From Acidimicrobiaceae bacterium (GTDB lineage: Bacteria > Actinomycetota > Acidimicrobiia > Acidimicrobiales > RAAP-2), in contig PMLJ01000043.1 in NCBI GenBank assembly GCA_003158855.1, forward strand, positions 62,001-126,000: DNA of 64,000 nt, written 5' to 3'. Under the pieces are notes generated by a model. The model was not told the DNA's origin. It made no database searches and was given only the letters and a program-made list of their open reading frames with translations. Both the position numbers and the translations under genes were made by a program. Below are positions 1 to 64,000 of the stretch, piece after piece; positions within the stretch are counted from its first letter, which is position 1, and each line of letters opens with the position of its first letter.

Positions 1-261
1 GGGCACGTAGTCGGCGGACGACGTCGACGACAGGTACGAAATCGAAATGCTCGGGTCAGACTTCTTGGCATCTCCCAAGCCAGCCCACGCTGACGCGTTG
101 AACGACTTGTCGTTGATGCCACCGGTGTCAGTTACCACGCAGGCCTTGAACTTGGTAGCGGCCGATGCCGATACCGTTGTCGCGACCACGCTTACAGTCA
201 AGGTGCCTAGAACTAGTGAAGCTGCTCCGAGCATCGTGCTGAGGCGGCGAATGCTCCTCAT
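1..261 (-). CDS. BMP-family ABC transporter substrate-binding protein (N-terminal part, runs off the window)
   Basis: Only the first 87 codons are present; the gene continues beyond base 1. The ATG at 261 follows a GGGAGAAAT Shine-Dalgarno. Residues 1-35 form a signal peptide (Arg-rich start, hydrophobic stretch, cleavage after SASA); there is no lipobox cysteine. The mature start reads KACVVTDTGGINDKSFN, which is the opening of the Basic Membrane Protein / PnrA-like binding proteins that capture nucleosides or related ligands for an ABC importer. Transporter genes would be expected further left, outside the window. Family confident; ligand unknown. Confidence 0.85.
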   Translation of the reverse strand, partial: MRSIRRLSTMLGAASLVLGTLTVSVVATTVSASAATKFKACVVTDTGGINDKSFNASAWAGLGDAKKSDPSISISYLSSTSSADYVP

Positions 262-435
262 TATTTCTCCCTTTATGTAGTCAGTCCAAATACGCAAGAC
301 TGTCCAATCGTGTGTATTCTCCCGACATGGTCCTGTCACACGGTCAGATGTTTATCATCGCGAGATTAGCCCTGAAAGCGCGAGGCCGCCGGCTGGGCCG
401 CGTGAATTCTTGACCATATTCGGCTTTTTCCGTCC
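262..435. other. Intergenic region between the BMP gene and the MFS gene
   Basis: It holds the upstream region of the leftward BMP gene and the downstream end of the leftward MFS exporter gene. I see no coding potential and no convincing terminator hairpin. Confidence 0.4.
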
Positions 436-1881
436 CTAATGCTTGGCCGCGAGGCCGGCGCCTCGCGGAACGGCGAGGCTGGCGAGCAGCGCAATGAGCG
501 TGATGAGTGCCGAGATCTCAAAGGCTCGTTGGTAGCCGCTCACGAGGGCGAGGCCCGAATCCGGGTTCATGAACGTGGCGCTTCGGTCGGCCGCGACGGT
601 GCCGAGGATGGCCAACGCGAGGGAACCTCCCACTTGGCGAGCCGTGTTCAGCACGCCCGACGCCAGACCGGCGTCCGCCCGGTCGACGCCCGCCGTCGCG
701 GTATTGGCGAGGGGGGAAAAGAGTAGTCCCATTGCGAACGCGCACATCATCGCCGGCACGAGGATCGAACCCCAGTAGGAACTGTCCACCCTGATGAGCG
801 ATATCCAGAGGAAGCCCAGCGTCGCAATCGCGGCACCCGTGAGGAGTATTGGTCGCGCCCCGGTCTTTACGAGAAGCCGTGAACTGATCTGGGCACCCGC
901 GATGATGGCGATTGCCATGGGTAAGAAAGCGAAGCCCGCCTTCACGGGGCCGTAGTGGAGGATGTACTGGAAGTAGAAGGTCAGGAAGTACCACATGGCG
1001 AAGAACGCGCCGCCCACGAGGAACATCACGATGTTCGCCGACGAGAGTGAGCGGGACTTGAAGATGCGAAAGGGCACCAGCGGGTGCGACGCCACGTTCG
1101 CTTCCCAGAAGAGGAAGGCCACGAGGCCAATGCCTCCGCCAATGAACCATGACAGCGTCGTCGTCGATCCCCAGCCCTTCGTCGTGGTGTTGACGACGCC
1201 GTAGATGATTGACGCCAACGATGCAGTGACGAGGACCGCGCCGGTGACGTCGAGCTTGACGGCGGCGTCTCGGTTGCGCATCTCCCGCAAGTACATCGAA
1301 GCGACGATCGCGGCGACGATGCCGAAGGGCACGTTGATGAAGAAGACCCAGCGCCACGAGAACCAACCGGTGAGGATTCCGCCCAGGAGTCCCCCGACGG
1401 CTCCGCCGGCTCCGGCGACGGCGCTCCATGCGCCGATGGCCTTGGGCATGCGCGGCCCGTGGAACGTGGTGACGATGATCGTGAGTGTGGCCGGTGAGAG
1501 TATCGCGCCGCCGAGCCCCTGCAGCGCGCGCACCGCAACCATCTGGGTGCCGGTGGCGGCGAAGCCGGCGCCGATGCTCGCCATCGTGAAGATGAACAGT
1601 CCGGTCATGTAGACGCGTCGTCGCCCGAAGATGTCCGCCGCCCGACCTCCGAGCAGTAGGAATCCCGCGAAGGTCAACACGTACGCGTTTACAACCCACT
1701 GTGCGCTCGAGACGGTGAAGTGAAGGTCGCGGCCCATGCGCGGAAGCGCCACGTTGACGATCGAGACGTCCAAGACCACCATGAACTGGGCCAGGCAGGC
1801 AATCGTGAGAATGATCCAGTCGGGGGCGTGACGATGAGGGGACTTCGTCGTTTGAGAATCGTGCTTGGTTTTCTCTGGCAT
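436..1881 (-). CDS. MFS drug exporter, DHA2 (EmrB/QacA) family
   Basis: A 481-residue integral membrane protein, the normal length for 14-helix DHA2 exporters that extrude drugs or toxic metabolites using the proton gradient. Visible marks are the DVSIVNVALP segment in TM1, motif A GRAADIFGRRRVY, the QGLGGAI segment of motif B, and the motif C-like GAGGAVGGLLGG stretch. The frame is open 36 codons further upstream, but that extension is hydrophilic and lacks a ribosome site. The ATG at 1881 sits 6 nt after TACACT (1888-1893, minus strand), a leaderless promoter pattern, so I chose it. It is divergent from ettA. The substrate cannot be read from the sequence. Confidence 0.88.
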   Translation of the reverse strand: MPEKTKHDSQTTKSPHRHAPDWIILTIACLAQFMVVLDVSIVNVALPRMGRDLHFTVSSAQWVVNAYVLTFAGFLLLGGRAADIFGRRRVYMTGLFIFTMASIGAGFAATGTQMVAVRALQGLGGAILSPATLTIIVTTFHGPRMPKAIGAWSAVAGAGGAVGGLLGGILTGWFSWRWVFFINVPFGIVAAIVASMYLREMRNRDAAVKLDVTGAVLVTASLASIIYGVVNTTTKGWGSTTTLSWFIGGGIGLVAFLFWEANVASHPLVPFRIFKSRSLSSANIVMFLVGGAFFAMWYFLTFYFQYILHYGPVKAGFAFLPMAIAIIAGAQISSRLLVKTGARPILLTGAAIATLGFLWISLIRVDSSYWGSILVPAMMCAFAMGLLFSPLANTATAGVDRADAGLASGVLNTARQVGGSLALAILGTVAADRSATFMNPDSGLALVSGYQRAFEISALITLIALLASLAVPRGAGLAAKH

Positions 1882-1887
1882 GGGGCG

Positions 1888-1893
1888 AGTGTA
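1888..1893 (-). promoter_or_regulatory. Leaderless -10 element of the DHA2 exporter
   Basis: TACACT on the minus strand lies 6 nt before the ATG at 1881 and there is no Shine-Dalgarno, so the transcript probably starts at the start codon. Confidence 0.45.
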
Positions 1894-1963
1894 ATGGCGT
1901 CGATTTTCTTGTCCAGCGGCGCCGCGGAAGACGTCTCCGGGGATATGCGCCACACTGGAGGGC

Positions 1964-3643
1964 ATGGCTGCCCAGTTCATTTTCACCATGCGAGACCTTC
2001 GCCGCTTCTATCCACCGGACCGCGAGGTCTTGAAGGGAATCAACCTTTCGTTCTATCCCGGTGCCAAGATCGGCGTCATTGGCGCCAATGGCTCGGGCAA
2101 GTCATCGCTGCTTCGCATCATGGCCGGCCTCGACGACGGCTTCACCGGTGAGGCGCGGCTCACGCCTGGGTTTACCGTGGGGTACCTCTCCCAAGAGCCT
2201 CAGCTGGACCCCACCAAGGACGTCGTCGGTAACGTCGCTGACGGTGTTGCTGAGCAGCGCGACCTCCTGCTTCGCTTCAACGAGGTCTGCGCGGGATTCT
2301 CCGACCCCGACGCCGACTTCGACGCGTTGCTTTCGGAGCAGGCGGATCTGCAGACCAAGATCGATGCGCTCAATGCCTGGGACCTGGAGCGCACGCTCGA
2401 CATCGCCATGGACGCGCTTCGCCTTCCAGCGCCCGACGCCGACGTGACCAAGTTGTCGGGAGGCGAGCGCCGCCGAGTGGCGCTCTGCCGTCTCCTGCTC
2501 TCCAGGCCCGACCTGCTGCTGCTTGACGAGCCGACGAACCACCTCGATGCGGAGTCGGTGGCGTGGCTCGAGCGAACGCTGCAGGACTACAGCGGCACCG
2601 TTGTCGCGATCACCCACGACCGCTACTTCCTGGATAATGCGGCGTCGTGGATCTTGGAGCTCGACCGCGGCCACGGAATCCCCTGGGAGGGTAACTACTC
2701 CTCGTGGCTCGAGCAGAAGCAGGCTCGGCTCGCCTCGGAGGAGAAGGCCGACAAGGTTCGCCAAGGCGCTCTCGAGCGTGAGCTCGAGTGGATCCGCATG
2801 TCGCCGCGGGCCCGCCAAAGCAAGGGCAAGGCTCGCCTGAGTGCGTTCAACGAACTCGTTGCTGAATCAGAAGCGTCGGAACGGCGTGGCGACAAGCTCG
2901 AGATCGCGATTCCACCGGGCCCTCGCTTGGGCGACGTCGTCGTGAACACGAACCATCTCAACAAAGGATTTGGGGACCGGCTGCTTATCGAGGATCTCAC
3001 GTTCCTCTTGCCGCCCGGTGGCATCGTCGGGGTGATCGGGCCCAACGGCGCCGGTAAGACCACGCTGTTCAAGATGATGATCGGCCAGGAGCAGCCCGAC
3101 TCGGGGACCATCGAGGTCGGCAGCACCGTCAAGTTCGCGTACGTCGACCAGAGTCGCGACAACCTTGACGCCAGCGCGACGGTCTTCGACGAGGTAAGCG
3201 AGGGCCAGGAGCACATGGTGGTTGGCAATCGCGAGATCCACGCCCGCGCCTACGTCGCGAGCTTCGGTTTCAAGGGCAGTGACCAGCAGAAGAAGGTCGG
3301 CGAGATCTCGGGAGGCGAACGCAACCGTGTGCAGCTGGCGAAGGTTCTTCGAAGCGGGGGCAACGTCTTGCTGCTCGACGAGCCGACGAATGACCTCGAC
3401 GTCGACACGCTGCGCGCCCTCGAAGACGGACTCCTCACGTTCCCCGGCTGTGCCGTCGTGATCAGCCACGATCGATGGTTCCTCGACCGGATCGCGACCC
3501 ACGTGCTGGCATTCGAAGGCGACGCGGTCGTGCGGTGGTTCGAGGGCAACTTCTCGGACTACGAGGCAGAACGCCACAAGCGCCTCGGCACCGACGCGGA
3601 TCAGCCCCATCGCCTGCGCTACAAGCCCATTACACGCTCCTAG
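1964..3643 (+). CDS. ettA: Energy-dependent translational throttle protein EttA (ABC-F)
   Basis: A 559-residue soluble ABC-F ATPase with two nucleotide-binding domains and no membrane segment. Domain 1 has Walker [10 protein letters not shown] (about residues 40-48), signature LSGGERRR (about 164-171) and Walker [13 protein letters not shown]. Domain 2 has GPNGAGKTT (about 359-367), SGGERNRV and [11 protein letters not shown]. The linker carries the [13 protein letters not shown] segment typical of EttA. The family binds the ribosomal E site and gates entry into elongation according to the ATP/ADP ratio. The ATG at 1964 is preceded by GGAGGGC. Length and both domains match EttA, so a drug-resistance ABC-F is less likely. 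Confidence 0.95.
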
Positions 3644-3694
3644 CAAGCCTGAAAACATCCGAGTTTCGGGGCAAAGTCAAGTTATTGCTACGCC

Positions 3695-3700
3695 TAGAGT
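3695..3700 (+). promoter_or_regulatory. Leaderless -10 element of the kyn genes
   Basis: TAGAGT lies 7 nt before the GTG start at 3708. No Shine-Dalgarno precedes the GTG, and no good -35 hexamer is visible. Confidence 0.45.
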
Positions 3701-3707
3701 TCTTTGC

Positions 3708-4466
3708 GTGAGCAACGGCACCGATTACTCGACATATCTGAAGATCACCGACCTATTGCAGTTGCAAATCCCGCTCACTGACGACGCTCCCGACGAGCTG
3801 CTGTTCATCGTCGTCCACCAGTCCTACGAGTTGTGGTTCAAGGTCATCATCGATGAACTGAAGCGCTCGAACGCGGCGCTGCACGTCAACCAGCCATGGA
3901 ACGCGTTGTCGCATCTTCGTCGCATGGTGGCCATCGAGGATCTCCTCCTCGCGCATCTTCAGGTCCTCGAATCAATGTCGCCCGAGGGGTTCCTCGAGTT
4001 CCGCGATCCGCTCAATCCGGCGTCGGGCTTTCAATCGTTTCAGTTCCGCGCCATTGAATTCCTCAGCGGTGGCGGGAAGCTGGCGATGCTGAACTTCGAG
4101 CTGTTTGACGACGACCAGCGTGCGTGGCTGAAGGAGATGAGCGAAGTCCCCTCGCTGTGGTCGGGCTTCGAGCACTCACTTCGCCACACTCTCGGCGCCT
4201 CCAACCACGACGATCTGCTCGACCTCGTTCGCGCCCTCTACCTGTCGCATTCGACGCCGGAGACCTCGGCGCTTCACGCGGTGGCGGAACTGATGATGGA
4301 CCACGACGAGCGTCTCGCGATGTGGCGCCACCAGCACATGCTGATGGCGGGTCGACAAATCGGCCGCCGCCCGGGAACGGGTGGAAGCGAAGGAATGTCG
4401 TATCTTGATACCACGCTGCTGCAGCGCTTGTATCCCTTGTTATGGGAAGTGAGGTCGGTGCTGTGA
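3708..4466 (+). CDS. kynA: Tryptophan 2,3-dioxygenase
   Basis: A 252-residue haem enzyme that opens the indole ring of L-tryptophan to give N-formylkynurenine, the first step of the kynurenine pathway. The active-site segment FIVVHQSYELWFK carries the distal histidine (His37). The segment WRHQHM (His210 as likely haem ligand) is followed by RRPGTGGSEGMSYL, the substrate-binding C-terminal signature. The GTG at 3708 has no ribosome site but follows TAGAGT by 7 nt, so a leaderless mRNA is likely. The kynureninase gene overlaps its 3' end, giving a two-gene operon. No kynurenine formamidase gene is nearby. Confidence 0.95.
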   Translation: MSNGTDYSTYLKITDLLQLQIPLTDDAPDELLFIVVHQSYELWFKVIIDELKRSNAALHVNQPWNALSHLRRMVAIEDLLLAHLQVLESMSPEGFLEFRDPLNPASGFQSFQFRAIEFLSGGGKLAMLNFELFDDDQRAWLKEMSEVPSLWSGFEHSLRHTLGASNHDDLLDLVRALYLSHSTPETSALHAVAELMMDHDERLAMWRHQHMLMAGRQIGRRPGTGGSEGMSYLDTTLLQRLYPLLWEVRSVL

Positions 4467-5695
4467 TTCTCCGTGATGATTGTTCCGCGCTCGACGCCAG
4501 CGACGAGCTCAGCTCGCTGCGCAGCGGTTTTCGACTCAACGACGGCGAGATCTACCTGGACGGGAACTCCCTTGGTCCGGTGAGCGAAGCGACGAGCCGA
4601 CGGGTCAATGAAGTGATCGACACCGAATGGGCCCGGGGACTCGTTCGAAGTTGGAACAGGGCGGGATGGATGGCCGAGCCGACACGTTTGGGGGACCGCG
4701 TGGCTCCCCTCATCGGCGCCCAGCCTGGTGAAGTGCTCGTCGCCGACACGCTGACGTTCCTGCTTGCGAAGCTGATCGGCGGAGCGCTCGAACTTCGTCC
4801 GGACCGCCACGTCGTCATTACCGACGTGGCCAACTTCCATTCGGACATATACATTGTTGAAGCAATGGCCGCGCGCGCCGGACGTCCAATGACGGTGAAG
4901 GCTATTGACCGCACCACCCTCGATCAAGAACTCAACGACGACGTCGCGCTCGTATTACTCACCCAGGTTGATTTTCGTACCGGTGAGATGCTCGATATGA
5001 AGGCCATCACTCAGCGGGTGCACGCCGTTGGTGCCTTGATGCTCTGGGACTTCGCCCACTCAGCTGGTGCGGTGCCGCTCGACGTCACGGGCTGTGAGGT
5101 CGACTTCGCTGCGGGCTGCGGCTACAAGTACCTAAACGGTGGGCCGGGGTCCCCGGCGTTCATCTACGTGCGAACCAAGTGGCAGGGTGTGCTGCAGAAT
5201 CCGCTGCCCGGCTGGCTCGGGCACGCCCGCCCCTTCGATTTCGAGTTGGAGTACGAGCCGGCGAAGGGCATGCAGGCGTTCGTCACGTCTTCGCCCTCGA
5301 TGATCGCCCTCGCGGCGCTCGACGGGGCGCTCGACGTGTGGGACCACGTCACAATGGAGCAGGTTCGCGCGAAGAGCCTGGCGCTGACCGACCTCTTCAT
5401 CGACCTGATCGAGGACCGCCTACCCGGGGTCTTCGAGATCGTGACTCCGCGCGAGCACGAGAAGCGTGGTAGCCAGGTGGCGCTTCGTCACCCCGAGGGT
5501 TACGGCATCGTGCAGGCGCTGATCGAGCGCGGGGTCGTGGGCGACTTCAGGGACCCCGACATCTGCCGCTTCGGCTTCACGCCGCTCTACCTGCGCTACA
5601 TCGATGTCTACGACGCGGTGGAACGCATTGTCGAGGTCATGAACTCCGAGATGTACCGTGATCCGCGCTTCACGGTGCGAAACGCAGTCACTTGA
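4463..5695 (+). CDS. kynU: Kynureninase
   Basis: A PLP-dependent fold-type I enzyme of about 410 residues that cleaves kynurenine to anthranilate and alanine. The N-terminal segment IYLDGNSLGP and the central GCGYKYLNGGPG (Lys222 is the likely PLP Schiff-base lysine) are diagnostic. Two starts are possible. An in-frame ATG at 4442 adds 7 codons. I prefer the GTG at 4463, because a GAGG box lies 8 nt upstream and it overlaps the dioxygenase stop by 4 nt, typical of translational coupling; homologues also begin near the residues encoded there. It works directly downstream of the dioxygenase in tryptophan catabolism. Confidence 0.93.
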   Translation: MILRDDCSALDASDELSSLRSGFRLNDGEIYLDGNSLGPVSEATSRRVNEVIDTEWARGLVRSWNRAGWMAEPTRLGDRVAPLIGAQPGEVLVADTLTFLLAKLIGGALELRPDRHVVITDVANFHSDIYIVEAMAARAGRPMTVKAIDRTTLDQELNDDVALVLLTQVDFRTGEMLDMKAITQRVHAVGALMLWDFAHSAGAVPLDVTGCEVDFAAGCGYKYLNGGPGSPAFIYVRTKWQGVLQNPLPGWLGHARPFDFELEYEPAKGMQAFVTSSPSMIALAALDGALDVWDHVTMEQVRAKSLALTDLFIDLIEDRLPGVFEIVTPREHEKRGSQVALRHPEGYGIVQALIERGVVGDFRDPDICRFGFTPLYLRYIDVYDAVERIVEVMNSEMYRDPRFTVRNAVT

Positions 5696-5702
5696 TCCGT
5701 CC

Positions 5703-6551
5703 CTATTGGGAGAAGATCACCGTCCGTTTGCCCACGAGGGCGACCCGGTCCTCGGCGATCAGCCTGACCGCGCGCGCGAGCACATTTCGCTCGATGTCGC
5801 GGCCCAGGGACACGAGGTCGCCCGGGCGGCGGGCATGGCTCACGCGAACGACGTCCTGTTCGATGATGGGGCCCTCGTCGAGTTCGGGCGTCACGAAGTG
5901 CGCGGTGGCGCCGATGAGCTTGACCCCTCGCTCGTAAGCCTGGTGGTAGGGCTTGGCGCCCTTGAAGCCCGGCAGGAACGAGTGATGGATGTTGACTGCC
6001 CGTCCGCTCAAGTCGGCGCAGAGCTGGGCGGACAACACCTGCATGTAGCGAGCCAGCACGACGATGTCGACGCAGTACCGATCGATGAGGACACGAAGCT
6101 CCTCTTCGGCTGCCTGCTTCGTCCCGCTCGTCACCGGAATCTCGAAGAAGGGAACCTTGTAGCGCGCGGCGAGGGGGCCACAGTCAGGGTGGTTGCTCAC
6201 GACGGCGACGATGTCGAGTGGCAGGTCGCCCTGCTCCCTGCGGTAGAGCAGATCGGCCAGGCAGTGGTCGAACGTGGAGACCATGACGATGGCGCGCCGC
6301 TCGGTCTCCTCGTTGCGGATGCCCAACTGGGGCTCGAACGCCGCGAGCTCGCCCGTGAGCAGATCGCGCACGGCGTCGATATTGCCGTTCTCAGTCTCGA
6401 AGCGGGTACGCATGCAGAACTGGCCCGTCACGGGGTCGGTGAACTGGTCGTTCTCGAGGATGTTGCCGCCGGCCTCGACGATCGCGGTGCTCGCGGCAAG
6501 CACAATGCCGGGAAGGTCTTTGCACTGCAGGGTGACTACGTAGGTGACCAC
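5703..6551 (-). CDS. purU: Formyltetrahydrofolate deformylase
   Basis: A 282-residue cytosolic enzyme that hydrolyses 10-formyl-THF to formate and THF, balancing one-carbon pools. Residues 1-80 form an ACT domain (VVTLQCKDLPGIV opening). Residues about 85-280 form the formyltransferase-like hydrolase domain with the active-site segments NIHHSFLPGF and the Asp-containing TPELDEGPIIEQD. The GTG at 6551 is preceded by GAGGAGTCC. The gene converges on kynU with only 7 nt between stops. Length and both domains are normal for PurU. Confidence 0.95.
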   Translation of the reverse strand: MVTYVVTLQCKDLPGIVLAASTAIVEAGGNILENDQFTDPVTGQFCMRTRFETENGNIDAVRDLLTGELAAFEPQLGIRNEETERRAIVMVSTFDHCLADLLYRREQGDLPLDIVAVVSNHPDCGPLAARYKVPFFEIPVTSGTKQAAEEELRVLIDRYCVDIVVLARYMQVLSAQLCADLSGRAVNIHHSFLPGFKGAKPYHQAYERGVKLIGATAHFVTPELDEGPIIEQDVVRVSHARRPGDLVSLGRDIERNVLARAVRLIAEDRVALVGKRTVIFSQ

Positions 6552-6671
6552 GGACTCCTCTTTCCATCTCCAGCGTAGAAGGTGCGTGCGGCACCGGGGT
6601 TACGAGTGCGTGCACCCGCGCCGAGTAGCAGCGCGCGAACCTCCGTGCACGAAGCAACGATGCGGAACGTC

Positions 6672-7526
6672 CTACTTCTTGTACGAGTAGAAGCCCTGGC
6701 CCGTCTTTCGCCCGAGCAGACCCGCCTGGGTCATTCGCGAGAGCAGCGGAGGCGCAGCCATATGAGGTTCCTTGAACTCCGCGTACAGAGAGTCCGCCAC
6801 CGCGTGCGTGGTGTCGAGGCCGATCAGGTCCGTGAGCGCTAACGGCCCCAGGGGGTGGGCGCAGCCCACCACCATGCCCGTGTCGATGTCCTCGGCGCTC
6901 GCGAAACCCGACTCGAGCATGCGAATGGCCGAGAGGAGGTAGGGGATCAGCAGAGCGTTGACCACGAATCCCGCGCGGTCGGGTGAGGTGATGACCCGCT
7001 TCTTCAACGGACCCATCGCGAAGTCGCGCGCGCGCTGCGTGGTTTCGGCACTCGTCAGGAGCGACGAAATGAGCTCCACCAGCTTCAACACGGGCACCGG
7101 GTTGAAGAAGTGCATGCCGATGACCTGCTCGGGGCGCTTGGTCACCATCGCGAGTTTGATGATCGGAATCGACGAAGTGTTCGTTGCCAGTATGGCGAGC
7201 GGGTCGAGCAGGACCTCGTCCAGCTTCTTGAAGATCTCGATCTTGGTGGCCTCGTCTTCGGCGACTGCCTCGATCACCAGCTCGCAGTGCGCGAGGTCGG
7301 AGAAGTCCAGGGTGAAGACGAGGTTTGCTCGCGCGAGATCGGCCTCCTCCTCGGGAACCTTCCCCGCGGCGACCGCCCGAGAAAGCGACTTCTCGATGCG
7401 CTCTTGGCCGGATTCGAGCGCTGCGGCGTCTCGTTCGATCACCGTAACCTGCGAGCCGGACCGCGCCACTATCTCGGCGATTCCGGATCCCATGAGGCCG
7501 CAACCGACCACACCAATTCGCTCCAT
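6672..7526 (-). CDS. hbd: 3-hydroxybutyryl-CoA dehydrogenase
   Basis: A 284-residue NAD(P)-dependent dehydrogenase that interconverts acetoacetyl-CoA and 3-hydroxybutyryl-CoA in beta-oxidation or polyhydroxybutyrate/butyrate metabolism. The N-terminal Rossmann motif is GVVGCGLMGSGIAE. The segment GMHFFNPVPVLKLVE carries the catalytic histidine, and the C-terminal helical domain ends with the family's GLLGRKTGQGFYSY. The ATG at 7526 has a strong GAGGAGGT ribosome site. It lies upstream of purU in the same direction, with a 120-nt gap. No other fatty-acid gene is adjacent. Confidence 0.93.
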   Translation of the reverse strand: MERIGVVGCGLMGSGIAEIVARSGSQVTVIERDAAALESGQERIEKSLSRAVAAGKVPEEEADLARANLVFTLDFSDLAHCELVIEAVAEDEATKIEIFKKLDEVLLDPLAILATNTSSIPIIKLAMVTKRPEQVIGMHFFNPVPVLKLVELISSLLTSAETTQRARDFAMGPLKKRVITSPDRAGFVVNALLIPYLLSAIRMLESGFASAEDIDTGMVVGCAHPLGPLALTDLIGLDTTHAVADSLYAEFKEPHMAAPPLLSRMTQAGLLGRKTGQGFYSYKK

Positions 7527-7605
7527 GGGACCTCCTCGTCCAATGTCGACGCAATGTCGTACCGGGAAAAGTCTAGGTCTCCCTGGACGGGTCCCCGATG
7601 GCCGA

Positions 7606-8176
7606 TCAGTCGACCAACGTGCCCATGTTCTCCAGCTCGTTCAGTGGTACCGTCGCCACGTGGAGTTCCTCGTCGAGCACGCGAGCGATACGCCCAACAA
7701 TTGGGAAGATCAAGGCGCGCCAAGGTTGAGAATTGATTATTTATCCAGCGACTCCTCAACGCCAACGCAGCAGGCCTGCACGATGTGGGTCTCCGCGGCG
7801 GGTGCCGTCAACCGGTGGACCGTGCGCCAGTGTCGAAGTACCAGACGGCCCCGCGATTCACGCGGCGTTCGGCGAGAACGCCGATTCCATCCGACCGTCG
7901 AACTCAGGGGTCGCGACGCACCTCACGTGGATGCCTCCGAAGTTGCCCAGCCGGGGGCTCCACGTTCACTACCGTTTCGATGCCGTCCATGAGCCAGTAG
8001 CGGGGTCCGTTGAGAATCGCCAGGGAGCCGTCGTTCTCCTTGGCGATCACTTGCGGATCGAGGGCTCGCCGAAGGACATCCGGGCGGTCGTTGAGGGGGA
8101 ACGAGTTGTAGACCCCGATTCGTTGCTCGCCGTTGAGAAATGCGAGGATGACTTCCTCGTAGCGCACGCCGCGCAT
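7606..8176 (-). pseudogene. Decayed gene for a conserved secreted hypothetical protein
   Basis: No single frame is open across this stretch, but reading the minus strand in successive frames gives pieces of one recognisable actinobacterial hypothetical family. First comes a 5' part with VRYEEVILAF, VYNSFPLND and AILNGPRYWLMDGIE. Next, in a second frame, come NFGGIHVRCVATPEF and then, after another shift, LAERRVNRGAVWYFDTG. AETHIVQACC follows, and a C-terminal RVLDEELHVATVPLNELENM ends at a TGA (7606-7608). The order of the pieces is collinear with intact members I recall, which also have an N-terminal signal peptide; here that end appears lost. At least two frameshifts and an internal stop are needed, so I call it a pseudogene. 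Its function is unknown. Confidence 0.6.
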
Positions 8177-8374
8177 GCGGGAAGGGAGCCGCGCAGAATC
8201 CGACGTAGGCGGTCCTTACTCAAAGTCCGCAGTGCGAACCTCCTTTTCTTTCCGCTCTTCGCGCGCTACAACCCTAAGAAAGGGGTGGTGCCAGAAAATG
8301 AACCTTCGTCATCTCGCTACGATTGGCTTGCACTGCGCAGCGGAGCAAAAGGGTCGCAAAAGGAGCCGGCAGCG

Positions 8375-8857
8375 ATGGACACAGTTAACGTAATCATTGA
8401 GATCCCGCGGGACAGCAAGAATAAGTACGAGTACGACCACGAGACCCACGCGATCAAGCTCGACCGTCACCTGCTCGTCTCCATGGGATATCCCGCGGAG
8501 TACGGATTCATCCCCGACACCCTCGGCGGCGACGGCGACCCCCTCGACGCGCTGGTTCTCACCGAGTACCCGACGTTCCCCGGTTGCCTGATCGAGTCGA
8601 AGATCCTCGGCATGTGCATCATGACCGATGAACACGGCAGGGACGAGAAGTTGATATGCGTTCCTTCCTACGATCCGAAGTGGAAGTCGGCGACCGACAT
8701 CAGTGACGTCCCGAAGGACGTCCTCGACCGGATCAGCCATTTCTTCAAGGTTTACAAGGACCTCGACGAGGGCAAGTGGATGAAGGTCGAGAACTTCGTG
8801 GGCCGCGATGAGGCGTTGAAGGAGCTCGAGGCCTCGCGCGTTCGTTTCTCCGAATAG
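8375..8857 (+). CDS. ppa: Inorganic pyrophosphatase, family I
   Basis: A 160-residue soluble Mg-dependent enzyme that hydrolyses pyrophosphate to two phosphates and so pulls biosynthetic reactions forward. The segments IEIPRDSKNKYEYD, GYPAEYGFIPDT and the metal-binding GDGDPLDALVL (Asp53 to Asp58) are complete, and the length is normal. The frame stays open for over 600 nt upstream, but only the ATG at 8375 matches the family's N-terminus and has an AGGAG site 9 nt upstream. The upstream frame overlaps the pseudogene on the other strand and is not coding. Confidence 0.96.
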   Translation: MDTVNVIIEIPRDSKNKYEYDHETHAIKLDRHLLVSMGYPAEYGFIPDTLGGDGDPLDALVLTEYPTFPGCLIESKILGMCIMTDEHGRDEKLICVPSYDPKWKSATDISDVPKDVLDRISHFFKVYKDLDEGKWMKVENFVGRDEALKELEASRVRFSE

Positions 8858-8867
8858 TCTTCGCCTC

Positions 8868-8873
8868 TAACTT
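8868..8873 (+). promoter_or_regulatory. Leaderless -10 element
   Basis: TAACTT lies 6 nt before the ATG at 8880, and there is no Shine-Dalgarno. Confidence 0.4.
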
Positions 8874-8879
8874 GGGAAC

Positions 8880-9485
8880 ATGAATCAGCGGAACGAGAGG
8901 GGAAGCGTACCCGAGGTTCGCCATCTGCTGCTCAGCACGCAGTTGTTCTTCTTTGCGGTGATCGCGGTGTGCGTGTTGATCGACCACAGTGCCACGAGCG
9001 AAACCGACGGGATCTCCTTCTACGTGGTGTACCACCTCACCATTCCGCTCATGGTCCCGGGTTTCTGCGTCGGCGCGTACGGGATGTGGAGAACCTCGAC
9101 GCATTTCGCAGGCACTGACGCGCCGCAGCTCACGGTGGCGGGGCTTCGCGTTATCTCGATCGGGCTCCTTCTTTTGCTCGTCACACCATTCAACAAGGGA
9201 ACGTTTCTCAATTGGACCCACATGACCATCGGGGTCGTCGTGGCACTCGTCGAGTTCGCAATCTGCGCGCTCCTGCTCGTCCAGCACCGCGCGCCGGGCT
9301 CGGTCGTGGCGTTCTTCGTGACGCTCGCCGGTGGGATGCTCGCCGCCGCTTCGCTACCCGATTGGCACTTCGAGTATCTGCTCCAGGGCGAGATCATCTT
9401 CGAGCTTGGCTTCAGTTGGTGTCTGATCGAGTGGACGTATGCCCTGGGCGCCCAAAACCAGCGGGCGTTCGCTCAGGCGTGCTAG
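8880..9485 (+). CDS. Uncharacterised membrane protein, about six TM helices
   Basis: A 201-residue protein I do not recognise. After a short polar N-terminus there are hydrophobic segments at roughly residues 16-36, 46-65, 87-104, 112-134, 138-156 and 166-188, consistent with six membrane spans. No metal, nucleotide or redox motif is visible. The ATG at 8880 lies 6 nt after TAACTT with no ribosome site, so it is probably leaderless. It follows ppa by 22 nt but seems to have its own promoter. Coding looks real from codon bias and length; function unknown. Confidence 0.75.
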   Translation: MNQRNERGSVPEVRHLLLSTQLFFFAVIAVCVLIDHSATSETDGISFYVVYHLTIPLMVPGFCVGAYGMWRTSTHFAGTDAPQLTVAGLRVISIGLLLLLVTPFNKGTFLNWTHMTIGVVVALVEFAICALLLVQHRAPGSVVAFFVTLAGGMLAAASLPDWHFEYLLQGEIIFELGFSWCLIEWTYALGAQNQRAFAQAC

Positions 9486-9486
9486 G

Positions 9487-9492
9487 TAGAGT
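9487..9492 (+). promoter_or_regulatory. Leaderless -10 element of the SRPBCC gene
   Basis: TAGAGT lies 6 nt before the ATG at 9499 with no Shine-Dalgarno. Confidence 0.45.
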
Positions 9493-9498
9493 TTGGCT

Positions 9499-9963
9499 AT
9501 GGACTACTCAGATTCGATTGAAATTGCTGCGAACTCCGAGGTCGTGTTCGCCACCATCAGCAACTTGCCGGAAATGGGTCGATTGTCGCCGGAGAATACC
9601 GGCGGAGACTGGTTGGGAGGGGCGACCGGACCCGGGCTTGGCGCGAAGTTCAAGGGAACGAACGCCCGAGGTGGCGATGCGTGGACGACGACGGTGCGCG
9701 TCTCCGCGTTCGAGCCTCCTTCGAAGTTCGCGTTCGACGTGACCTACGGTCCCTTTCATGTCTCCAAATGGGAGTACTCCGTCGAGCCCACCCCGAATGG
9801 GTGCAGGGTGATCGAGGGCTGGAGCGAACGCCGCAACGCGTGGGTTCGCAGGTCCGACAAGAAGAACGGATTCAATCGCGCCGAGTACACCAAGACCTCC
9901 ATACGCACGACCCTCGAGAAGCTAAAGGAGACGTGCGAAGCGCGCGCGGCCGGCAACGCCTAG
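9499..9963 (+). CDS. SRPBCC-family protein (START-like lipid/ligand-binding fold)
   Basis: A 154-residue cytosolic protein that fits the polyketide-cyclase/START-like SRPBCC fold. It opens with the typical beta-strand and VFATISNLPEMGRLSPE, followed by glycine-rich GPGLGAKFKGTN, a WTTTVRVSAFEPPSKFAFDV strand pair and a C-terminal long helix. The ATG at 9499 is chosen over a TTG two codons upstream because it lies 6 nt after TAGAGT (leaderless pattern). Members bind hydrophobic ligands or modify stress tolerance, but the fold is too general to assign a substrate here. Confidence 0.78.
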   Translation: MDYSDSIEIAANSEVVFATISNLPEMGRLSPENTGGDWLGGATGPGLGAKFKGTNARGGDAWTTTVRVSAFEPPSKFAFDVTYGPFHVSKWEYSVEPTPNGCRVIEGWSERRNAWVRRSDKKNGFNRAEYTKTSIRTTLEKLKETCEARAAGNA

Positions 9964-10385
9964 CCCGGTGTGCGACACCCACCCCGTAAGGTGGGGGTAT
10001 CGCAAAATCTTCTGGTTTCTCAAGTGGCGGCGAAGTGCAGCGGGTCATGGACTCCGCTCGTTCGCCGGGTTGGAGCATCGGTCTCGGACGCAGCGGCCAG
10101 ATAATGGCCACACGTGACTCGGGACAGATCGGACTTCCCTACGTGATCTGTGCGTCAAGAGCCGGAAAAGGCATGCGCGTTTCGAGATACGAGCCCGGCG
10201 ACGACACCGAGATTGAAGGGGACGTCGTCGGTGAAATCAGCGGGAATCCCCGCGAAATGGGCCGCCAGCTCCGCACAATTCTTGAAGAGACGCAGTTCAA
10301 CGAGAGTTGACATGAACTGACCGGTCCGCGTAGTTGGATTAAAATCGGATCTTCACTGAAGTTTGAAGTATTGGGGATCGACGAA
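9964..10385. other. Weakly coding 420-nt gap with one possible small gene
   Basis: Between the SRPBCC gene and the next membrane protein the only open frame of note is the small one at 10104-10310 described separately. I see no RNA gene, terminator or repeat here. The last 30 nt hold the ribosome site (GGGGATCGACG) of the following gene. Confidence 0.4.
10104..10310 (+). CDS. Possible small hypothetical protein
   Basis: A 68-codon frame from the ATG at 10104 (the frame is open back to 10035). The product is acidic, with no signal peptide or membrane segment and no recognised motif. It contains DDTEIEGDVVGEISG followed by a short amphipathic C-terminus. No clear Shine-Dalgarno precedes any of its possible starts. 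It may be a small regulatory or structural protein, or a chance frame. Confidence 0.35.
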   Translation: MATRDSGQIGLPYVICASRAGKGMRVSRYEPGDDTEIEGDVVGEISGNPREMGRQLRTILEETQFNES

Positions 10386-10877
10386 ATGAATCTGACCGCT
10401 GACCAGTTCCCATCGTTCCTCCAACCTCTCTTCCGGGTCTTTCATGTCGACTTCCGGCCGCCTCGACAGCCCTCGAAGGGCGAGGTGGTTCTCGCCTCGC
10501 TCGTGGCGATCGTCGGGTCGCTGGTCGCCGACTGGATCCTCGTCGCCATTGGCACGCGCCTCTTTCCCTCGACGAAGGGCTATCAGCATTTCCAGTTCTT
10601 CGACTATTCGAAGCTGACCGTGATCGGCGTGATTATCGCCTGCCTGGGCTGGCCGATTGTGACCCGGATCTCGTCGACCCCGAGGTGGCTCTTCTATCGC
10701 ATGGCCATCGCGGTCACCGTGGTGCTGCTCGCGCCTGACGCGTTCATCTGGGTGAATGGCGCGTCCACCGACGCGGTGTTCGTGCTCGTGGTGATGCACC
10801 TGGCCATCGCGGTGGTCACGTACTACTCGTTGGTCGCACTGGCTCCGACGAGAAGGCTGCGCGGCCAACGACCGTAG
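10386..10877 (+). CDS. Uncharacterised four-TM membrane protein
   Basis: A 163-residue protein with a polar 35-residue N-terminus, then four hydrophobic segments at roughly 37-57, 74-92, 101-122 and 128-148. No catalytic or binding motif is recognisable. I chose the ATG at 10386 over a TTG five codons earlier because ATG is the stronger start and GGGG at 10373-10376 can act as ribosome site. The size and helix count resemble small DUF-type actinobacterial membrane proteins. It converges on the next leftward gene with 5 nt between stops. Confidence 0.65.
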   Translation: MNLTADQFPSFLQPLFRVFHVDFRPPRQPSKGEVVLASLVAIVGSLVADWILVAIGTRLFPSTKGYQHFQFFDYSKLTVIGVIIACLGWPIVTRISSTPRWLFYRMAIAVTVVLLAPDAFIWVNGASTDAVFVLVVMHLAIAVVTYYSLVALAPTRRLRGQRP

Positions 10878-10882
10878 CTTCT

Positions 10883-11398
10883 CTAGGTGTGGAGAAGTTG
10901 CGGGTCGACGATCGAGATCGCGAGGACGATCGTCGCCGTGAGCGCGATCAGGACCATGGTCCAGAACCAGACCGCGATGGAGCGGAACTTGTACATGCGC
11001 GCGACGAGCCGGTCGGTGATGTGATTCGACTCCAGTTGGTCCTTGATCATGGCGATCCTTCGGTCGCGCCACGAGATGCCGTGAATCTCCGGAGCCCCGT
11101 GCTCGCGTTCGTGCTCGCGTAACCACGCGGCGTCAGCCAGCTCGCTGAGCCGGTGGGCCGAGAGCGAGTGGAGTGCCGCCACGGCGACCACGAGCGCGAG
11201 AGCGGATGCGACGATCCGTCCGGTCTGGGCTGTGGACCCCGCCAGGGCGATGGTGAGCAGGAACGCCTCGCCGGTTAGGGCCATCGTCGGCATCTGCCAC
11301 AAGAGGATGTCCCACTGCTGGCGACGGGCGGCGACGATAGCGTACTGTTCGAGGCCCTCGGGCTCTTCATCACCGATGATGTTTTCTAGATCGCTCAT
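10883..11398 (-). CDS. Uncharacterised membrane protein, three to four TM helices
   Basis: A 171-residue protein I do not recognise. It has an acidic start (MSDLENIIGDEEPEG), a hydrophobic pair at about residues 36-80, a charged cytoplasmic-type loop rich in Arg/Glu/His (HEREHG, SWRDRRIAM), and a C-terminal hydrophobic segment at about 142-165. The ATG at 11398 has a strong GGAGGAGT site. An upstream extension of 15 codons is open but has no ribosome site. Function unknown. Confidence 0.7.
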   Translation of the reverse strand: MSDLENIIGDEEPEGLEQYAIVAARRQQWDILLWQMPTMALTGEAFLLTIALAGSTAQTGRIVASALALVVAVAALHSLSAHRLSELADAAWLREHEREHGAPEIHGISWRDRRIAMIKDQLESNHITDRLVARMYKFRSIAVWFWTMVLIALTATIVLAISIVDPQLLHT

Positions 11399-11510
11399 GA
11401 CTCCTCCAGTATTCTCAGCCCGACGTTCGTGCGGTGGCGCCAAACTGCCTCTCCATCCGCTTTCAGGTCTAGCCGCAATTCGGTGGCACCCTGAAGGATC
11501 CGTTCGGCGG

Positions 11511-11993
11511 TCAGCTGCTCTGGCGGGTTTGGAGGATCTCCGACAGTTTCTCCAGGACCGGAAGTGACTCGTGGATGATCTGCTGCTCTTCGGCGCTCAG
11601 TGAATCGAGCGCCCCCTCGATGGCACGGGTGCTCGCTGAGCGGAACTTCTGGATCAACTTCCGTCCCGTCGGGCTGATTTCGACCATGCTGACGCGTCCG
11701 TCGAGCGGGTCGGGGACCCGCACCAGGAGGTCCTGCGCTTCGAGCGATTCGACTATCTTGCTCATGGAGGCGGCCGTAATGCCCTCGAGTTGGGCGAGCA
11801 CGCCAAGGCGCACGGGCTCGGTCTGTTCGATACGGGCGAGGGCGGAAGCCTGCGACGGGGTCACGTTGTTCTCAGCGTTGATGCGAAGCGCCCTGTATAT
11901 CCGTGCGACCGCAACGCGAAGGCTGACCGCGGGAGAGGTCTCGTGGAGGCCGGGCTTTACCGGTTTGGCTCGTAGGGGCGTTGTAGCGGTCAC
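11511..11993 (-). CDS. MarR-family transcriptional regulator
   Basis: A 160-residue winged-helix repressor. The DNA-binding core is LGVLAQLEGITAASMSKIVESLEAQDLLVRVPDPLDGRVSMVEI; the DPLDGR wing is the MarR hallmark. Dimerisation helices flank it. The GTG start at 11993 lies 6 nt from TATACT (12000-12005, minus strand), so the mRNA is likely leaderless. It is divergent from a DHA2 exporter, and a perfect inverted repeat between the two genes overlaps its -10 element. By family precedent it represses itself and the exporter and is released by a phenolic or drug-like ligand. Confidence 0.93.
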   Translation of the reverse strand: MTATTPLRAKPVKPGLHETSPAVSLRVAVARIYRALRINAENNVTPSQASALARIEQTEPVRLGVLAQLEGITAASMSKIVESLEAQDLLVRVPDPLDGRVSMVEISPTGRKLIQKFRSASTRAIEGALDSLSAEEQQIIHESLPVLEKLSEILQTRQSS

Positions 11994-11999
11994 GATTTC

Positions 12000-12005
12000 A
12001 GTATA
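12000..12005 (-). promoter_or_regulatory. Leaderless -10 element of the marR gene
   Basis: TATACT on the minus strand lies 6 nt before the GTG at 11993 and overlaps the left end of the palindromic operator. Confidence 0.5.
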
Positions 12006-12028
12006 CTTAGTTAGTATTAACTAAGTAT
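12003..12028. promoter_or_regulatory. Palindromic MarR operator
   Basis: A perfect 11-bp inverted repeat, ATACTTAGTTA / TAACTAAGTAT, with a 4-bp GTAT spacer, lies in the 75-bp gap between the divergent marR and MFS genes. Size, symmetry and position are those of a MarR dimer site. It overlaps the -10 of marR, so autorepression is expected. Confidence 0.8.
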
Positions 12029-12068
12029 CTTCCCGTATCCAATTCCGAGACTCATCCCTGGAGAATCA

Positions 12069-13883
12069 ATGTCGACCCCAACAGATCTGCACCCGAACCC
12101 GCACCCGCACCCCGATCGCTACAAGTGGATTGCGCTGTCGAACACGACGTTGGGCATTCTCATGGCGACCATCAACGGTTCGATCCTTCTGATTGCGCTG
12201 CCCAACATCTTTCGCGGAATCAAGCTCGACCCTCTTGCGCCCAGCAACACCCCGTACTTCCTCTGGATCTTGATGGGCTTCCTGCTCGTCACGTCCGTGC
12301 TCGTGGTCAGTTTCGGAAGGGTGGGCGACATCTTCGGTCGGGTTCGGATGTACACCATGGGTTTCGCCATCTTCACGGTCTTCTCGATCCTGCTCGCCGC
12401 CACGTGGATGACCGGTCCCGCGGGGGCGATGTGGATCATCATCATGCGCGTGGGCCAAGGCGTCGGTGGCGCGTTCCTCTTCGCCAACTCGAACGCGATC
12501 CTGACTGACGCTTTTCCCGCGAACGAGCGCGGTCTCGCCCTTGGCATCAACGGTGTCGCCGCGATCGGGGGATCGTTCCTGGGCCTGCTGCTCGGCGGGC
12601 TGCTCGCGCCCATTGAATGGCGCCTGGTGTTCCTCGTCTCGGTTCCCGTCGGCATCTTCGGCACGGTGTGGGCGTACCTGAAGCTCCACGACAACGGGGC
12701 TCGCACCAAGGCCAAGATCGACTGGCTCGGCAACTTCACTTTCGCCATCGGCCTCATTTCATTGCTAACGGGAATCGTCTACGGGCTTCAGCCCTACGGT
12801 GGCCACGCCATGGGATGGACGAGTCCGTTCGTGCTCTCGTGCATCCTCGGCGGGCTGGCCGTGCTCGTGGCCTTTCTCATCATCGAGACCCGAGTCGAAG
12901 ACCCGATGTTCGAGCTGAGCCTCTTCGCCAATCGGGGATTCGCCATGGGCAACATGGCGACGCTCATGCTGTCGCTCGCTCGCGGTGGCCTGCAGTTCAT
13001 CCTCATTATCTGGCTGCAGGGAATCTGGCTGCCCCAGCACGGTTACGACTTTGCCCAGACGCCGTTGTGGGCGGGCATCTACATGGTGCCGCTGACCGTT
13101 GGCTTCTTCATCGCCGGACCGGTGTCTGGACGACTGGCCGACCGCCACGGTGCGCGAAACTTCGCGACGTTGGGACTCGTCCTCACCGGCATCAGCCTCG
13201 TCGGTCTTCAGATGATCCCCATCAACTTCTCGTACTCGGTCTTCGCGGCGCTTCTCCTCCTCGTGGGTCTTTCGATGGGCCTCTTCGCCGCGCCCAACAC
13301 GAGCGCGGTAATGAACTCGCTACCGGCCAATCGCCGCGGTGCGGGCGGAGCGATGCTCAACACCTTCCAGAACTCGGCAAGCGTACTCTCCATTGGTTTC
13401 TTCTTCACCGTCATCACGCTCGGCCTCGCGGCCTCACTGCCGCACACGTTGCTCTCCGGTCTCACGGCGCAAGGGGTGCCGACCGTTCAGGCGGTCCAGA
13501 TCTCGCACATTCCCGCGATCGGCAGCCTCTTCTCGGCCTTCCTCGGCATCAACCCGATGCAGCAGTTGCTCGGGGCGCACATCCTGGCCCAGTCAGGCGT
13601 GCACTCGTCGGTGCTGCTGGGGCGAGGGTTCTTTCCCAATCTGATCGAAAAGCCCTTCGCGAAGGGCCTGCACATGGCCTTTCTCGTGGCGGCCGGGCTG
13701 TGCTTCCTCGGCGCGATCTTCTCCTGGCTGCGCGGCCCCGGCGTCCAGCTTCACGCGATGACGGGTCCCGAAGAGGACGAAGAGGGCTTCACCGGAGTTG
13801 GTGAGCTGGCGATGGCCGAAATCGGTGTGGGTTCCGCCGGTGTCGTCTTCGAGCATCCTGAGGAACAGGAAGAGCGAGAGTAG
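12069..13883 (+). CDS. MFS exporter, DHA2 family, controlled by MarR
   Basis: A 604-residue, 14-helix exporter. The first helix begins [25 protein letters not shown]. Motif A appears as [15 protein letters not shown] and the motif C-like glycine stretch as [14 protein letters not shown]. It is longer than the usual ~500 residues: a long loop at about residues 450-520 and a 50-residue acidic C-terminal tail account for the difference. The ATG at 12069 follows GGAGAATCA. Divergence from the MarR regulator and the shared operator point to an inducible efflux pump. The histidine/proline-rich N-terminus (NPHPHP) is unusual but short. Confidence 0.9.
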
Positions 13884-14075
13884 GAGCGAAGCTTCATCAG
13901 GTCCGCTTCGAGAAGGTCTTCAACTGAGTTGAACCTTCATTGACCACCTTGGCCAGTGCGGGAAGATCCCCGATGCTGCTCGCCAGGGGGCAATCGTGAG
14001 AGGTTTCCCTCGGACGAGGCGCCACCCTTCGGGTTGTCCGTGCGATACTCGGTGAACTTTGGAAGTTGGGAGCGC

Positions 14076-14954
14076 GTGAACTACTGCCCGGCGTGCGGCA
14101 CCAGGGTGGTGGGAGCGTTCTGCGGGACGTGCGGAGTTCCAACGTCAAGTGAGCCTCGGACGTGGGCCGCGGATGATCGTCAACAAATGGAAGCAGCGCT
14201 CGGTGCGTCGGCAGTTGCTGATGGGTCGAATCTTGCGAGCGGTGAGGTTCGAAGCTCGGTGGTCTGGGAGACCCGATTCGTCATGCTGGCGTTTCTCTCG
14301 CCCGTGGTGATCAGCGCGGTGCTGGTCCTGGCGCAGCACTTGTCGGGCGCGGGCGACGTCGGACGCTTCCCTTCGGTAGTGGCGAATCAGTTCATGAACA
14401 TGCTGCTCGGGATTCTCGCATACCTTCCGACCCTGGCGATGGTGCCGCTCGCCCTCTTCCTGCTGAGGCGGACCGGTCAGGGGCCCGATGTCCTAGGGCT
14501 CGGCGCGCCGAGCATCAAGAGGGATATGCTGCCCGGACTTGGGATCGCGGCGGCCGCGTTCGGGATCGAGATCCTGATGGTCCTGCCCTTCGCAGCGTTG
14601 TTCGCCCATCACCCGTCGCTGGTCAACCATGTCGCAGTGGGCAACGTGCCCAAGTACTACGTGATCGAAGGCATCGTCATGTCGGCGGTGACCGCGGTCA
14701 CCGAAGAAGCGCTCGTCAACGGATACCTACTGACGAGACTTGGTCAACTTGGGTGGACTCCGCGAGGTTCCCTCATTCTGAGCCTTCTTCTTCGAACCAG
14801 CTACCACGTCTACTACGGACTGGCATTCCTGCTCACGGTTCCCCTTGGCTACCTCGTCACGCGATCGTTCCAGAAGCACCACAAGCTCAATCGACCGATT
14901 GCGGCGCACTTCTTGTTCGACGCGGTGCTGTTCACATTCTCGATCCTGCATTAG
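14076..14954 (+). CDS. CPBP-family intramembrane metalloprotease with N-terminal zinc ribbon
   Basis: A 292-residue membrane protein. Residues 1-23 form a zinc ribbon (NYCPACGTRV...CGTCG), followed by a linker and about eight hydrophobic segments. The CPBP (Abi/CAAX type II protease) motifs are EEALVNGYLL in motif 1, where the usual EExxxR arginine is replaced by Asn; SYHVYYG in motif 2; and HFLFD in motif 3. The GTG at 14076 starts right before the zinc ribbon, and purine-rich GGAAG and GGGAG sequences precede it; the frame is open further upstream but unsupported. The next gene has the same zinc-ribbon start, suggesting a functional pair. The substrate is unknown. Confidence 0.8.
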   Translation: MNYCPACGTRVVGAFCGTCGVPTSSEPRTWAADDRQQMEAALGASAVADGSNLASGEVRSSVVWETRFVMLAFLSPVVISAVLVLAQHLSGAGDVGRFPSVVANQFMNMLLGILAYLPTLAMVPLALFLLRRTGQGPDVLGLGAPSIKRDMLPGLGIAAAAFGIEILMVLPFAALFAHHPSLVNHVAVGNVPKYYVIEGIVMSAVTAVTEEALVNGYLLTRLGQLGWTPRGSLILSLLLRTSYHVYYGLAFLLTVPLGYLVTRSFQKHHKLNRPIAAHFLFDAVLFTFSILH

Positions 14955-14981
14955 ACAAGCTGAGAGGGCAAGGACCTAGGG

Positions 14982-15641
14982 ATGCCTTACTGCACGAACT
15001 GCGGAGCGCTAGAGCAGGATGGCCAGTCGTTCTGCACGGTGTGCGGAACCAAGGTCGCCGGCGCGGTCGATCCTTCGGCCCTCCTGTACTTTCAAATGGA
15101 TCCGGTCGTCGAGCCGGTGAAGACCGGGCTCGCGGGCTTCTGGTGGCGGGTCTTGGCCTTCTTGATCGACTCGCTGCTCGTCAGCATCGTGATCGAGCTG
15201 CCCGTCAAGGCGATGGGAATCGGGTTCTACGAGGGCGCGGCGACCCTGGCGATCGCGAAGTTAATCTATTCGACTTTCTTCATGGCGTACCAGAATGGAC
15301 AGACCATTGGCATGAAGGCCACCAAGATCCAGGTCGTCAACGAGAATCGTAGCCTCGGCATAGACCTTCGAACATCGGTGAAGAGGAACGGCCTCTTCGG
15401 ACTATTGGCGCTCATTGGAGGTGTGGCGCATTTCACGACGTACTCCCATCCCACGCTCCAACAGGCGCGGGAGGCATCGCGCCACGGTTTGATTACCTTG
15501 GCTCTGGAGATGCCGCAACTCATCGATGTCCTGTGGCCACTCTGGGAGGAGAAGAACCAGGCGCTCCACGACAAGTTCGCAGGAACCGTGGTGATCCGGC
15601 CATCTCAGAGTGTCGCGCAGGCGCTCCCTGGTGTGCCGTAG
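14982..15641 (+). CDS. RDD-family membrane protein with N-terminal zinc ribbon
   Basis: A 219-residue protein. Residues 1-23 form a zinc ribbon (YCTNCGAL...CTVCGTKV). The RDD domain begins at GFWWRVLAFLIDSLLV, where the Arg and Asp of the RDD name are visible, and continues through NGQTIGMKATKIQVV and the C-terminal LHDKFAGTVVI. There are about three to four membrane spans. It follows the CPBP gene by 27 nt in the same direction and is probably co-transcribed. RDD proteins are poorly understood; some act in sodium/proton exchange. Confidence 0.88.
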   Translation: MPYCTNCGALEQDGQSFCTVCGTKVAGAVDPSALLYFQMDPVVEPVKTGLAGFWWRVLAFLIDSLLVSIVIELPVKAMGIGFYEGAATLAIAKLIYSTFFMAYQNGQTIGMKATKIQVVNENRSLGIDLRTSVKRNGLFGLLALIGGVAHFTTYSHPTLQQAREASRHGLITLALEMPQLIDVLWPLWEEKNQALHDKFAGTVVIRPSQSVAQALPGVP

Positions 15642-15693
15642 CGATTGACGCAGACGGAATCCACGATGAGCACGGCCAACGACCCAGGAGCGA

Positions 15694-16581
15694 TCAGAGC
15701 CTCGAAGGGTGACCCAGTCGCCACGCGAATTCGAACCTGACCACTCGGTCCACTTCCCGATAGCCAATGCGCCGGTAGACGCCGTTGCTCGTCGGGTTAC
15801 CGGCGTCCGCGTACAGCATCACCCTCGAATCTCGACGAAGCAGTACGTGCGTGAGTGACGCGACCACGCCCGCCCCGTAGCCGTGCCCGCGAAGTGGCGC
15901 CGGCGTGTAGACGGGCCCGACCCGGGTGACGATGCCGTACGGCGTCTCGACGGGCCACGCGTGGCCGGCCATCGAGACCGGGGACCCGTCCACTGTCCAG
16001 AACCAGATTGAGCCGGCGAGCAACGTGGCCCGTAGGGCGTCGCGGTCGGCGTCCTCGAACCTGGGAGGTGCGCCGTCGATGAACTCATAGAACTCCAACG
16101 TCCATTGGTGCGCGAGGTCGAAGTCCCCGATCGCCGCCTGGACGAACATTCCTTCGACGTTGGAAGGGATCACGTCACCGGCCTCGTAGATGACGTCGCA
16201 TCGCCCCCTACTGACGCTTACTCGCCCGGGCGCCATGGCCTTCAGGTAGCGGGCGAGAAACTGCTGGACGGTGTTCTCGGATCCGAAGACCCAGGGGAGT
16301 TCGTGGTCAACCCTCGCGACTTCGTCGCCGAGGGCCGACGCCGCCTCGTCGGGCATCGGCCCGATCTGCATTCCGAAGGGCGCCGTTCGCATGGCGGCCC
16401 CGACGACCTCGCCATCCTCTGCGTGGATCAGCCACCACGAACCTCCGTCGTCGCGCTGGGTGCCATTCATCACCGACGTCGCGACCGACCCCAGGATATT
16501 CGTGCGAATGGGTTCGACGGCGCGGTACGAGGTCGTTAGGCGCAAGAACTCGGCTGCGGACGGGCATCGAACGACTTCCAT
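15694..16581 (-). CDS. GNAT-family N-acetyltransferase (two-domain)
   Basis: A 295-residue protein, about twice a single GNAT domain. The C-terminal half holds the acetyl-CoA segment VGPVYTPAPLRGHGYGAGVVASLTH, followed by VMLYADAGNPTSNGVYRRIGYREVD, the typical strand and 'NxxSNxxYxxxGF' element. The N-terminal half is GNAT-like but degenerate. The ATG at 16581 lies 6 nt from TAACGT (16588-16593, minus strand) with no ribosome site, so it is probably leaderless. The acceptor is unknown. Confidence 0.85.
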   Translation of the reverse strand: MEVVRCPSAAEFLRLTTSYRAVEPIRTNILGSVATSVMNGTQRDDGGSWWLIHAEDGEVVGAAMRTAPFGMQIGPMPDEAASALGDEVARVDHELPWVFGSENTVQQFLARYLKAMAPGRVSVSRGRCDVIYEAGDVIPSNVEGMFVQAAIGDFDLAHQWTLEFYEFIDGAPPRFEDADRDALRATLLAGSIWFWTVDGSPVSMAGHAWPVETPYGIVTRVGPVYTPAPLRGHGYGAGVVASLTHVLLRRDSRVMLYADAGNPTSNGVYRRIGYREVDRVVRFEFAWRLGHPSRL

Positions 16582-16587
16582 TCGTCG

Positions 16588-16593
16588 ACGTTA
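16588..16593 (-). promoter_or_regulatory. Leaderless -10 element
   Basis: TAACGT on the minus strand, 6 nt before the ATG at 16581. Confidence 0.4.
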
Positions 16594-16658
16594 CGAGATG
16601 GCCGGCCGACGACGCGCAGGAACTTGTCGGCGTCGCCCGCGGATAGTAGGAATGGCGA

Positions 16659-17429
16659 TTGAAGGGTGGCGACGTGGGCGCTGGCGACGGGAAATTGGAT
16701 GCGGTGCGGGGCTTCGCCGACGGAGCGCGCTACCAATCCGCTCGGCCGGGCTATCCCGTCGCGTCGGTGGCGCACATGGTGCAGGCCTTGAAGATCACCG
16801 AGGCCCGCACCGTGGTGGACGTCGCCGCGGGAACGGGCCTCTTCACCCGCGAGATCGCGCCATTCTGCCCCCGGCTGATTGCCGTCGAGCCCTCCGAGGG
16901 GATGCGCATCGAGTTCGCTCGTCAAGACCTCGGGGTCCCGGTGATCGACGGTGTCGCCGAGTCGCTGCCGTTCGACGCTCACTCCATCGACGTTGTGACG
17001 GTCGCCCAGGCGTTCCACTGGTTCGACGCGCCCGCGGCGTTGGCCGAGTTCACCCGGGTGCTCGTTCCCGGCGGCGGGCTCGGTCTCGTCTGGAACGAGC
17101 GCGACGAATCGGTCGCGTGGGTTGACCGGTTGAGCCACGTGATGCAGTGGTACGACAAGAGGCCCTACGTGGCGGGCATGGACTTCCTTCCGACCCTCGA
17201 AGAAGGCGGGCTCGTCCGGATCGAGATGCGCAGTTTCCGCCACTCCCAGTTGCTCGACAAGGAGACGCTTGAGCGAAGGGTGCTCTCGACGAGCTACATC
17301 GCGGTCATGGGGCATGACGAGCAGCGGGCGATAGTGGAAGGGGTCGCGCGACTGGTCAGTGACTTTGACGAACCCTTCGAGCTTCCGTACCTCACGACCA
17401 CGTACTGCGCTCGCACCGCGGGCGCCTGA
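16659..17429 (+). CDS. Class I SAM-dependent methyltransferase
   Basis: A methyltransferase of about 256 residues with the Methyltransf_11-type Rossmann fold. It has the opening YQSARPGYP, motif I VVDVAAGTGLFTREIA, the acidic strand-end LIAVEPSEGM, and post-motif AEFTRVLVPGGGLGLVWNE. The AQAFHWFD segment is typical of the family near SmtA/UbiE-like proteins of unknown substrate. Start choice is uncertain: TTG 16659 has AGGA 7 nt upstream, while GTG at 16704 would fit the shorter homologues. It converges on the SRPBCC gene. Confidence 0.85.
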   Translation: MKGGDVGAGDGKLDAVRGFADGARYQSARPGYPVASVAHMVQALKITEARTVVDVAAGTGLFTREIAPFCPRLIAVEPSEGMRIEFARQDLGVPVIDGVAESLPFDAHSIDVVTVAQAFHWFDAPAALAEFTRVLVPGGGLGLVWNERDESVAWVDRLSHVMQWYDKRPYVAGMDFLPTLEEGGLVRIEMRSFRHSQLLDKETLERRVLSTSYIAVMGHDEQRAIVEGVARLVSDFDEPFELPYLTTTYCARTAGA

Positions 17430-17438
17430 GGACTCGTC

Positions 17439-17936
17439 CTACGAGGCCACGGTGCGCGCGAGTATTCCGAGGGTGGCTCGAAGTGCGCCCTCCGAGATGA
17501 CGGGAAAGATAGCGAGGTCCTTCCAGTCCTGGCTCGCTCCGGACCAGTCGTAGTAGGACGTCACCAGCGTGCCTTCGTCGGCGGCTTCGAGTCGGTAGCC
17601 GTAGACGTGTCCAATGGAGCTGCGGCTAATCCCGGCGACGGACCACGCGATCTCCTCGTTGGGCACGAACCTGTTGATGGTCACCACGACGTCGTACTTC
17701 CCCAGGGGATAGTCGTTGAGGGCCTCGCGGTCCATGTGCACGATAAAGGAGTCGCCGACGTCGGTTGCCGGATCGCCTTCAGCGGAGACCAGCATCCCGG
17801 AACTGTCGATCGCGACGTGACCGTGCGGATCTCGCAACAACTGAAAGATTGTGGCGGGGTCGGATGCAATGGTCCGTTGGACCTCGAGGCGTTCGTCGGT
17901 CACTTCCACAACCCTCCTGACAATGGCGACGTTCAT
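17439..17936 (-). CDS. SRPBCC-family protein
   Basis: A 165-residue START-like protein. The first strand is LEVQRTIASDPATIFQLLRDPHGHVAID, the usual 'polyketide cyclase/dehydrase' entry. GDSFIVHMDR, VVVTINRFVPNEEIAWSV and a long C-terminal helix follow. The frame is open 58 codons further upstream but that part is Arg/Ser-rich and unconserved in style. The ATG at 17936 is preceded at some distance by AGGAG. Function unknown beyond ligand binding. Confidence 0.78.
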   Translation of the reverse strand: MNVAIVRRVVEVTDERLEVQRTIASDPATIFQLLRDPHGHVAIDSSGMLVSAEGDPATDVGDSFIVHMDREALNDYPLGKYDVVVTINRFVPNEEIAWSVAGISRSSIGHVYGYRLEAADEGTLVTSYYDWSGASQDWKDLAIFPVISEGALRATLGILARTVAS

Positions 17937-18034
17937 TGAAACGCGCTGACTCCTTTCGCACCCTATCCAGGGAACATGGGAATCGTGCACGACGCCTCGG
18001 GAATCGCTCGGGGGTGACCGGATCCGAGCCGGAT

Positions 18035-18544
18035 CTACTCGATCCAGTAGCGTCGAAAGGCTACATCCACGTCGCTCGCCTCGACCACACGTTCCAATAC
18101 CCCGCCGCATCGCTCGATCGTGGCGGCTGACGCCACGTTGTCATCGTCGCAAACGATCAGGGCTCGTTCAACCCCCTCGGAGCGTGCGACGGCGAGGGCC
18201 TGGCGCAGGATTTCGATGGCGTAGCCCCTGAGGCGAAACTCTGGCAGCACGCAGTAGCCAATGTGGCCGCCCCGCCCCGCCAGCCACTCATTGAGCTCGA
18301 AACGGATTGACGCGCGCCCGACGAGCACGCCGTCGACCTGCGCCGCGAGTAACGCGGCGCGGACTTGGTTTTCGCCGAGGTCGAGGCCCCGTCGATTACG
18401 ACTGATCATCGTCAGGTACTCAGTCCAGTCGTCACCGTCACTCCATCCAAGCAGGAACCGGAAATCTTCCGCCTTGAGCAAGGCGTGTGCGCGGCGGGCC
18501 GCGGTCTCGTCGTCGATCTGGAAGGGTTGCAATCGAAGAGGCAC
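18035..18544 (-). CDS. GNAT-family N-acetyltransferase
   Basis: A 169-residue single-domain GNAT. The acetyl-CoA segment is IGYCVLPEFRLRGYAIEILRQAL and is followed by ERALIVCDDDNVASAATIERCGG, the strand 5/helix 4 element with the conserved Asn and Ala/Ser. The GTG start at 18544 lies 7 nt after TAGCCT (18552-18557, minus strand), a leaderless arrangement. It resembles ribosomal-protein or small-molecule acetyltransferases, but the substrate cannot be assigned. Confidence 0.87.
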   Translation of the reverse strand: MPLRLQPFQIDDETAARRAHALLKAEDFRFLLGWSDGDDWTEYLTMISRNRRGLDLGENQVRAALLAAQVDGVLVGRASIRFELNEWLAGRGGHIGYCVLPEFRLRGYAIEILRQALAVARSEGVERALIVCDDDNVASAATIERCGGVLERVVEASDVDVAFRRYWIE

Positions 18545-18762
18545 GTGAGCAAGGCTAGAGAACGCAGGCGACGTCGCCGCACGCCACGCGGGATTAGTGG
18601 CTCCAGCGCATTGGACGGTGCCGGGCGCACCCGATCCGTCGGCATTGGTGCGGGCCGCGGCGATCCACGCCCGCTGCTGCTAGGCCGACGAAATCGCCGC
18701 CGTCTGGATTGCCAGACAGCCCGGCACTTGGACGAGGCTCTGATCGGGATCGGGCCGAGGGT

Positions 18763-20085
18763 CTAGAAGTCCGGCTCGAACTCTGGGCGCAGGGCGAGAC
18801 CGCTCAGGCCCTCGAGGGGACGCGAGCAGAGGATCTGGTGGATCTCGAGATGGTGGCGCTCGAAGCCCACGGCTGATCCCGCCATGTAGAGCCGCCACAC
18901 CCGTGCACGCTGCTCGCCGACCTCCTCGACGGCCTCGTCGAAGCGCTTGGTGAGATTGTCGACCCAGTGGCGGAGCGTGAGGGCGTAGTGCTCGCGCAGG
19001 CTCTCGAGGTGGCGCACCTCGAACCCATGGGCTTGGAACATCGAGACCATCATCCCTACCTCGTGCAGTTCGCCGTCGGGAAAGACGTAGCGCTCCATGA
19101 AGGGGCTGCCGATCTTCGATGGTCCGCGCATCCCGAGAGCGATCTGCATCTGGCGGTTCAGCTCCGAGACCTTGGAAGGCTGCGGGTCCTCGTTGAACGA
19201 CACGGGGCGTCCGATTGCGTGGTTGAGGAACCGTCCGCCCGGTCGAAGCAGGTCGAACAGGATCTGGGTGTAGGCCGCGAGCGAACGACGACCCACATGC
19301 TCGGACATCCCGATGGAGCTGATGGCGTCGAAGGGCCCATCGTTGACGTCGCGGAAGTCCTGGAGGCGGAACTCGACCAGGTCGCTGACGCCGGCGACGC
19401 GCGCCTGCTCGGTGGCGTATCGCTGCTGGGGAGCTGAGAGGGTGACGCCGACGACGGATGTCCCGTACGTCAGCGCGGCGTGGATGGCCATGGCTCCCCA
19501 ACCGCATCCCACATCAAGCAGCCTCATGCCGGGCTGGAGGTCCAGCTTCTTCGCGACCAGGTCGACCTTGCGACGTTGAGCACTCTCCAGCGTGTCATCC
19601 GGAGTTCGAAAGACGGCGCACGAATACGTCATCGACGGACCGAGCACCATTTCGTAGAAGCGGTTCGAGACGTCGTAGTGGTGCGAGATGGCGTTCTTGT
19701 CACGGCTGCGGCTGTGCAGAGCTCCGCGCTGCCTCGCTTCGATGCTCGGCGGTGCGAGTGGCTTGAAGGCGGAGGCTCCAACCACTGAGGCGAGCGAGCG
19801 CAGGTTGTTGACGTTGAGGAGTTGACGCACCGGGGGGGTCGAGAGTTCGAAGAGCGCATCGAGGTCGCCGTCGATGTCGATGTCGCCGGCGACGTAGGCC
19901 CGGGCGAGACCCAGCTCACCCGGGTGGGTGAGCACTCGATTGAGGGCGTCGCGCCTCAGGATCTTCAGCGTGATGTCCCTCGCGGCGGTGTCGTTGCTCG
20001 GCCCGGCGCTGCTTCCGTCGTACGCTTCGACGCGAAACGGAAGCTGGCCATTGTAGACCGCAGAAACAAACGACGCTACGTCCAT
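18763..20085 (-). CDS. cfa: Cyclopropane-fatty-acyl-phospholipid synthase
   Basis: A 440-residue SAM-dependent enzyme that adds a methylene bridge to unsaturated acyl chains of membrane phospholipids. The N-terminal half (about residues 1-135) is the lipid-binding domain with LGLARAYVAGDIDIDGDLD. The catalytic half starts at AISHHYDVSNRFYEMVLGPSMTYSCA, then LLDVGCGWGAMAIHAA (SAM site), GVTLSAPQQRYA and SIGMSEHVG. All are conserved. The ATG at 20085 follows GAGAGGATTATT. The modification typically protects against acid or oxidative stress. A 9-bp inverted repeat lies in its 5' region. Confidence 0.95.
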   Translation of the reverse strand: MDVASFVSAVYNGQLPFRVEAYDGSSAGPSNDTAARDITLKILRRDALNRVLTHPGELGLARAYVAGDIDIDGDLDALFELSTPPVRQLLNVNNLRSLASVVGASAFKPLAPPSIEARQRGALHSRSRDKNAISHHYDVSNRFYEMVLGPSMTYSCAVFRTPDDTLESAQRRKVDLVAKKLDLQPGMRLLDVGCGWGAMAIHAALTYGTSVVGVTLSAPQQRYATEQARVAGVSDLVEFRLQDFRDVNDGPFDAISSIGMSEHVGRRSLAAYTQILFDLLRPGGRFLNHAIGRPVSFNEDPQPSKVSELNRQMQIALGMRGPSKIGSPFMERYVFPDGELHEVGMMVSMFQAHGFEVRHLESLREHYALTLRHWVDNLTKRFDEAVEEVGEQRARVWRLYMAGSAVGFERHHLEIHQILCSRPLEGLSGLALRPEFEPDF

Positions 20086-20110
20086 AATAATCCTCTCTCA
20101 ACACACCTGG

Positions 20111-20143
20111 AAGGACGAAACGGATCTGAACTTCTTCGTCCTT
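20111..20143. repeat. Inverted repeat upstream of cfa
   Basis: AAGGACGAA (20111-20119) and TTCGTCCTT (20135-20143) are exact inverted repeats separated by 15 nt. They lie about 25 nt upstream of the cfa ATG, within its probable leader or promoter. It could be a leader hairpin or an operator. Confidence 0.5.
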
Positions 20144-20347
20144 ACCCCATTTTTAGTGCTCTGACCTCGAATGTCAACGCTCAGGGTGGTTATTGAGGAA
20201 CTTCCCGGCGGCGGGTGGCATCTCTCCAGCTCGACGAAGGGCGCAAACGGAGGAAAGGATGGTGAAGGGTTCGCCGATCGATATGACTTACTGCTCTATC
20301 AATTCAGCACGCTTTGGACCACTTTGTAAATGGGGGTTGGAGGCATT

Positions 20348-21610
20348 GTGCATCGGATTGTGATCCTCGGAGCCGGAACGGGCGGAACGCTCGCGGCGAA
20401 TCGCTTACGGAGGGTCTTTGGCTTTGACGAGGCGTCCATCACCTGCATCGACCAGAACGACCGGCACGTCTACCAGCCGGGGTTGCTCTTCGTGCCCTTC
20501 GGTCTGACGCACCCCGAGGACATCGTGAGGCCCCGTGGGCGACAACTGCATCGCGGAATCGAGTACGTGATGTCGGCGATTGAGAGTGTCGACCTGCAGG
20601 CCCAGACGGTGCATCTTGCCAACGGCGGCGACGTCGCCTATGACGTGCTCGTGGTCGCGACGGGCGCGGTGTTGGCGCCCGAGGAGACCGAGGGGCTTAC
20701 GGGCGCCGGATGGATGGAGAGGGTATTCACCTTCTACACCCCAGAGGGTGCGGCGGCGTTGGAAGCGGCGCTCGCCACGTTTGACGGCGGACGGGTTGTC
20801 GTGAACGTAGTTGAGATGCCGATCAAGTGTCCGGTCGCGCCACTGGAGTTCTGCTTCCTCGCGGACTGGTACTTCCGCGAGCGCGGAATCCGAGACAAGG
20901 TCACGCTGACCTACGTGACGCCTCTGGACGCAGCGTTCACCAAACCCATCGCCTCGAAGCACCTCGGCGGGATGCTCGAAGAGCGCGGCATCGATCTGGT
21001 CACCGAATTCAATACCGGAGAGGTCGACGGCGCCGGAGGTCGCTTGATCTCCTACGACGAACGCGAGATCGCTTTCGATCTTGCCGTGGTCATTGCGGCT
21101 CATAACGGCGCCGCCTACGTGGCACGGTCCGCGGGGCTGGGCGACGCGCTGGGTTTCGTCGCGACGAATGAGCACACCCTGCAGTCGCTCGTCGCCTCGA
21201 ACGTGTTCGTGCTGGGAGACGCTGCGTCACTTCCGATTTCGAAGGCCGGCTCGGTGACTCACTTCGAGGGCGAAGTGCTCGTCGAGAATGTCAAGCGATT
21301 CCTCAACGGCCAGTCGCTCGACGCTTCGTACGACGGTCACTCGAACTGCTTCATCGAGACCGGCTTCTCCAAGGCGATGCTCATTGACTTCAACTACGAG
21401 GTTGAGCCCCAGACGGGCCACTACCCCGGACCCGTGGGGCTGCCGCTCCTCAAAGAGTCGCGTCTCAACCACCTGGGCAAGTTGATGTTCCAGTGGCTTT
21501 ACTGGCACAGTCTGCTGCCGGGTCGTGATATTCCCGGAGTCACGAGCGCTATGCCCACGGCGGGCAAGCCCCGCTCCACTATCGAGAAGAAAGAGGAGGT
21601 TCCATCATGA
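20348..21610 (+). CDS. sqr: Sulfide:quinone oxidoreductase-like flavoprotein
   Basis: A 420-residue FAD disulfide oxidoreductase. The N-terminal dinucleotide motif is ILGAGTGGTLAANRL, followed by HVYQPGLLFVPFGL, which is characteristic of SQR. Cys161 (KCPVAPLE) and Cys334 (SNCFIETG) sit where the redox-active SQR cysteines are expected; Cys169 is a third candidate. The C-terminal region can associate with the membrane and pass electrons to quinone. An ATG at 20330 is in frame, but the GTG at 20348 has GGAGG just upstream and gives the expected N-terminus MHRIVILG. It overlaps the tusE start by 4 nt, so sulfide oxidation is coupled to sulfur carrier proteins. Confidence 0.85.
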   Translation: MHRIVILGAGTGGTLAANRLRRVFGFDEASITCIDQNDRHVYQPGLLFVPFGLTHPEDIVRPRGRQLHRGIEYVMSAIESVDLQAQTVHLANGGDVAYDVLVVATGAVLAPEETEGLTGAGWMERVFTFYTPEGAAALEAALATFDGGRVVVNVVEMPIKCPVAPLEFCFLADWYFRERGIRDKVTLTYVTPLDAAFTKPIASKHLGGMLEERGIDLVTEFNTGEVDGAGGRLISYDEREIAFDLAVVIAAHNGAAYVARSAGLGDALGFVATNEHTLQSLVASNVFVLGDAASLPISKAGSVTHFEGEVLVENVKRFLNGQSLDASYDGHSNCFIETGFSKAMLIDFNYEVEPQTGHYPGPVGLPLLKESRLNHLGKLMFQWLYWHSLLPGRDIPGVTSAMPTAGKPRSTIEKKEEVPS

Positions 21611-21924
21611 GCGTCGAAACGATTGCCGGGCGCGACATTCAACTCAACGAGGAGGGCTTCCTCACCGATCCGAGCCAATGGAACGAAGAGGTAGCGGTGG
21701 AACTGGCTCATCGCGAAGGGATCGACGCGCTGAGCGACCGTCACTGGGAGGTCATTCGATTCATGAGGTCGGAGTATGAGACCAAGGGATCGGGCCCGAG
21801 TGTTCGCATGCTCGGAAAGACCTCGGGCGTATCAATAAAGGAGCTCTACCAGCTGTTCCCCAAGGGGCCCGCCAAATTGGCGGCAAAGATCGCCGGTATT
21901 CCCAAGCCGCGTGGCTGCATCTAA
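21607..21924 (+). CDS. tusE: TusE/DsrC-family sulfur carrier protein
   Basis: A 105-residue protein matching the TusE/DsrC/DsvC fold end to end: EEGFLTDPSQWNEEVAVELA, then LSDRHWEVIRFMRSEY, LYQLFPKGPA and the C-terminal arm AGIPKPRGCI. The penultimate cysteine (Cys104), which carries persulfide in the family, is present. The second DsrC cysteine, eleven residues earlier, is alanine (Ala93), so it is TusE-type and not a full DsrC partner of dissimilatory sulfite reductase. ATGA overlap with sqr and a GAGGAGGTT ribosome site make it part of that operon. Confidence 0.9.
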   Translation: MSVETIAGRDIQLNEEGFLTDPSQWNEEVAVELAHREGIDALSDRHWEVIRFMRSEYETKGSGPSVRMLGKTSGVSIKELYQLFPKGPAKLAAKIAGIPKPRGCI

Positions 21925-21951
21925 CTGCGGCCTTATGAAAGGAGCATCGCC

Positions 21952-22419
21952 ATGGGCGACACCATTGAGAAGGTTTCAATCATTATCTCCAAGGGATCGT
22001 TGGAGGGCATCTACCCGGGGCTGATCATGGCCAACGGAGCGAGGGCCGAAGGCATCGAGGCGAACTTGTTCTTCACGTTCTTCGGTCTCGACGCGATTCA
22101 CGCGAAGAGGCTTAGCCACATCAAGGTCGCCGCCGTCGGGAATCCTGGCATGCACATGGCGAGCCTGATCGGCGTTCTTCCAGGAATGTCCGCCATCGCG
22201 ACGCGAATGATGGAGAAGAAGATGGAGGATTTCGACATTCCTGGGATTCCGGAGTTCATGGAGATGATCGCCGACACGGGTTGTGGGTTGTACGCGTGCA
22301 AGGCGTCGGTGGATCTCTTCGGATTCGCGAAGGAAGACTTCATTCCACAGGTTCACGACATCATCACCGTGGGCGAGTTCTACGGAATTGCCGCAGGCGG
22401 CGAGATCATCTTCACCTGA
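21952..22419 (+). CDS. DsrE2-type sulfurtransferase (DsrE/DsrF/DrsH-like)
   Basis: A 155-residue protein of the DsrE2 family: VSIIISKGSLEGIYPGLIMA opening, ANLFFTFFGLDAI, the methionine-rich central part MMEKKMEDF, and ADTGCGLYACKASVDLFG with Cys111 and Cys116 (Cys116 matches the conserved DsrE-type cysteine). These proteins move persulfide sulfur between enzymes. GAAAGGAG precedes the ATG. It is 27 nt downstream of tusE, completing an sqr-tusE-dsrE operon. A TusA or Hdr-like partner is not seen here. Confidence 0.88.
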   Translation: MGDTIEKVSIIISKGSLEGIYPGLIMANGARAEGIEANLFFTFFGLDAIHAKRLSHIKVAAVGNPGMHMASLIGVLPGMSAIATRMMEKKMEDFDIPGIPEFMEMIADTGCGLYACKASVDLFGFAKEDFIPQVHDIITVGEFYGIAAGGEIIFT

Positions 22420-22560
22420 GCCCACCAGCTGGTTGTCCCGGTTGCGCAGCGTTTGAATCGCGCACGGCTGCCCCCTTGGAGGTCTTCGTGGTGCCCAGTA
22501 CACTCGCAGCGACAGCCAAAATACGGCCATCGATGTGAACGAGGCGGTTGTGGAGGAATC

Positions 22561-23493
22561 ATGGTGATGGGAATCGTTCTCGCGATCATCGCGGGTGTCA
22601 TTGTCCTTTTGGTCATTGCGGCGATCTTGAAGTCTGTGCGGATTGTCCAGCAGGGCTTCGAGGGCGTGGTGACACGTTTCGGCGAGTTCAAGGACATCAA
22701 GAACCCCGGGCTCACCTTCATCTTCCCCTTCATCGAGCAGATGAAGATCGTCGACGTTCGAGAGACGCCCCGCACCGGCGACCGCCAGCAGGTCATCACC
22801 CGCGACAACGTGGCGGTCATCGTGAACGCGACAATCTTCAGCCAGGTCGTTGACGTTCGCCTCGCCCTCTTTACGAACTCGGACTATCTCGTGAGCGTCG
22901 ACAACCTCGCCCGGACGTCAGTCCGTGCGGTCTTTGGCAGCATCAGCCTGGACGAGGCGTTCTCCCAGCGCGAACGGATCGGCACGCTGCTGCAGACCCA
23001 GATGGAGGAGGCAACCGACAAGTGGGGGGTCCGCATCAACCGCGTTGAGGTCCTGGAGATCACGCCGCCCGAGCAGATTCTTCAGGCCATGGCCCTGCAG
23101 AAGCAAGCAGATCAGGAAAAGCGTGCCCGGATTCTCGAATCGGAAGGCCAACAGCAGTCGGCCGTCAACGTCGCCGACGGTGAACGCCAGGCCGCCATCA
23201 AGGAAGCAGAGGGCGCGCAGCAGTCGGCGATCCTGCGGGCGGAAGGCACGCGCCAAGCGCTCATACTGGAAGCCGAAGGTCGGGCCCAGGCGATCAGTTC
23301 GGTGTACGCGGCCATCAAGGCACAAGCACCCGATCCCTCATTGATCGCGATTCTCCAGCTCGACACCTTGGCGAAGTTCGCCGAGAGCGACAACACGAAA
23401 CTCATCATTCCCGCCGAAAGCGCCGCCCTTCTCGGCGCAGTGCAGGCGATCAAGAGCGTGATGTCCGAAGTCCCGAGCGTGAACCCCGCGTAG
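22561..23493 (+). CDS. Stomatin/prohibitin-like SPFH-domain membrane protein
   Basis: A 310-residue protein. Residues 1-22 form one membrane anchor (IVLAIIAGVIVLLVIAAIL), followed by an SPFH domain (VRIVQQGFEGVVTRFGEFKDIKNPGL...NVAVIVNATIF) and a long Ala/Glu/Gln coiled coil rich in EGAQQSA-type repeats at about 190-250. It is the bacterial stomatin (slipin) type that oligomerises in membrane microdomains. ATG at 22561 has GGAGG. The NfeD partner gene is immediately downstream but on the opposite strand, an uncommon arrangement for this normally co-directional pair. Confidence 0.9.
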   Translation: MVMGIVLAIIAGVIVLLVIAAILKSVRIVQQGFEGVVTRFGEFKDIKNPGLTFIFPFIEQMKIVDVRETPRTGDRQQVITRDNVAVIVNATIFSQVVDVRLALFTNSDYLVSVDNLARTSVRAVFGSISLDEAFSQRERIGTLLQTQMEEATDKWGVRINRVEVLEITPPEQILQAMALQKQADQEKRARILESEGQQQSAVNVADGERQAAIKEAEGAQQSAILRAEGTRQALILEAEGRAQAISSVYAAIKAQAPDPSLIAILQLDTLAKFAESDNTKLIIPAESAALLGAVQAIKSVMSEVPSVNPA

Positions 23494-23544
23494 CCGACCA
23501 AGTTCACGGGCGGCGATGGACAGGGTTGATTCCTTGCGGCGTCG

Positions 23545-23994
23545 TCAAGAGACGGGGTAGACCTGCTCGACCCAGAGGGTGGTTCCGTAGGTCTTCTTGA
23601 CGATGACTTGGGAACCGCTCGGAATCGGCGCGAGCGCCTCGGTCACGGCCTTCCATGACTCGCCCTTGATCTTGACCCTGCCGGGGTGACCTTCGTCGCC
23701 CACGACGTCCTCGACGAAACCGGTCAGGTTGGTGAGTGAGCTATTTGCCGGAATCGACAAGTCCACGATCTCGCTGCGCCGGTATTTGTGGACGATGGCG
23801 GGGCGAAGTGAGGCCAAGGTGAGCCCGGAGACGACGAGGAAGACGACCGCCTGCACGGCGAATGGCACACTCGCGAGCGCGAGAAAGAACGCGATAACCG
23901 CGCCGATGCCGACGAAAAGGGCGACAAAGGCTTGCGTGTGTATTTCGGCGAAGATGCAGACCAAAAGGATGATTAGCCAGAACAGTATCGCCAT
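23545..23994 (-). CDS. NfeD-family membrane protein
   Basis: A 149-residue short-type NfeD. Residues 3-60 hold two to three hydrophobic segments. The C-terminal OB-fold has LTNLTGFVEDVV, GRVKIKGESWKAV and IPSGSQVIVKKTYGTTLWVE. NfeD proteins associate with stomatins. The ATG at 23994 has no ribosome site but lies 7 nt after TATACT (24002-24007, minus strand), a strong leaderless promoter. It converges on the stomatin gene, with 51 nt between stops. Confidence 0.9.
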   Translation of the reverse strand: MAILFWLIILLVCIFAEIHTQAFVALFVGIGAVIAFFLALASVPFAVQAVVFLVVSGLTLASLRPAIVHKYRRSEIVDLSIPANSSLTNLTGFVEDVVGDEGHPGRVKIKGESWKAVTEALAPIPSGSQVIVKKTYGTTLWVEQVYPVS

Positions 23995-24001
23995 GATTCG
24001 A

Positions 24002-24007
24002 AGTATA
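24002..24007 (-). promoter_or_regulatory. Leaderless -10 element of nfeD
   Basis: TATACT on the minus strand, 7 nt before the ATG at 23994. Confidence 0.5.
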
Positions 24008-24129
24008 TGGCTGGCCTGGCGCGAGTTATCGGGTCATGGTTGGTCCCGACCGACGGATGACGACGCTGACGTTTCCGTGCCGACAGCGCCGAAGAGGTTA
24101 CCTTTGAGTTGGAAACGTGGGAGGTGCCC

Positions 24130-25320
24130 GTGGCGAACAGTGCCGAAGAACTGAGAAACGGACGCGGACTGCTGGCTCCAGTGACGCCGTCCATCGTCGA
24201 GGACGATATCGACGAACTCGATCCGCGTCGATTGGAACTAAGGCTTTGGCTCGATGAGCACCCGAATCCGTCGGGCACCGAGCTCGCCGAGGCCGGGCTC
24301 GTCGCCCCGCACTGGCCCGCGCCGTGGGGAAGGAAGGCGTCGGTCGACTATCAGCTCCTGATCGACGACGAACTGAGCCGCGCGCACGTGCAAATGCCCA
24401 TCAATCCGATCGGCATTGGCTGGGCCGGCCCCACCATTGCCTTCGCCGGTACCGAGGAACAGAAACAGCGATGGCTCCCGAAACTGCTCAGTGGCGAGGA
24501 CTTCTGGTGCCAACTCTTCAGCGAACCCAACGCCGGGAGCGACCTCGCCGCGCTGACGACGTCGGCGCACCTGGACGGCGACGAATGGGTGATCACCGGG
24601 CAAAAGGTCTGGACCAGTTATGCCCACATCGCGACTTGGGGCATCCTGCTCGCGCGAACGTCGAACGAAGGGCCGCATCAGAATGGCATCAGCTACTTCA
24701 TCTGCCCCATGAAAGCGTCGGGGGTGACCATTCGTCCCCTGGTCGACATGACGGGCGACCACGCGTTCAACGAGGTCTTCCTCGACGAGGTGCGACTACC
24801 CGCTGACTATCTCATCGGCAAAGTGAACCAAGGCTGGAGTCTCGCGAAGGTGACGCTCGGCAACGAGCGTGTCTCACTCTCGGGCGAAGGGGCGCTGTGG
24901 GGCCGTGGGCCCACCGCGAAGGACCTCGTCCGCCTGGCCGCCGAGGAACATCTGGTGCACACGGAGTTGGAGCGCGACGATCTGGTGAAGTGCTGGTCGC
25001 ACGGCGAGATACTTCGACTTCTTCGATTGCGGCTCATTTCAAGCGCCCTCGCGGGACGCGCCCCCGGTGCAGAAGCGAGTGTTCGAAAGGCCCTCGCCGA
25101 CGACCATGGCCAGGAAGTGATGGGCTTGGCCCACCGCCTCGCCGGCTCGGCCGGCATGCTCAGCGGACGCGGACCAGGCGGGGAGAATGGCGCCGATGGC
25201 GACTCCTGGTACTACGGATTCCTCTACTCGCAGGCCCTCACGATTGGTGGCGGCACGTCGGTCGTGCAGCGAAACATCATCGCCGAGCGGGTGCTCGGAC
25301 TTCCGAAGGACGCCACGTAG
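24130..25320 (+). CDS. Acyl-CoA dehydrogenase family protein
   Basis: A 396-residue FAD enzyme that introduces an alpha-beta double bond into acyl-CoA. Visible signatures are CQLFSEPNAGSDLAALTTSA, EWVITGQKVWTSYAHIA, MTGDHAFNEVFLDEVRLP, and the C-terminal YSQALTIGGGTSVVQRNIIAERVLGLP. The GTG at 24130 has GGGAGGT 6 nt upstream; a TTG at 24109 is also in frame but less likely. It is a single gene here, without an enoyl-CoA hydratase or thiolase neighbour. Its C-terminal signature resembles the FadE-type group active on branched or sterol side-chain substrates. Confidence 0.93.
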   Translation: MANSAEELRNGRGLLAPVTPSIVEDDIDELDPRRLELRLWLDEHPNPSGTELAEAGLVAPHWPAPWGRKASVDYQLLIDDELSRAHVQMPINPIGIGWAGPTIAFAGTEEQKQRWLPKLLSGEDFWCQLFSEPNAGSDLAALTTSAHLDGDEWVITGQKVWTSYAHIATWGILLARTSNEGPHQNGISYFICPMKASGVTIRPLVDMTGDHAFNEVFLDEVRLPADYLIGKVNQGWSLAKVTLGNERVSLSGEGALWGRGPTAKDLVRLAAEEHLVHTELERDDLVKCWSHGEILRLLRLRLISSALAGRAPGAEASVRKALADDHGQEVMGLAHRLAGSAGMLSGRGPGGENGADGDSWYYGFLYSQALTIGGGTSVVQRNIIAERVLGLPKDAT

Positions 25321-25567
25321 CCAGAGTTCGCCGAGCCGCGCTGCGCTGAGTCGCGTGCCCCTCGAATGGATCGCAAAACCGGATGGTTCGAGTTCTTCAT
25401 ACCGAACGGTAACGCGGTGGAACACTGCACGGGACTTAAGGCCCTCAAGAGTCCTGCGATTGCCTTGTTAGCATCGAAATGATGCCTGGTTACTGCGGTG
25501 CCATCGAATTTCGCGTGACCGCTGCAGGTGCTGCCGAGCCACATTTCAAGAGGAGTCCTTTACCATC

Positions 25568-26959
25568 ATGAGTTTCCCCAGCGCTTCCTATTCAGTCACC
25601 ATGCGCGTCTTTCTCAACAGCGCGTCCGAGATAGCGAAAATCTCCGCCGCCGTGAGCGACGCCGGTGGCTTGGTCACGGCTCTCGACGTCGTCGAGCCCA
25701 TCGAGGGCCGGATGGTTGTCGACTTGACGTGCAACGCATCGGACGACGAGCACGCGGAAAAACTCCGCGCTGCGGTCGACGCGGTTGCCGGCGCGGTTGT
25801 GCACGCGATCAGCGACCGGACGTTCCTGCTCCACCTTGGAGGGACGATCGCCGTCGAACCCAAGGTCTCGCTGAAGACGAGGGATGACCTCTCGATGGCC
25901 TACACGCCCGGTGTCGCTCGAATCTCGATGGCCATTGCCAAGGACAAGTCCGCCGCACGGAATCTGACCATCAAGCGCAACACCGTGGCCGTCGTCACGG
26001 ACGGGTCGGCGGTGCTGGGCCTCGGAAACATCGGGCCCGAGGCGGCCCTTCCGGTCATGGAGGGCAAAGCCCTGTTGTTCAAGCGCTTCGCGGATATCGA
26101 CGCATGGCCGGTCTGCCTCGACACCCAGGACGTCGACGAAATCGTGCGCATCGTCCAATGCATCGCTCCGGTCTACGGGGGCATCAACCTCGAGGACATC
26201 TCCGCTCCCCGCTGCTTCGAGATAGAGGCCCGACTGCGCGACCTTCTCGACATCCCGGTCTTCCACGATGACCAGCACGGCACCGCGACCGTGGTGTACG
26301 CCGCACTGTTGAACGCCCTTCGAGTCGTCGGCAAGGAGATGAAGGACATCAAGGTCGTCGTCCTCGGGGTCGGCGCGGCGGGTGTCGCCATCAGCAAGCT
26401 CCTCCTCGCCGAGGGCGTCGGCGACATCATCGGGATCAACCGAAACGGAATCATCTCCGAGGAAGATCCGCGACTGGACAAGGATCGTCGTTGGCTCGCC
26501 GCGCACACCAACAAGGGAAAGAGGACGGGATCGTTCGCTGACGCGATGGTTGGGGCGGACGTGTTCATCGGAGTCTCCGGATCGAACCTCGTCAGCGAAG
26601 ATAACCTGAAGGTGATGGCGAAGGACTCGATTGTCTTCGCGCTCGCGAACCCCGATCCCGAGGTGGACCCCCAGCTGGCTCGCCGGTACGCGGCGATTGT
26701 GGCGACTGGGCGAAGCGACGAACCAAACCAGATCAACAACGTGCTGGCGTTCCCGGGAATCTTCCGCGGGCTGCTCGACGCCGGGGCGTCCCAGGTCACC
26801 GAGGAGGTCGAGATTGCCGCGGGTCGCGCCATTGCCGACATCGTGAAGCCCTCGGAGCTCTCGGCGGAGTACATCGTGCCGACAGTCTTCAATCCGAACG
26901 TCGTGAAGGCCGTCGCTGCCGCCGTCGAGCAGGTGGCACGGGCGAAGAAGGAACACTGA
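25568..26959 (+). CDS. NAD(P)-dependent malic enzyme with N-terminal ACT domain
   Basis: A 463-residue enzyme that oxidatively decarboxylates malate to pyruvate, linking the TCA cycle to gluconeogenic or acetyl-CoA metabolism. Residues 8-85 form an ACT-like regulatory domain. The catalytic part has SMAYTPGVA, IKRNTVAVVTDGSAVLGLGNIGP, VFHDDQHGTATV and the Rossmann GVGAAGVAISKLLL, then NQINNVLAFPGIFRG. The ATG at 25568 is preceded by AGAGGAGTCC. The ACT domain suggests allosteric control by an amino acid or related ligand. Confidence 0.95.
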   Translation: MSFPSASYSVTMRVFLNSASEIAKISAAVSDAGGLVTALDVVEPIEGRMVVDLTCNASDDEHAEKLRAAVDAVAGAVVHAISDRTFLLHLGGTIAVEPKVSLKTRDDLSMAYTPGVARISMAIAKDKSAARNLTIKRNTVAVVTDGSAVLGLGNIGPEAALPVMEGKALLFKRFADIDAWPVCLDTQDVDEIVRIVQCIAPVYGGINLEDISAPRCFEIEARLRDLLDIPVFHDDQHGTATVVYAALLNALRVVGKEMKDIKVVVLGVGAAGVAISKLLLAEGVGDIIGINRNGIISEEDPRLDKDRRWLAAHTNKGKRTGSFADAMVGADVFIGVSGSNLVSEDNLKVMAKDSIVFALANPDPEVDPQLARRYAAIVATGRSDEPNQINNVLAFPGIFRGLLDAGASQVTEEVEIAAGRAIADIVKPSELSAEYIVPTVFNPNVVKAVAAAVEQVARAKKEH

Positions 26960-27194
26960 GTTCGCGCAAGGCATCGAAGCTGGTGAACGTCAATTCCAAA
27001 TCGGCCGTTTCGCCGCGACGGGCGAGTTCACATGGTTGAAGACGTGGGCCTTGCAGTTCAGCGATGCTGAAGACTGAACCCGGCGGTGGCCCAGGGGCTT
27101 CGGGACCACCTCGCCAGAGCGGAGGGTCGAGATCCTAGACGGGCCGGCACTCGACGTCGCGGGCGAGCCATGTTCGCCCGGTCGGAGACGACGC

Positions 27195-28430
27195 ATGGTC
27201 GGCGCGGTGGCACTGCTGGCGTTGATGGGCCCCGGTCTGATGGTGATGCTCGCCGATACCGACGCCGGAAGCGTCATAACCGCAGCGCAGTCCGGGGCTA
27301 GGTTTCGCTACGCCCTGGTGCTTCCAGAGATCTTGCTGATACCTGCCCTCTACCTCATTCAAGAGATGACGGTCCGACTGGGGCTGACGACGCAGCTGGG
27401 TCACGGGGCGCTCATTCGTCGAACTTTCGGACGACGCTGGGCTCTCGTGTCAGCCGCCACCCTCTTCGTGGCTTGCGTCGGAGCGTTGGTGACCGAGTTC
27501 GCGGGCGTCGCCGGGGTCGGGACGCTCGTTGGTCTTCCCAGATGGCTGTCAGTCGGGGGACTTGCTCTTGCACTAGCGGCGCTCGTGCTGCTGGGTCGTT
27601 ATCGCCGAGTGGAACACGTCGGGATCGCGGTGGGCGCGCTGGAGATGCTGTTCATCCCTGCGGCCCTCTTGGCGCATCCCCGCGTCGGCGCGATCCTTCA
27701 CGATTTCTCTCACCCATTGCATTCGGGCAATGGGTACGCGACCTTGCTCGCCGCAAACGTGGGGGCCGTCATCATGCCGTGGATGATCTTCTACCAGCAA
27801 GAAGCAGTCATCGACAAGGGCCGGAGGGGCCTCAGTCTTCCCTCGGCTCTGCGTTCAGCCCGGTTCGACACGGCCATTGGGGCGCTGATCACCCAGGTAG
27901 TCATGATTGCGGTGGTTGTCGCATCGGCGGCAACGCTCGGAATGTCCGAGAGCGGCCACTCTCTCAATAGCGTCGGCGAGATCGCAAACGCGTTGGCGCC
28001 GTTCCTCGGACATCGTGAAGCCGTCGTCTTCTTCGGTCTGGGAATCATCGGTGCCTCCGTGGTGGCGGCGCTCGTGGTGACGCTCGCGGGCGCGTGGGGC
28101 GTCTCCGAGGTACTCGGTTGGCGCCACAGCCTGAACGATTCGCCAGCTCGCGCCGTAGGCTTCTACAGCCTGGCCGTCGGAGGAACGTTCTTCGGGGTAG
28201 TCCTGGTGCTGGCGGTTCCGAACCTGGTCAATCTCTCCGTCGACGTTGAGGTCATGAATGCTTGCCTCTTGCCAATCGTGCTCGGTTTCCTGCTCGCCTT
28301 GGAGCGACAATCTCTCCCCTCGGAAATGAGGATGCGAGGCGTGCGCAGGGGGGCGACGTACGCGGTCACCTTGCTGGTCATTGTCTTTGGGCTGCTCACT
28401 GCCGTCGTCGCCATGCACAACCTGCTCTGA
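27195..28430 (+). CDS. Divergent NRAMP-family divalent metal transporter
   Basis: A 411-residue protein with about eleven hydrophobic helices and the NRAMP arrangement. The two metal-binding motifs are altered. TM1 has ADTDAGS (residues 20-26), where canonical transporters have DPGN. TM6 has MPWMIFYQQ (from residue 194), where canonical ones have MPHN. This is the pattern of the NRAMP-related branch rather than MntH, so the ion may not be Mn or Fe. ATG 27195 has GGAG 8 nt upstream. No riboswitch was recognised in front of it. Confidence 0.82.
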   Translation: MVGAVALLALMGPGLMVMLADTDAGSVITAAQSGARFRYALVLPEILLIPALYLIQEMTVRLGLTTQLGHGALIRRTFGRRWALVSAATLFVACVGALVTEFAGVAGVGTLVGLPRWLSVGGLALALAALVLLGRYRRVEHVGIAVGALEMLFIPAALLAHPRVGAILHDFSHPLHSGNGYATLLAANVGAVIMPWMIFYQQEAVIDKGRRGLSLPSALRSARFDTAIGALITQVVMIAVVVASAATLGMSESGHSLNSVGEIANALAPFLGHREAVVFFGLGIIGASVVAALVVTLAGAWGVSEVLGWRHSLNDSPARAVGFYSLAVGGTFFGVVLVLAVPNLVNLSVDVEVMNACLLPIVLGFLLALERQSLPSEMRMRGVRRGATYAVTLLVIVFGLLTAVVAMHNLL

Positions 28431-28743
28431 GAGTGCCCAACCTCGGAACTTGCCAACAATCCTGGGGTGGTCGACGGTGAAACTCCAGACTTCCTGACCG
28501 CCAGGGCGTCGTGGCTTAGAGATGGTGAAAGCCTCGTTGAATGACCGTTGAGCCTGACGTGTCCAAGCCGATGAGGGCGAAGTCGGAGTTCATAGAGTGG
28601 GTACCAGATGGCCGTTCTCGTGCCGATGATGACTCGCGTCACTGCCGTCCAGTCGAGACGTATTTGACGTGGAGATTTTGGGAGTTTAAGACTGTGTTGC
28701 CCGCTGCCCACGGCGGCGCATTCATGACCAAGGATGGCCCGCA
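28431..28743. other. 313-nt intergenic region with one promoter candidate
   Basis: No open frame of note on either strand. The only feature I can support is the promoter-like pair at 28664-28692 ahead of the acyl-CoA synthetase. Confidence 0.4.
28664..28692 (+). promoter_or_regulatory. Sigma70-type promoter candidate for the acyl-CoA synthetase
   Basis: TTGACG (28664-28669) and TAAGAC (28687-28692) are separated by 17 bp and lie about 50 nt upstream of the GTG at 28744. Confidence 0.45.
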
Positions 28744-30444
28744 GTGAGTACAGCAACCGATGAGTTCCGAAGAGCCCGCGACTTCCTACTGGCGCACCGC
28801 GAAGACTACGACACTGCGTACGAACAGTTCGTCTGGCCCCGGCCCCAGGAGTTCAACTTCGCCATCGACTGGTTCGACGGCGCGCTGACGGCCGAGCACC
28901 CCGAACAGGTGGCGCTTCGCATCATCGAGGGCGACGGGAACGACGCGTCCTACACCTTCGCCGAGCTCTCGAGCCGATCGAATCAGGTCGCGAATTGGCT
29001 GCGATCGCTCGGGGTCGCGCGTGGCACGCGGGTGCTGGTCCTGCTCGGCAATCAGGTCGAGCTCTGGGAGACGTTTCTCGCGGCGATGAAGCTCGGCGCG
29101 GTCCTCATCCCCGCAACGACGATGCTCACGCCGGCGGACCTGCGCGACCGCATTGACCGAGCGGATGCGGGCGCCGTCGTCGCGCGCTCGGACGTCGCGA
29201 TCCATTTCGCCGACGTGCCCGGTTCATACCTGCGTATCGCGGTCGGCAGCCCCGCTGACGGCTGGCACGACTACGCCGACTCGGGGAGCGGCTCCCAGTC
29301 CTTCGCCGTCGACGGACCGACGAAGGCCGATGACCCACTGCTCGTGTACTTCACCTCGGGCACGACGGCCCTACCGAAGATCGTCGAGCACACGAACGTG
29401 AGCTACCCGATCGGGCACCTCTCGACCATGTACTGGATTGGCCTGCAGCCGGGCGACGTTCACCTCAACGTCTCGAGCCCCGGATGGGCGAAGCACGCCT
29501 GGTCGTGCGTTTTCGCCCCGTGGATCGCCGGCGCCACCATCTGCCTCTTCAATTACGAACGATTCGAGCCGGTGGCGATGCTTGACGTGCTGCGCGACGC
29601 GAAGGTGACGACGTTCTGCGCGCCGCCGACGGTGTGGCGCACGCTCGTACAGCAGGATATGTCGAAGTGGAAGATGTCGCTTCGAGAAGCCTTGAGCGCG
29701 GGCGAGCCGCTCAACCCCGAGGTGATCGATCACGTGAGGCGCGAGTGGGGACTGATCATTCGTGATGGCTACGGTCAGACCGAAACGACCCTGCAGATCG
29801 GCAACTCACCGGGCCAGCCGCTGAAGGCGGGCTCCATGGGGCGCCCGCTTCCGGGCTTTCGCATCGATCTCGTTGATCCTGTGACCGGCGAGGTCGCAGA
29901 TGACGGGGAGATCTGCGTGCGAAGCGAGGGGGAGCGGCCCGTTGGGCTGATGGTGGGCTACCAAACGGGAACCGGTTCGAGCGTCGAGCTGAACGAACGC
30001 GCGTTCGCGGGCGGTAGGTACCACACGGGAGACGTCGCGAGCCGCGACGCCGACGGCTTCATCACCTTCATTGGTCGGACTGACGACGTGTTCAAGTCGA
30101 GCGACTACCGGATCAGCCCGTTCGAGTTGGAGAGCGTCTTGATCGAGCATCCCGCGGTCGCCGAGGCCGCGGTCGTGCCCGCGCCCGACGAGAAGCGCTT
30201 GAGCGTCCCCAAGGCCTACGTGGTGCTGGTCGCGGGACGCCTGCCGAGCAAGGAGTTGGCCGGAGAGATATTCGCCCACTGTCGCCAGAATCTCGCTCCC
30301 TACAAGCGGATCCGACGTCTTGAATTCTCCGAGTTGCCAAAGACCATCAGCGGGAAGATCCGCCGGGTCGAGCTGCGCGGCGCCGAGTCGGAGCGCGGCG
30401 ACGCGCGTCCCGAGGGCGAGTACCGCGAAGAGGATTTCACCTAA
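28744..30444 (+). CDS. AMP-binding acyl-CoA synthetase (ACS/ACSM type)
   Basis: A 566-residue adenylate-forming ligase that activates a carboxylic acid with ATP and CoA. The P-loop-like motif reads YFTSGTTALPKIVEHT (about residues 202-217), A5 DGYGQTE, A7 ARGRYHTGD-like GGRYHTGDVA, A8 FIGRTDDVFKSSDYRISPFELE, and a C-terminal PKTISGKIRRVELR with the catalytic lysine. Overall it resembles acetyl-CoA synthetase-like/medium-chain enzymes; the chain length cannot be assigned. The GTG at 28744 has AAGGATGG upstream. Confidence 0.93.
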   Translation: MSTATDEFRRARDFLLAHREDYDTAYEQFVWPRPQEFNFAIDWFDGALTAEHPEQVALRIIEGDGNDASYTFAELSSRSNQVANWLRSLGVARGTRVLVLLGNQVELWETFLAAMKLGAVLIPATTMLTPADLRDRIDRADAGAVVARSDVAIHFADVPGSYLRIAVGSPADGWHDYADSGSGSQSFAVDGPTKADDPLLVYFTSGTTALPKIVEHTNVSYPIGHLSTMYWIGLQPGDVHLNVSSPGWAKHAWSCVFAPWIAGATICLFNYERFEPVAMLDVLRDAKVTTFCAPPTVWRTLVQQDMSKWKMSLREALSAGEPLNPEVIDHVRREWGLIIRDGYGQTETTLQIGNSPGQPLKAGSMGRPLPGFRIDLVDPVTGEVADDGEICVRSEGERPVGLMVGYQTGTGSSVELNERAFAGGRYHTGDVASRDADGFITFIGRTDDVFKSSDYRISPFELESVLIEHPAVAEAAVVPAPDEKRLSVPKAYVVLVAGRLPSKELAGEIFAHCRQNLAPYKRIRRLEFSELPKTISGKIRRVELRGAESERGDARPEGEYREEDFT

Positions 30445-30450
30445 GAAGCC

Positions 30451-31359
30451 CTAGAGTCCGGAGAGCTGGCGGATGCTGCGGGCGAGTGCGGAGTTGTCAT
30501 CGTCGCCGTAACCCTCGGCGATCAGTTCGTCCTCGAAAGTTGCCGCCAATGTGGAGACCGGAAGGACTGCGCCGACGTTCTCGGCGAGTTCGAGGGCGAT
30601 TCCAAGATCCTTCCGGTGAAGGGCGAGCTTGAAACCAATGGGATAGTCGTCCTCGATCATCCTCCTGCTTCGGTTCTGGAGTACCCAGGACCCCGCGGAC
30701 CCTCCAGCCAGTGCCTCGACTACCTTCTGGGCGTCGAGGCCCGCCTTCAGGGCGAGGGTCACGCCCTCGGCGACGCCGAGGTACGTTCCCGCCAGGATCA
30801 CCTGGTTGACGGCCTTGGCCCACTGTCCCGCGCCGAGCGGCCCGAGGTGGCTCACGGTTTGACCCATGGCGCCAAGCACGTCGCCGGCGCGTTCGACGTC
30901 GGAGGCTTCGCCGCCGACCATCATCGTGAGTGTTCCCAGCTTCGCTCCTTCCGACCCGCCGGTGACCGGGGCGTCCAGCATGGCCACGCCTTGGGAGCGA
31001 AGCCGCCCGGCGAACTCCTGTGCCCGGATCGGACTGATGGTCGAGCAGTCAATGACCAGCGAGCCTTCGTGCAGCCCCTCGCAGATTCCGTCCGGTCCGA
31101 AGAGCACAGCCTCGACTTGGGGAGAATCGGTGAGGCACATGACGACGATGTCGCTCGAACGCGCCAGTTCAGAAGGGCTCGTCGCCTCGCGTGCGCCAAG
31201 TTCCACCAGATCGTCCGCTCGGCCGGGGGTGCGGTTCCACACGGTGAGGGGGAGACCTGTCCGGATGAGGTTGGCTGCCATGAAGGCGCCCATCGTTCCG
31301 AGCCCGGCGAAGCCGATTCGTTCCGGGGACGGCGTGTCACTTCTCGTTGATGAACTCAT
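30451..31359 (-). CDS. 2-hydroxy-3-oxopropionate (tartronate semialdehyde) reductase-like dehydrogenase
   Basis: A 302-residue member of the 3-hydroxyisobutyrate dehydrogenase family. The NAD(P) motif is IGFAGLGTMGAFMAANL. Substrate segment VIDCSTISP, LDAPVTGGSEGAKLGTLTMMVGG and catalytic-lysine region GQWAKAVNQVI are all intact. Its position directly downstream of a glycerate 2-kinase gene favours tartronate semialdehyde reductase (GarR/GlxR) over 3-hydroxyisobutyrate dehydrogenase, an inference from context. The ATG at 31359 follows TAATTT by 6 nt (leaderless pattern). Confidence 0.85.
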   Translation of the reverse strand: MSSSTRSDTPSPERIGFAGLGTMGAFMAANLIRTGLPLTVWNRTPGRADDLVELGAREATSPSELARSSDIVVMCLTDSPQVEAVLFGPDGICEGLHEGSLVIDCSTISPIRAQEFAGRLRSQGVAMLDAPVTGGSEGAKLGTLTMMVGGEASDVERAGDVLGAMGQTVSHLGPLGAGQWAKAVNQVILAGTYLGVAEGVTLALKAGLDAQKVVEALAGGSAGSWVLQNRSRRMIEDDYPIGFKLALHRKDLGIALELAENVGAVLPVSTLAATFEDELIAEGYGDDDNSALARSIRQLSGL

Positions 31360-31365
31360 CGAATC

Positions 31366-31371
31366 AAATTA
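31366..31371 (-). promoter_or_regulatory. Leaderless -10 element
   Basis: TAATTT on the minus strand, 6 nt before the ATG at 31359. Confidence 0.4.
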
Positions 31372-31438
31372 CTTCCGTTGGTGAACACGAGGACGTGGAG
31401 AGTCCGAAATAAATGGTGGATGCCGATCGACGAGTCGC

Positions 31439-32788
31439 CTACAGCACGGCCACGTAGAGATCGCAGAGATTCCAGCCCGTATGCCCGCCCGCCAGCAACT
31501 GGTCCACGGCGAGGAGCCCCCGATAGCTGTCGTTCTCTCGCTTGAGGTGAAGCCAGTCCATCCCGAGGGCCTGCGCTCGCCTCTTGGTAGTGGCGTCCAC
31601 CCAAGCGCCGGCGACACCGCGCAGGAAGTCGCGGCCGTCCGAGGAACGGGCGGCGAAGGCAGCGTCGCGTCCGAGATGCTCCAGCACGCCGGCCATTGAC
31701 CACGCGAACTCCTGGCAGCGCCCCCCCAATCCATTCCCGCGCACCTGGACGGTCACTTCGCCTACTCCCACGACGCAATAGCGGCCGTCGAGTCTCGACA
31801 CGCGGGCGAGCACGTGGGCCCACTCGTCGCAAACGTCGTGCACGTCGCCACTTATGTGGCTTCCCATGTCCACCACCCGGTAACCTCGGCGTCCGGCCTC
31901 CCTTACGGCTTCATCCAGCAGCACCTCGGGATCGGCCACCACGGCGTTCGCGTGGACGTCGTGAACGGGCAGCGCCATTGCGGAGCTGCGACTGTCGAAA
32001 GCCGCCAAGATCTTGTTCCCGAGGCCGGTGTTCGTGAGCCCGATGCGTTCAACGAGCGACTCGACCTCGCTTCGCGGCGGCGTGTACTCGTAGGTCAGAC
32101 CAGAAGCCACCCACTCGGCCCCGGAAAGGACGTTGTCGACCATTATCAGGCTTCGCGAGCCCGCCGTGTGCACGTGTCGCAGTATCGAGCCGCCGGCGAT
32201 CTGGGACGTGGCCGCGCGGAGCTTGTTGAGGGCGGTGATATCAATTCCAGTCGCGAGCGCCGCGTGCCAAATCTCCCGCATGTCGCCAAGATCGAGCGGC
32301 GGTTCGGGCAGCGAGCACAGGCTTGATGCCCCTCCCGAGAGCAAGAACAGGGTGACGTCTGCTTCGCTCGGAGCATCAAGAAATTCGACCAGTTCTCGTG
32401 CCGCTGCCAGACTCCCGTCACCGGGGATTGGGTGCTCCCCGACGCGAACGTCGGGGTCTTGGGGACTGAGAGACGCGCTTTCGACGTCGCACACTAAGAG
32501 GCGTCGCCGGACCTGTGAGCCGAGAATGGAGTGCACCGCCGCGGCCATCTCTCTCGATGCCTTGCCCAGCGCGACCAGGTCGACGCCGACGTCAAGAGCC
32601 TCCAACGGTGTGAGATGTTCGGAAATGAGGGCAGGCAGGTTCAACTCATGCAGCCACTGCGTGCTGATGGCTTGGACGTCGGCGGCGAGTCGTGAAGTCA
32701 CGAGAACCTGCAGTTGCTCTGAAGTTGTTGCCAACTTAGTCCACGGCCCGTTGAAGGGGAACTGGCTCATGGCTTGGCGCGGGCTCAT
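31439..32788 (-). CDS. Glycerate 2-kinase (MOFRL family)
   Basis: A 449-residue cytosolic kinase that phosphorylates D-glycerate at C2. The N-terminal DUF4147 domain has VDLVALGKASREMAAAV, HPIPGDGSLAAARELVEFL and TLFLLSGGASSLCSLPEPP. The C-terminal MOFRL domain has VGVGEVTVQVRGNGLGGRCQEFAW, ARSSDGRDFLRGVAGAWVD and GGHTGWNLCDLYVAV. There are two candidate starts, ATG 32788 and ATG 32770; neither has a clear ribosome site. With the reductase downstream it forms the lower half of the glyoxylate-glycerate route. Glyoxylate carboligase is not in this window. Confidence 0.9.
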   Translation of the reverse strand: MSPRQAMSQFPFNGPWTKLATTSEQLQVLVTSRLAADVQAISTQWLHELNLPALISEHLTPLEALDVGVDLVALGKASREMAAAVHSILGSQVRRRLLVCDVESASLSPQDPDVRVGEHPIPGDGSLAAARELVEFLDAPSEADVTLFLLSGGASSLCSLPEPPLDLGDMREIWHAALATGIDITALNKLRAATSQIAGGSILRHVHTAGSRSLIMVDNVLSGAEWVASGLTYEYTPPRSEVESLVERIGLTNTGLGNKILAAFDSRSSAMALPVHDVHANAVVADPEVLLDEAVREAGRRGYRVVDMGSHISGDVHDVCDEWAHVLARVSRLDGRYCVVGVGEVTVQVRGNGLGGRCQEFAWSMAGVLEHLGRDAAFAARSSDGRDFLRGVAGAWVDATTKRRAQALGMDWLHLKRENDSYRGLLAVDQLLAGGHTGWNLCDLYVAVL

Positions 32789-32969
32789 CGGGTATCTTCA
32801 AAATGGCGTGGCGTTTCACCTTTTCAAGAACTCGCGATGGAATCGGGCCGCAAACCGGGAGCGGAAGAAGGAACGGTGATCAATAGTGTGGAAGTTGTCG
32901 ATTTGGCCGACCTTCCTTCGTCGGTATCCATGAAGCCCGAGGTTCGGGCGAACGAGAAGGAGCCGTGAA

Positions 32970-33318
32970 ATGTCTGAGTATCTAGTTCTTAATTACGAGA
33001 GTGAAGCAGCGTGGGAGAACGCCGATCCCGTGACCGTCCAAGAGATGATGGATGACCATCGGATCTTCGGCGAGCAGAACGGCGCTGTCCTGCGGGGCGG
33101 GAACGCCCTCCAACCAACGATGACTGCCACGTCACTTCGACGCAACTCGTCGGGGGAGCTTCTCATCACCGACGGGGCGTTCGCCGAGACAAAAGAGGCG
33201 CTCGGGGGGCTACTACGTCATAGAGGCCTCCGATCTTGACGAGGCGATCGCTATTGCTTCGCAGATTCCGGCGCCATTCGGGGGCGTCGAGGTCCGCGCG
33301 ATCAGGGTCCTCGACTGA
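32970..33318 (+). pseudogene. DGPF/YCII-domain protein with a frameshift in a G6 run
   Basis: The first 80 codons (SEYLVLNYESEAAWENAD ... DGAFAETKEALGG) and a second frame (YYVIEASDLDEAIAIA ... VEVRAIRVLD, stop 33316-33318) together make one normal-length DGPF/YCII protein of about 116 residues. The frames meet at six consecutive G (33204-33209); five would restore the frame. DGPF proteins accompany ECF42 sigma factors, and a broken ECF42-like gene follows directly. Either a sequencing/assembly slip or a real +1 mutation; if the latter, the protein ends after 89 residues. Confidence 0.8.
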
Positions 33319-33794
33319 TCAGACGGCCGAGCTCCGCTGAAGTCGAGGCCGCCGTCGCCGAGGCGTGCCGAAGCGAGTGGGGCTACGTCCTCGCGGCGAC
33401 AATTCGCGTCACCGGCGACATCGGCCTCGGCGAGGAGTGCGTACAGGAGGCATTCTGAAAGGCGATGACGGCGTGGTCGAAGGATGGGATTCCCGACAGG
33501 GCGGGCGCTTGGCTAACAACCGTGGCGCGCCGACGGGCAATTGATGTCGTGCGACGACAATCGACCCAGGAGCGCCTGCTGCCACTCTTGGTCGGTTCGG
33601 AAGTTGTATCGACTCCGTACGAGGGCAGTGGTGCAGAAGTTCCCGATGATCGACTTCGACTCATCTTCACCTGCTGTCACCCGGCCCTCTCGAGCGAGGT
33701 CCAAGTCGCCCTCACCTTGCGGCTGCTCTGCGGACTGAGCACCTCGGAAGTGGCGAGGGCGTTCAGCGCCGATGAGCGGAAGACTCCTGGTTGA
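33315..33794 (+). pseudogene. Decayed ECF42-type sigma factor
   Basis: The frame from about 33315 encodes EVEAAVAEACRSEWGYVL, TGDIGLGEECVQEAF, then an in-frame TGA (33456-33458). It continues KAMTAWSKDGIPDRAGAWLTTVARRRAID (region 2), LIFTCCHPALSSEVQVALTLRLLCGLSTSEVARAFS and stops at 33794. It is missing the region 4 recognition helix and the long C-terminal domain of ECF42 proteins. There is no ATG or GTG at the natural start, which would overlap the DGPF stop. One nonsense codon plus 3' truncation make it non-functional as a sigma factor. Confidence 0.82.
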
Positions 33795-33802
33795 ACAGAT
33801 CG

Positions 33803-34612
33803 TCAGCTCGCGTCAGCCGTCGGCGCTGAACGCCTTCGGTCCACTTCGCTGACGTCACTTGGTCGGGCCGGTTCGTTGAACTTGGTGGGCTTGTGAGCGG
33901 GCTTCGCGACATTTCGATAGCCCTCGCTCAGCGGCCCCCCTACCGTGTCCAGAACCTCACGAACGGTGGATTGCATCGGTGCCCGGTCGTTGTCTTGCAC
34001 GACTGAGCGAACGGCGCCGTCCAGTCGGATCAGGAGATCCGGGTTGAATTGCTGCAAACGGCGAGCCAGCCACTTGCCGGCACCCAGCCACTGCGAACCT
34101 GAAAGGAGCGCGAGCTCGCTCGACTTGGTGAGCAGTTGGCCCGTTACGTACGTCAACTCTTCAGAGCTGATCGATCCGATGAAGTCATCGAGCAGGTTGG
34201 TGAGCTCGTAACGGCGTTGGTCCAGCTCGTCTTTGGTGATCGGAGGTGGGCCTTTCGCCAGCATGTGTCGAGATTCGTTCTGATATCTCTCTGCAGCACC
34301 GTCAAGCGAAAGGAGGATCGCCCCGTGGGCGCACATCTGGAGCAGCGGCGATCGCCTCGCTCTCGTCTCGAGGTTCACGAAGTAGTGGAACGACCATGGC
34401 GTCTCGACAAACAGCTCGGTGAGCCATCCGTGCAGTCGCAGCGTCTCGCGGAATGCCTGGTCATCCTCGCCAAGGAAGACCAGGATGTCAAGGTCCGAGG
34501 TAGCGGTTCTCTTGGCGGTGAGCACGCTGCCGGCGAGAAATGCAGCTTCGGCGGAAGGGAATCGCTCGGAGACAATCAGCCCTGCCGCTTTGAGGGGGTC
34601 CATCTCATCCAT
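33803..34612 (-). CDS. Nucleotidyltransferase-domain protein
   Basis: A 269-residue cytosolic protein. The N-terminal third carries the polymerase-beta-type motif GSVLTAKRTATSDLDILVF (Gly-Ser plus two catalytic aspartates) at about residues 28-46. The middle part SPLLQMCAHGAILL and the rest form a helical domain of unknown role, ending in a low-complexity polar tail. It is of the kind annotated as minimal or aminoglycoside-type nucleotidyltransferase, but no resistance function can be claimed. Its ATG is 3 nt after the stop of the upstream LprI-like gene, so the two are co-transcribed. Confidence 0.75.
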   Translation of the reverse strand: MDEMDPLKAAGLIVSERFPSAEAAFLAGSVLTAKRTATSDLDILVFLGEDDQAFRETLRLHGWLTELFVETPWSFHYFVNLETRARRSPLLQMCAHGAILLSLDGAAERYQNESRHMLAKGPPPITKDELDQRRYELTNLLDDFIGSISSEELTYVTGQLLTKSSELALLSGSQWLGAGKWLARRLQQFNPDLLIRLDGAVRSVVQDNDRAPMQSTVREVLDTVGGPLSEGYRNVAKPAHKPTKFNEPARPSDVSEVDRRRSAPTADAS

Positions 34613-34615
34613 GAT

Positions 34616-35125
34616 TCAGTCTGTCACCCAACGAACACGGTGCGATGCTTGGCCGCCTTGGTACCCCGAATCGAGCGCTGATAGCTCCGAGACGTGCTGC
34701 TGATCGAGGCGCACGACGCAGTTCGCGAAATCAACGGCAACGAGCGAACCGCCCTCATCGGTGTCCGCCTCGCTGAGGCATGCCGCGCGCCGGAAAGCAG
34801 TCCAGTCGACTTCGGCGACAATGAACCGACGCCTCGCAGCATTGTCGTAGAGGTGTCGGAACACCTCGCGACTCCAGATGTTGATGCGGCTGTCGAGGAC
34901 CAAGATCCGATGCTCGGCACATCCCTCCAGCCCGAGCGTGGTGTCCTGAGAGCAGGGCAAGAGGGCGAAGGTCTCTCCGAGCACCGGCGGGACGAGAGCG
35001 GACTTGGCAATGCGCGAAGTGGACGTCGAGGTGGGCGTTGAAGACGCAAGATGCCGACTGAAGAAGAAAGCGCCCGCGACGAGCACCAGCGTTGCGAGAA
35101 CAAGAGTCGAAAACAGGCGGCGCAC
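34616..35125 (-). CDS. LprI-like (DUF1311) exported protein
   Basis: A 169-residue protein. Residues 1-24 form a signal anchor (LFSTLVLATLVLVAGAFFF). The exported part has the DUF1311/LprI layout: CSQDTTLGLEGCAEHRILVLD, then VDWTAFRRAACLSEAD, EGGSLVAVDFANCVVRL and QQHVSEL, with four spaced cysteines that could form two disulfides. LprI of M. tuberculosis is a lysozyme inhibitor; here the similarity is by motif only. GTG 35125 is the start. It is followed at 3 nt by the nucleotidyltransferase gene. Confidence 0.65.
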   Translation of the reverse strand: MRRLFSTLVLATLVLVAGAFFFSRHLASSTPTSTSTSRIAKSALVPPVLGETFALLPCSQDTTLGLEGCAEHRILVLDSRINIWSREVFRHLYDNAARRRFIVAEVDWTAFRRAACLSEADTDEGGSLVAVDFANCVVRLDQQHVSELSALDSGYQGGQASHRVRWVTD

Positions 35126-35250
35126 CGTCCGAGTATGGCATGGCCCCGTCGAAATGAGGCTTTCGAGCGGCGGCGCCGCGGCGGGTTGTGATCAGAGGCG
35201 CGAAGTTACTCCGGCGGATCGCCGGAGCCTTCAAAACACGGTCACGTCGC

Positions 35251-36438
35251 TTACTGCACGATCAGCGACTTGAAGCGCAGGGCGCTCGCAAAGGCGACCA
35301 GGTCGAGGCCGGCGAAGACGGCGATGGTGAGAGGTACCACGTGTACGCCAAAGGCCGACACCATCAAACTCAGGACGCCGGGACCGCCAACCCCGCCGAT
35401 CATCATGAAGAGAATGAGCCACGATATTCCGTCGCTGTCGTGTGGGCAAAGCATTGAGTACCACATCAGGCCCATCGGGAAGATTGAGGCGAGGATGAGT
35501 CCGAGCAGCGGGTAGGCATACGGGGCCAGGGCTCGGGAAAGAGCGGCGATGCAGACGATGATCGCGAAAGCCAGACCGGCGAGCACGAGTATCTTGTCCG
35601 AAAGACGGTGGTAGAGGGGCCCGCCGAGTCCACGCCCGATGGCCATCCCGCTCCAGAACCCCGCGGTGACGAAACTCCCAACCGACTGGGAGAAGCCTTC
35701 CCCGTGCAGTTGCGTGGCCATCCAACCGGCCGCTCCGGTTTCGATGGCGACGTAGAGTATGTACGCGACGACGAATGTGATCAAGATCGGACGACGCTGC
35801 GATTTCATGCCCGAGATCTTTTGCTGGAGCAGTTCCGCGTGGAGCGGCGGAGCGTGGACGCCGCCGTTGAGCATGGAGAGAAAGAGGGCGATGACGCCGA
35901 TGCCCGCGAACACCATCGGGAAGTTGTTGGGCCGGACCAAGACGATGATGAGCGGACAGATGACGGCGCCGACCCCGTAGCCGGCGTTGCCCACACTGAG
36001 TCGAAAGGCACGACCCTTTCGCGACGTGCGGGCGAGCAGCGTGTTAAGACCGATATCCAGTGCGCCAAATCCCAGCCCGATGAAGAGCACGCTTATCAGG
36101 AAGAAAGTCCAACTGCGGGTTGCGGCGGCGCCCACGGCTCCGACGGCGATGATGAGCAGCGCAACGGTGAGCACCACTCGGCCCTGGAGGCGTTTGAGGC
36201 CAAGCCAACCCGGCAGTACACCGAATCCTGCGCCAACGAAGTAGACACTGAGCGCACTGCCCGCGCTCGGGAGCGAGAGTTGAAATCGGTGGGTGAAACT
36301 CACGAGCAATGGCCCGAAGAGCGATGATGTTGCTCCAATAAGAACGAAGATTCCAGTTGTGCTCGCGAATGCGAAGGGCCGATACGAGACTTCGGTTGCG
36401 GGTGTCGCAGGAGTAATGGAATCCACGGGCACTCTCAA
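35251..36438 (-). CDS. MFS transporter (sugar-type, FucP/GlcP-like)
   Basis: A protein of about 395 residues with twelve hydrophobic segments. Glycine-rich helices (VGAGFGVLPGWLGLKRL; SVGNAGYGVGAVICPL; TAGFWSGMAIGRGLGGPLYHRL) and the GLGFGALDIGLNTLLA element are typical of the smaller MFS group that moves sugars. Possible starts are TTG 36438, GTG 36432 and GTG 36426; none has a ribosome site. It is divergent from the ROK kinase gene of the sugar island, so it could import a related sugar; that is inference. Confidence 0.78.
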   Translation of the reverse strand: MRVPVDSITPATPATEVSYRPFAFASTTGIFVLIGATSSLFGPLLVSFTHRFQLSLPSAGSALSVYFVGAGFGVLPGWLGLKRLQGRVVLTVALLIIAVGAVGAAATRSWTFFLISVLFIGLGFGALDIGLNTLLARTSRKGRAFRLSVGNAGYGVGAVICPLIIVLVRPNNFPMVFAGIGVIALFLSMLNGGVHAPPLHAELLQQKISGMKSQRRPILITFVVAYILYVAIETGAAGWMATQLHGEGFSQSVGSFVTAGFWSGMAIGRGLGGPLYHRLSDKILVLAGLAFAIIVCIAALSRALAPYAYPLLGLILASIFPMGLMWYSMLCPHDSDGISWLILFMMIGGVGGPGVLSLMVSAFGVHVVPLTIAVFAGLDLVAFASALRFKSLIVQ

Positions 36439-36584
36439 TTCGGCGAGCTTGAGGATCGATCGCTGACCGGTTCTAGCGAAAGCTCATTGTCCCTCTGAAG
36501 GTTAGGACTTCTCATGGTATTCATCAAAAGAGAGAGTTCGCACTCGAGTTGGCAAGTACAAGCAGGGGGCTCCACCGGCGTCGT

Positions 36585-36590
36585 TACAAT
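36585..36590 (+). promoter_or_regulatory. Leaderless -10 element of the ROK kinase gene
   Basis: TACAAT, near-consensus, lies 6 nt before the ATG at 36597; there is no Shine-Dalgarno. Confidence 0.55.
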
Positions 36591-36596
36591 TCGCAC

Positions 36597-37373
36597 ATGG
36601 CGACTGCACCGGATCCACTCAATGAGAACATCCTGGCGATCGACATCGGAGCGACCGGCATCAAGTTCGGCATGGTTGATCCGAGTGGTCACCTCGTGGA
36701 ATCAGTCCGGCGCATCGCGACCCCCTACCCGTGTCTTCCGGACCGTCTCATTGAGGTGGTGGTGGAGGAAATCCAGAGGAGTGGATGCTCGCGCGTCGGA
36801 ATCGGGTTCCCTGGCGAGCTCGTTGATGGCGTCGTGATCGAGCCCGGCAATCTTTCGCGACCCGGGGGAATCACCACCGAGATTGATCTGAGGATTCACG
36901 AGACGTGGCTGGGCTTCAACCTCCAACAAGCCTTCCAGAAGGTGTCTCCGCGAGATATCCGAGTGGTCAACGACGCCACGCTCGCGGCGCTTGGCTACTG
37001 CGACGGTGTCGGCCGGGAGCTCGTCTTCACGCTAGGCACCGGGTTCGGAATTGCCCTCGTCGTCGACGGCTCAATCGAAAGAATACGTGACGTGGGTGGC
37101 GAGATCTTCCGCGATGGTCAGACGTACGATCAACTGATTGGCGAGTTGTCCCGGTCCCAGGACCAGGCTAGGTGGGGTCGAGTGCTGTTGCGGGCGGTGG
37201 AGAACTTCGTCGAGGAGTTCGGCGCCGACACGGTGCACATCGGCGGCGGCAATGCACGCCTGGTCGACCTGTCGCTGTTCGCCGACGCACCCTATCGAAT
37301 CGAAGTGAACGACAACCTCGGGACTCTGCGCGGCGCGGCGAAGCTCTTCAAGCACGTCGAATCGAAGCCTTAG
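36597..37373 (+). CDS. ROK-family sugar kinase (polyphosphate glucokinase-like)
   Basis: A 258-residue kinase. The ATP phosphate-1 motif is AIDIGATGIKFG; the sugar-binding region is GIGFPGELVDGVV, VVNDATLAALGY (catalytic Asp) and the phosphate-2 motif LGTGFGIALVVDG. It lacks the zinc-binding CxCGxxGC motif of classical ROK kinases and has the shorter form seen in polyphosphate glucokinases, so the donor may be polyP as well as ATP. The start at 36597 is set by the leaderless promoter; the open frame further upstream is not used. It begins the sugar island and is followed by a SIS-domain gene. Confidence 0.85.
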   Translation: MATAPDPLNENILAIDIGATGIKFGMVDPSGHLVESVRRIATPYPCLPDRLIEVVVEEIQRSGCSRVGIGFPGELVDGVVIEPGNLSRPGGITTEIDLRIHETWLGFNLQQAFQKVSPRDIRVVNDATLAALGYCDGVGRELVFTLGTGFGIALVVDGSIERIRDVGGEIFRDGQTYDQLIGELSRSQDQARWGRVLLRAVENFVEEFGADTVHIGGGNARLVDLSLFADAPYRIEVNDNLGTLRGAAKLFKHVESKP

Positions 37374-37470
37374 TAGTCGTGACGGCGGAGTCTTCGCCAG
37401 TCGTCGGCTCGAAACGTCCAACTACACTTCGGTTGACTCTCGCGGTCAGCCATCAGACGAATGAGGATCA

Positions 37471-38496
37471 ATGACAACAATCTTTGAAGATGAAATCCGT
37501 TCGCAGGCCGGAATTCTTCGTCGTCGGACCGAGGCAGGCATGGAAAAGGCTCAATACGTCGCCGACTCCTGGATCGAGATCAACTACGCGCTGCTGGGCG
37601 CTCGCGGATCATCGGACAACGCCGCCCTCTTCTTCCAGTACCTCGCCGGGAAGGAGTTGGGAATCCTGGTAGCGCTCGCGGCGCCCTCGCTCTACGAGGG
37701 CGACAACGTGATTGACATGACGGGCGCCGGGGTTCTCGTCATCTCCCAGTCAGGTCGGTCGCCGGGTATCGGGCAAATACTCCAGCAGGCTCTGGACCAG
37801 CACCGCCCGAACGCCGTCATCACGAATGACGTCACCTCGCCTCTCGCGATGAACTGCGACATGGTCATTGATCTCGCGGCGGGTCCCGAACGCGCGATTG
37901 CCTCGACCAAGACCTTCTCCTCGACTTGGCACGCTTTGGCCCAGTTGGTTGAGGCCTTGAAGGGAAGCGCCCTCGACGGGCTGGACGAGCTTCCCGACGT
38001 GATCGACCGGGTGGCGCAGTCGGCGCTTTCGTCGTCGCTTCCTACGTCGCTGCTCAACGCGTCACGAGGCCTCACCGTGGTGGGAAGGGGGGTGGGGTTC
38101 GCTGTGGCGTCCGAGATCTCCCTCAAGATCCGTGAGGTGACCGGTATCCGGTCGGAGGCGTACGCCGCATCCGACTTTGCCCACGGTCCGATCGGCGCCG
38201 ACGGCGAAGACTGCACGCTGCTGCTGGTCGTGACCGAGGAGATGACCGAGGAACTTTGCGCCTTGATTCTTGACGGCAGCCGCCAGACCGGAATGCGCAC
38301 CGTGGTGCTGCGAGCCAGTGACCGCAACGCAATGGCGTGCGACGACGAGATAGTCCTCGACGAATCGCTTCCAAACTGGAGTCTCGGACTCGCGCAGGTC
38401 GTCGTGGGTCAGGTCTTGGCGCTGCGGCTCGGCGAACTCCGTGGACGACCGATCGACACGTCGCCTGGGTTGAACAAGGTCACTCTCACTGTTTAA
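37471..38496 (+). CDS. SIS-domain protein, GlmS-C-terminal-like (putative amino-sugar-phosphate isomerase/deaminase)
   Basis: A 341-residue cytosolic protein with two SIS domains, like the isomerase half of GlmS and the NagB-II/AgaS deaminases. Domain 1 has LGARGSSDNAALFFQYL and VLVISQSGRSPGI (phosphosugar-binding Ser). Domain 2 has VVGRGVGFAVASEISLKIREVTGIRSEAY, DFAHGP and the C-terminal SPGLNKVTLTV, the loop that closes on the sugar. It lacks the glutaminase domain, so synthesis by transamidation is excluded; deamination of an amino-sugar phosphate is the likely role. GAGGATCA precedes the ATG. Confidence 0.87.
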   Translation: MTTIFEDEIRSQAGILRRRTEAGMEKAQYVADSWIEINYALLGARGSSDNAALFFQYLAGKELGILVALAAPSLYEGDNVIDMTGAGVLVISQSGRSPGIGQILQQALDQHRPNAVITNDVTSPLAMNCDMVIDLAAGPERAIASTKTFSSTWHALAQLVEALKGSALDGLDELPDVIDRVAQSALSSSLPTSLLNASRGLTVVGRGVGFAVASEISLKIREVTGIRSEAYAASDFAHGPIGADGEDCTLLLVVTEEMTEELCALILDGSRQTGMRTVVLRASDRNAMACDDEIVLDESLPNWSLGLAQVVVGQVLALRLGELRGRPIDTSPGLNKVTLTV

Positions 38497-38675
38497 CCGG
38501 AGGCGGCCTCGCGTCTTGGCTCGCTCCGTCCTGCGGTATTTCCAGCTTTCGAAGACACCGGCTCCAACCGTCTGATCCTTTCGGATACTGGCCTCGGCTG
38601 TTCGTCGAGCTTCCTGAGAATTTATGCCGTGGAATTCGACAGAATTGTTAAATTGTCTCAACTCAAGGTGAAATC

Positions 38676-38706
38676 TGTTAAAAAATCGCATATTGTGACT
38701 CGATGG
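38676..38706 (+). promoter_or_regulatory. DeoR-type operator and promoter of the ABC operon
   Basis: A 31-bp block beginning TGTTAAAAAATCGCAT and containing the near-palindrome TCGCATATTGTGA. It matches the block at the start of the deoR gene (46951-46981) at 25 of 31 positions. It includes TATTGT (38691-38696), a -10 element 6 nt before an ATG at 38703. The promoter therefore lies inside the presumed repressor site. Confidence 0.65.
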
Positions 38707-38753
38707 TCACTGTGTTCGTCTTCCCAAGCGCTGCACGACTGGATCTGTTGTAG
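38703..38753 (+). CDS. Possible leaderless leader peptide upstream of the ABC operon
   Basis: The ATG at 38703 lies 6 nt after TATTGT, the geometry used for leaderless genes in this window, and opens a 16-codon frame (MVTVFVFPSAARLDLL, stop TAG). It ends 64 nt before the binding-protein gene. It has no recognised motif or codon run that would suggest attenuation. It may be only a transcription start that happens to be ATG. Confidence 0.3.
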   Translation: MVTVFVFPSAARLDLL

Positions 38754-38817
38754 CAATTGATAGTGAGTACTGTGAACCGACGAACCCCGAAAGGTTCTTT
38801 AGAAAAGGAGCTGGAGT

Positions 38818-40473
38818 ATGAGAGAGAAGTTTAAAGGGGGACTCGCCGCTTTGGCTCTGGCCCTTGTGACAAGCACCTGTGTGCTCGGGCCATCAGTCGC
38901 TGGTGCCTCGGGTCAAGTGCCTTTGAATCTTGATAATGAGCAAGGAATGCTGTGGGCCTGTTCGTTCAATCCTTTTCTCCCGACGTCGTCGCCCTACTCG
39001 GTCGGCCTCACGTACGAGACGCTCGATTTCATCGACGCCCTGGAGAACGCCAAGGTGACCCCTTGGCTCGCCTCCGCGTACGCATGGAGCAACGCCAACA
39101 AGACGCTGACCTTCACGATTCGCTCGGGAGTGAAATGGACCGACGGCAAGCCCTTCTCGGCCGCTGACGTCGCCTATACGTTCAACCTTCTCAAGAAGAC
39201 CCCCGCCCTCGACGCCAACGCCGTGTGGTCGGTGCTCTCGAGCGTGACCCAGAGCGGTTCGAACAAGGTTGTCTTCAACTTCACGAAGTCGGCCGTGCCG
39301 TACTTCTTCTACGTTGCGGGCCAGGTGCCGATCGTCCCGCAGCACATCTGGAGCAAGGTCTCGAATCCTGTCACCAACCCGATCAGCACGCCTATCGGCA
39401 CTGGTGGCTACGTCATGTCCAAGTGCACGCCTCAGAACATCCAGTGGACGGCCAACCCCAACTACTGGCAGCCCGGACTCGCCCAAGTGAAGACGGTGAA
39501 CATGCCCGCCTTCTTGTCCAACAATACGGCCAACGAATACTTGGCCACCGGACAGTCGGCGTACGGCGCTCAATTCATCCCGAACATCAAGAGCTACTTC
39601 GTCGCAAAGAAGGCCGGCAACGGTTACTGGTTCCCACCGGTCGCCAACGTGTCGCTCTTCCCGAACCTGACAGTCGCCGGGCTCAATGACGTTGCTGTCC
39701 GCCAGGCGATCAGCTACGGCATCAACCGCGCGTCTGTCTCCAAGATCGGCGAGTACGGCTACGAGCCCCCCGCCAGCCAAACTGGCATCGTGGCGCCCAC
39801 GTTCTCTTCGTGGTCAAGCAGCGCCGCGATGAAGGCCGCTGGTTCCAGCTACGACCCCGCCAAGGCGAAGTCGCTGCTCACCAAGGACGGCTACAAGCTG
39901 GACAGCAAGGGCGTCTACGCGAAGAAGGGCAAGGAGCTCGCCTTCACGGTCATCACCAACGGCGGGTACTCCGACTGGATCGCCTCGATGCAGGTGCTTG
40001 GCGCGCAGTTGACCAAGATCGGAATCAAGATCACGGTCGACCCCGTCGCAAGCAGCAATTTCTACTCCGACGTCTACGCCGGCAAGTTCCAGTTGGCCTA
40101 CAACGTCGAGACCGGCGGACCGTCGCCGTTCTACGAGTTCCGCCAGTGGCTGTACTCGAAGAACTCGGCGCCCATTGGATCGGCCGCGGCGTCGAACTGG
40201 GAGCGCTTCAAGAGCCCCGCCGTTGACGCGTTGCTGAACCAGTACGGTGCCACCACCAACGTGGCGACCCAGCACTCGATCATGAGCCAACTGCAGACGA
40301 TCATGGTCCAGCAGGCTCCGATCATCCCGGTCCTCGAAGAGGTCGACTGGTTCCAGTACAACAACAAGGAGTACTCGGGCTTCCCAACACCGAAGAACCC
40401 CTACGCGCAGCCAGCTCTCTACAACGAGCCTGACTGGGGCGTGGTTCTGCTGCACCTGAAGCCACTTAGCTAG
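38818..40473 (+). CDS. ABC transporter substrate-binding protein, family 5 (DppA/OppA type)
   Basis: A 551-residue exported protein. Residues 1-30 form a signal peptide ending near AGASG; a cysteine at position 21 lacks a proper lipobox. The family-5 signature is visible as WTDGKPFSAADVAYTFNLL (residues about 106-124), and the C-terminal VQQAPIIPVLEEVDW. These proteins bind oligopeptides, but many actinobacterial members bind oligosaccharides or chitobiose. Context (GH20, SIS, ROK) favours a sugar ligand. Strong AAAAGGAG ribosome site. Confidence 0.9.
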   Translation: MREKFKGGLAALALALVTSTCVLGPSVAGASGQVPLNLDNEQGMLWACSFNPFLPTSSPYSVGLTYETLDFIDALENAKVTPWLASAYAWSNANKTLTFTIRSGVKWTDGKPFSAADVAYTFNLLKKTPALDANAVWSVLSSVTQSGSNKVVFNFTKSAVPYFFYVAGQVPIVPQHIWSKVSNPVTNPISTPIGTGGYVMSKCTPQNIQWTANPNYWQPGLAQVKTVNMPAFLSNNTANEYLATGQSAYGAQFIPNIKSYFVAKKAGNGYWFPPVANVSLFPNLTVAGLNDVAVRQAISYGINRASVSKIGEYGYEPPASQTGIVAPTFSSWSSSAAMKAAGSSYDPAKAKSLLTKDGYKLDSKGVYAKKGKELAFTVITNGGYSDWIASMQVLGAQLTKIGIKITVDPVASSNFYSDVYAGKFQLAYNVETGGPSPFYEFRQWLYSKNSAPIGSAAASNWERFKSPAVDALLNQYGATTNVATQHSIMSQLQTIMVQQAPIIPVLEEVDWFQYNNKEYSGFPTPKNPYAQPALYNEPDWGVVLLHLKPLS

Positions 40474-40497
40474 AGAATTGTTGGGCAGAGTCGGGAG

Positions 40498-41481
40498 ATG
40501 AGGTTCTTAGTACGCCGTTTGGGCTTCCTGTTAGTAGCACTATGGGCAGCCTTAACGGTGAACTTCTTCATCCCCCGACTCATGCCCGGCAATCCCGCCG
40601 AATCAATGATGGCGAAGTTTCACGGGCACGTGAACCCGGTGGCCATCAAGGCTCTCGAGGTCGCCTTCGGCATCAACAACCATCAGGGCCTAATTTCCTC
40701 GTACTTCGAGTACATCAACAACACGCTGCACGGGAATCTGGGCCTGTCGCTCAGCTACTTCCCGATCCCCGTGAGCACCGTCATCATGCGGGCCCTGCCT
40801 TGGTCGCTGGGACTGGTGGGCATCAGCACGATTCTCGGATTCGTGATCGGAACCGCGCTCGGCGCCATCGCCGCGTGGCGACGAGGCGGAATCTTGGACA
40901 ATGTCCTGCCGCCGGCCTTCATCGTGATCTCGGCATTCCCGTACTTCTGGATTGGCCTGCTCTGCGTTTGGTTCTTCGCGCTCACGCTGGGTTGGTTCCC
41001 GATCCTCGGGGGCTACACCGAGACGGCGACGGTTGCTTGGAACTGGGGGTTCGTGGGCGACATCCTTTGGCACTCGGTGCTGCCGGCATTCACGATCCTG
41101 CTCACCTCGATCGGCGGCTGGATCCTCACGATGCGCAACAACATGATCACGGTCGTCGCCGAGGACTACGTGAAGATGGCGCGCGCGAAGGGTCTGAAGC
41201 CGCGAAGGGTCCTGTGGCAGTACGCCGGACGCAATGCCCTCCTCCCGAACCTCACGGGCTTCGCCATGTCGCTCGGCTTCGTCATCTCGGGCGCAATCCT
41301 GGTGGAGTACGTCTTCAACTACCCGGGCCTCGGTTTCACTCTGCTGCAAGCCGTCCAGAACGAGGACTACCCGCTGATGCAATCGCTCTTCCTACTCATC
41401 ACAGTCGCCGTGCTCGTGGCGATATTCATCTCTGACGTTGCGACCGCGCTCCTGGATCCAAGAACGAGGAGCAGCTCGTGA
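40498..41481 (+). CDS. ABC transporter permease (DppB type)
   Basis: A 327-residue inner-membrane permease with six predicted helices. It begins RRLGFLLVALWAALTVNFFIPRLMPGNP, the standard DppB/OppB opening. The cytoplasmic EAA loop reads EDYVKMARAKGLKPRRVLWQYAGRNALLP, which couples to the ATPases. It follows the binding-protein gene by 24 nt and overlaps the next permease by 4 nt. It pairs with the DppC-type permease to form the channel. Confidence 0.93.
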   Translation: MRFLVRRLGFLLVALWAALTVNFFIPRLMPGNPAESMMAKFHGHVNPVAIKALEVAFGINNHQGLISSYFEYINNTLHGNLGLSLSYFPIPVSTVIMRALPWSLGLVGISTILGFVIGTALGAIAAWRRGGILDNVLPPAFIVISAFPYFWIGLLCVWFFALTLGWFPILGGYTETATVAWNWGFVGDILWHSVLPAFTILLTSIGGWILTMRNNMITVVAEDYVKMARAKGLKPRRVLWQYAGRNALLPNLTGFAMSLGFVISGAILVEYVFNYPGLGFTLLQAVQNEDYPLMQSLFLLITVAVLVAIFISDVATALLDPRTRSSS

Positions 41482-42377
41482 GGCTCTTCTCCTCGATCGG
41501 CAACGTGTTGTTGCGATCCTTCAAGTTCCTGCGACGCGACAAGAAGGCCGCCGCAGGTTCGATCATCATGTTTGTCCTGCTCGTGATCACGGCTTTCCCG
41601 ACGTGGTTCACACCCCACGACCCTTCGGCTGAGATCTACACCCCGGGCGCCGGCCTCTCGTGGTCGCATCTCCTCGGCACGACGTCGTTCGGTCAGGACG
41701 TCTTCTCCCAGTTGATCGCTGGAACCCGCCAATCGGTGATGATCGCGCTCATTGTGGGCTTCATCTCGACGGTACTGTCGGTCGGAATCGGCATCACCGC
41801 GGCGTACTCCGGAGGCATCGTGGATGACGTGCTCTCTCTCGTCACCGACGTGGTGCTCGTCATCCCCACGTTCCCGCTCATCATCGTGATCACCGCCTAC
41901 CTGAAGAGCGCCAGCTTCTGGCTCATGGTGCTCGTCCTCGTGATCACGGGCTGGTCCTACGGGGCCCGCCAACTCCGCGTGCAGGCGTTGTCGCTGCGTA
42001 ACCGCGACTACCTGCTGGCCGCGAGGGCCCGTGGAGAGTCCAGCTGGTACGTGATCTGCGTTGAGTTGATCCCGCCGATGACGTCGCTCATCGTCGCGAA
42101 CTTCCTCGGTGCCGCGCTCTACGCCGTGCTCACCGCGGCGGGTCTTCAGTTCGTGGGGCTCGGCAACATCAACACCGAGTCCTGGGGAACGATGCTGTAC
42201 TGGGCGCAGAACAACGAGGCGCTTTCCATTGGTCTGCCGCTCTGGGCGCTCGCACCAGGAGTGGCCATCGCCATTCTCGGAAGCGGGCTGGCGCTTCTCA
42301 ACTACGCCTTCGACGAGATCGGCAATCCGGCGCTTCGACCGGTGTCGGCCAAACGGCTCCAGAAGGCGCGAGCATGA
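41478..42377 (+). CDS. ABC transporter permease (DppC type)
   Basis: A 299-residue permease. The polar N-terminus is followed by the first helix (AAAGSIIMFVLLVITAF), the family's LGTTSFGQDVFSQLIAGTRQS segment, and the EAA loop LRNRDYLLAARARGESSWYVICVELIPP. The C-terminal part PGVAIAILGSGLALLNYAFDEIGNPALR is the normal end. The GTG start overlaps the preceding stop (GTGA). Partner of the DppB-type permease. Confidence 0.93.
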   Translation: MRLFSSIGNVLLRSFKFLRRDKKAAAGSIIMFVLLVITAFPTWFTPHDPSAEIYTPGAGLSWSHLLGTTSFGQDVFSQLIAGTRQSVMIALIVGFISTVLSVGIGITAAYSGGIVDDVLSLVTDVVLVIPTFPLIIVITAYLKSASFWLMVLVLVITGWSYGARQLRVQALSLRNRDYLLAARARGESSWYVICVELIPPMTSLIVANFLGAALYAVLTAAGLQFVGLGNINTESWGTMLYWAQNNEALSIGLPLWALAPGVAIAILGSGLALLNYAFDEIGNPALRPVSAKRLQKARA

Positions 42378-43345
42378 GCCAGCCCATCTTGCAGATTCGT
42401 GACCTGCAGGTCGAATACGCCACACCGAACGGTCCCGCGCTCGCGGTCAGCGACGTGTCGCTCGACCTCCACGAGGGTGAGTTCCTCGCGGTCGTCGGCG
42501 AGTCGGGTTGCGGTAAGTCAACGCTGTTGTTCGCCATCGCCCAACTGCTGACCTACCCCGCCAGCGTCACCGGTGGATCGGTGGTCTTCGAGGGCGTTGA
42601 TCTCACGTCGTTGACGCCTGAGGAACTCCGCCAGCATCGCTGGCGCGATATTTCGGTCGTCATGCAGAGCGCGATGAACGCCCTCAATCCCACGCTCACC
42701 ATTGGAGCGCAACTGGCTGACGCGTGCGAGGCGCACACGGACTGGGACCATGAGCGAATTGCCGAGCGCTCCGCCGAGGTCCTCTCGATGGTCTCGATCG
42801 ACCCGGTGCACCTGAGGAGCTACCCGTTCCAGCTTTCGGGCGGGATGCGGCAGCGAGCCATGATCGCAATGGCCCTGTTGCTCGAGCCGAAGCTCGTGAT
42901 CATGGATGAGCCGACGTCGGCCCTCGACGTCGTCGCCCAGCGGCTGCTCATGCGCCAGGTCGAGACTCTTCGTCGCGAGCTCGGATTCTCGGTGCTCTTC
43001 GTGACCCACGACATGAGCGTCGTCTCGCACTTCTCGGACCGTCTGGCCGTCATGTACGCCGGCGAAGTGGTCGAGCTCGGCGCCACGCGCGCGGTGTTCG
43101 ATAATCCACAGCATCCCTACTCCCAGGGACTGATGGAGGCCTTTCCCTCGTTGCTCGGCGAAGTCCGCGAACTCACCGGGATACCCGGGAACCCTCCTTC
43201 GCTCGTCAATCCTCCGCCGGGGTGCTTCTTCGCGGCGCGCTGTCCCCACGCGACCGACGAATGTCGCGAGTTGCGCCCGGAGTTGGTGACCAACGACGAG
43301 CACGCCGTTCGTTGCCACCTCATCAACAAGGTGGCGAGAGTATGA
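42374..43345 (+). CDS. ABC transporter ATP-binding protein (DppD type)
   Basis: A 323-residue ATPase. Walker A VGESGCGKSTLLF, Q-loop VMQSAMNALNP, signature LSGGMRQRAMIAMAL, Walker B LVIMDEPTSALD and H-loop FVTHDMS are intact. The C-terminal oligopeptide-type extension carries CFFAARCPHATDECRE, the cysteine cluster seen in this group. It starts in an ATGA overlap with the permease. It forms the heterodimeric motor with the next gene product. Confidence 0.94.
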   Translation: MSQPILQIRDLQVEYATPNGPALAVSDVSLDLHEGEFLAVVGESGCGKSTLLFAIAQLLTYPASVTGGSVVFEGVDLTSLTPEELRQHRWRDISVVMQSAMNALNPTLTIGAQLADACEAHTDWDHERIAERSAEVLSMVSIDPVHLRSYPFQLSGGMRQRAMIAMALLLEPKLVIMDEPTSALDVVAQRLLMRQVETLRRELGFSVLFVTHDMSVVSHFSDRLAVMYAGEVVELGATRAVFDNPQHPYSQGLMEAFPSLLGEVRELTGIPGNPPSLVNPPPGCFFAARCPHATDECRELRPELVTNDEHAVRCHLINKVARV

Positions 43346-44310
43346 GCGAGCCGATTCTCAAGGTTGAGAACCTGTCGCAGCAGTTCCGGGTTGGTGGATT
43401 CCGCTCGCGCGGTCAACTCCACGCCATCGACGAGGTCTCCTTTGAGGTGGCGCCCAGCGAGATCGTGGCCCTTGTCGGGGAGTCGGGCTCCGGCAAGTCG
43501 ACCATTGCGAGAGTGCTCGCGGGGCTGTACCCGCCGACGTCCGGTTCGGTCGTCTTCGAGAACAAGGTTCTGGGACGCCGGTCGAGCCGCAGCGTCCGCG
43601 GTCGCATGCCCATGGTGTTCCAGGATCCCTTCGGTTCCATCAATCCGGTCCTTCGTGCCGGGCACAGTCTGCTCCGATCGTTGAAGCTGCACCGTCCCGA
43701 TGTCTCGAAGTCGGCGCGTTTCGACGAAGCGGTGGCCTTCCTGGAGAAAGTCGGGCTGACTCCCGGCGCGGACGTGCTGGAGCGCTATCCGCACGAGCTC
43801 TCGGGCGGCCAGCGACAGCGCCTCGGATTCGCGCAGGCTCTCTCGTCGCGGCCATCGTTGATCCTGGCGGACGAGCCTGTCTCGATGCTGGATGTCTCGA
43901 TCCGGATTGGTCTCTTGAACGTGATGAAGGAATTGCGCGACAATGACGGCGTCTCGCTGCTCTACATCACCCACGACCTCGCGAGCGCCCGCTACGTCGC
44001 GGACCGGATGATTGTCCTCTACGCGGGGCGCATTGTCGAAGAGGGACTCACCGAGGAGGTCATCGGGTCGCCCCAACATCCCTACACGCGGCTCCTCATG
44101 TCGACGGCTCCCGACCCGCGGATCAAGGCCGTGGAGTTCGATGGCGATCACGACCTCGGCGAGCCGCCCAAGGTGATCGATCCCGGTCCGGGCTGCCGCT
44201 TCGCCCCGAGGTGCCCCCTCGTCATGGAGCAGTGTCGAACGAGCACGCCGCCCATGATCGAACTTTCGCCAACCAATCGGGCGGCCTGTTACGCGGTGAC
44301 GAAGAGTTGA
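43342..44310 (+). CDS. ABC transporter ATP-binding protein (DppF type)
   Basis: A 322-residue ATPase. Walker A VGESGSGKSTIAR, Q-loop VFQDPFGSINP, signature LSGGQRQRLGFAQAL, Walker B LILADEPVSMLD and H-loop YITHDL are intact, followed by the C-terminal CRFAPRCPLVMEQCR cysteine motif. The frame is open for 40 more codons upstream inside the preceding gene; the ATG at 43342 in the ATGA overlap is the real start. It completes a five-gene importer. Confidence 0.94.
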   Translation: MSEPILKVENLSQQFRVGGFRSRGQLHAIDEVSFEVAPSEIVALVGESGSGKSTIARVLAGLYPPTSGSVVFENKVLGRRSSRSVRGRMPMVFQDPFGSINPVLRAGHSLLRSLKLHRPDVSKSARFDEAVAFLEKVGLTPGADVLERYPHELSGGQRQRLGFAQALSSRPSLILADEPVSMLDVSIRIGLLNVMKELRDNDGVSLLYITHDLASARYVADRMIVLYAGRIVEEGLTEEVIGSPQHPYTRLLMSTAPDPRIKAVEFDGDHDLGEPPKVIDPGPGCRFAPRCPLVMEQCRTSTPPMIELSPTNRAACYAVTKS

Positions 44311-45839
44311 ATCTCGGACTGATACCCCAGCCGCGATCGATGGCAGCCCGCCCCGGCGGCGTCGTGTGGACCTCGCCGCTGCGCATTTCGGTCGATGACG
44401 AGTGGCGGGTTGTCGTCAAGGCGTTCGCCGCCGATCTCTACGACTCGATTGGCTGGCAGGTCGAGATCGTCGCCGAGGACGACATTCCCGATATCCAGAT
44501 ACTGTGCAGGGCCGAGTACCGCAACGAGGACTACGAGTTGCAAACCGGCGATCCGACCACGATCCTGACGAGTTCGGCGGCGGGGGCGAGCTACGCCCTG
44601 ACGATGCTCCGTCAGATGGGACCGGTGGAGTTGTGGTCGAACGCGCGCGCTGAACTCGAGAAGATTGAGCTGCCGAGATTCGTCATCAACGACGGTCCGA
44701 AATTCCGCTGGCGCGGGGTCCACCTCGATGTCGTGCGCCACTTCTGGGATGTCTCGACGGTGTGCCGTCTCATCGACCTGATTGCGGCGCATCGGCTCAA
44801 CAAACTGCACCTGCACCTGAACGACGATCAAGGCTGGAGGGTTGAGGTTCCCGCGTGGCCCCGCCTCACCGAGGTCGGCTCGCGTCGCCGATCGTCGCCG
44901 CTCGGCCACGAGGACGACGGAGTTGACGACGCTATCTCCCACGGCGGCTTCTACAGCGCCGACGACCTCTCGATAATCCGCGAGCACGCGGTCAAACGGT
45001 GCGTGCAGGTTATTCCCGAGATAGACCTGCCCGGTCACGCTCAGGCCGTGCTCGCCGCCTACGGAGAACTGGGCAACGTCAGCGAACCGGTCGAGGTGTG
45101 GACTCGATGGGGGATCTCGCACCACGTGCTCAACGTCGGTCCGGAAGCCCTCGCGTTCGCCGAGGAGACGGTCTGCTACGTCGCGAGCCTTTTTCCCGGC
45201 AGCCCCGTGCACATCGGGGGCGACGAATGTCCGACCACGGAGTGGGAGAACAGCCCCCTGGCCCAGGCGGTCATGGCCGAACACGGCTTCACCGAAGCGC
45301 GCCAGCTGCAGGGCCTCTTCACGACGCGGATAGCGGCGGCCCTGCAAAGAGAGGGTCACGAAGTCGTCGCGTGGGACGAGGTGCTCGACGCCGAGGTGCC
45401 CGAAGGAACGGTGATCATGGCGTGGCGGAGTCCGCAGAAGGGCATCGAAGCGGCCAAGCGGGGCCTCGACGCCATCATGGCGCCCATGCAGTTCCTCTAC
45501 TTCGACTGGCTGAACAGTCTGAACGCGAACGAACCGGTCGCGGTGGCCCCCGCCCCCTACGCCACCACGTGGGAGAAGGTGTACGGCTTCTCCGTCTATC
45601 CACTCGGTATCGAGCCGGAGCTGCGCCACCATGTTCGCGGGGCGCAGGCCCAACTCTGGACCGAGTACATCGCGACCCGGGCCCACCTTGACTACATGGC
45701 CTTTCCCCGGCTCTGCGCCTTCAGCGAGGTGGCGTGGGGAACGAGCACCATGGTGAGTGATTTTCGCAAGCGTCTGGTCATTCATCTCGAACGCCTCTCG
45801 GCGATGGGCGTTGCTTATCGGCCGCTCGACCCCGCGTAA
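44307..45839 (+). CDS. Beta-N-acetylhexosaminidase, glycoside hydrolase family 20 (cytoplasmic)
   Basis: A 510-residue enzyme without a signal peptide. The N-terminal GH20b domain (about 1-120) is followed by the catalytic barrel, with RGVHLDVVRHFWDVSTVCRLIDLIAAHRLNKLHLHLNDDQGWR and HIGGDECP, where Asp306-Glu307 are the catalytic pair of substrate-assisted catalysis. TTG at 44307 overlaps the ATPase stop (TTGA); an ATG at 44340 is the alternative. Being inside the cell and co-transcribed with an importer, it probably trims imported oligosaccharides with terminal GlcNAc or GalNAc. Confidence 0.92.
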   Translation: MNLGLIPQPRSMAARPGGVVWTSPLRISVDDEWRVVVKAFAADLYDSIGWQVEIVAEDDIPDIQILCRAEYRNEDYELQTGDPTTILTSSAAGASYALTMLRQMGPVELWSNARAELEKIELPRFVINDGPKFRWRGVHLDVVRHFWDVSTVCRLIDLIAAHRLNKLHLHLNDDQGWRVEVPAWPRLTEVGSRRRSSPLGHEDDGVDDAISHGGFYSADDLSIIREHAVKRCVQVIPEIDLPGHAQAVLAAYGELGNVSEPVEVWTRWGISHHVLNVGPEALAFAEETVCYVASLFPGSPVHIGGDECPTTEWENSPLAQAVMAEHGFTEARQLQGLFTTRIAAALQREGHEVVAWDEVLDAEVPEGTVIMAWRSPQKGIEAAKRGLDAIMAPMQFLYFDWLNSLNANEPVAVAPAPYATTWEKVYGFSVYPLGIEPELRHHVRGAQAQLWTEYIATRAHLDYMAFPRLCAFSEVAWGTSTMVSDFRKRLVIHLERLSAMGVAYRPLDPA

Positions 45840-46864
45840 TGTTCTGCGAACCCGACGTCATCGCGCAGATACGCCGGTCCCTTCCAACTGCGCCGCCGCA
45901 CGTGGCGGGGCGGGTTCGAGACTTCTCGACAGAGCAGCTCGTCGCCCGCTTGGTCGAGTTGGGCATCTCGACGCCGGAGGTCGGGGAGATCGCTGCCCAC
46001 TGGGGCGGCTTCCAGCGAGACGTTGGGTGGGCGACCCTTTTGGGGGACCTCGTGGAGATGGTCGAACTGCAGAGGGGTGACTTCGACGCTCCGCTACGAA
46101 TCTGGCCGGACATGGAGAGGAGCGGGCCCGACGGGCGGTTCCTGCCCTTTTACCTCTTCGCCCTCTGCTTCGAGAGGACCAGGGAGTTCCTTCGTCGCGG
46201 CGGTTGCCCCGAGGAGATCATCGATTCGACGTTCTCCGTCCTGAAGCGCCACGCGCAGATCCACCGTCGCAAGTTCGCCTCCACCGGCGTCGACGCCGGA
46301 TGGTGGATGATTCCAACCCTGCGCGGCGAAGTCGTCCACGTGGGCAGTTTGCAGTTCCACCGGGTGACCTTGGGGGTTGGCAGTCTCAGTCCCTCGCCGT
46401 GGTTTGACGAAGCAGAAGCAGCTGAGCTCGGCGTGGGTTTTCGAAAAGGTGATCCCTCGATCGGCATTCACATCCCCGAACGAAGCGATCTGTCACCCGC
46501 GGCGGTCGATGCGTCGTTGCAGCGTGCGCGCGCGGTGATCGCCACCATGTGGCCAGTTGGCCAGCGCCGCCTCGCGACATGCCAGACCTGGTTGCTCGAT
46601 GACCGGCTCAGCCCCTACCTGGCCGAGACGAGCAACATAATCCTCTTCCAGCGCCGCTTCAACCTCCTGCCTCGCTGGCGTGATGACGACGAGGACGTGC
46701 TGGAGTTCGTGTTTCGCCAGACCGGCAAGAAGCTGTCGGACCTCGAAGCCACCACCACCTTGCAGCGGGCGGTGAAGGAGGTCCTGCTGGGCGGCGAACA
46801 CTGGCGCGACCGCACCGGCTGGTTCGACTTCGATCCTGAGCCAGGGCCCGGTTTCATCCGATAG
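45839..46864 (+). CDS. Acyltransferase-like protein with NAT_N and GNAT_C-type domains
   Basis: A 341-residue cytosolic protein. The N-terminal helical part (residues 1-130) is followed by LRGEVVHVGSLQFHRV and SIGIHIPERSDLSP, then VDASLQRARAVIATMWPVGQRRLATCQTWLLDDRLSPYL and SNIILFQRRF. That succession matches the GNAT-like C-terminal domain paired with an N-acyltransferase N-terminal domain. The acceptor is unknown; coupling to GH20 (1-nt overlap of stop and start) suggests it acylates a sugar or amino sugar in the same pathway. Confidence 0.65.
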   Translation: MFCEPDVIAQIRRSLPTAPPHVAGRVRDFSTEQLVARLVELGISTPEVGEIAAHWGGFQRDVGWATLLGDLVEMVELQRGDFDAPLRIWPDMERSGPDGRFLPFYLFALCFERTREFLRRGGCPEEIIDSTFSVLKRHAQIHRRKFASTGVDAGWWMIPTLRGEVVHVGSLQFHRVTLGVGSLSPSPWFDEAEAAELGVGFRKGDPSIGIHIPERSDLSPAAVDASLQRARAVIATMWPVGQRRLATCQTWLLDDRLSPYLAETSNIILFQRRFNLLPRWRDDDEDVLEFVFRQTGKKLSDLEATTTLQRAVKEVLLGGEHWRDRTGWFDFDPEPGPGFIR

Positions 46865-46875
46865 TTTCCGAGCAA

Positions 46876-46896
46876 TCGAGTCTTGGTTTGGCTCGA
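46876..46896 (+). terminator. Terminator-like hairpin after the ABC-GH20 operon
   Basis: TCGAGTC and GGCTCGA form a 7-bp stem (one G-U pair) around a 7-nt loop, 12 nt after the acyltransferase stop. It is followed by a pyrimidine run (CTTCCTC) but not a true U-tract. Confidence 0.45.
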
Positions 46897-46950
46897 CTTC
46901 CTCATGAAGCGGCATCACTTGTAAAAATACCTCAACTCGTAGGCCCTGAG

Positions 46951-46981
46951 TGTTAAAAAATCACATATTATGATTTGATGG
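46951..46981 (+). promoter_or_regulatory. DeoR-type operator and leaderless promoter of the deoR gene
   Basis: A block beginning TGTTAAAAAATCACAT and containing TCACATATTATGA, framed by the inverted repeat AAATCA/TGATTT. TATTAT (46966-46971) is the -10 element, 6 nt before the deoR ATG (46978). The same block precedes the ABC operon at 38676-38706. Position over the -10 and start codon implies autorepression. Confidence 0.7.
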
Positions 46982-47763
46982 ACACCAAGACTCGCAGGGC
47001 AACCATCGCTGAGCGTCTTCAAGTTGAAGGTGAAGCCGCGATCGTCGAATTGGCGGCGCTCTATGGAACTTCAGAGATGACGATTCGTCGAGACCTCGAG
47101 CTCTTGGAGTCCGCGGGCTTGGCGCGTCGGTCACGAGGCGGGGCTATCTCGGTCCAGAGCAGTTCGTTCGAGCCGCCGATCTTGCAGCGGGCGGCGCACA
47201 TGGCCGAGGATAAACGACGGATTGGCGCCGCCGCCGCGGCCCTCTTGAGCGAGAACGAGACCGTGGTGCTCGACGTCGGAACGACGACCCACGAGATGGC
47301 GAAGGCCATCAAGGATGATCTGGCGATCACCGTGATCACGAGTTCGCTACTGATCGCGACTGAGCTGAGCACGAGGTCCTCGGTGAGGACGATCGTGACC
47401 GGTGGAGTGGTGCGCATTGGCGAGCTGAGCTTGGTGGGCCCGCGGGCCCAAGCGTCGTTCGACGACCTCAACTGCGACACGGTCTTCCTCGGTGTTGCCG
47501 GGGTGAGCGACATCAAGGGCTTGACCGAGTACAACCTCGACGACGCCTACGTGAAGCAGACCGCTATCAAATCGGGGCGACGCGTCGTCGTGCTCGCGGA
47601 CGCGACCAAGATCGGCCACGTCGCATTCGTCACGGTAGCCCCGGTCAACGTCGTCGACCTGCTGGTGACGACCGCCCTGCCCGAGAACCCCGTCATTCGA
47701 CGCCTCAAGGATCATGGCGTCCAAGTGTTGCACGTCGAGCCGTTCAAGAAGGAGAAGGACTGA
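46978..47763 (+). CDS. DeoR/GlpR-family transcriptional regulator
   Basis: A 261-residue repressor. The N-terminal helix-turn-helix reads IVELAALYGTSEMTIRRDLELLESAGLARRSRGGA, the DeoR signature. The C-terminal phosphosugar-sensing domain has VVLDVGTTTHEMAKAI, VVTGGVVRIGELSLVG and VVVLADATKIGHVAFVTVAP. Members respond to sugar phosphates made by the genes they control. ATG 46978 is chosen over TTG 46975 because it lies 6 nt after TATTAT (leaderless). It heads a four-gene operon and shares an operator with the ABC operon. Confidence 0.94.
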   Translation: MDTKTRRATIAERLQVEGEAAIVELAALYGTSEMTIRRDLELLESAGLARRSRGGAISVQSSSFEPPILQRAAHMAEDKRRIGAAAAALLSENETVVLDVGTTTHEMAKAIKDDLAITVITSSLLIATELSTRSSVRTIVTGGVVRIGELSLVGPRAQASFDDLNCDTVFLGVAGVSDIKGLTEYNLDDAYVKQTAIKSGRRVVVLADATKIGHVAFVTVAPVNVVDLLVTTALPENPVIRRLKDHGVQVLHVEPFKKEKD

Positions 47764-48566
47764 TGTCCAGATTTCGTACGATTTTCCCCGACGTGGCGAA
47801 GCCACTTATCGCCATGGCCCACGTTCCGCCGCTTCCGGGCACGCCGCTCTACGACGCCGCCGCCGGCGTGCGGGGCCTGATCGATCACGTGAAACGCGAC
47901 ACCGAGAAGCTCCTCGAGGGCGGATTCGACGCGATTCTGTTCTGCAACGAGGGTGACCGTCCCTATCAGCTGCACGCGGGACTCGAGGCGTCAGCCGTGA
48001 TGGCCCGCGTCGCCGCCGAGTGCCGTCCGACCGACCGCCCCTTCGGTGTCGACTTCCTGTGGGATGCGCAGTGCGCGCTCGCCATCGCGGTGGGCAGCGG
48101 CGCGTTCTTCATGCGCGAGGTCATCACCGGCTCGTGGGAGTCCGACATGGGTCCGTGGAATCCCGACGCCGCGACGCTCCTTCGCAACCGCCACAACTTC
48201 GGCCGCGACGACCTCGCGATCTTCGCCAACATCACCCCGGAGTTCGCCTCGAGCATTGGCCAGCGCACGCCCGCGCAGATGGCGAAGTCCACCGTGGTGT
48301 CCAGCCTGGCCGACGTGATCCTGGTTTCTGGTCCCATGGCCGGCAGCGAGCCCGACGTGAGGACGGTCGCCGACGTCCGTGAAGCGGTTGACGAGTCGGT
48401 GCCGGTCTTGTTGAACACCGGGGCGAAGGCCGCGACGATCGAGGAGTACCTCAAGTACGCCGACGGCTGCATTGTCGGCAGCGACCTGAAGCGCGACGGG
48501 TACACCTGGAACGAAGTTGATCCTGAGAGGGTCAAGCGGTTCATCGATGCGGCCCGCAGTGCCTGA
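47763..48566 (+). CDS. BtpA/SgcQ-family protein
   Basis: A 267-residue TIM-barrel-type protein. The opening LIAMAHVPPLPGTPLYD, the central GFDAILFCNEGDRPYQ, GVDFLWDAQCALAIAV and the C-terminal VPVLLNTGAKAATIEEYL...GCIVGSDLKRDGYTWN match the BtpA family. The cyanobacterial name (photosystem I biogenesis) does not apply here; in heterotrophs such genes (SgcQ) sit in sugar operons, and a role as sugar-phosphate epimerase or aldolase-like enzyme is plausible but unproven. It overlaps deoR by 1 nt. Confidence 0.88.
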   Translation: MSRFRTIFPDVAKPLIAMAHVPPLPGTPLYDAAAGVRGLIDHVKRDTEKLLEGGFDAILFCNEGDRPYQLHAGLEASAVMARVAAECRPTDRPFGVDFLWDAQCALAIAVGSGAFFMREVITGSWESDMGPWNPDAATLLRNRHNFGRDDLAIFANITPEFASSIGQRTPAQMAKSTVVSSLADVILVSGPMAGSEPDVRTVADVREAVDESVPVLLNTGAKAATIEEYLKYADGCIVGSDLKRDGYTWNEVDPERVKRFIDAARSA

Positions 48567-50052
48567 ACCGGCTCGCCGGCTACTTCTGGGGATCGATCTC
48601 GGTTCTTCCGGGGTGAAGGCGGTGCTGCTGGATCCCGCCGCGGGGATCGTGGCTTCGAAGACCGACGGCGTCGCGCTCTACAGCGACCATCCTGGTTGGG
48701 CGGAGGCTGAACCCGATGACTGGTGGGCTGCCGTGTGCGCGCTGGTTCCCCACTTGACCAGCGCCGCGGGCGTGACGAGCGACGAAATCAGCGGAGTTGC
48801 GGTCACGGGCATGGTGCCCGCGGTCTTGGTGCTGGATGAACACGGCCTGCCGCTTCGGCGAGCAATTCTGCAGAACGACGCCCGCGCGGCCCGGGAGATC
48901 CGGGACATCCGCGAAACGCTCGGCGACCTCGACCTTCTGCGTCGCACAGGGTCCGTGCTCTCCCAGCAGTCGGTTGCGCCCACCGCCTTGTGGCTGGCGC
49001 GCCACGAGCCGGATGTCTGGGCGAGGACTGCGTCGCTGCAGGGCTCGTACGACTGGCTCGTGCGGATGCTCGGAGCCGAGGCGCACGTGGAGCACAACTG
49101 GGCCCTCGAGAGCGGGCTCTTCAACATCGACATGTCGCCGCTCGCGGCAGTGACTGAAGCAACGGGAATTGCCTGGCCGGAGTTTCTCGAGGTGAGGATG
49201 CCCGGCGACGTCGTGGGCGAGGTGAGCGCCTGGGCCGCCGAGGAGGCCGGCCTTCGAGCTGGCACGCCGCTGATCGTCGGCGGTGCCGACCACGTGCTGT
49301 CCGCGTTCGGCGCGGGCCTCGTGGAGCAGGGCGACTGCCTGGTGAAGCTCGGCGGGGCCGGCGACGTCCTAGCGGTGAGCGACAAGATCTTTCTCGATAG
49401 GCGCCTGTACCTCGACAGCCACCCGATGCCTGGCAAGTGGTTGCCCAACGGCTGCATGGCGACGAGCGGCTCGCTGCTTCGCTGGGAGCAGTCGATCTTC
49501 AACGCGGTGTCCCTGACTGAACTCGACGATGCCGCAGCCACCAGCGCGCCCGGGGCCCTGATCACCCTGCCCTACTTCCTGGGCGAAAAGACGCCGTTGC
49601 ACGACCCCGACCTGCGCGGTGTGATGGTCGGGCTGCACCTCGGCACGACGCGTGGCGACATCCATCGGTCGTTCCTCGAGGCGATCGCGTACGGGTTCAG
49701 GTCGCACTTCGAGGTGTTCGCCGAGGGCGGCCTCACTATCGGGCGAACTCGGATCACCAACGGTGGATCGAAGTCGCGCCTCTGGCGGCAGATACTCGCG
49801 GACGTACTGAACCGGGATCTGATCTCGATCATCGACCACCCCGGGGCCTCTTACGGAGCGGCGGTCATCGCCGGCATCGGAACGGGGCTGATCAATGACT
49901 GGTCCTACGTGACATCCGGCTTGGAGGAGGGGGAGATCATCTCGCCCGATGCGGGCCACGCCGCCCTCTACGAAGAGCGTTACCGAGAGTTCGTCCAACT
50001 GACCGAGGCAACAGCATCGTTTTCCCATTCACTCGCGAGGAGTTCACCATGA
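48550..50052 (+). CDS. FGGY-family carbohydrate kinase (xylulokinase-like)
   Basis: A 500-residue kinase. FGGY domain 1 has LLGIDLGSSGVKAVLLD, VAVTGMVPAVLVLDE and the catalytic GGADHVLSAFGAG. Domain 2 has the family's FLEAIAYGFRSHFEVF and TRITNGGSKSRLWRQILADVLN. The ATG at 48550 overlaps btpA by 17 nt. Substrates of such kinases are ketoses or polyols (xylulose, ribulose, erythritol and others). Together with the SDR it suggests oxidation of a polyol or amino-sugar-derived alcohol followed by phosphorylation. Confidence 0.92.
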   Translation, partial: RPAVPEPARRLLLGIDLGSSGVKAVLLDPAAGIVASKTDGVALYSDHPGWAEAEPDDWWAAVCALVPHLTSAAGVTSDEISGVAVTGMVPAVLVLDEHGLPLRRAILQNDARAAREIRDIRETLGDLDLLRRTGSVLSQQSVAPTALWLARHEPDVWARTASLQGSYDWLVRMLGAEAHVEHNWALESGLFNIDMSPLAAVTEATGIAWPEFLEVRMPGDVVGEVSAWAAEEAGLRAGTPLIVGGADHVLSAFGAGLVEQGDCLVKLGGAGDVLAVSDKIFLDRRLYLDSHPMPGKWLPNGCMATSGSLLRWEQSIFNAVSLTELDDAAATSAPGALITLPYFLGEKTPLHDPDLRGVMVGLHLGTTRGDIHRSFLEAIAYGFRSHFEVFAEGGLTIGRTRITNGGSKSRLWRQILADVLNRDLISIIDHPGASYGAAVIAGIGTGLINDWSYVTSGLEEGEIISPDAGHAALYEERYREFVQLTEATASFSHSLARSSP

Positions 50053-50813
50053 CCAGACCAGTCGCATGCGTGACGGGAGCCGGATCGGGTATCGGCGCCG
50101 CCATCGCGGCGATGCTCGGAAGTCGCGGCTACCACGTGGTGGTGACCGACATCGACGGGCCGAGTGCGCAAAAGGTTGCCGACAGCATCGAAAGCGCCCA
50201 GGCATGTAGCCTCGACGTGACTGACCCTGGGGCGTGCGATGAGCTCGTCAATGGCGTCGTCGCGCAGCACGGACGCCTTGACGTGTGGGTCTCCAACGCG
50301 GGAATCTCCAAGATGCAGCGATTCGTGGACATCTCGCCGGCCGACCTCGCCCGCAACTTCGAAGTCAACGTGTACGGTGTCTTCTACTGCGGGCAGTCCG
50401 CCGCCCGGGCCATGATCGCGCTGGGCACGCCTGGACGTATCATCAACACCGCCTCGATGGCCGCGAAGCAGGGACGAGTGCCGTTCCTCGCGGACTACGT
50501 GGCGAGCAAGTTCGCGGTTCTCGGGCTCACCCAGGCGATGGCCTTCGAGCTTGCTCCCTTCGGCATTCGCGTGAACAGCGTCTGCCCAGGCTTCGTCGCA
50601 ACGCCGATGCAAACGCGCGAACTCGCGTGGGAGGCCGAGCTTCGTGGTTCGGACCCCGAGGCCGTCAAGCAATCGTGGATCAACGACACGCCGCTGGCGC
50701 GCCTTGAGACACCCGAGGATGTCGCGAAAGTGGTCGCGTTCCTAGCATCCGACGATGCCGACTTCCTGACCGGTGAATCCATTTCGGTCAATGGTGGGGC
50801 CTACATGGACTGA
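50049..50813 (+). CDS. Short-chain dehydrogenase/reductase (SDR)
   Basis: A 254-residue NAD(P)-dependent classical SDR. The TGxxxGIG motif is VTGAGSGIGAAIAAML, then the NAG motif VSNAGIS, catalytic Ser in NTASMAAKQG, and YVASK (Tyr150, Lys154). C-terminal SDDADFLTGESISVNGGAYMD is typical. It overlaps the FGGY kinase by 4 nt with a GAGGAG site. In this operon a sugar-alcohol dehydrogenase role is likely. Confidence 0.92.
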   Translation: MTRPVACVTGAGSGIGAAIAAMLGSRGYHVVVTDIDGPSAQKVADSIESAQACSLDVTDPGACDELVNGVVAQHGRLDVWVSNAGISKMQRFVDISPADLARNFEVNVYGVFYCGQSAARAMIALGTPGRIINTASMAAKQGRVPFLADYVASKFAVLGLTQAMAFELAPFGIRVNSVCPGFVATPMQTRELAWEAELRGSDPEAVKQSWINDTPLARLETPEDVAKVVAFLASDDADFLTGESISVNGGAYMD

Positions 50814-51111
50814 ACTGTCCGACCAGCTCGCGTCGGGCTTCGAGTGCGGTGGAATTGCGCGGGATCCATCCGGACCGGTTGGCAGGTCCAGCGCTGGACA
50901 ACGTGTTTGATCAACCGAAGAAGGGCCAGGTTGCGGTTCTGGCAAGCGTGACGGAGTTTCTGGGGTCCGGAGTCCCCTCTCCTTCTCAGGCGCGCCCGCG
51001 AGCCATCGGCGACGACTCCTCGCGGGGCGTGGACATGGTCTTATGGCCTGGTGGATCTGTTCGATCAACCCCTTCATGATGGATAGGTTGGAGGTGAGAG
51101 AAAGGTCTGCC

Positions 51112-51534
51112 ATGAGTGATTCAACGAATGGATTGGTGGCGGTCGCGATCATGCGCGACGAAGCTCGAGTTTGGGCCACCGGAGTCGAGCGGGGCACGAA
51201 GCCTGAGCGCGTCCACGCGCCGAACGAGATGGAGCGTCACCATCATGTCCGCGAGGCCCAGCACCACCACGGACACGACACCGACCACGAGAGATCGGAG
51301 TTTTACGAGTCGATCACGAATGCGGTGGGACCGGCGTCAGCGATCGTGTTGATCGGCCACGGAAAAGGAAAAGCCAATGAGATGCTTCATCTCACCCAGT
51401 ACTGGGAGCGCAAGCACCCCGGCGTCGCCCGCAACGTGGTCGGGGCGATCGACAGCGACCTCGAATCTCTTTCAGAGAATCAAGTGCTCGCCCTCATTCG
51501 CGACTGGTTCGACGAATATCAAGAGTTCTTCTAG
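51112..51534 (+). CDS. eRF1-domain-like ('translational machinery protein') with histidine-rich linker
   Basis: A 140-residue cytosolic protein. The N-terminal strand LVAVAIMRDEARVWAT is followed by a histidine-rich segment (ERHHHVREAQHHHGHDTDHE, residues about 44-63), then ASAIVLIGHGKGKANEMLHLTQYWERKHPGVARNVVG and a final helix. This layout matches bacterial proteins of COG1503 type related to eRF1 domain 3. The histidines could bind a metal. The ATG at 51112 is preceded by GAAAGG; the open frame upstream is unsupported. Function unknown. Confidence 0.6.
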   Translation: MSDSTNGLVAVAIMRDEARVWATGVERGTKPERVHAPNEMERHHHVREAQHHHGHDTDHERSEFYESITNAVGPASAIVLIGHGKGKANEMLHLTQYWERKHPGVARNVVGAIDSDLESLSENQVLALIRDWFDEYQEFF

Positions 51535-51720
51535 ATTGGCCCGCCCAATCAGGTTTCTTGGGTCCTCGCGCGTCGGCGCCGACTCGGCGAAGGACTGCGG
51601 CAGCGGCCGCCCCGAGATTGAGCCGTTCGGCCCCACTGCTCGGAACATAGTCTGCTCAATGGTCGTACTACGCCGTCAGCGAACGCGGGTTGCCAGGCAG
51701 CTTCGAAGGGCGGGATAGGG

Positions 51721-52869
51721 ATGGACCAAGACATCCGACTCGGAACGATCGACGGGATTCCGGTCGGCATCAATTGGAGCATCCTCGTGATCTTCTTTCT
51801 CATCGTATGGGAGTTGGCCGACCTGGTGCTGCCCGCTTACCAACCGAACGATTCGTCGCTGACGTATTGGTCCGTTGCGTTGGTGACGAGCCTGCTCTTC
51901 TTCTTGTCGATCTTCGCCCACGAGCTCTCCCACTCCATCGTCGCGAAGCAAAACGGCATCGGGGTTCGTCGGATCACGTTCTGGCTCTTCGGTGGCGTAT
52001 CCGAACTCGAAGGCGAAGCGCTGACCCCCAGGGCCGATTTTCGAATCGCCGTGGTCGGTCCTGTCGCCAGTTTCATACTCGCCGGCGTGTTCGCAGTCTT
52101 GGCGTTACTCCTTCACCGATCTGGTGGCGTCGGGGTGCTCGGATCAGCCTTCGGGTGGCTGGCGTGGATGAACCTCCTTCTTGGCGTGTTCAACCTGATA
52201 CCTGCCGCACCGCTCGACGGTGGCCGGGTGCTGCGCTCAGTGCTGTGGCGACGCAGCGGCGACCGGGTTCGCGCCGCGACTTCCGCGGCTCGCGCTGGCC
52301 AGGTGTTCGCCTACATCCTGGTGACGCTGGGGGTTCTGGAATTCCTGGAGGTCGGGATTATCGGCCTCTGGTTCGTCTTCCTGGGTTGGTATCTCCTCAC
52401 TGCAGCGCGCGCCGAAGAGAGTGCGGTCGTCCTACGAAGTTCGTTGGCCAGCGTCCATGTTCGTGACATCATGACCCCTGATCCGGTCACGTTCTCAGCG
52501 ACGACCACCGTCGCTGAACTGATCGATACGCAGCTTCACCATCACCGGTTCAACACCTACCCACTGGTCGGAGCCGACGGGGAACTGGAGGGTCTCACCA
52601 CCATGGGCAGGATTCGCCACGTGCCGGCGAGCGCACGCGAGACGACCCGGCTGATCGACGTCGCATGTCCGCTCGCCGAAGTTCCGATTGGCGCTCCAAG
52701 TGAGCCGATTCCCGAGCTTCTCCAGCGCATGCAAGCGGCGGCCGACGGTCGCGCGCTCGTCATCGACGAGAAAGGCGCGTTCGTGGGGATTGTTTCGCCC
52801 AGCGACATCGCGCGCTACGTGCAACTGTGCATGCTGCAATCCCAGGGTCGCTCGCCGCGCCGAGGCTGA
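51721..52869 (+). CDS. Site-2 protease family zinc metalloprotease with CBS domains (Rip3-like)
   Basis: A 382-residue membrane protease. The zinc motif is HELSH (His67, Glu68, His71), the third ligand lies in NLIPAAPLDGGRVL, and six or so helices occupy residues 20-225. Two CBS repeats follow (about 245-372: VRDIMTPDPVTFSATTTVAELID and ALVIDEKGAFVGIVSPSDIARY). This M50B arrangement is that of M. tuberculosis Rip3. It probably cleaves a transmembrane substrate in response to a nucleotide or ion sensed by the CBS module. Confidence 0.92.
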   Translation: MDQDIRLGTIDGIPVGINWSILVIFFLIVWELADLVLPAYQPNDSSLTYWSVALVTSLLFFLSIFAHELSHSIVAKQNGIGVRRITFWLFGGVSELEGEALTPRADFRIAVVGPVASFILAGVFAVLALLLHRSGGVGVLGSAFGWLAWMNLLLGVFNLIPAAPLDGGRVLRSVLWRRSGDRVRAATSAARAGQVFAYILVTLGVLEFLEVGIIGLWFVFLGWYLLTAARAEESAVVLRSSLASVHVRDIMTPDPVTFSATTTVAELIDTQLHHHRFNTYPLVGADGELEGLTTMGRIRHVPASARETTRLIDVACPLAEVPIGAPSEPIPELLQRMQAAADGRALVIDEKGAFVGIVSPSDIARYVQLCMLQSQGRSPRRG

Positions 52870-53215
52870 ATTTTCCATACGTTTTATAGGTTATTTCCTG
52901 CACCAGATTACGTCCGCTTGCGTCTCGAACATGCATTTTGCACGAAAAGAGATGTGCTCCGTAATACCTGATCAAAAGTAATTAGTGTCGGAAATTTGGC
53001 CAATTCCCGCATCGCAACGCGACAAGCCCAGTTAGGCTTTCTCTTGGCAGCATCGCCTGCTTCGTCGTCGCCCCACAACGCTGTGGATCAAGCGACCAAC
53101 CCGACTACGCCCCTTGGTGGGGAACTTCATTAGCTCGCCAAGGTATGTGCCGTACGCCAACGACTCAGTCGCACCTTGGCGTTTCGGTGCTCTCGCGTGG
53201 ATCAAGGAGACAACC
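52870..53215. other. 346-nt region: AT-rich spacer and structured leader of the Rpf-like gene
   Basis: The first 120 nt are noticeably AT-richer than the surroundings and carry no gene. The last 80 nt hold an inverted repeat described separately. I searched it by eye for the cyclic-di-AMP (ydaO) riboswitch that often precedes rpf genes and did not find its conserved segments. Confidence 0.4.
53136..53181 (+). promoter_or_regulatory. Structured leader hairpin upstream of the Rpf-like gene
   Basis: CGCCAAGGT (53136-53144) and ACCTTGGCG (53173-53181) are exact 9-bp inverted repeats around a 28-nt loop, ending 35 nt before the start codon. A competing inner pairing GTGC/GCAC can extend or rearrange the stem. 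It may be a regulatory leader. Confidence 0.45.
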
Positions 53216-53635
53216 GTGCGGAGAATCCTGTGCGTCTTACTGATTTCATCAATTACCGCGGCAGTTTTTCCCTCGCCGGCGGGCGCCGAAGCAGTGAGGA
53301 AGCCACCTAAGCCGGTCCTGCAGCGTCACGTTGCGGTTCCAGTTCCCCACGTGTCCGCACTCGCTGCCCCGGCGGCGATTGTGCACCTCACGATCGCGCA
53401 GTTGCGTGCCGCGTGGCAGCGCGTCGCGATCTGCGAGGTCGGCGGCAACTGGTCCATGACGGGCGGCAAGTACTCGGGGATTGGTTTCCTCAACTCCACG
53501 TGGTACCAGTACGGAGGGTTGCGCTACGCGCCGCTCGCCGGCGAAGCCTCCGAGGACCAGCAGATCCTCATCGGCATGAAGGTCACCAATGGCCGGGTCC
53601 CCGATCAATACGGATGCTCTCGCACGGGTTGGTAG
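53216..53635 (+). CDS. Rpf-like transglycosylase-domain secreted protein
   Basis: A 139-residue exported protein. Residues 1-26 form a signal peptide (RRILCVLLISSITAAVFPSPAGAEA). A short proline-rich linker leads to the transglycosylase-like domain (residues about 60-130): LRAAWQRVAICEVGGNWSM, GIGFLNSTWYQYGG and EASEDQQILIGMKV. Glu74 (in CEVGG) matches the catalytic Glu of resuscitation-promoting factors. It cleaves peptidoglycan glycans. The GTG at 53216 has AAGGAGACAACC; the frame upstream is leader RNA. Confidence 0.85.
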   Translation: MRRILCVLLISSITAAVFPSPAGAEAVRKPPKPVLQRHVAVPVPHVSALAAPAAIVHLTIAQLRAAWQRVAICEVGGNWSMTGGKYSGIGFLNSTWYQYGGLRYAPLAGEASEDQQILIGMKVTNGRVPDQYGCSRTGW

Positions 53636-53674
53636 TCATGGCCCTTCGGCCGCGACCCGGCGAGTAACGCCTTC

Positions 53675-53714
53675 TCGACACGACTGACTTGGCAACAGTG
53701 GTCAGTCGTGTCGA
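53675..53714. terminator. Bidirectional terminator between the Rpf-like gene and the aldehyde dehydrogenase
   Basis: A perfect 14-bp inverted repeat TCGACACGACTGAC / GTCAGTCGTGTCGA with a 12-nt loop lies between two convergent genes. There is no U-tract on either side, as is common for actinobacterial hairpin terminators. Confidence 0.7.
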
Positions 53715-53766
53715 ATCTCGGCAGTCCAGCCCGGTCGTCGAAGAATGGGGTCTGAATGGGCCGCAA

Positions 53767-55131
53767 CTAGGCGATGAAGAAAGTCTTGGTGTTCACGAAC
53801 TCGCGGATGCCGAGCGCGGAAAGCTCGCGTCCGTATCCCGACTTCTTGATTCCGCCAAAAGGAAGTTCCGGCGTCGATGCGACGATGGCGTTTGCGAAGA
53901 CCATGCCCGACTCGATGCCGGCGATGGCCTTCTCGATCTCGGCGGGGTCCGTTGCCCAGATGGAACCGCCCAGACCCCACGGCGTCGAATTGGCGAGTTC
54001 GATCGCCTCGTCGAGGTTGTCGACGACTTCGACCACGGCGACCGGACCGAAGAGTTCCTCGCAACCGGCGCGCGAATCCCGGGGAACGTTGGTGAGCACG
54101 GTGGCGGGGTAGTAGTAACCCTTTCCCTCGATCTTCTTGCCTCCGGTGTGCAGTACGGCACCCTTGGCGATCGAGTCCTGGACCTGCTCGTGGATGAGGT
54201 CGCGCTGCTCCGCGTTCACGAGGGGGCCGAGCACCGTCGAGGAATCCATGGGGTCACCCACGACGACCTCGCTCATCGCCTTCACGAAACCCTCGATGAA
54301 CTCGTCCGCGCGTTCCTTCACGACGATGAAGCGCTTTGCGGCGATGCAGCTCTGCCCGTTGTTCTGGACCCGAGCGGTGACAGCCTTGGGAATGGTGAGC
54401 GCCAGATCGGCGGAAGCTCCGACGATGAAGGCGTCAGAGCCGCCGAGTTCCAGGACGCACTTCTTCAGGTTGGCGCCGGCGAGGCCGCCGACCCTCTGGC
54501 CCGCGCCTTCGGATCCGGTCAATGTGACGGCGGCGATGCGGTCATCGGCGATCATCGCGGACAGCTCGTCGTGGCTGAGGAAGAGATTGGCGAACACGCC
54601 AACGGGGAAGCCCGCGCGAAGGAACAGCTCCTCGAGGAATTTCGCCGAGCCGGGGACGTTGTGGGCGTGCTTCAGGATGCCGACGTTGCCGGCCATGAGG
54701 CCCGGAGCGATGAAGCGAATCGCCTGCCACAGCGCGTAGTTCCACGGCATGACGGCGAGGACGGTCCCGAGTGGCTGGTAGCGGATGCCGCTGCGTGATG
54801 CGGTCGAGGGGATCTCCTCTTCGCTGAGCAGCGCCTCGGCGCGCTCCGCGAAGTAGCGCATGGTCCCGGCGCACTTGAGAACTTCGGCCTTTGCCGAGGT
54901 GTAGGTCTTTCCCATCTCCGAGGTGAGCAGCTTGCCGACTTCGTCGACCTCAGACTCCAAGATCTCGGCGGCTCGCACCATCAGTTCGGCACGCTCCTTG
55001 AAGGAAGTTACCCGCCAGTCCTTGAAGGCGGTGACTGACGCTTGGAGTGCTGCCTCGATTTCTTCGTGGGTGTGATTGGGATACTCGGCAATCACTTCTT
55101 CTGTGGCGGGATTAATGGCGGTAAATGACAT
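53767..55131 (-). CDS. gabD: Succinate-semialdehyde dehydrogenase (NAD(P)+)
   Basis: A 454-residue aldehyde dehydrogenase. MSFTAINPATEEVIAEYPNH opening; NAD-binding PWNYALWQAIRFIAPGLMAGN; catalytic Glu in LELGGSDAFIV; catalytic Cys262 in NNGQSCIAAKRFIV; C-terminal PFGGIKKSGYGRELS. Sequence style matches the GabD1 branch that oxidises succinate semialdehyde to succinate. The ATG at 55131 gives the family N-terminus; the open 26 codons upstream are not conserved. It is alone, divergent from the arsR-hyc operon. Confidence 0.9.
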   Translation of the reverse strand: MSFTAINPATEEVIAEYPNHTHEEIEAALQASVTAFKDWRVTSFKERAELMVRAAEILESEVDEVGKLLTSEMGKTYTSAKAEVLKCAGTMRYFAERAEALLSEEEIPSTASRSGIRYQPLGTVLAVMPWNYALWQAIRFIAPGLMAGNVGILKHAHNVPGSAKFLEELFLRAGFPVGVFANLFLSHDELSAMIADDRIAAVTLTGSEGAGQRVGGLAGANLKKCVLELGGSDAFIVGASADLALTIPKAVTARVQNNGQSCIAAKRFIVVKERADEFIEGFVKAMSEVVVGDPMDSSTVLGPLVNAEQRDLIHEQVQDSIAKGAVLHTGGKKIEGKGYYYPATVLTNVPRDSRAGCEELFGPVAVVEVVDNLDEAIELANSTPWGLGGSIWATDPAEIEKAIAGIESGMVFANAIVASTPELPFGGIKKSGYGRELSALGIREFVNTKTFFIA

Positions 55132-55538
55132 GGCTTCATTATGTCTCGTGGACCACGCGGCTGTCAGGTCGGGCCATGCGTAATGAAAAGAGTTCAGCAG
55201 CCGCTTCATCGCGAAAGCGAGAAGTGAGGTCTCGCCTTTGGTCTTCGGGCGTCCGTTCAGGGCGAACTCCGAAGCAACTGAGTGCGAGCATCTCTCGGGG
55301 GCTCATCCACCCAACCGCGGGTGGCGTTCAAGTCGCGACGGTGGCGGACAGATGATTGGGGCTGTGTCCGTGACGTCCGGGCTTTCGCATCGTGAGTTCT
55401 TCACTCGATGCCGTGCGGACTCGCCCATAGGCGCTATTTGGGCGCGCAGAAGGTCGATTCGTGCTCGACTCAGCCGTTCCCATGGCGACGTCCCAAGGTT
55501 CGAACGCAAATTACCACGCTTCGGACGGTGAAGGGGGA

Positions 55539-55564
55539 CTTTAGTAATTGCAGAATTGCTAAAG
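55539..55564. promoter_or_regulatory. Palindromic ArsR-type operator of the hyc operon
   Basis: CTTTAGTAATT and AATTGCTAAAG form an inverted repeat with 11-bp arms, one mismatch and a 4-bp GCAG spacer, ending 7 bp before the -10 element. A weak -35 (TTGCAG, 55548-55553) lies in its centre. Binding of a repressor dimer here would block the operon promoter. Confidence 0.7.
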
Positions 55565-55571
55565 TCATGGA

Positions 55572-55577
55572 TAGTAT
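55572..55577 (+). promoter_or_regulatory. Leaderless -10 element of the arsR-hyc operon
   Basis: TAGTAT lies 6 nt before the GTG at 55584; no Shine-Dalgarno is present. Confidence 0.55.
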
Positions 55578-55583
55578 TCCTTG

Positions 55584-55928
55584 GTGGACGAGATTCAATT
55601 TGACCAGCCGCTCTACGTGGCCAAGGCCGAACTCTTTCGATCCTTGGGACATCCGGCGCGAATAAGGATTCTTGAACTGCTCGTCTCGGGCGAGAAGCCG
55701 GTCAGCGTCTTGGTGGCGGAGGTCGGAATCGAACCCTCGTCACTGTCCCAGCATCTCAAAGTCCTGAAGCAGACCGGCCTCGTCGTGTCCAGCCGCCGAG
55801 GCAACGGCGTGACCTACCAAATTACCGACCCATCGGTATCGGAGTTCCTTGACGCCGCCCGCGCCGTTCTGGCTTCAACGCTCGGCCGTGCCCGCCAGAC
55901 CCTTGAGCACCTCGAAACTCCGAAATGA
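55584..55928 (+). CDS. ArsR-family transcriptional regulator (Rv0081-like)
   Basis: A 114-residue winged-helix regulator. LYVAKAELFRSLGHPARIRILELLV opens the domain, EPSSLSQHLKVLKQTGLV is the recognition helix, and RRGNGVTYQITD the wing. There is no ELCVCD-type metal site, so it is probably not a metal sensor. The N-terminus resembles the M. tuberculosis hypoxia-linked regulator Rv0081 as I recall it, and the downstream gene order is the same. GTG 55584 (not TTG 55581) fits the leaderless spacing. It overlaps the next gene by 4 nt. Confidence 0.9.
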   Translation: MDEIQFDQPLYVAKAELFRSLGHPARIRILELLVSGEKPVSVLVAEVGIEPSSLSQHLKVLKQTGLVVSSRRGNGVTYQITDPSVSEFLDAARAVLASTLGRARQTLEHLETPK

Positions 55929-56422
55929 AGCACGCCCGACACCCGTTCTCCAATTCTCCGTTCCGCTCGCTGATCAGCAAGCCAATCACGGATAGACCAG
56001 GAGCCCAGCCCGTAACCATCGAAGGCGTTCGTCTCCGTGGATCACTGCAACTGCGCCACGTCGACGTCGGCTCTTGCAACGGGTGCGAGGTCGAGATCAC
56101 CTCCGCGCTTGGTCCCAACTACGACGCGTCCCAGTTCGGGGCACGGCTGGTCGCCTCGCCTCGTCATGCCGACGGACTGTTGGTCACCGGCATCATCACG
56201 CGCAACATGGCGGGCCCGCTACGCCAAACACTGGCGGCGTTGCCCCGGCCGAGTGTGATTGTTGCGTGCGGCGACTGCGCGGTCAACGGCGGAATCTTCA
56301 ACGGCGCCTCCGGAGTCGCATCGACGCTCGACGAAGTAGTGACGCCGGACGTACGAATCCCTGGCTGTCCTCCCCACCCCACCGCGATCGTGCAGGCGCT
56401 TCGAAGCCTGACCGGACGATAG
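55925..56422 (+). CDS. NuoB-like [4Fe-4S] subunit of the Hyc/Ehr complex (Rv0082-like)
   Basis: A 165-residue protein. It is the small iron-sulfur subunit common to complex I and group 4 hydrogenases. Cluster ligands are visible: VGSCNGCEVEI (Cys51, Cys54), ACGDCAVNGG (Cys115 or Cys118) and PGCPPHP (Cys148), so the N2-type cluster site is intact. The ATG overlaps arsR by 4 nt. It should sit at the membrane junction and relay electrons to or from the NuoD-like subunit. The N-terminal 30 residues are a polar extension. Confidence 0.9.
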   Translation: MKHARHPFSNSPFRSLISKPITDRPGAQPVTIEGVRLRGSLQLRHVDVGSCNGCEVEITSALGPNYDASQFGARLVASPRHADGLLVTGIITRNMAGPLRQTLAALPRPSVIVACGDCAVNGGIFNGASGVASTLDEVVTPDVRIPGCPPHPTAIVQALRSLTGR

Positions 56423-56424
56423 CG

Positions 56425-58425
56425 ATGGCCTTGCTCCTTCTCGGTCTTGGCTGTTGTGTCCTGGCGGCGGCGGCGGCGAGCGCGCTACCCCGATCGTGGC
56501 GGGTGCCAGCGTCGGCGGGCCTGGGCGCGACTGGGTGCGCGCTCGCGTTCGTCGCGGCCATGCGGGTGCTCGTCACCGGCGGCGTTGAGTCGTTTTCTAC
56601 AACGCGGTTGCTCCCGATGTTCGGACTCACGCTTTCGATCGATCCGCTGGGCGCACTGTTCATCGTGGCGACCTCGTTCGTGGGCTTCGCGGCGTGCATC
56701 TACTGCATTGGCTACGCGCGTGGCGAGCTGCAATCGCGCACCGCCATGTCGCTCCTCATGGTCTTCATCCTCACGCTGCTCGCCGTTCCCGTGGCCTCGA
56801 GCATCGTCAGTCTGATGTTCTGCTGGGAGTTGATGGCGCTCAGTTCGATGCTGCTCATCCTCACCGACCAGCGCCACAGCCGCGCAGCGCGAAGCGCCGC
56901 GCTCTGGTACGGCGTCATGACCCAACTCGGGGCGGCGTCGATTCTCTTCGGACTGTTGCTCCTGACGGTTCACGGTGGCGGCCAGACGTTCGCCGACATC
57001 AGACTGCACTCGATGGCACTCTCGTCGGCGGTGCGATCATTCGCATTCTTCCTCGCCCTTCTGGGGTTCGCGTCGAAGGCGGGTGCGGTGCCATTGCACG
57101 TGTGGCTGCCGAAGGCTCATCCCGAGGCTCCGAGTCCCGTTTCGGCCTTGATGTCCAGCTCGATGGTGGCGATGGGTGTCTACGGCATCATCAGGGTCGG
57201 CGGCGACCTGTTGCACGGCGGCACCGTCTGGTGGTGGGTCGCGGTCGCGGCCTTTGGTGCCGTCTCGGCCCTCTACGGAGCGCTCCACGCCACGACGAGC
57301 ACCGATATCAAACGGCTGCTCGCGTACTCGACGATCGACATCCTGGGCCTCGTATTAATAGGTGTCGGCGCCGCCGGCGCGCTGTACGACACCGGACACC
57401 CGGGCGTCGCCCAGCTCGCGATGATGGCAGCGCTGCTGCTGGTCGTTGCCCACGCCGGCTTCAAGGGTGCTCTGTTCCTCGGTGCCGGATCGATTGAGCG
57501 CTCGACCGGGACCCGAGACCTCGATCAACTGGGCGGGCTGATCCATCGGATGCCCTTCACGGCGGCGCTGTTCGCGCTGTCGGCGTGTTCGATCATGGCC
57601 GTGCCGACCCTGAGCGGATTCTCCAGCGAATGGCTCCTGCTGCAGGGGCTGCTGCACGGATTCACGGATCGCAGCACGCCCACTCTCATCATGATGCTCG
57701 TGGGCGTGGTGGCGCTCGCCCTCACCGGCGGGCTCACCGCGGTGGCCTTTGTCAAGGCCTTCGGCATCGGCTTCCTGGGCCAGGCTCGTTCGCCCGGCGC
57801 AGCGAACGCCGTCGATGTCGCGCCGTCGATGAAGATCGCCATGGCGCTGCTCGTGATCCCGAGCATCGTGATCGGCGTCGTGCCGGGTCTCCTGCTCCCG
57901 CTCATCAATCGAGCGGCCACGACAGGACTCGCGACGGCGGCCCCGTCGCCCGTCGAGCGAGGGACCAGCTTGGTCCTGACCCAGTTTCGCGGCACCATCG
58001 AACCGGCCGCGCTGTTCGCCGGACTGGTGCTGGTGCTCTTGATCGTCTGGGCCGTCAACCAACGGCTCGCCCAGCGCAGCGCGCGACGCGTCGATGCGTG
58101 GAGTTGTGGACGCGACGTGCAGACGCCTCGCATGCAGTACACCGCGACTTCATTCGCCGAGCCCCTCCAAAGGGTCTTCGCCGACGTGTTGCGCCCCCAG
58201 TCCGACGTTGAAGTCACCCACGTCGCCGAATCGCAGTACTACGAGCAGTCGCTCATGTACCAGAACCGGGTGAGCGACGCATTGGAGCTGCACGGTTACC
58301 GCCCCGTCATCGACGCGGCCCTTCGAATCGGCAAGTCAGCGAGGCGAATCCAGAATGGCAGCATCCACCGCTACCTCGCATTCGGATTCGTGGCGCTGCT
58401 CTTGATACTGGTGGTGCTCGCATGA
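56425..58425 (+). CDS. NuoL/HycC-type proton-translocating membrane subunit (Rv0083-like)
   Basis: A 666-residue, about 16-helix antiporter-like subunit. GYARGELQ and the core helix MFCWELMALSSMLLIL carry the TM5 glutamate of the family. ASKAGAVPLHVWLPKAHPEAPSPVSALMSS has the Lys and proline motif, and LLVVAHAGFKGALFLGAGSI the second Lys/His channel segment. The C-terminal 100 residues are polar with WSCGRD, as in HyfB/HycC. The ATG at 56425 is 2 nt after the previous stop. It would pump protons or sodium. Confidence 0.93.
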   Translation: MALLLLGLGCCVLAAAAASALPRSWRVPASAGLGATGCALAFVAAMRVLVTGGVESFSTTRLLPMFGLTLSIDPLGALFIVATSFVGFAACIYCIGYARGELQSRTAMSLLMVFILTLLAVPVASSIVSLMFCWELMALSSMLLILTDQRHSRAARSAALWYGVMTQLGAASILFGLLLLTVHGGGQTFADIRLHSMALSSAVRSFAFFLALLGFASKAGAVPLHVWLPKAHPEAPSPVSALMSSSMVAMGVYGIIRVGGDLLHGGTVWWWVAVAAFGAVSALYGALHATTSTDIKRLLAYSTIDILGLVLIGVGAAGALYDTGHPGVAQLAMMAALLLVVAHAGFKGALFLGAGSIERSTGTRDLDQLGGLIHRMPFTAALFALSACSIMAVPTLSGFSSEWLLLQGLLHGFTDRSTPTLIMMLVGVVALALTGGLTAVAFVKAFGIGFLGQARSPGAANAVDVAPSMKIAMALLVIPSIVIGVVPGLLLPLINRAATTGLATAAPSPVERGTSLVLTQFRGTIEPAALFAGLVLVLLIVWAVNQRLAQRSARRVDAWSCGRDVQTPRMQYTATSFAEPLQRVFADVLRPQSDVEVTHVAESQYYEQSLMYQNRVSDALELHGYRPVIDAALRIGKSARRIQNGSIHRYLAFGFVALLLILVVLA

Positions 58426-59387
58426 TCGCGATCGTGCCTTCAGCCGCATACTCGACTCTCGCGACACTTGTGCAAATCGTGCTCGTGGTCCTGCTCGGGC
58501 CGCTGCTCATTGGCTTCATGGCCAAGGTCAGGGCCCGCGCCGAGGGTCGCGTCGGGGCACCGATAAACCAGCCCCTGCGGGACCTTCGAAAGCTGCTCTC
58601 CAAGGAACGACTCCACGCGCGTCACGCCAGCGTGGTCTTGCCCTTCGCTCCAATGGTGATTCTCGCCGCCACGTCCGTCGCCGTCGCCATATCGCCCCTG
58701 GTGACCACCCATCCGTTGCTCGGCTCGAGCGCCGACATCCTGGTGATCGTCTATCTCCTCCTGACGGGGTCGGTCGCCGCCGCGCTCGCGGGCCTCGACG
58801 CAGGCACGGCCTTTGGCGGCATGGGAGCGAGCCGGGCCATGACTATCGGGGCCCTCGCCGAACCAGCGCTGTTGGTGGCGGTGATCGCGCTCTCCATCCA
58901 ATCGGGAACTTCGAATCTGCCGTCAATGATCTCGACCACGCTCACTCACCCCAACTGGGTCTCGGGTCCTTCTCGGCTGTTGGCGTTGGTGGCGCTCGTG
59001 ATCGTGGTCATTGCCGAAACCGGGCGGCTTCCCGTCGACAATCCCTCCACCCACCTGGAGCTCACCATGATCCACGAGGCCATGATCCTGGAATACGCCG
59101 GACCGGAGTTGGCACTCGTGACCCTCGGCGCTTCGATGCGGCTCGGATTGCTGTTCTCTCTGATCGCCAATCTCTTCTTCCCGTGGGGCATCGCCACCAG
59201 CGGATCGATCCTTGGGCTGCTTCTCGGCGTCGCGGCACTGGTGGCGAAGACGGCGCTGGTGGCCTTCGGCGTGTCGCTTATCGAGATTCGCAGCGCCAAG
59301 CTGCGCTTGTTCCGGCTTCCCGAACTCCTCGCCGGAGGTTTCGTGCTCTCGGTGCTTGCCGTCATCACCGGGCTGGTGACGAGGTGA
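58422..59387 (+). CDS. hycD: NuoH/HycD-type membrane subunit (Rv0084-like)
   Basis: A 321-residue, eight-helix subunit that anchors the peripheral arm in the membrane. Signatures are RAEGRVGAPINQPLRDLRKLLSKE (the cytoplasmic GxGxP-QPxxDxxKL loop) and ETGRLPVDNPSTHLELTMIHEAMILEY (the acidic loop next to the quinone-like cavity in complex I). ATGA overlap with the preceding gene. Ion translocation and coupling to the redox arm are expected from homologues. Confidence 0.93.
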   Translation: MIAIVPSAAYSTLATLVQIVLVVLLGPLLIGFMAKVRARAEGRVGAPINQPLRDLRKLLSKERLHARHASVVLPFAPMVILAATSVAVAISPLVTTHPLLGSSADILVIVYLLLTGSVAAALAGLDAGTAFGGMGASRAMTIGALAEPALLVAVIALSIQSGTSNLPSMISTTLTHPNWVSGPSRLLALVALVIVVIAETGRLPVDNPSTHLELTMIHEAMILEYAGPELALVTLGASMRLGLLFSLIANLFFPWGIATSGSILGLLLGVAALVAKTALVAFGVSLIEIRSAKLRLFRLPELLAGGFVLSVLAVITGLVTR

Positions 59388-60040
59388 GCACTACCTACGT
59401 CGGGGCCTTGGAACTGGCGTCGGGAGCCGTGCTCGTCTCGGCGATCATGACGCTTTGGCGCCGCCAGGTGCGCTCGATCGTCACCATGCTGAGCCTGCAG
59501 GGCATCGCCCTCGCTGGCGTCGCGGTGGTCCTCGCGACGCACGAGCATGATAAGGCGCTGCTGGCGACGGGACTCCTGGTCCTCGTGGTGAAGGGCTTCG
59601 TGGTGCCAGGCCTCCTGCGGCGGGTCTCGCAGCTCGATCCGAATTCGCGCGAATCGGCGCCGCTCGTCAACGTGCCGGCGTCCTTAGTGTTTGCCGCGGT
59701 CCTCATCGTCCTTTCCTACGTCGTCAGTTCGCGGGTGACCTCGTTTGCGCCGACGGTCGCGACCCACTTGACACCCATCGGTATCGCGACCGTGCTCGTC
59801 GGCTACTTCATGCTCGTCACCCGCCGGCGTGCGGTCTCGAAGATCGTCGGGCTGATCCTCGTCGACAACGGCATCGCCCTTGTCACCTTTCTCCTGACGT
59901 CGGGGGTACCGCTCATCGTGGAGCTCGGTTCGTCACTCGACGTGCTGCTCGTGGTGGTGGTGCTGCAGTTCCTCGTCGTCAACATGGGGCGGCACTTACG
60001 GACCAATGAGCTCGCCGAGATGAAAGCGCTCCACGACTGA
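59384..60040 (+). CDS. hycP: HyfE-like membrane subunit (Rv0085/HycP-like)
   Basis: A 218-residue, six- to seven-helix protein. It matches hydrogenase-4 component E: an N-terminal MTLWRRQVRSIVTMLSLQGIALA helix pair like NuoK, then GLLVLVVKGFVVPGLLRRV and a central GYFMLVTRRRAVSKIVGLILVDNGIALVTFLL repeat of the NuoK-type fold. GTG at 59384 overlaps the hycD stop; the long open frame upstream lies inside hycD and is not coding. It is a NuoK-type channel subunit. Confidence 0.9.
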   Translation: MSTTYVGALELASGAVLVSAIMTLWRRQVRSIVTMLSLQGIALAGVAVVLATHEHDKALLATGLLVLVVKGFVVPGLLRRVSQLDPNSRESAPLVNVPASLVFAAVLIVLSYVVSSRVTSFAPTVATHLTPIGIATVLVGYFMLVTRRRAVSKIVGLILVDNGIALVTFLLTSGVPLIVELGSSLDVLLVVVVLQFLVVNMGRHLRTNELAEMKALHD

Positions 60041-61506
60041 TGCTCTGCGTTCTCGTTCTCCTCATCCCGTTGCTCACGACCGTGCTGTCGGCCTCCTTCG
60101 CGTGGCGAGCCTGGGTGGGCTGGACCACGGCCGCATCAAGCGCGTCGATCCTGGGTCTCGGCATCGCGCTCAGTGTGCGGGCGACCTCGCACGCTCCGCT
60201 CATGGCGCTGCACGGGGCGCTGCGCGCTGACGCATTGAGCTCGTTCATGGTCGTCGTGATCGGGACCGTCTCGTTGCTCGCGACGCTGTTCACGCCGCGC
60301 ACGATGCGCCAGGAAATCGAGTCCGGCGTCACGACCGTGCGTTTCGCGCGTCGCTACGTGGTCCTGATGCAGGTCTTCATCACCTGCATGCTGATGGCGG
60401 TACTCACGGCGAACCTCGGGGTGCTGTGGGTGTCGATCGAAGCGACCACGATTGCCACCACCTTCCTCGTCAGTCATCGCCGGACCGACGGGGCGTACGA
60501 GGCGTCCTGGAAGTACGTGATCCTCTGCTCGATCGGCATCGCCCTCGCGTTCCTCGGTACCGTGCTGGTCTATTTCGCCGAACTTCACGTCGGTAGCCTC
60601 CATCAGAGCGCGTCGCTCGACTGGACGTCGGTCATGGCCATCGCCCATCACCTCAATCCCAGCGTGATGCGCCTCGCCTTCGCGCTCCTGGTCCTCGGGT
60701 ACGGCACGAAAGTGGGGCTCGTCCCGATGCACAGTTGGCTGCCCGACGCGCACAGTCAGGCGCCAGCACCGGTCTCGGCGTTGATGTCGGGGGTGTTGTT
60801 GACGGTCGCCTTCTACGCGTTGCTGCGGTTCAAGGCAATCGCCGACGCCGCCCTCGGGACGGCATTTCCCCGGACCCTGCTCATCGTCGTGGGTATCGCC
60901 TCGCTCGTGCTCGCCTCGGGGATGCTCATCGCTCAGCGCGACTTGAAGCGGATGTTGGCGTACTCGAGCATTGAGCATATGGGCCTCTTGGCCCTCGGCG
61001 CGGCGGCGGGTACGCCGCTCGCGATCGCCGCGGTGCTGCTGCACATCCTCGGTCACGGGATCACCAAGTCGGTGCTCTTCCTCTCGTCAGGCGAGATTTA
61101 CCACGTCGAGGGCACCACCGAGATAGCGAAGATCTCGGGGATGCTGGCCCGCCGTCCGGTGCTCGGGGGAGTCTTTGGCTTCGGTCTGATGGCCCTCGTG
61201 GGGTTTCCACCCTTCAGCCTCTTCGTGAGCGAGCTCTCCATGGCGCGCGCCGAGGTCGATGTCGGTCTGTGGTGGGTGGTCGCGATCTCCCTGGCGTGCC
61301 TCGGCGCCATCTTCGGGGCGATTGCCATGCACGCCCGTCAGTTGCTCATGGGAGTGGGCCCGTCACCGTCTGAGGGGCCCACGGCAACCGCTCGATCCGT
61401 CGCGGTTCCGCTCGTCACCGCGCTGGTCATCTGCGCGGTGATTGGCGTCGTCGCGTGGCCCCTCCAGTCACTGCTCCACAGCGCCGCGCACGTGGTGGTC
61501 CCATGA
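60040..61506 (+). CDS. hycQ: NuoN/HyfF-type membrane subunit (Rv0086/HycQ-like)
   Basis: A 488-residue, 14-helix antiporter-like subunit. The key elements are LGVLWVSIEATTIATTFLVSHR (TM5 Glu), YGTKVGLVPMHSWLPDAHSQAPAPVSALMSG (Lys, HxxLPDAHxxAPxP) and LLHILGHGITKSVLFLSSGEI (second Lys). It starts at 60040, sharing one base with the previous stop. Together with Rv0083-like it gives two antiporter-like subunits per complex, the minimal proton-pumping arm. Confidence 0.93.
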   Translation: MLCVLVLLIPLLTTVLSASFAWRAWVGWTTAASSASILGLGIALSVRATSHAPLMALHGALRADALSSFMVVVIGTVSLLATLFTPRTMRQEIESGVTTVRFARRYVVLMQVFITCMLMAVLTANLGVLWVSIEATTIATTFLVSHRRTDGAYEASWKYVILCSIGIALAFLGTVLVYFAELHVGSLHQSASLDWTSVMAIAHHLNPSVMRLAFALLVLGYGTKVGLVPMHSWLPDAHSQAPAPVSALMSGVLLTVAFYALLRFKAIADAALGTAFPRTLLIVVGIASLVLASGMLIAQRDLKRMLAYSSIEHMGLLALGAAAGTPLAIAAVLLHILGHGITKSVLFLSSGEIYHVEGTTEIAKISGMLARRPVLGGVFGFGLMALVGFPPFSLFVSELSMARAEVDVGLWWVVAISLACLGAIFGAIAMHARQLLMGVGPSPSEGPTATARSVAVPLVTALVICAVIGVVAWPLQSLLHSAAHVVVP

Positions 61507-62987
61507 CCGTAGGCATGCGCACGACGACCGACATCGGTGCCGACGAGCTCCACGATCTTGCGGCATCGCTCTTCGACACCGGTCACCGCTTGGCGGCGGT
61601 CGTGGGTCACGACGACGGGGAGTTCCTGCGCGTGGTGTACGTCTTCACGAGCGGACCGCCGGACCTGCGTCGCGAGCTCGTCGTGCGACTCGGCGCCGAG
61701 AGTGCGGTCGTGCCAACCTTGAGCGACCTTTCCTTCAGCGCGAGTCGCTTCGAGCGCGAACTGCACGACAACTTCGGAATCATCCCGCTGGGTCACCCGT
61801 TCCTTCGTCCCCTCGTTCGCCACCAGCACTGGCCCGAGCACTGGTATCCGCTTCGCAACAACGCTGGCACCATGCCCGCGGAGCGGGTTGACGCAGCACC
61901 GTATCCCTTCATTGAGGTGCAGGGTTCTGGCGTCTACGAGATACCCGTCGGCCCGGTGCACGCGGGACTCATCGAGCCCGGACACTTCCGGTTCTCGGTC
62001 GTGGGCGAGACGATCCTGAAGATGACCGCTCGGCTTTGGTACGTGCACCGCGGCATCGAGCGCATGTTCCAAGGGGCCGACATCGACCGGGGACTCGAGA
62101 TCGCCGAGCGGATCTCGGGCGATACGGCGGTGGGCCATACGCTCGCGTACTGCATGGCGGTGGAAGAGGCGCTGGGGCTGGAAGTCTCCGACGAGGCGTG
62201 GGCGCTTCGCTCGATGCTGCTCGAACTCGAGCGGATGTACAACCACGTTGGCGACGTGGGCGCCCTCTGCAACGACGTCAGTTTCGGAGTCGCCAATGCC
62301 CGGGCGCTGTCGATTCGCGAGCAGCTCCTTCGGCTCAATGACGAAGTCACGGGTCATCGACTGCTCCGAGGTTCGATTCGAGTCGGCGCCACCAGCGTTC
62401 GAACCCTTCCGACGGGCTCGGAACTCGCGCAGGTCGGCGAAGCGTTCGATGCGCTCGTGGCGTTGGCCCGGTCGAACACCGTGGTCGTGGACCGATTCGA
62501 AGGCACCGCCGTGCTCGCCGCCGCTGACGCCGCCGCCATCGGCACCGTCGGCGTCGTGGGTCGCGCATCAGGACTCGCAATCGACGCTCGAGCGTCGCAC
62601 CCCTTCTACGAAACAAGCCGGGGATTCGTCCCAGCGGTCCAGAGCGGTGGCGACGTCATGGCCCGCTTCGACCAACGTGTGGACGAGTTCCACGCTTCGC
62701 TCGAAATTGTGCGCCGGTTGAACGACCTGGCGACCGGACTAAGCGCCGGCAGTGCGTCGTCCGTTGACGCGCCCCGTTCGGGCCTCGGCATCGCGGAGGG
62801 TTGGCGAGGCACCATTGTTCATCGCGTTGAACTCGACGCCAGCGGCAGGATTTCGCGGGCCCGGACAGTCGATCCTTCGTTCCTGAATTGGCCCGCCCTG
62901 TCGGTTGCTCTTAGCGACACCATTGTGCCGGACTTCCCTCTGGCGAACAAGAGCTTCAACCTCTCCTACGCGGGCAACGACCTCTGA
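61503..62987 (+). CDS. hycE: NuoC-NuoD/HycE-like large subunit lacking all [NiFe] ligands (Rv0087-like)
   Basis: A 494-residue fusion. Residues 1-120 are NuoC-like (ELHDNFGIIPLGHP); residues 130-494 are NuoD-like (VYEIPVGPVHAGLIEPGHFRF, RGIERMFQG). In hydrogenases the N-terminal motif is RxCGxC; here it is RISGDT (Ser205, Thr208). The C-terminal DPCxxC is DPSFLN (Ser459, Asn462). All four nickel ligands are therefore absent. The end PDFPLANKSFNLSYAGNDL is as in mycobacterial HycE. It belongs to Ehr complexes, whose substrate is unknown. ATG 61503 overlaps hycQ by 4 nt. Confidence 0.92.
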   Translation: MTVGMRTTTDIGADELHDLAASLFDTGHRLAAVVGHDDGEFLRVVYVFTSGPPDLRRELVVRLGAESAVVPTLSDLSFSASRFERELHDNFGIIPLGHPFLRPLVRHQHWPEHWYPLRNNAGTMPAERVDAAPYPFIEVQGSGVYEIPVGPVHAGLIEPGHFRFSVVGETILKMTARLWYVHRGIERMFQGADIDRGLEIAERISGDTAVGHTLAYCMAVEEALGLEVSDEAWALRSMLLELERMYNHVGDVGALCNDVSFGVANARALSIREQLLRLNDEVTGHRLLRGSIRVGATSVRTLPTGSELAQVGEAFDALVALARSNTVVVDRFEGTAVLAAADAAAIGTVGVVGRASGLAIDARASHPFYETSRGFVPAVQSGGDVMARFDQRVDEFHASLEIVRRLNDLATGLSAGSASSVDAPRSGLGIAEGWRGTIVHRVELDASGRISRARTVDPSFLNWPALSVALSDTIVPDFPLANKSFNLSYAGNDL

Positions 62988-63034
62988 GGACATCACCCGC
63001 CTATGGGGGGCCGCCGGCTCCGCGTGCACGTTCC

Positions 63035-63664
63035 CTAGGAGAGTCGCCGGAGGAGAATCTGAGTGGCGCTTCCCTCGACGAAGAGGTCTCCGGCCCTGTC
63101 GAGCTTCTCGATGTACGCCGCGTCGCTCGACTGCTTGGCCTCGGCGGCGTCGAGCTCTTCGAGCGAGTCGTAGAGGGCGATCCAAGAGACGCGTCCCCAA
63201 TCGCCGAAGAGGCTTCGTACGAAGGATCCGCCGACGCCGGTGACCGAGGTGACGTGGTTCAGGATGTCGATCCCCCAACCCATCGACTCGGCGATCTTTC
63301 CTCCGGCGGCTTGCGCGCTGACGATCCCAGCGTATTTTCCAGCGAGGTTGGGCTCACCGCTCATCGCGACGAATTGAGCCGCCGTGTCTTGAATCGGACC
63401 GACCAGCTGGCCGGCGGCCGTTGCGACGACATCAATGTACGCCTTGTCGGCCGCGAGGTCGGCGTCGAGCTTGCCCATCGCTGCGAGTGAGTCGACACGG
63501 CAACTGAACGTGACGATGCCGAGAGGAGCGCCGTAGACAGTGGTCCACGGGGTCACCGCGACACCATGGTTCTTGGAGATGTACCCGGCGATCTCGACGC
63601 TTACGGCTTAACCCCCATCTGCGTTCTCGGGACTGACGGCTAGTGATCTTGAAATTAGGTTCAT
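63035..63664 (-). pseudogene. NIPSNAP-like two-repeat hypothetical protein interrupted by an in-frame TAA
   Basis: An ATG at 63664 with AAAGAGAG upstream starts 18 codons (MNLISRSLAVSPENADGG), then TAA (63608-63610). The same frame continues AVSVEIAGYISKNHG and is open to the stop at 63035. The two 85-residue halves look like repeated dimeric alpha/beta-barrel domains (VTPWTTVYGAPLGIVTFSCRVDS and DWGRVSWIALYDS). A single base change would restore one 209-residue protein. Otherwise translation may restart at GTG 63556 (173 residues), which lacks a ribosome site. Function unknown. Confidence 0.6.
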
Positions 63665-63802
63665 GCGCTCTCTTTCATCGTGAATACCGGTCGTGGGACG
63701 GCTTCCGTGATATTTCCAGTGTCCCGTTACAGTTGCGCATCACTTGGCAATCTGGACATTTGGCACATATCATGCGATATCGCGACGCACGGGGGAGGGG
63801 CA

Positions 63803-64000
63803 ATGCAGTTCTTGGTGCTTGGGCCCACATAGGTCGCCCCTGACGAAGGGCCGGAGGTTCGTCTGGGGAGCGTCGAACAGCGTCGCCTCATGAGCCTGCT
63901 CGTCCTTCATGCGGGCTCCGTCGTGATGGCGGATCTGCTCGCGGATAAGTTGGGTCTCTCGCACGGGGCGCTTCGCACCTCGATAAGTCGCCTTCGTCGG
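63803..64000 (+). pseudogene. AfsR/SARP-type (BTAD) regulator 5' end interrupted by an in-frame TAG
   Basis: GGGGAGGGGCA precedes the ATG at 63803. The frame reads MQFLVLGPT, then TAG (63830-63832), then VAPDEGPEVRLGSVEQRRLMSLL and ADLLADKLGLSHGALRTSISRLRR up to the window edge. This is the DNA-binding start of SARP/AfsR-type regulators, in which the position of the TAG usually carries Glu (GAG). One base change would restore it. The gene runs off the window, so whether the rest is intact is unknown. Confidence 0.6.

Follow-up and report, generated by a model that had tools for sequence, protein, structure and literature searches.

The locus described here, from a soil actinobacterium, lies in a window of 64 kb (positions 62001-126000 of contig C25 in a 2.7-Mb genome, G000, that is 96% complete), and it consists of three genes on the forward strand, which the preliminary description had already placed at their correct positions. 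The first gene, sqr (20348..21610, +), encodes a flavoprotein of the NCBIfam family "type III SQR, selenoprotein subtype", as judged from profile scores, solved relatives, an alignment, a tree and a predicted structure. A GGAGG ribosome-binding sequence (20339..20343, +) precedes its GTG start at 20348, from which the protein begins with MHRIVILG and matches its relatives. An alternative in-frame ATG at 20330 is possible and would reach beyond the N-termini of the relatives; the cysteines of SQR are numbered from this ATG. The second gene (21607..21924, +) encodes a carrier of the TusE/DsrC/DsvC family with 105 amino acids, identified by profile and alignment, in which Cys104 is the single C-terminal cysteine and Ala93 replaces the second cysteine of DsrC. 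The sequence at the junction of these two genes reads ATGA (21607..21610, +), a stop-start overlap that agrees with the translational coupling claimed earlier, and we infer the coupling itself from this overlap. The third gene (21952..22419, +) starts 27 nt past the stop codon of the dsrC-type gene, behind an AAAGGAG ribosome-binding sequence (21938..21944, +). By profile and alignment, it encodes a DsrE-type sulfurtransferase (PF13686) of 155 amino acids with a conserved Cys116, and its nearest solved relative is 2QS7, the Sulfolobus DsrE2B. The neighbouring genes, which we read as a cyclopropane-fatty-acid-synthase-like gene on the opposite strand and a stomatin-like gene, are unrelated, and no further sulfur markers were found in the 64-kb window besides a weak ArsR match. 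Scans of the trio for promoters and terminators stayed at the level of shuffled sequences. At 55581-62987 of the window, we read an ArsR-like gene followed by apparent membrane subunits of an NADH-dehydrogenase- or hydrogenase-like complex.

The flavoprotein had been described as carrying SQR cysteines, and our comparisons bear this out. First, it scored 558.1 bits against NF049943, above the cut-off of 525. Second, a phmmer search against solved proteins gave 137 bits for SQR, at most 78 for FCC and 50 for NDH-2, and the best solved relatives were human SQR (1e-38), followed by A. ferrooxidans SQR, FCC and NDH-2. Third, when the predicted model (pLDDT 78, poor beyond residue 358) was compared with known structures, the Z scores were 42 for SQR, 36.5 for FCC and 34-33 for NDH-2. 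Finally, Cys167 and Cys340 both align with cysteines of human SQR; Cys167 is present in 91 of 91 aligned rows and Cys340 in 90 of 91, the remaining row having a gap. The two conserved cysteines of SQR are catalytic. A phylogeny grouping the flavoprotein with NDH-2 or FCC-like proteins had been named as the result that would speak against SQR; in a tree of 35 rows, which contains no FCC and whose NDH-2 labels are our own recognition, the SQRs of the trio form a group distinct from the NDH-2-like rows and also from the other SQR that this genome encodes, with several weak forks and with the long or doubtful rows L030, L015 and L016 included. We thus rejected NDH-2 and FCC on profile scores, solved relatives and model comparison, and NDH-2 also by the tree, and the protein is an SQR by family, with predicted sulfide:quinone activity. 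The closest named record is an Acidimicrobiaceae MAG (record titled palsa_657, 96% identity in SQR). A table of PMC13188914 lists the NF049943 type III SQR with the motif HxxU. Selenocysteine was rejected for the window SQR, which reads HSNC with a Cys codon where HxxU is expected; selB gave no match over the cut-off in this genome.

The two small proteins are recognised at the level of the family and fall short of the more specific names that had been proposed. The designation as a TusE-type carrier holds for TIGR03342 (104.2 bits, cut-off 53.5) and fails for the TusE equivalog NF008562 (88.8 bits, cut-off 191). Likewise, the protein called DsrE2 is recognised by PF13686 (118 bits, cut-off 25) and not by the DsrE2 equivalog NF047629 (99.7 bits, cut-off 210). 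Among solved structures it is closest to 2QS7, called DsrE2B in PMC4175335. The residues singled out earlier, Cys104 of the carrier and Cys116 of the DsrE-type protein, are indeed the conserved cysteines. In alignments of 91 SQR, 90 DsrC and 87 DsrE rows, which combine the window with two collections of relatives sharing some duplicated loci, Cys104 (90 rows) and Cys116 (87 rows) are invariant wherever a row covers them. All 90 DsrC rows have Ala at position 93, and Cys111 of DsrE is poorly kept (Cys in 23 of 87). A dissimilatory DsrC would have a second C-terminal cysteine and dsrAB in its genome; here the residue is Ala93, and dsrA gave no match in the window's genome.

The preliminary description considered it unusual that the trio stands alone, which did not hold up: the trio is a recurrent cassette across Actinomycetota. 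Relatives were collected with SQR as the sole query; of 310 candidates the best 80 were kept, so these loci are the closest relatives. A DsrC-type gene stands next to SQR in all 80 and a DsrE-type gene is also present in 78. One of the two exceptions, L080, lies where the contig ends. The other, L076, looks real, as an SQR-DsrC pair with no DsrE found by tblastn in the 3.7 kb left downstream of 9621. According to their record titles, the 80 loci come from Acidimicrobiia and other actinobacterial MAGs, Lentzea, Amycolatopsis, Actinomadura, Thermoleophilia and one member of Dormiibacterota, and 28 of them have an ATGA-type overlap. Altogether 110 loci, 106 of them distinct, were assigned to the window type (A-type) or to a distant B-type. 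The order SQR-DsrC-DsrE was found in 89 of 93 A-type loci as called, all on the same strand and with a few duplicates included. In the C-terminal tails of B-type DsrC, Ala or Ser stands instead of the second Cys, and 8 of 17 B-type loci have a DUF1641 gene separating SQR from DsrC. Within the window's own genus set, 10 of 25 genomes carry the trio-type SQR, and NF049943 is over its cut-off in 32 of 396 Actinomycetota genomes.

We then compared DsrC-family genes with and without dsrA across the phylum. Of the 396 genomes, 48 exceeded the PF04358 cut-off; 19 of these 48 also exceeded that of dsrA, whereas no trio genome (27 in number) did so. Among the 29 dsrA-negative genomes, 28 have DsrC no more than 2 kb from SQR, and in the twenty-ninth a C-terminal SQR fragment stands beside intact DsrC and DsrE genes; among the matches listed, this proximity was found in none of the 19 dsrA-positive genomes. 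The SQRs of two of the 27 trio genomes (G173 and G280) are split and score below the cut-off. On inspection, each of the 19 two-Cys loci (L142-L160) had the second DsrC cysteine, and none of the 11 one-Cys loci (L161-L171) did. Genome G074 is mixed, having a two-Cys DsrC and a selenocysteine SQR on the opposite strand, with no dsrA and no adjoining DsrE, and it is counted among the 28 genomes above. In Actinomycetota, one-Cys DsrC goes with SQR and two-Cys DsrC goes with dsrA, with the exception of G074. A missing second DsrC cysteine where DsrAB is absent is already recorded in PMC3397948. TusA gave no match in the window's genome, nor in 8 of the 27 trio genomes. At locus L187 (G385, about 8919-9479), only the C-terminal part of SQR is present, and intact DsrC and DsrE genes lie downstream of it.

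Based on these observations, we lean towards reading the trio as a sulfide-oxidising sulfur-relay cassette, in which sulfur would pass in the cytoplasm from SQR to DsrE and then to DsrC, with the sulfane sulfur kept protein-bound. The catalytic and transfer steps, their order and the end user are what we infer from gene order, protein families, conservation and genome context. SQR, using FAD and Cys167/Cys340, would oxidise H2S, reduce the quinone pool by two electrons and keep the sulfur as a cysteine persulfide rather than release polysulfide or load a small thiol. Cys116 of the DsrE-type protein would then take over the sulfane sulfur and give it on to Cys104 of the one-Cys DsrC, whose C-terminal arm would deliver it to a cytoplasmic user. 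With no DsrAB in the genome and no second cysteine in DsrC, this carrier would act as a shuttle only, apart from the sulfite reductase usually served by carriers of this kind. The most likely user here would be a candidate rhodanese-persulfide dioxygenase or a CoA-disulfide-reductase-like rhodanese protein, and the outcome would be sulfide and persulfide handling together with electrons for respiration. In A. vinosum, as reported in the sulfur-transfer experiments of PMC3397948, the DsrE persulfide moves one way to the penultimate DsrC cysteine without need of the second cysteine, and DsrEFH and DsrC accept no sulfur from thiosulfate or GSSH, which argues for a protein donor. On these grounds, SQR to DsrE to DsrC seems the likeliest order by analogy, with a direct transfer from SQR to DsrC as the alternative. 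The position of the conserved cysteines, exactly at the predicted transfer sites, would fit such a relay, and it is further favoured by the failure to find TusA, a usual donor, in the genomes named above.

The surroundings of the trio in relatives also speak for a relay, with CstR-like, dioxygenase, CoA-disulfide-reductase-like, DUF302 and thioredoxin genes recurring beside it. CsoR/CstR-family genes are near 24 of 106 distinct loci, and their density falls with distance from the trio, from 34/Mb within 2 kb to 26, 6 and 0/Mb in the following 2-kb bins. Dioxygenase-rhodanese, CoA-disulfide-reductase-like and DUF302 genes are near 8 loci each and thioredoxin near 9; three quarters of the loci are without such neighbours, partly due to many short contigs. 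The CsoR-family proteins at these loci have two cysteines and, in the rows with a clean reading of this region (L041 is garbled, L106 partial), no His four residues before the second Cys. The absence of this His in the CsoR family indicates persulfide rather than copper sensing. Since these proteins are under every NCBIfam cut-off (best RicR, a copper family, 54 bits against 175), we use the label CstR-like as an interpretation. The CoA-disulfide-reductase relatives scored 449.8 and 423.5 bits against a cut-off of 578.8. A TACCC-N4-GGGTA palindrome, which we take to be the CstR motif, occurs at several CsoR-bearing loci, and upstream of SQR in L041, L050 and L092; the full consensus was upstream of SQR in 3 of 15 readable relatives (17 tried). 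The operator pattern gave 55 sites in 19 genomes against 32 for a reversed control, 5 against 0 in the window's genome and 8 against 8 in G029, and of 11 trio genomes, 3 have it roughly 2 kb or less from the trio. We regard it as weak evidence overall. An operator of this kind for the trio of the window was rejected, with 9 matches at 3 mismatches against 8.1 expected.

These neighbours would also suit sulfide detoxification, in which SQR makes mycothiol or CoA persulfide, DsrE and DsrC bind or clear it, and a dioxygenase or reductase finishes the process in a cst/yrk-like manner. The B. licheniformis yrk-sqr-pdo and Staphylococcus cst systems, as outlined in PMC9918477, pair SQR with DsrE, TusA and rhodanese proteins, and CstR-like, dioxygenase-rhodanese and CoA-disulfide-reductase-like genes accompany the trio in relatives. 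The hallmarks of such a cluster, a CstR operator at sqr and a dioxygenase beside it, are present near the trio in some relatives and were not found at the trio of the window. Instead, contig C8 (84001-102000) of the same genome carries two CstR-like genes, a CoA-disulfide-reductase-like rhodanese protein, cytochrome bd subunit I, thioredoxin and a second SQR, which is nearest to A. aeolicus SQR (6e-37), type I-like and unrelated to the trio SQR. Four of the five palindromes of the genome are on this locus, at the other SQR and not at the trio. The inducible sulfide response of the species is thus probably on C8, and the trio is probably a second, separately placed SQR module, which makes simple detoxification a weaker, and a distinct relay role a stronger, reading of the trio in the window. 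In addition, DsrC and DsrEFH of A. vinosum were unreactive with small persulfides in the assays of PMC3397948, and we consider detoxification rather unlikely. A 366-aa rhodanese-metallo-hydrolase fusion on contig C42 is a candidate persulfide dioxygenase-rhodanese, an assignment that rests on its nearest solved relatives (a lactamase-rhodanese protein and the persulfide dioxygenase-rhodanese BpPRF), as it passes no NCBIfam cut-off. The earlier proposal of a relay outside the full Dsr pathway is plausible in a genome with no dsrA or TusA match. Its further claim that oxidation is not fully dissimilatory agrees with the failure to find dsrA, and is qualified by the C42 fusion, found in the suggested dioxygenase search: with this candidate, the CoA-disulfide-reductase-like protein, the CstR-like genes and the second SQR elsewhere in the genome, oxidation beyond persulfide is possible.

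Several points stand against the protein-bound relay. The trio of the window has neither a CstR-type operator nor an adjoining sulfur gene, four of five operators being at the other SQR, and the relative L076 has no DsrE gene. The Metallosphaera counterpart of DsrE2B took no sulfur from the donors tested (PMC4175335), and for the type III SQR of cable bacteria a periplasmic orientation is assumed (PMC13293266), which would prevent direct hand-over to the carriers. The trio might instead be an input arm of dissimilatory oxidation, with DsrC persulfide feeding an Hdr-like complex. In the B-type locus L182 (G225), DUF1641 and two ArsR-like genes accompany the trio, and downstream of it lie tusA and iron-sulfur/flavin proteins that we read as HdrA- and HdrC-like; however, among the trio loci, to which this examination was confined, this is the one B-type locus of 17 with such markers, and none of the 93 A-type loci has them, making this role improbable. 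Supply of sulfur for tRNA 2-thiouridine, from SQR through a TusD-like DsrE and TusE to MnmA, which had also been suggested, is very improbable: DsrE and DsrC are homologous to TusD and TusE and the single-Cys C-terminus is as in TusE, but the patchy distribution (48 of 396 genomes, 10 of 25 in the genus) is unlike an essential tRNA step, DsrC is always beside SQR when dsrA is absent (once beside an SQR fragment), and the TusE equivalog score is not reached.

A sister clade offers a parallel to the relay cassette. A TGA stands exactly at the Cys340 position (DGHATU) in 7 of 30 phylum loci fetched, all of family f44 and all without the trio, and selB is over its cut-off in six of these seven genomes. 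When f44 loci L172-L177 were fetched wider, SQR adjoined TusA in 4 of 6, with apparent aprA and qmo genes by our reading and, close by, a DsrE-type gene of PF02635. SQR therefore keeps sulfur carriers as neighbours in both settings, but different ones, DsrC/DsrE in one and TusA plus a DsrEF-type protein in the other. TGA codons in L007 and L011 were rejected as selenocysteine sites on closer reading of the loci.

To our knowledge, the physiological acceptor of SQR sulfur is unsettled in most bacteria. We tentatively suggest, at somewhat less than even confidence, a DsrAB-independent DsrC pathway in which the DsrE-type protein and one-Cys DsrC are the physiological acceptor of this SQR clade, so that many soil Actinomycetota would never release free persulfide, and the carrier would have been swapped in evolution (DsrC/DsrE; TusA plus DsrEF-type with selenocysteine SQR; TusA in haloarchaea). 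As the unit is compact and conserved and occurs without DsrAB and, in several genomes, without TusA, three small recombinant proteins would suffice to test for a direct protein acceptor. If true, DsrC-family carriers would be used outside sulfite reductase and tRNA thiolation. Matches to dsrC or dsrE in metagenomes of soil Actinomycetota also call for caution in inferring dissimilatory sulfur metabolism.

Among known systems, the M. cuprina TusA-SQR-DsrE4 genes, as presented in PMC4175335, resemble the trio in that SQR, a carrier and a DsrE-type gene adjoin, but their carrier is TusA, whereas the window has a one-Cys DsrC in the order SQR-DsrC-DsrE and belongs to Actinomycetota. The S. aureus cst and B. 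licheniformis yrk-nre-sqr-pdo systems, following PMC9918477, likewise join SQR, a DsrE-type protein, a carrier, CstR and persulfide dioxygenase for sulfide; they have TusA and rhodanese in place of DsrC in one regulon, while the trio of the window lies apart from CstR and dioxygenase. The A. vinosum rDsr system TusA-DsrEFH-DsrC-DsrAB, in the account of PMC3397948, has the DsrE to DsrC persulfide transfer proposed for the trio; in the window's genome, however, dsrA and TusA were not found, the single DsrE-type protein belongs to another Pfam family, and DsrC is without the second Cys. Compared with the NF049943 selenoprotein SQRs, the window SQR is over the cut-off but has Cys at the Sec position, and the TGA form was seen in the seven loci without the trio. 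In haloarchaeal tusA-SQR-like-DUF1641 plasmid clusters, a relative of SQR (36-38% identity) adjoins a carrier gene as in the trio, the carrier being TusA and not DsrC, and DsrE/DsrF/DrsH-like, DUF302 and thioredoxin genes are near in one of two records viewed. The titles and abstract openings of the open-access literature searched contained no sqr-dsrC-dsrE unit in Actinomycetota. What sets the trio apart from the known SQR-plus-carrier modules is the one-Cys DsrC as a dedicated partner of SQR in Actinomycetota.
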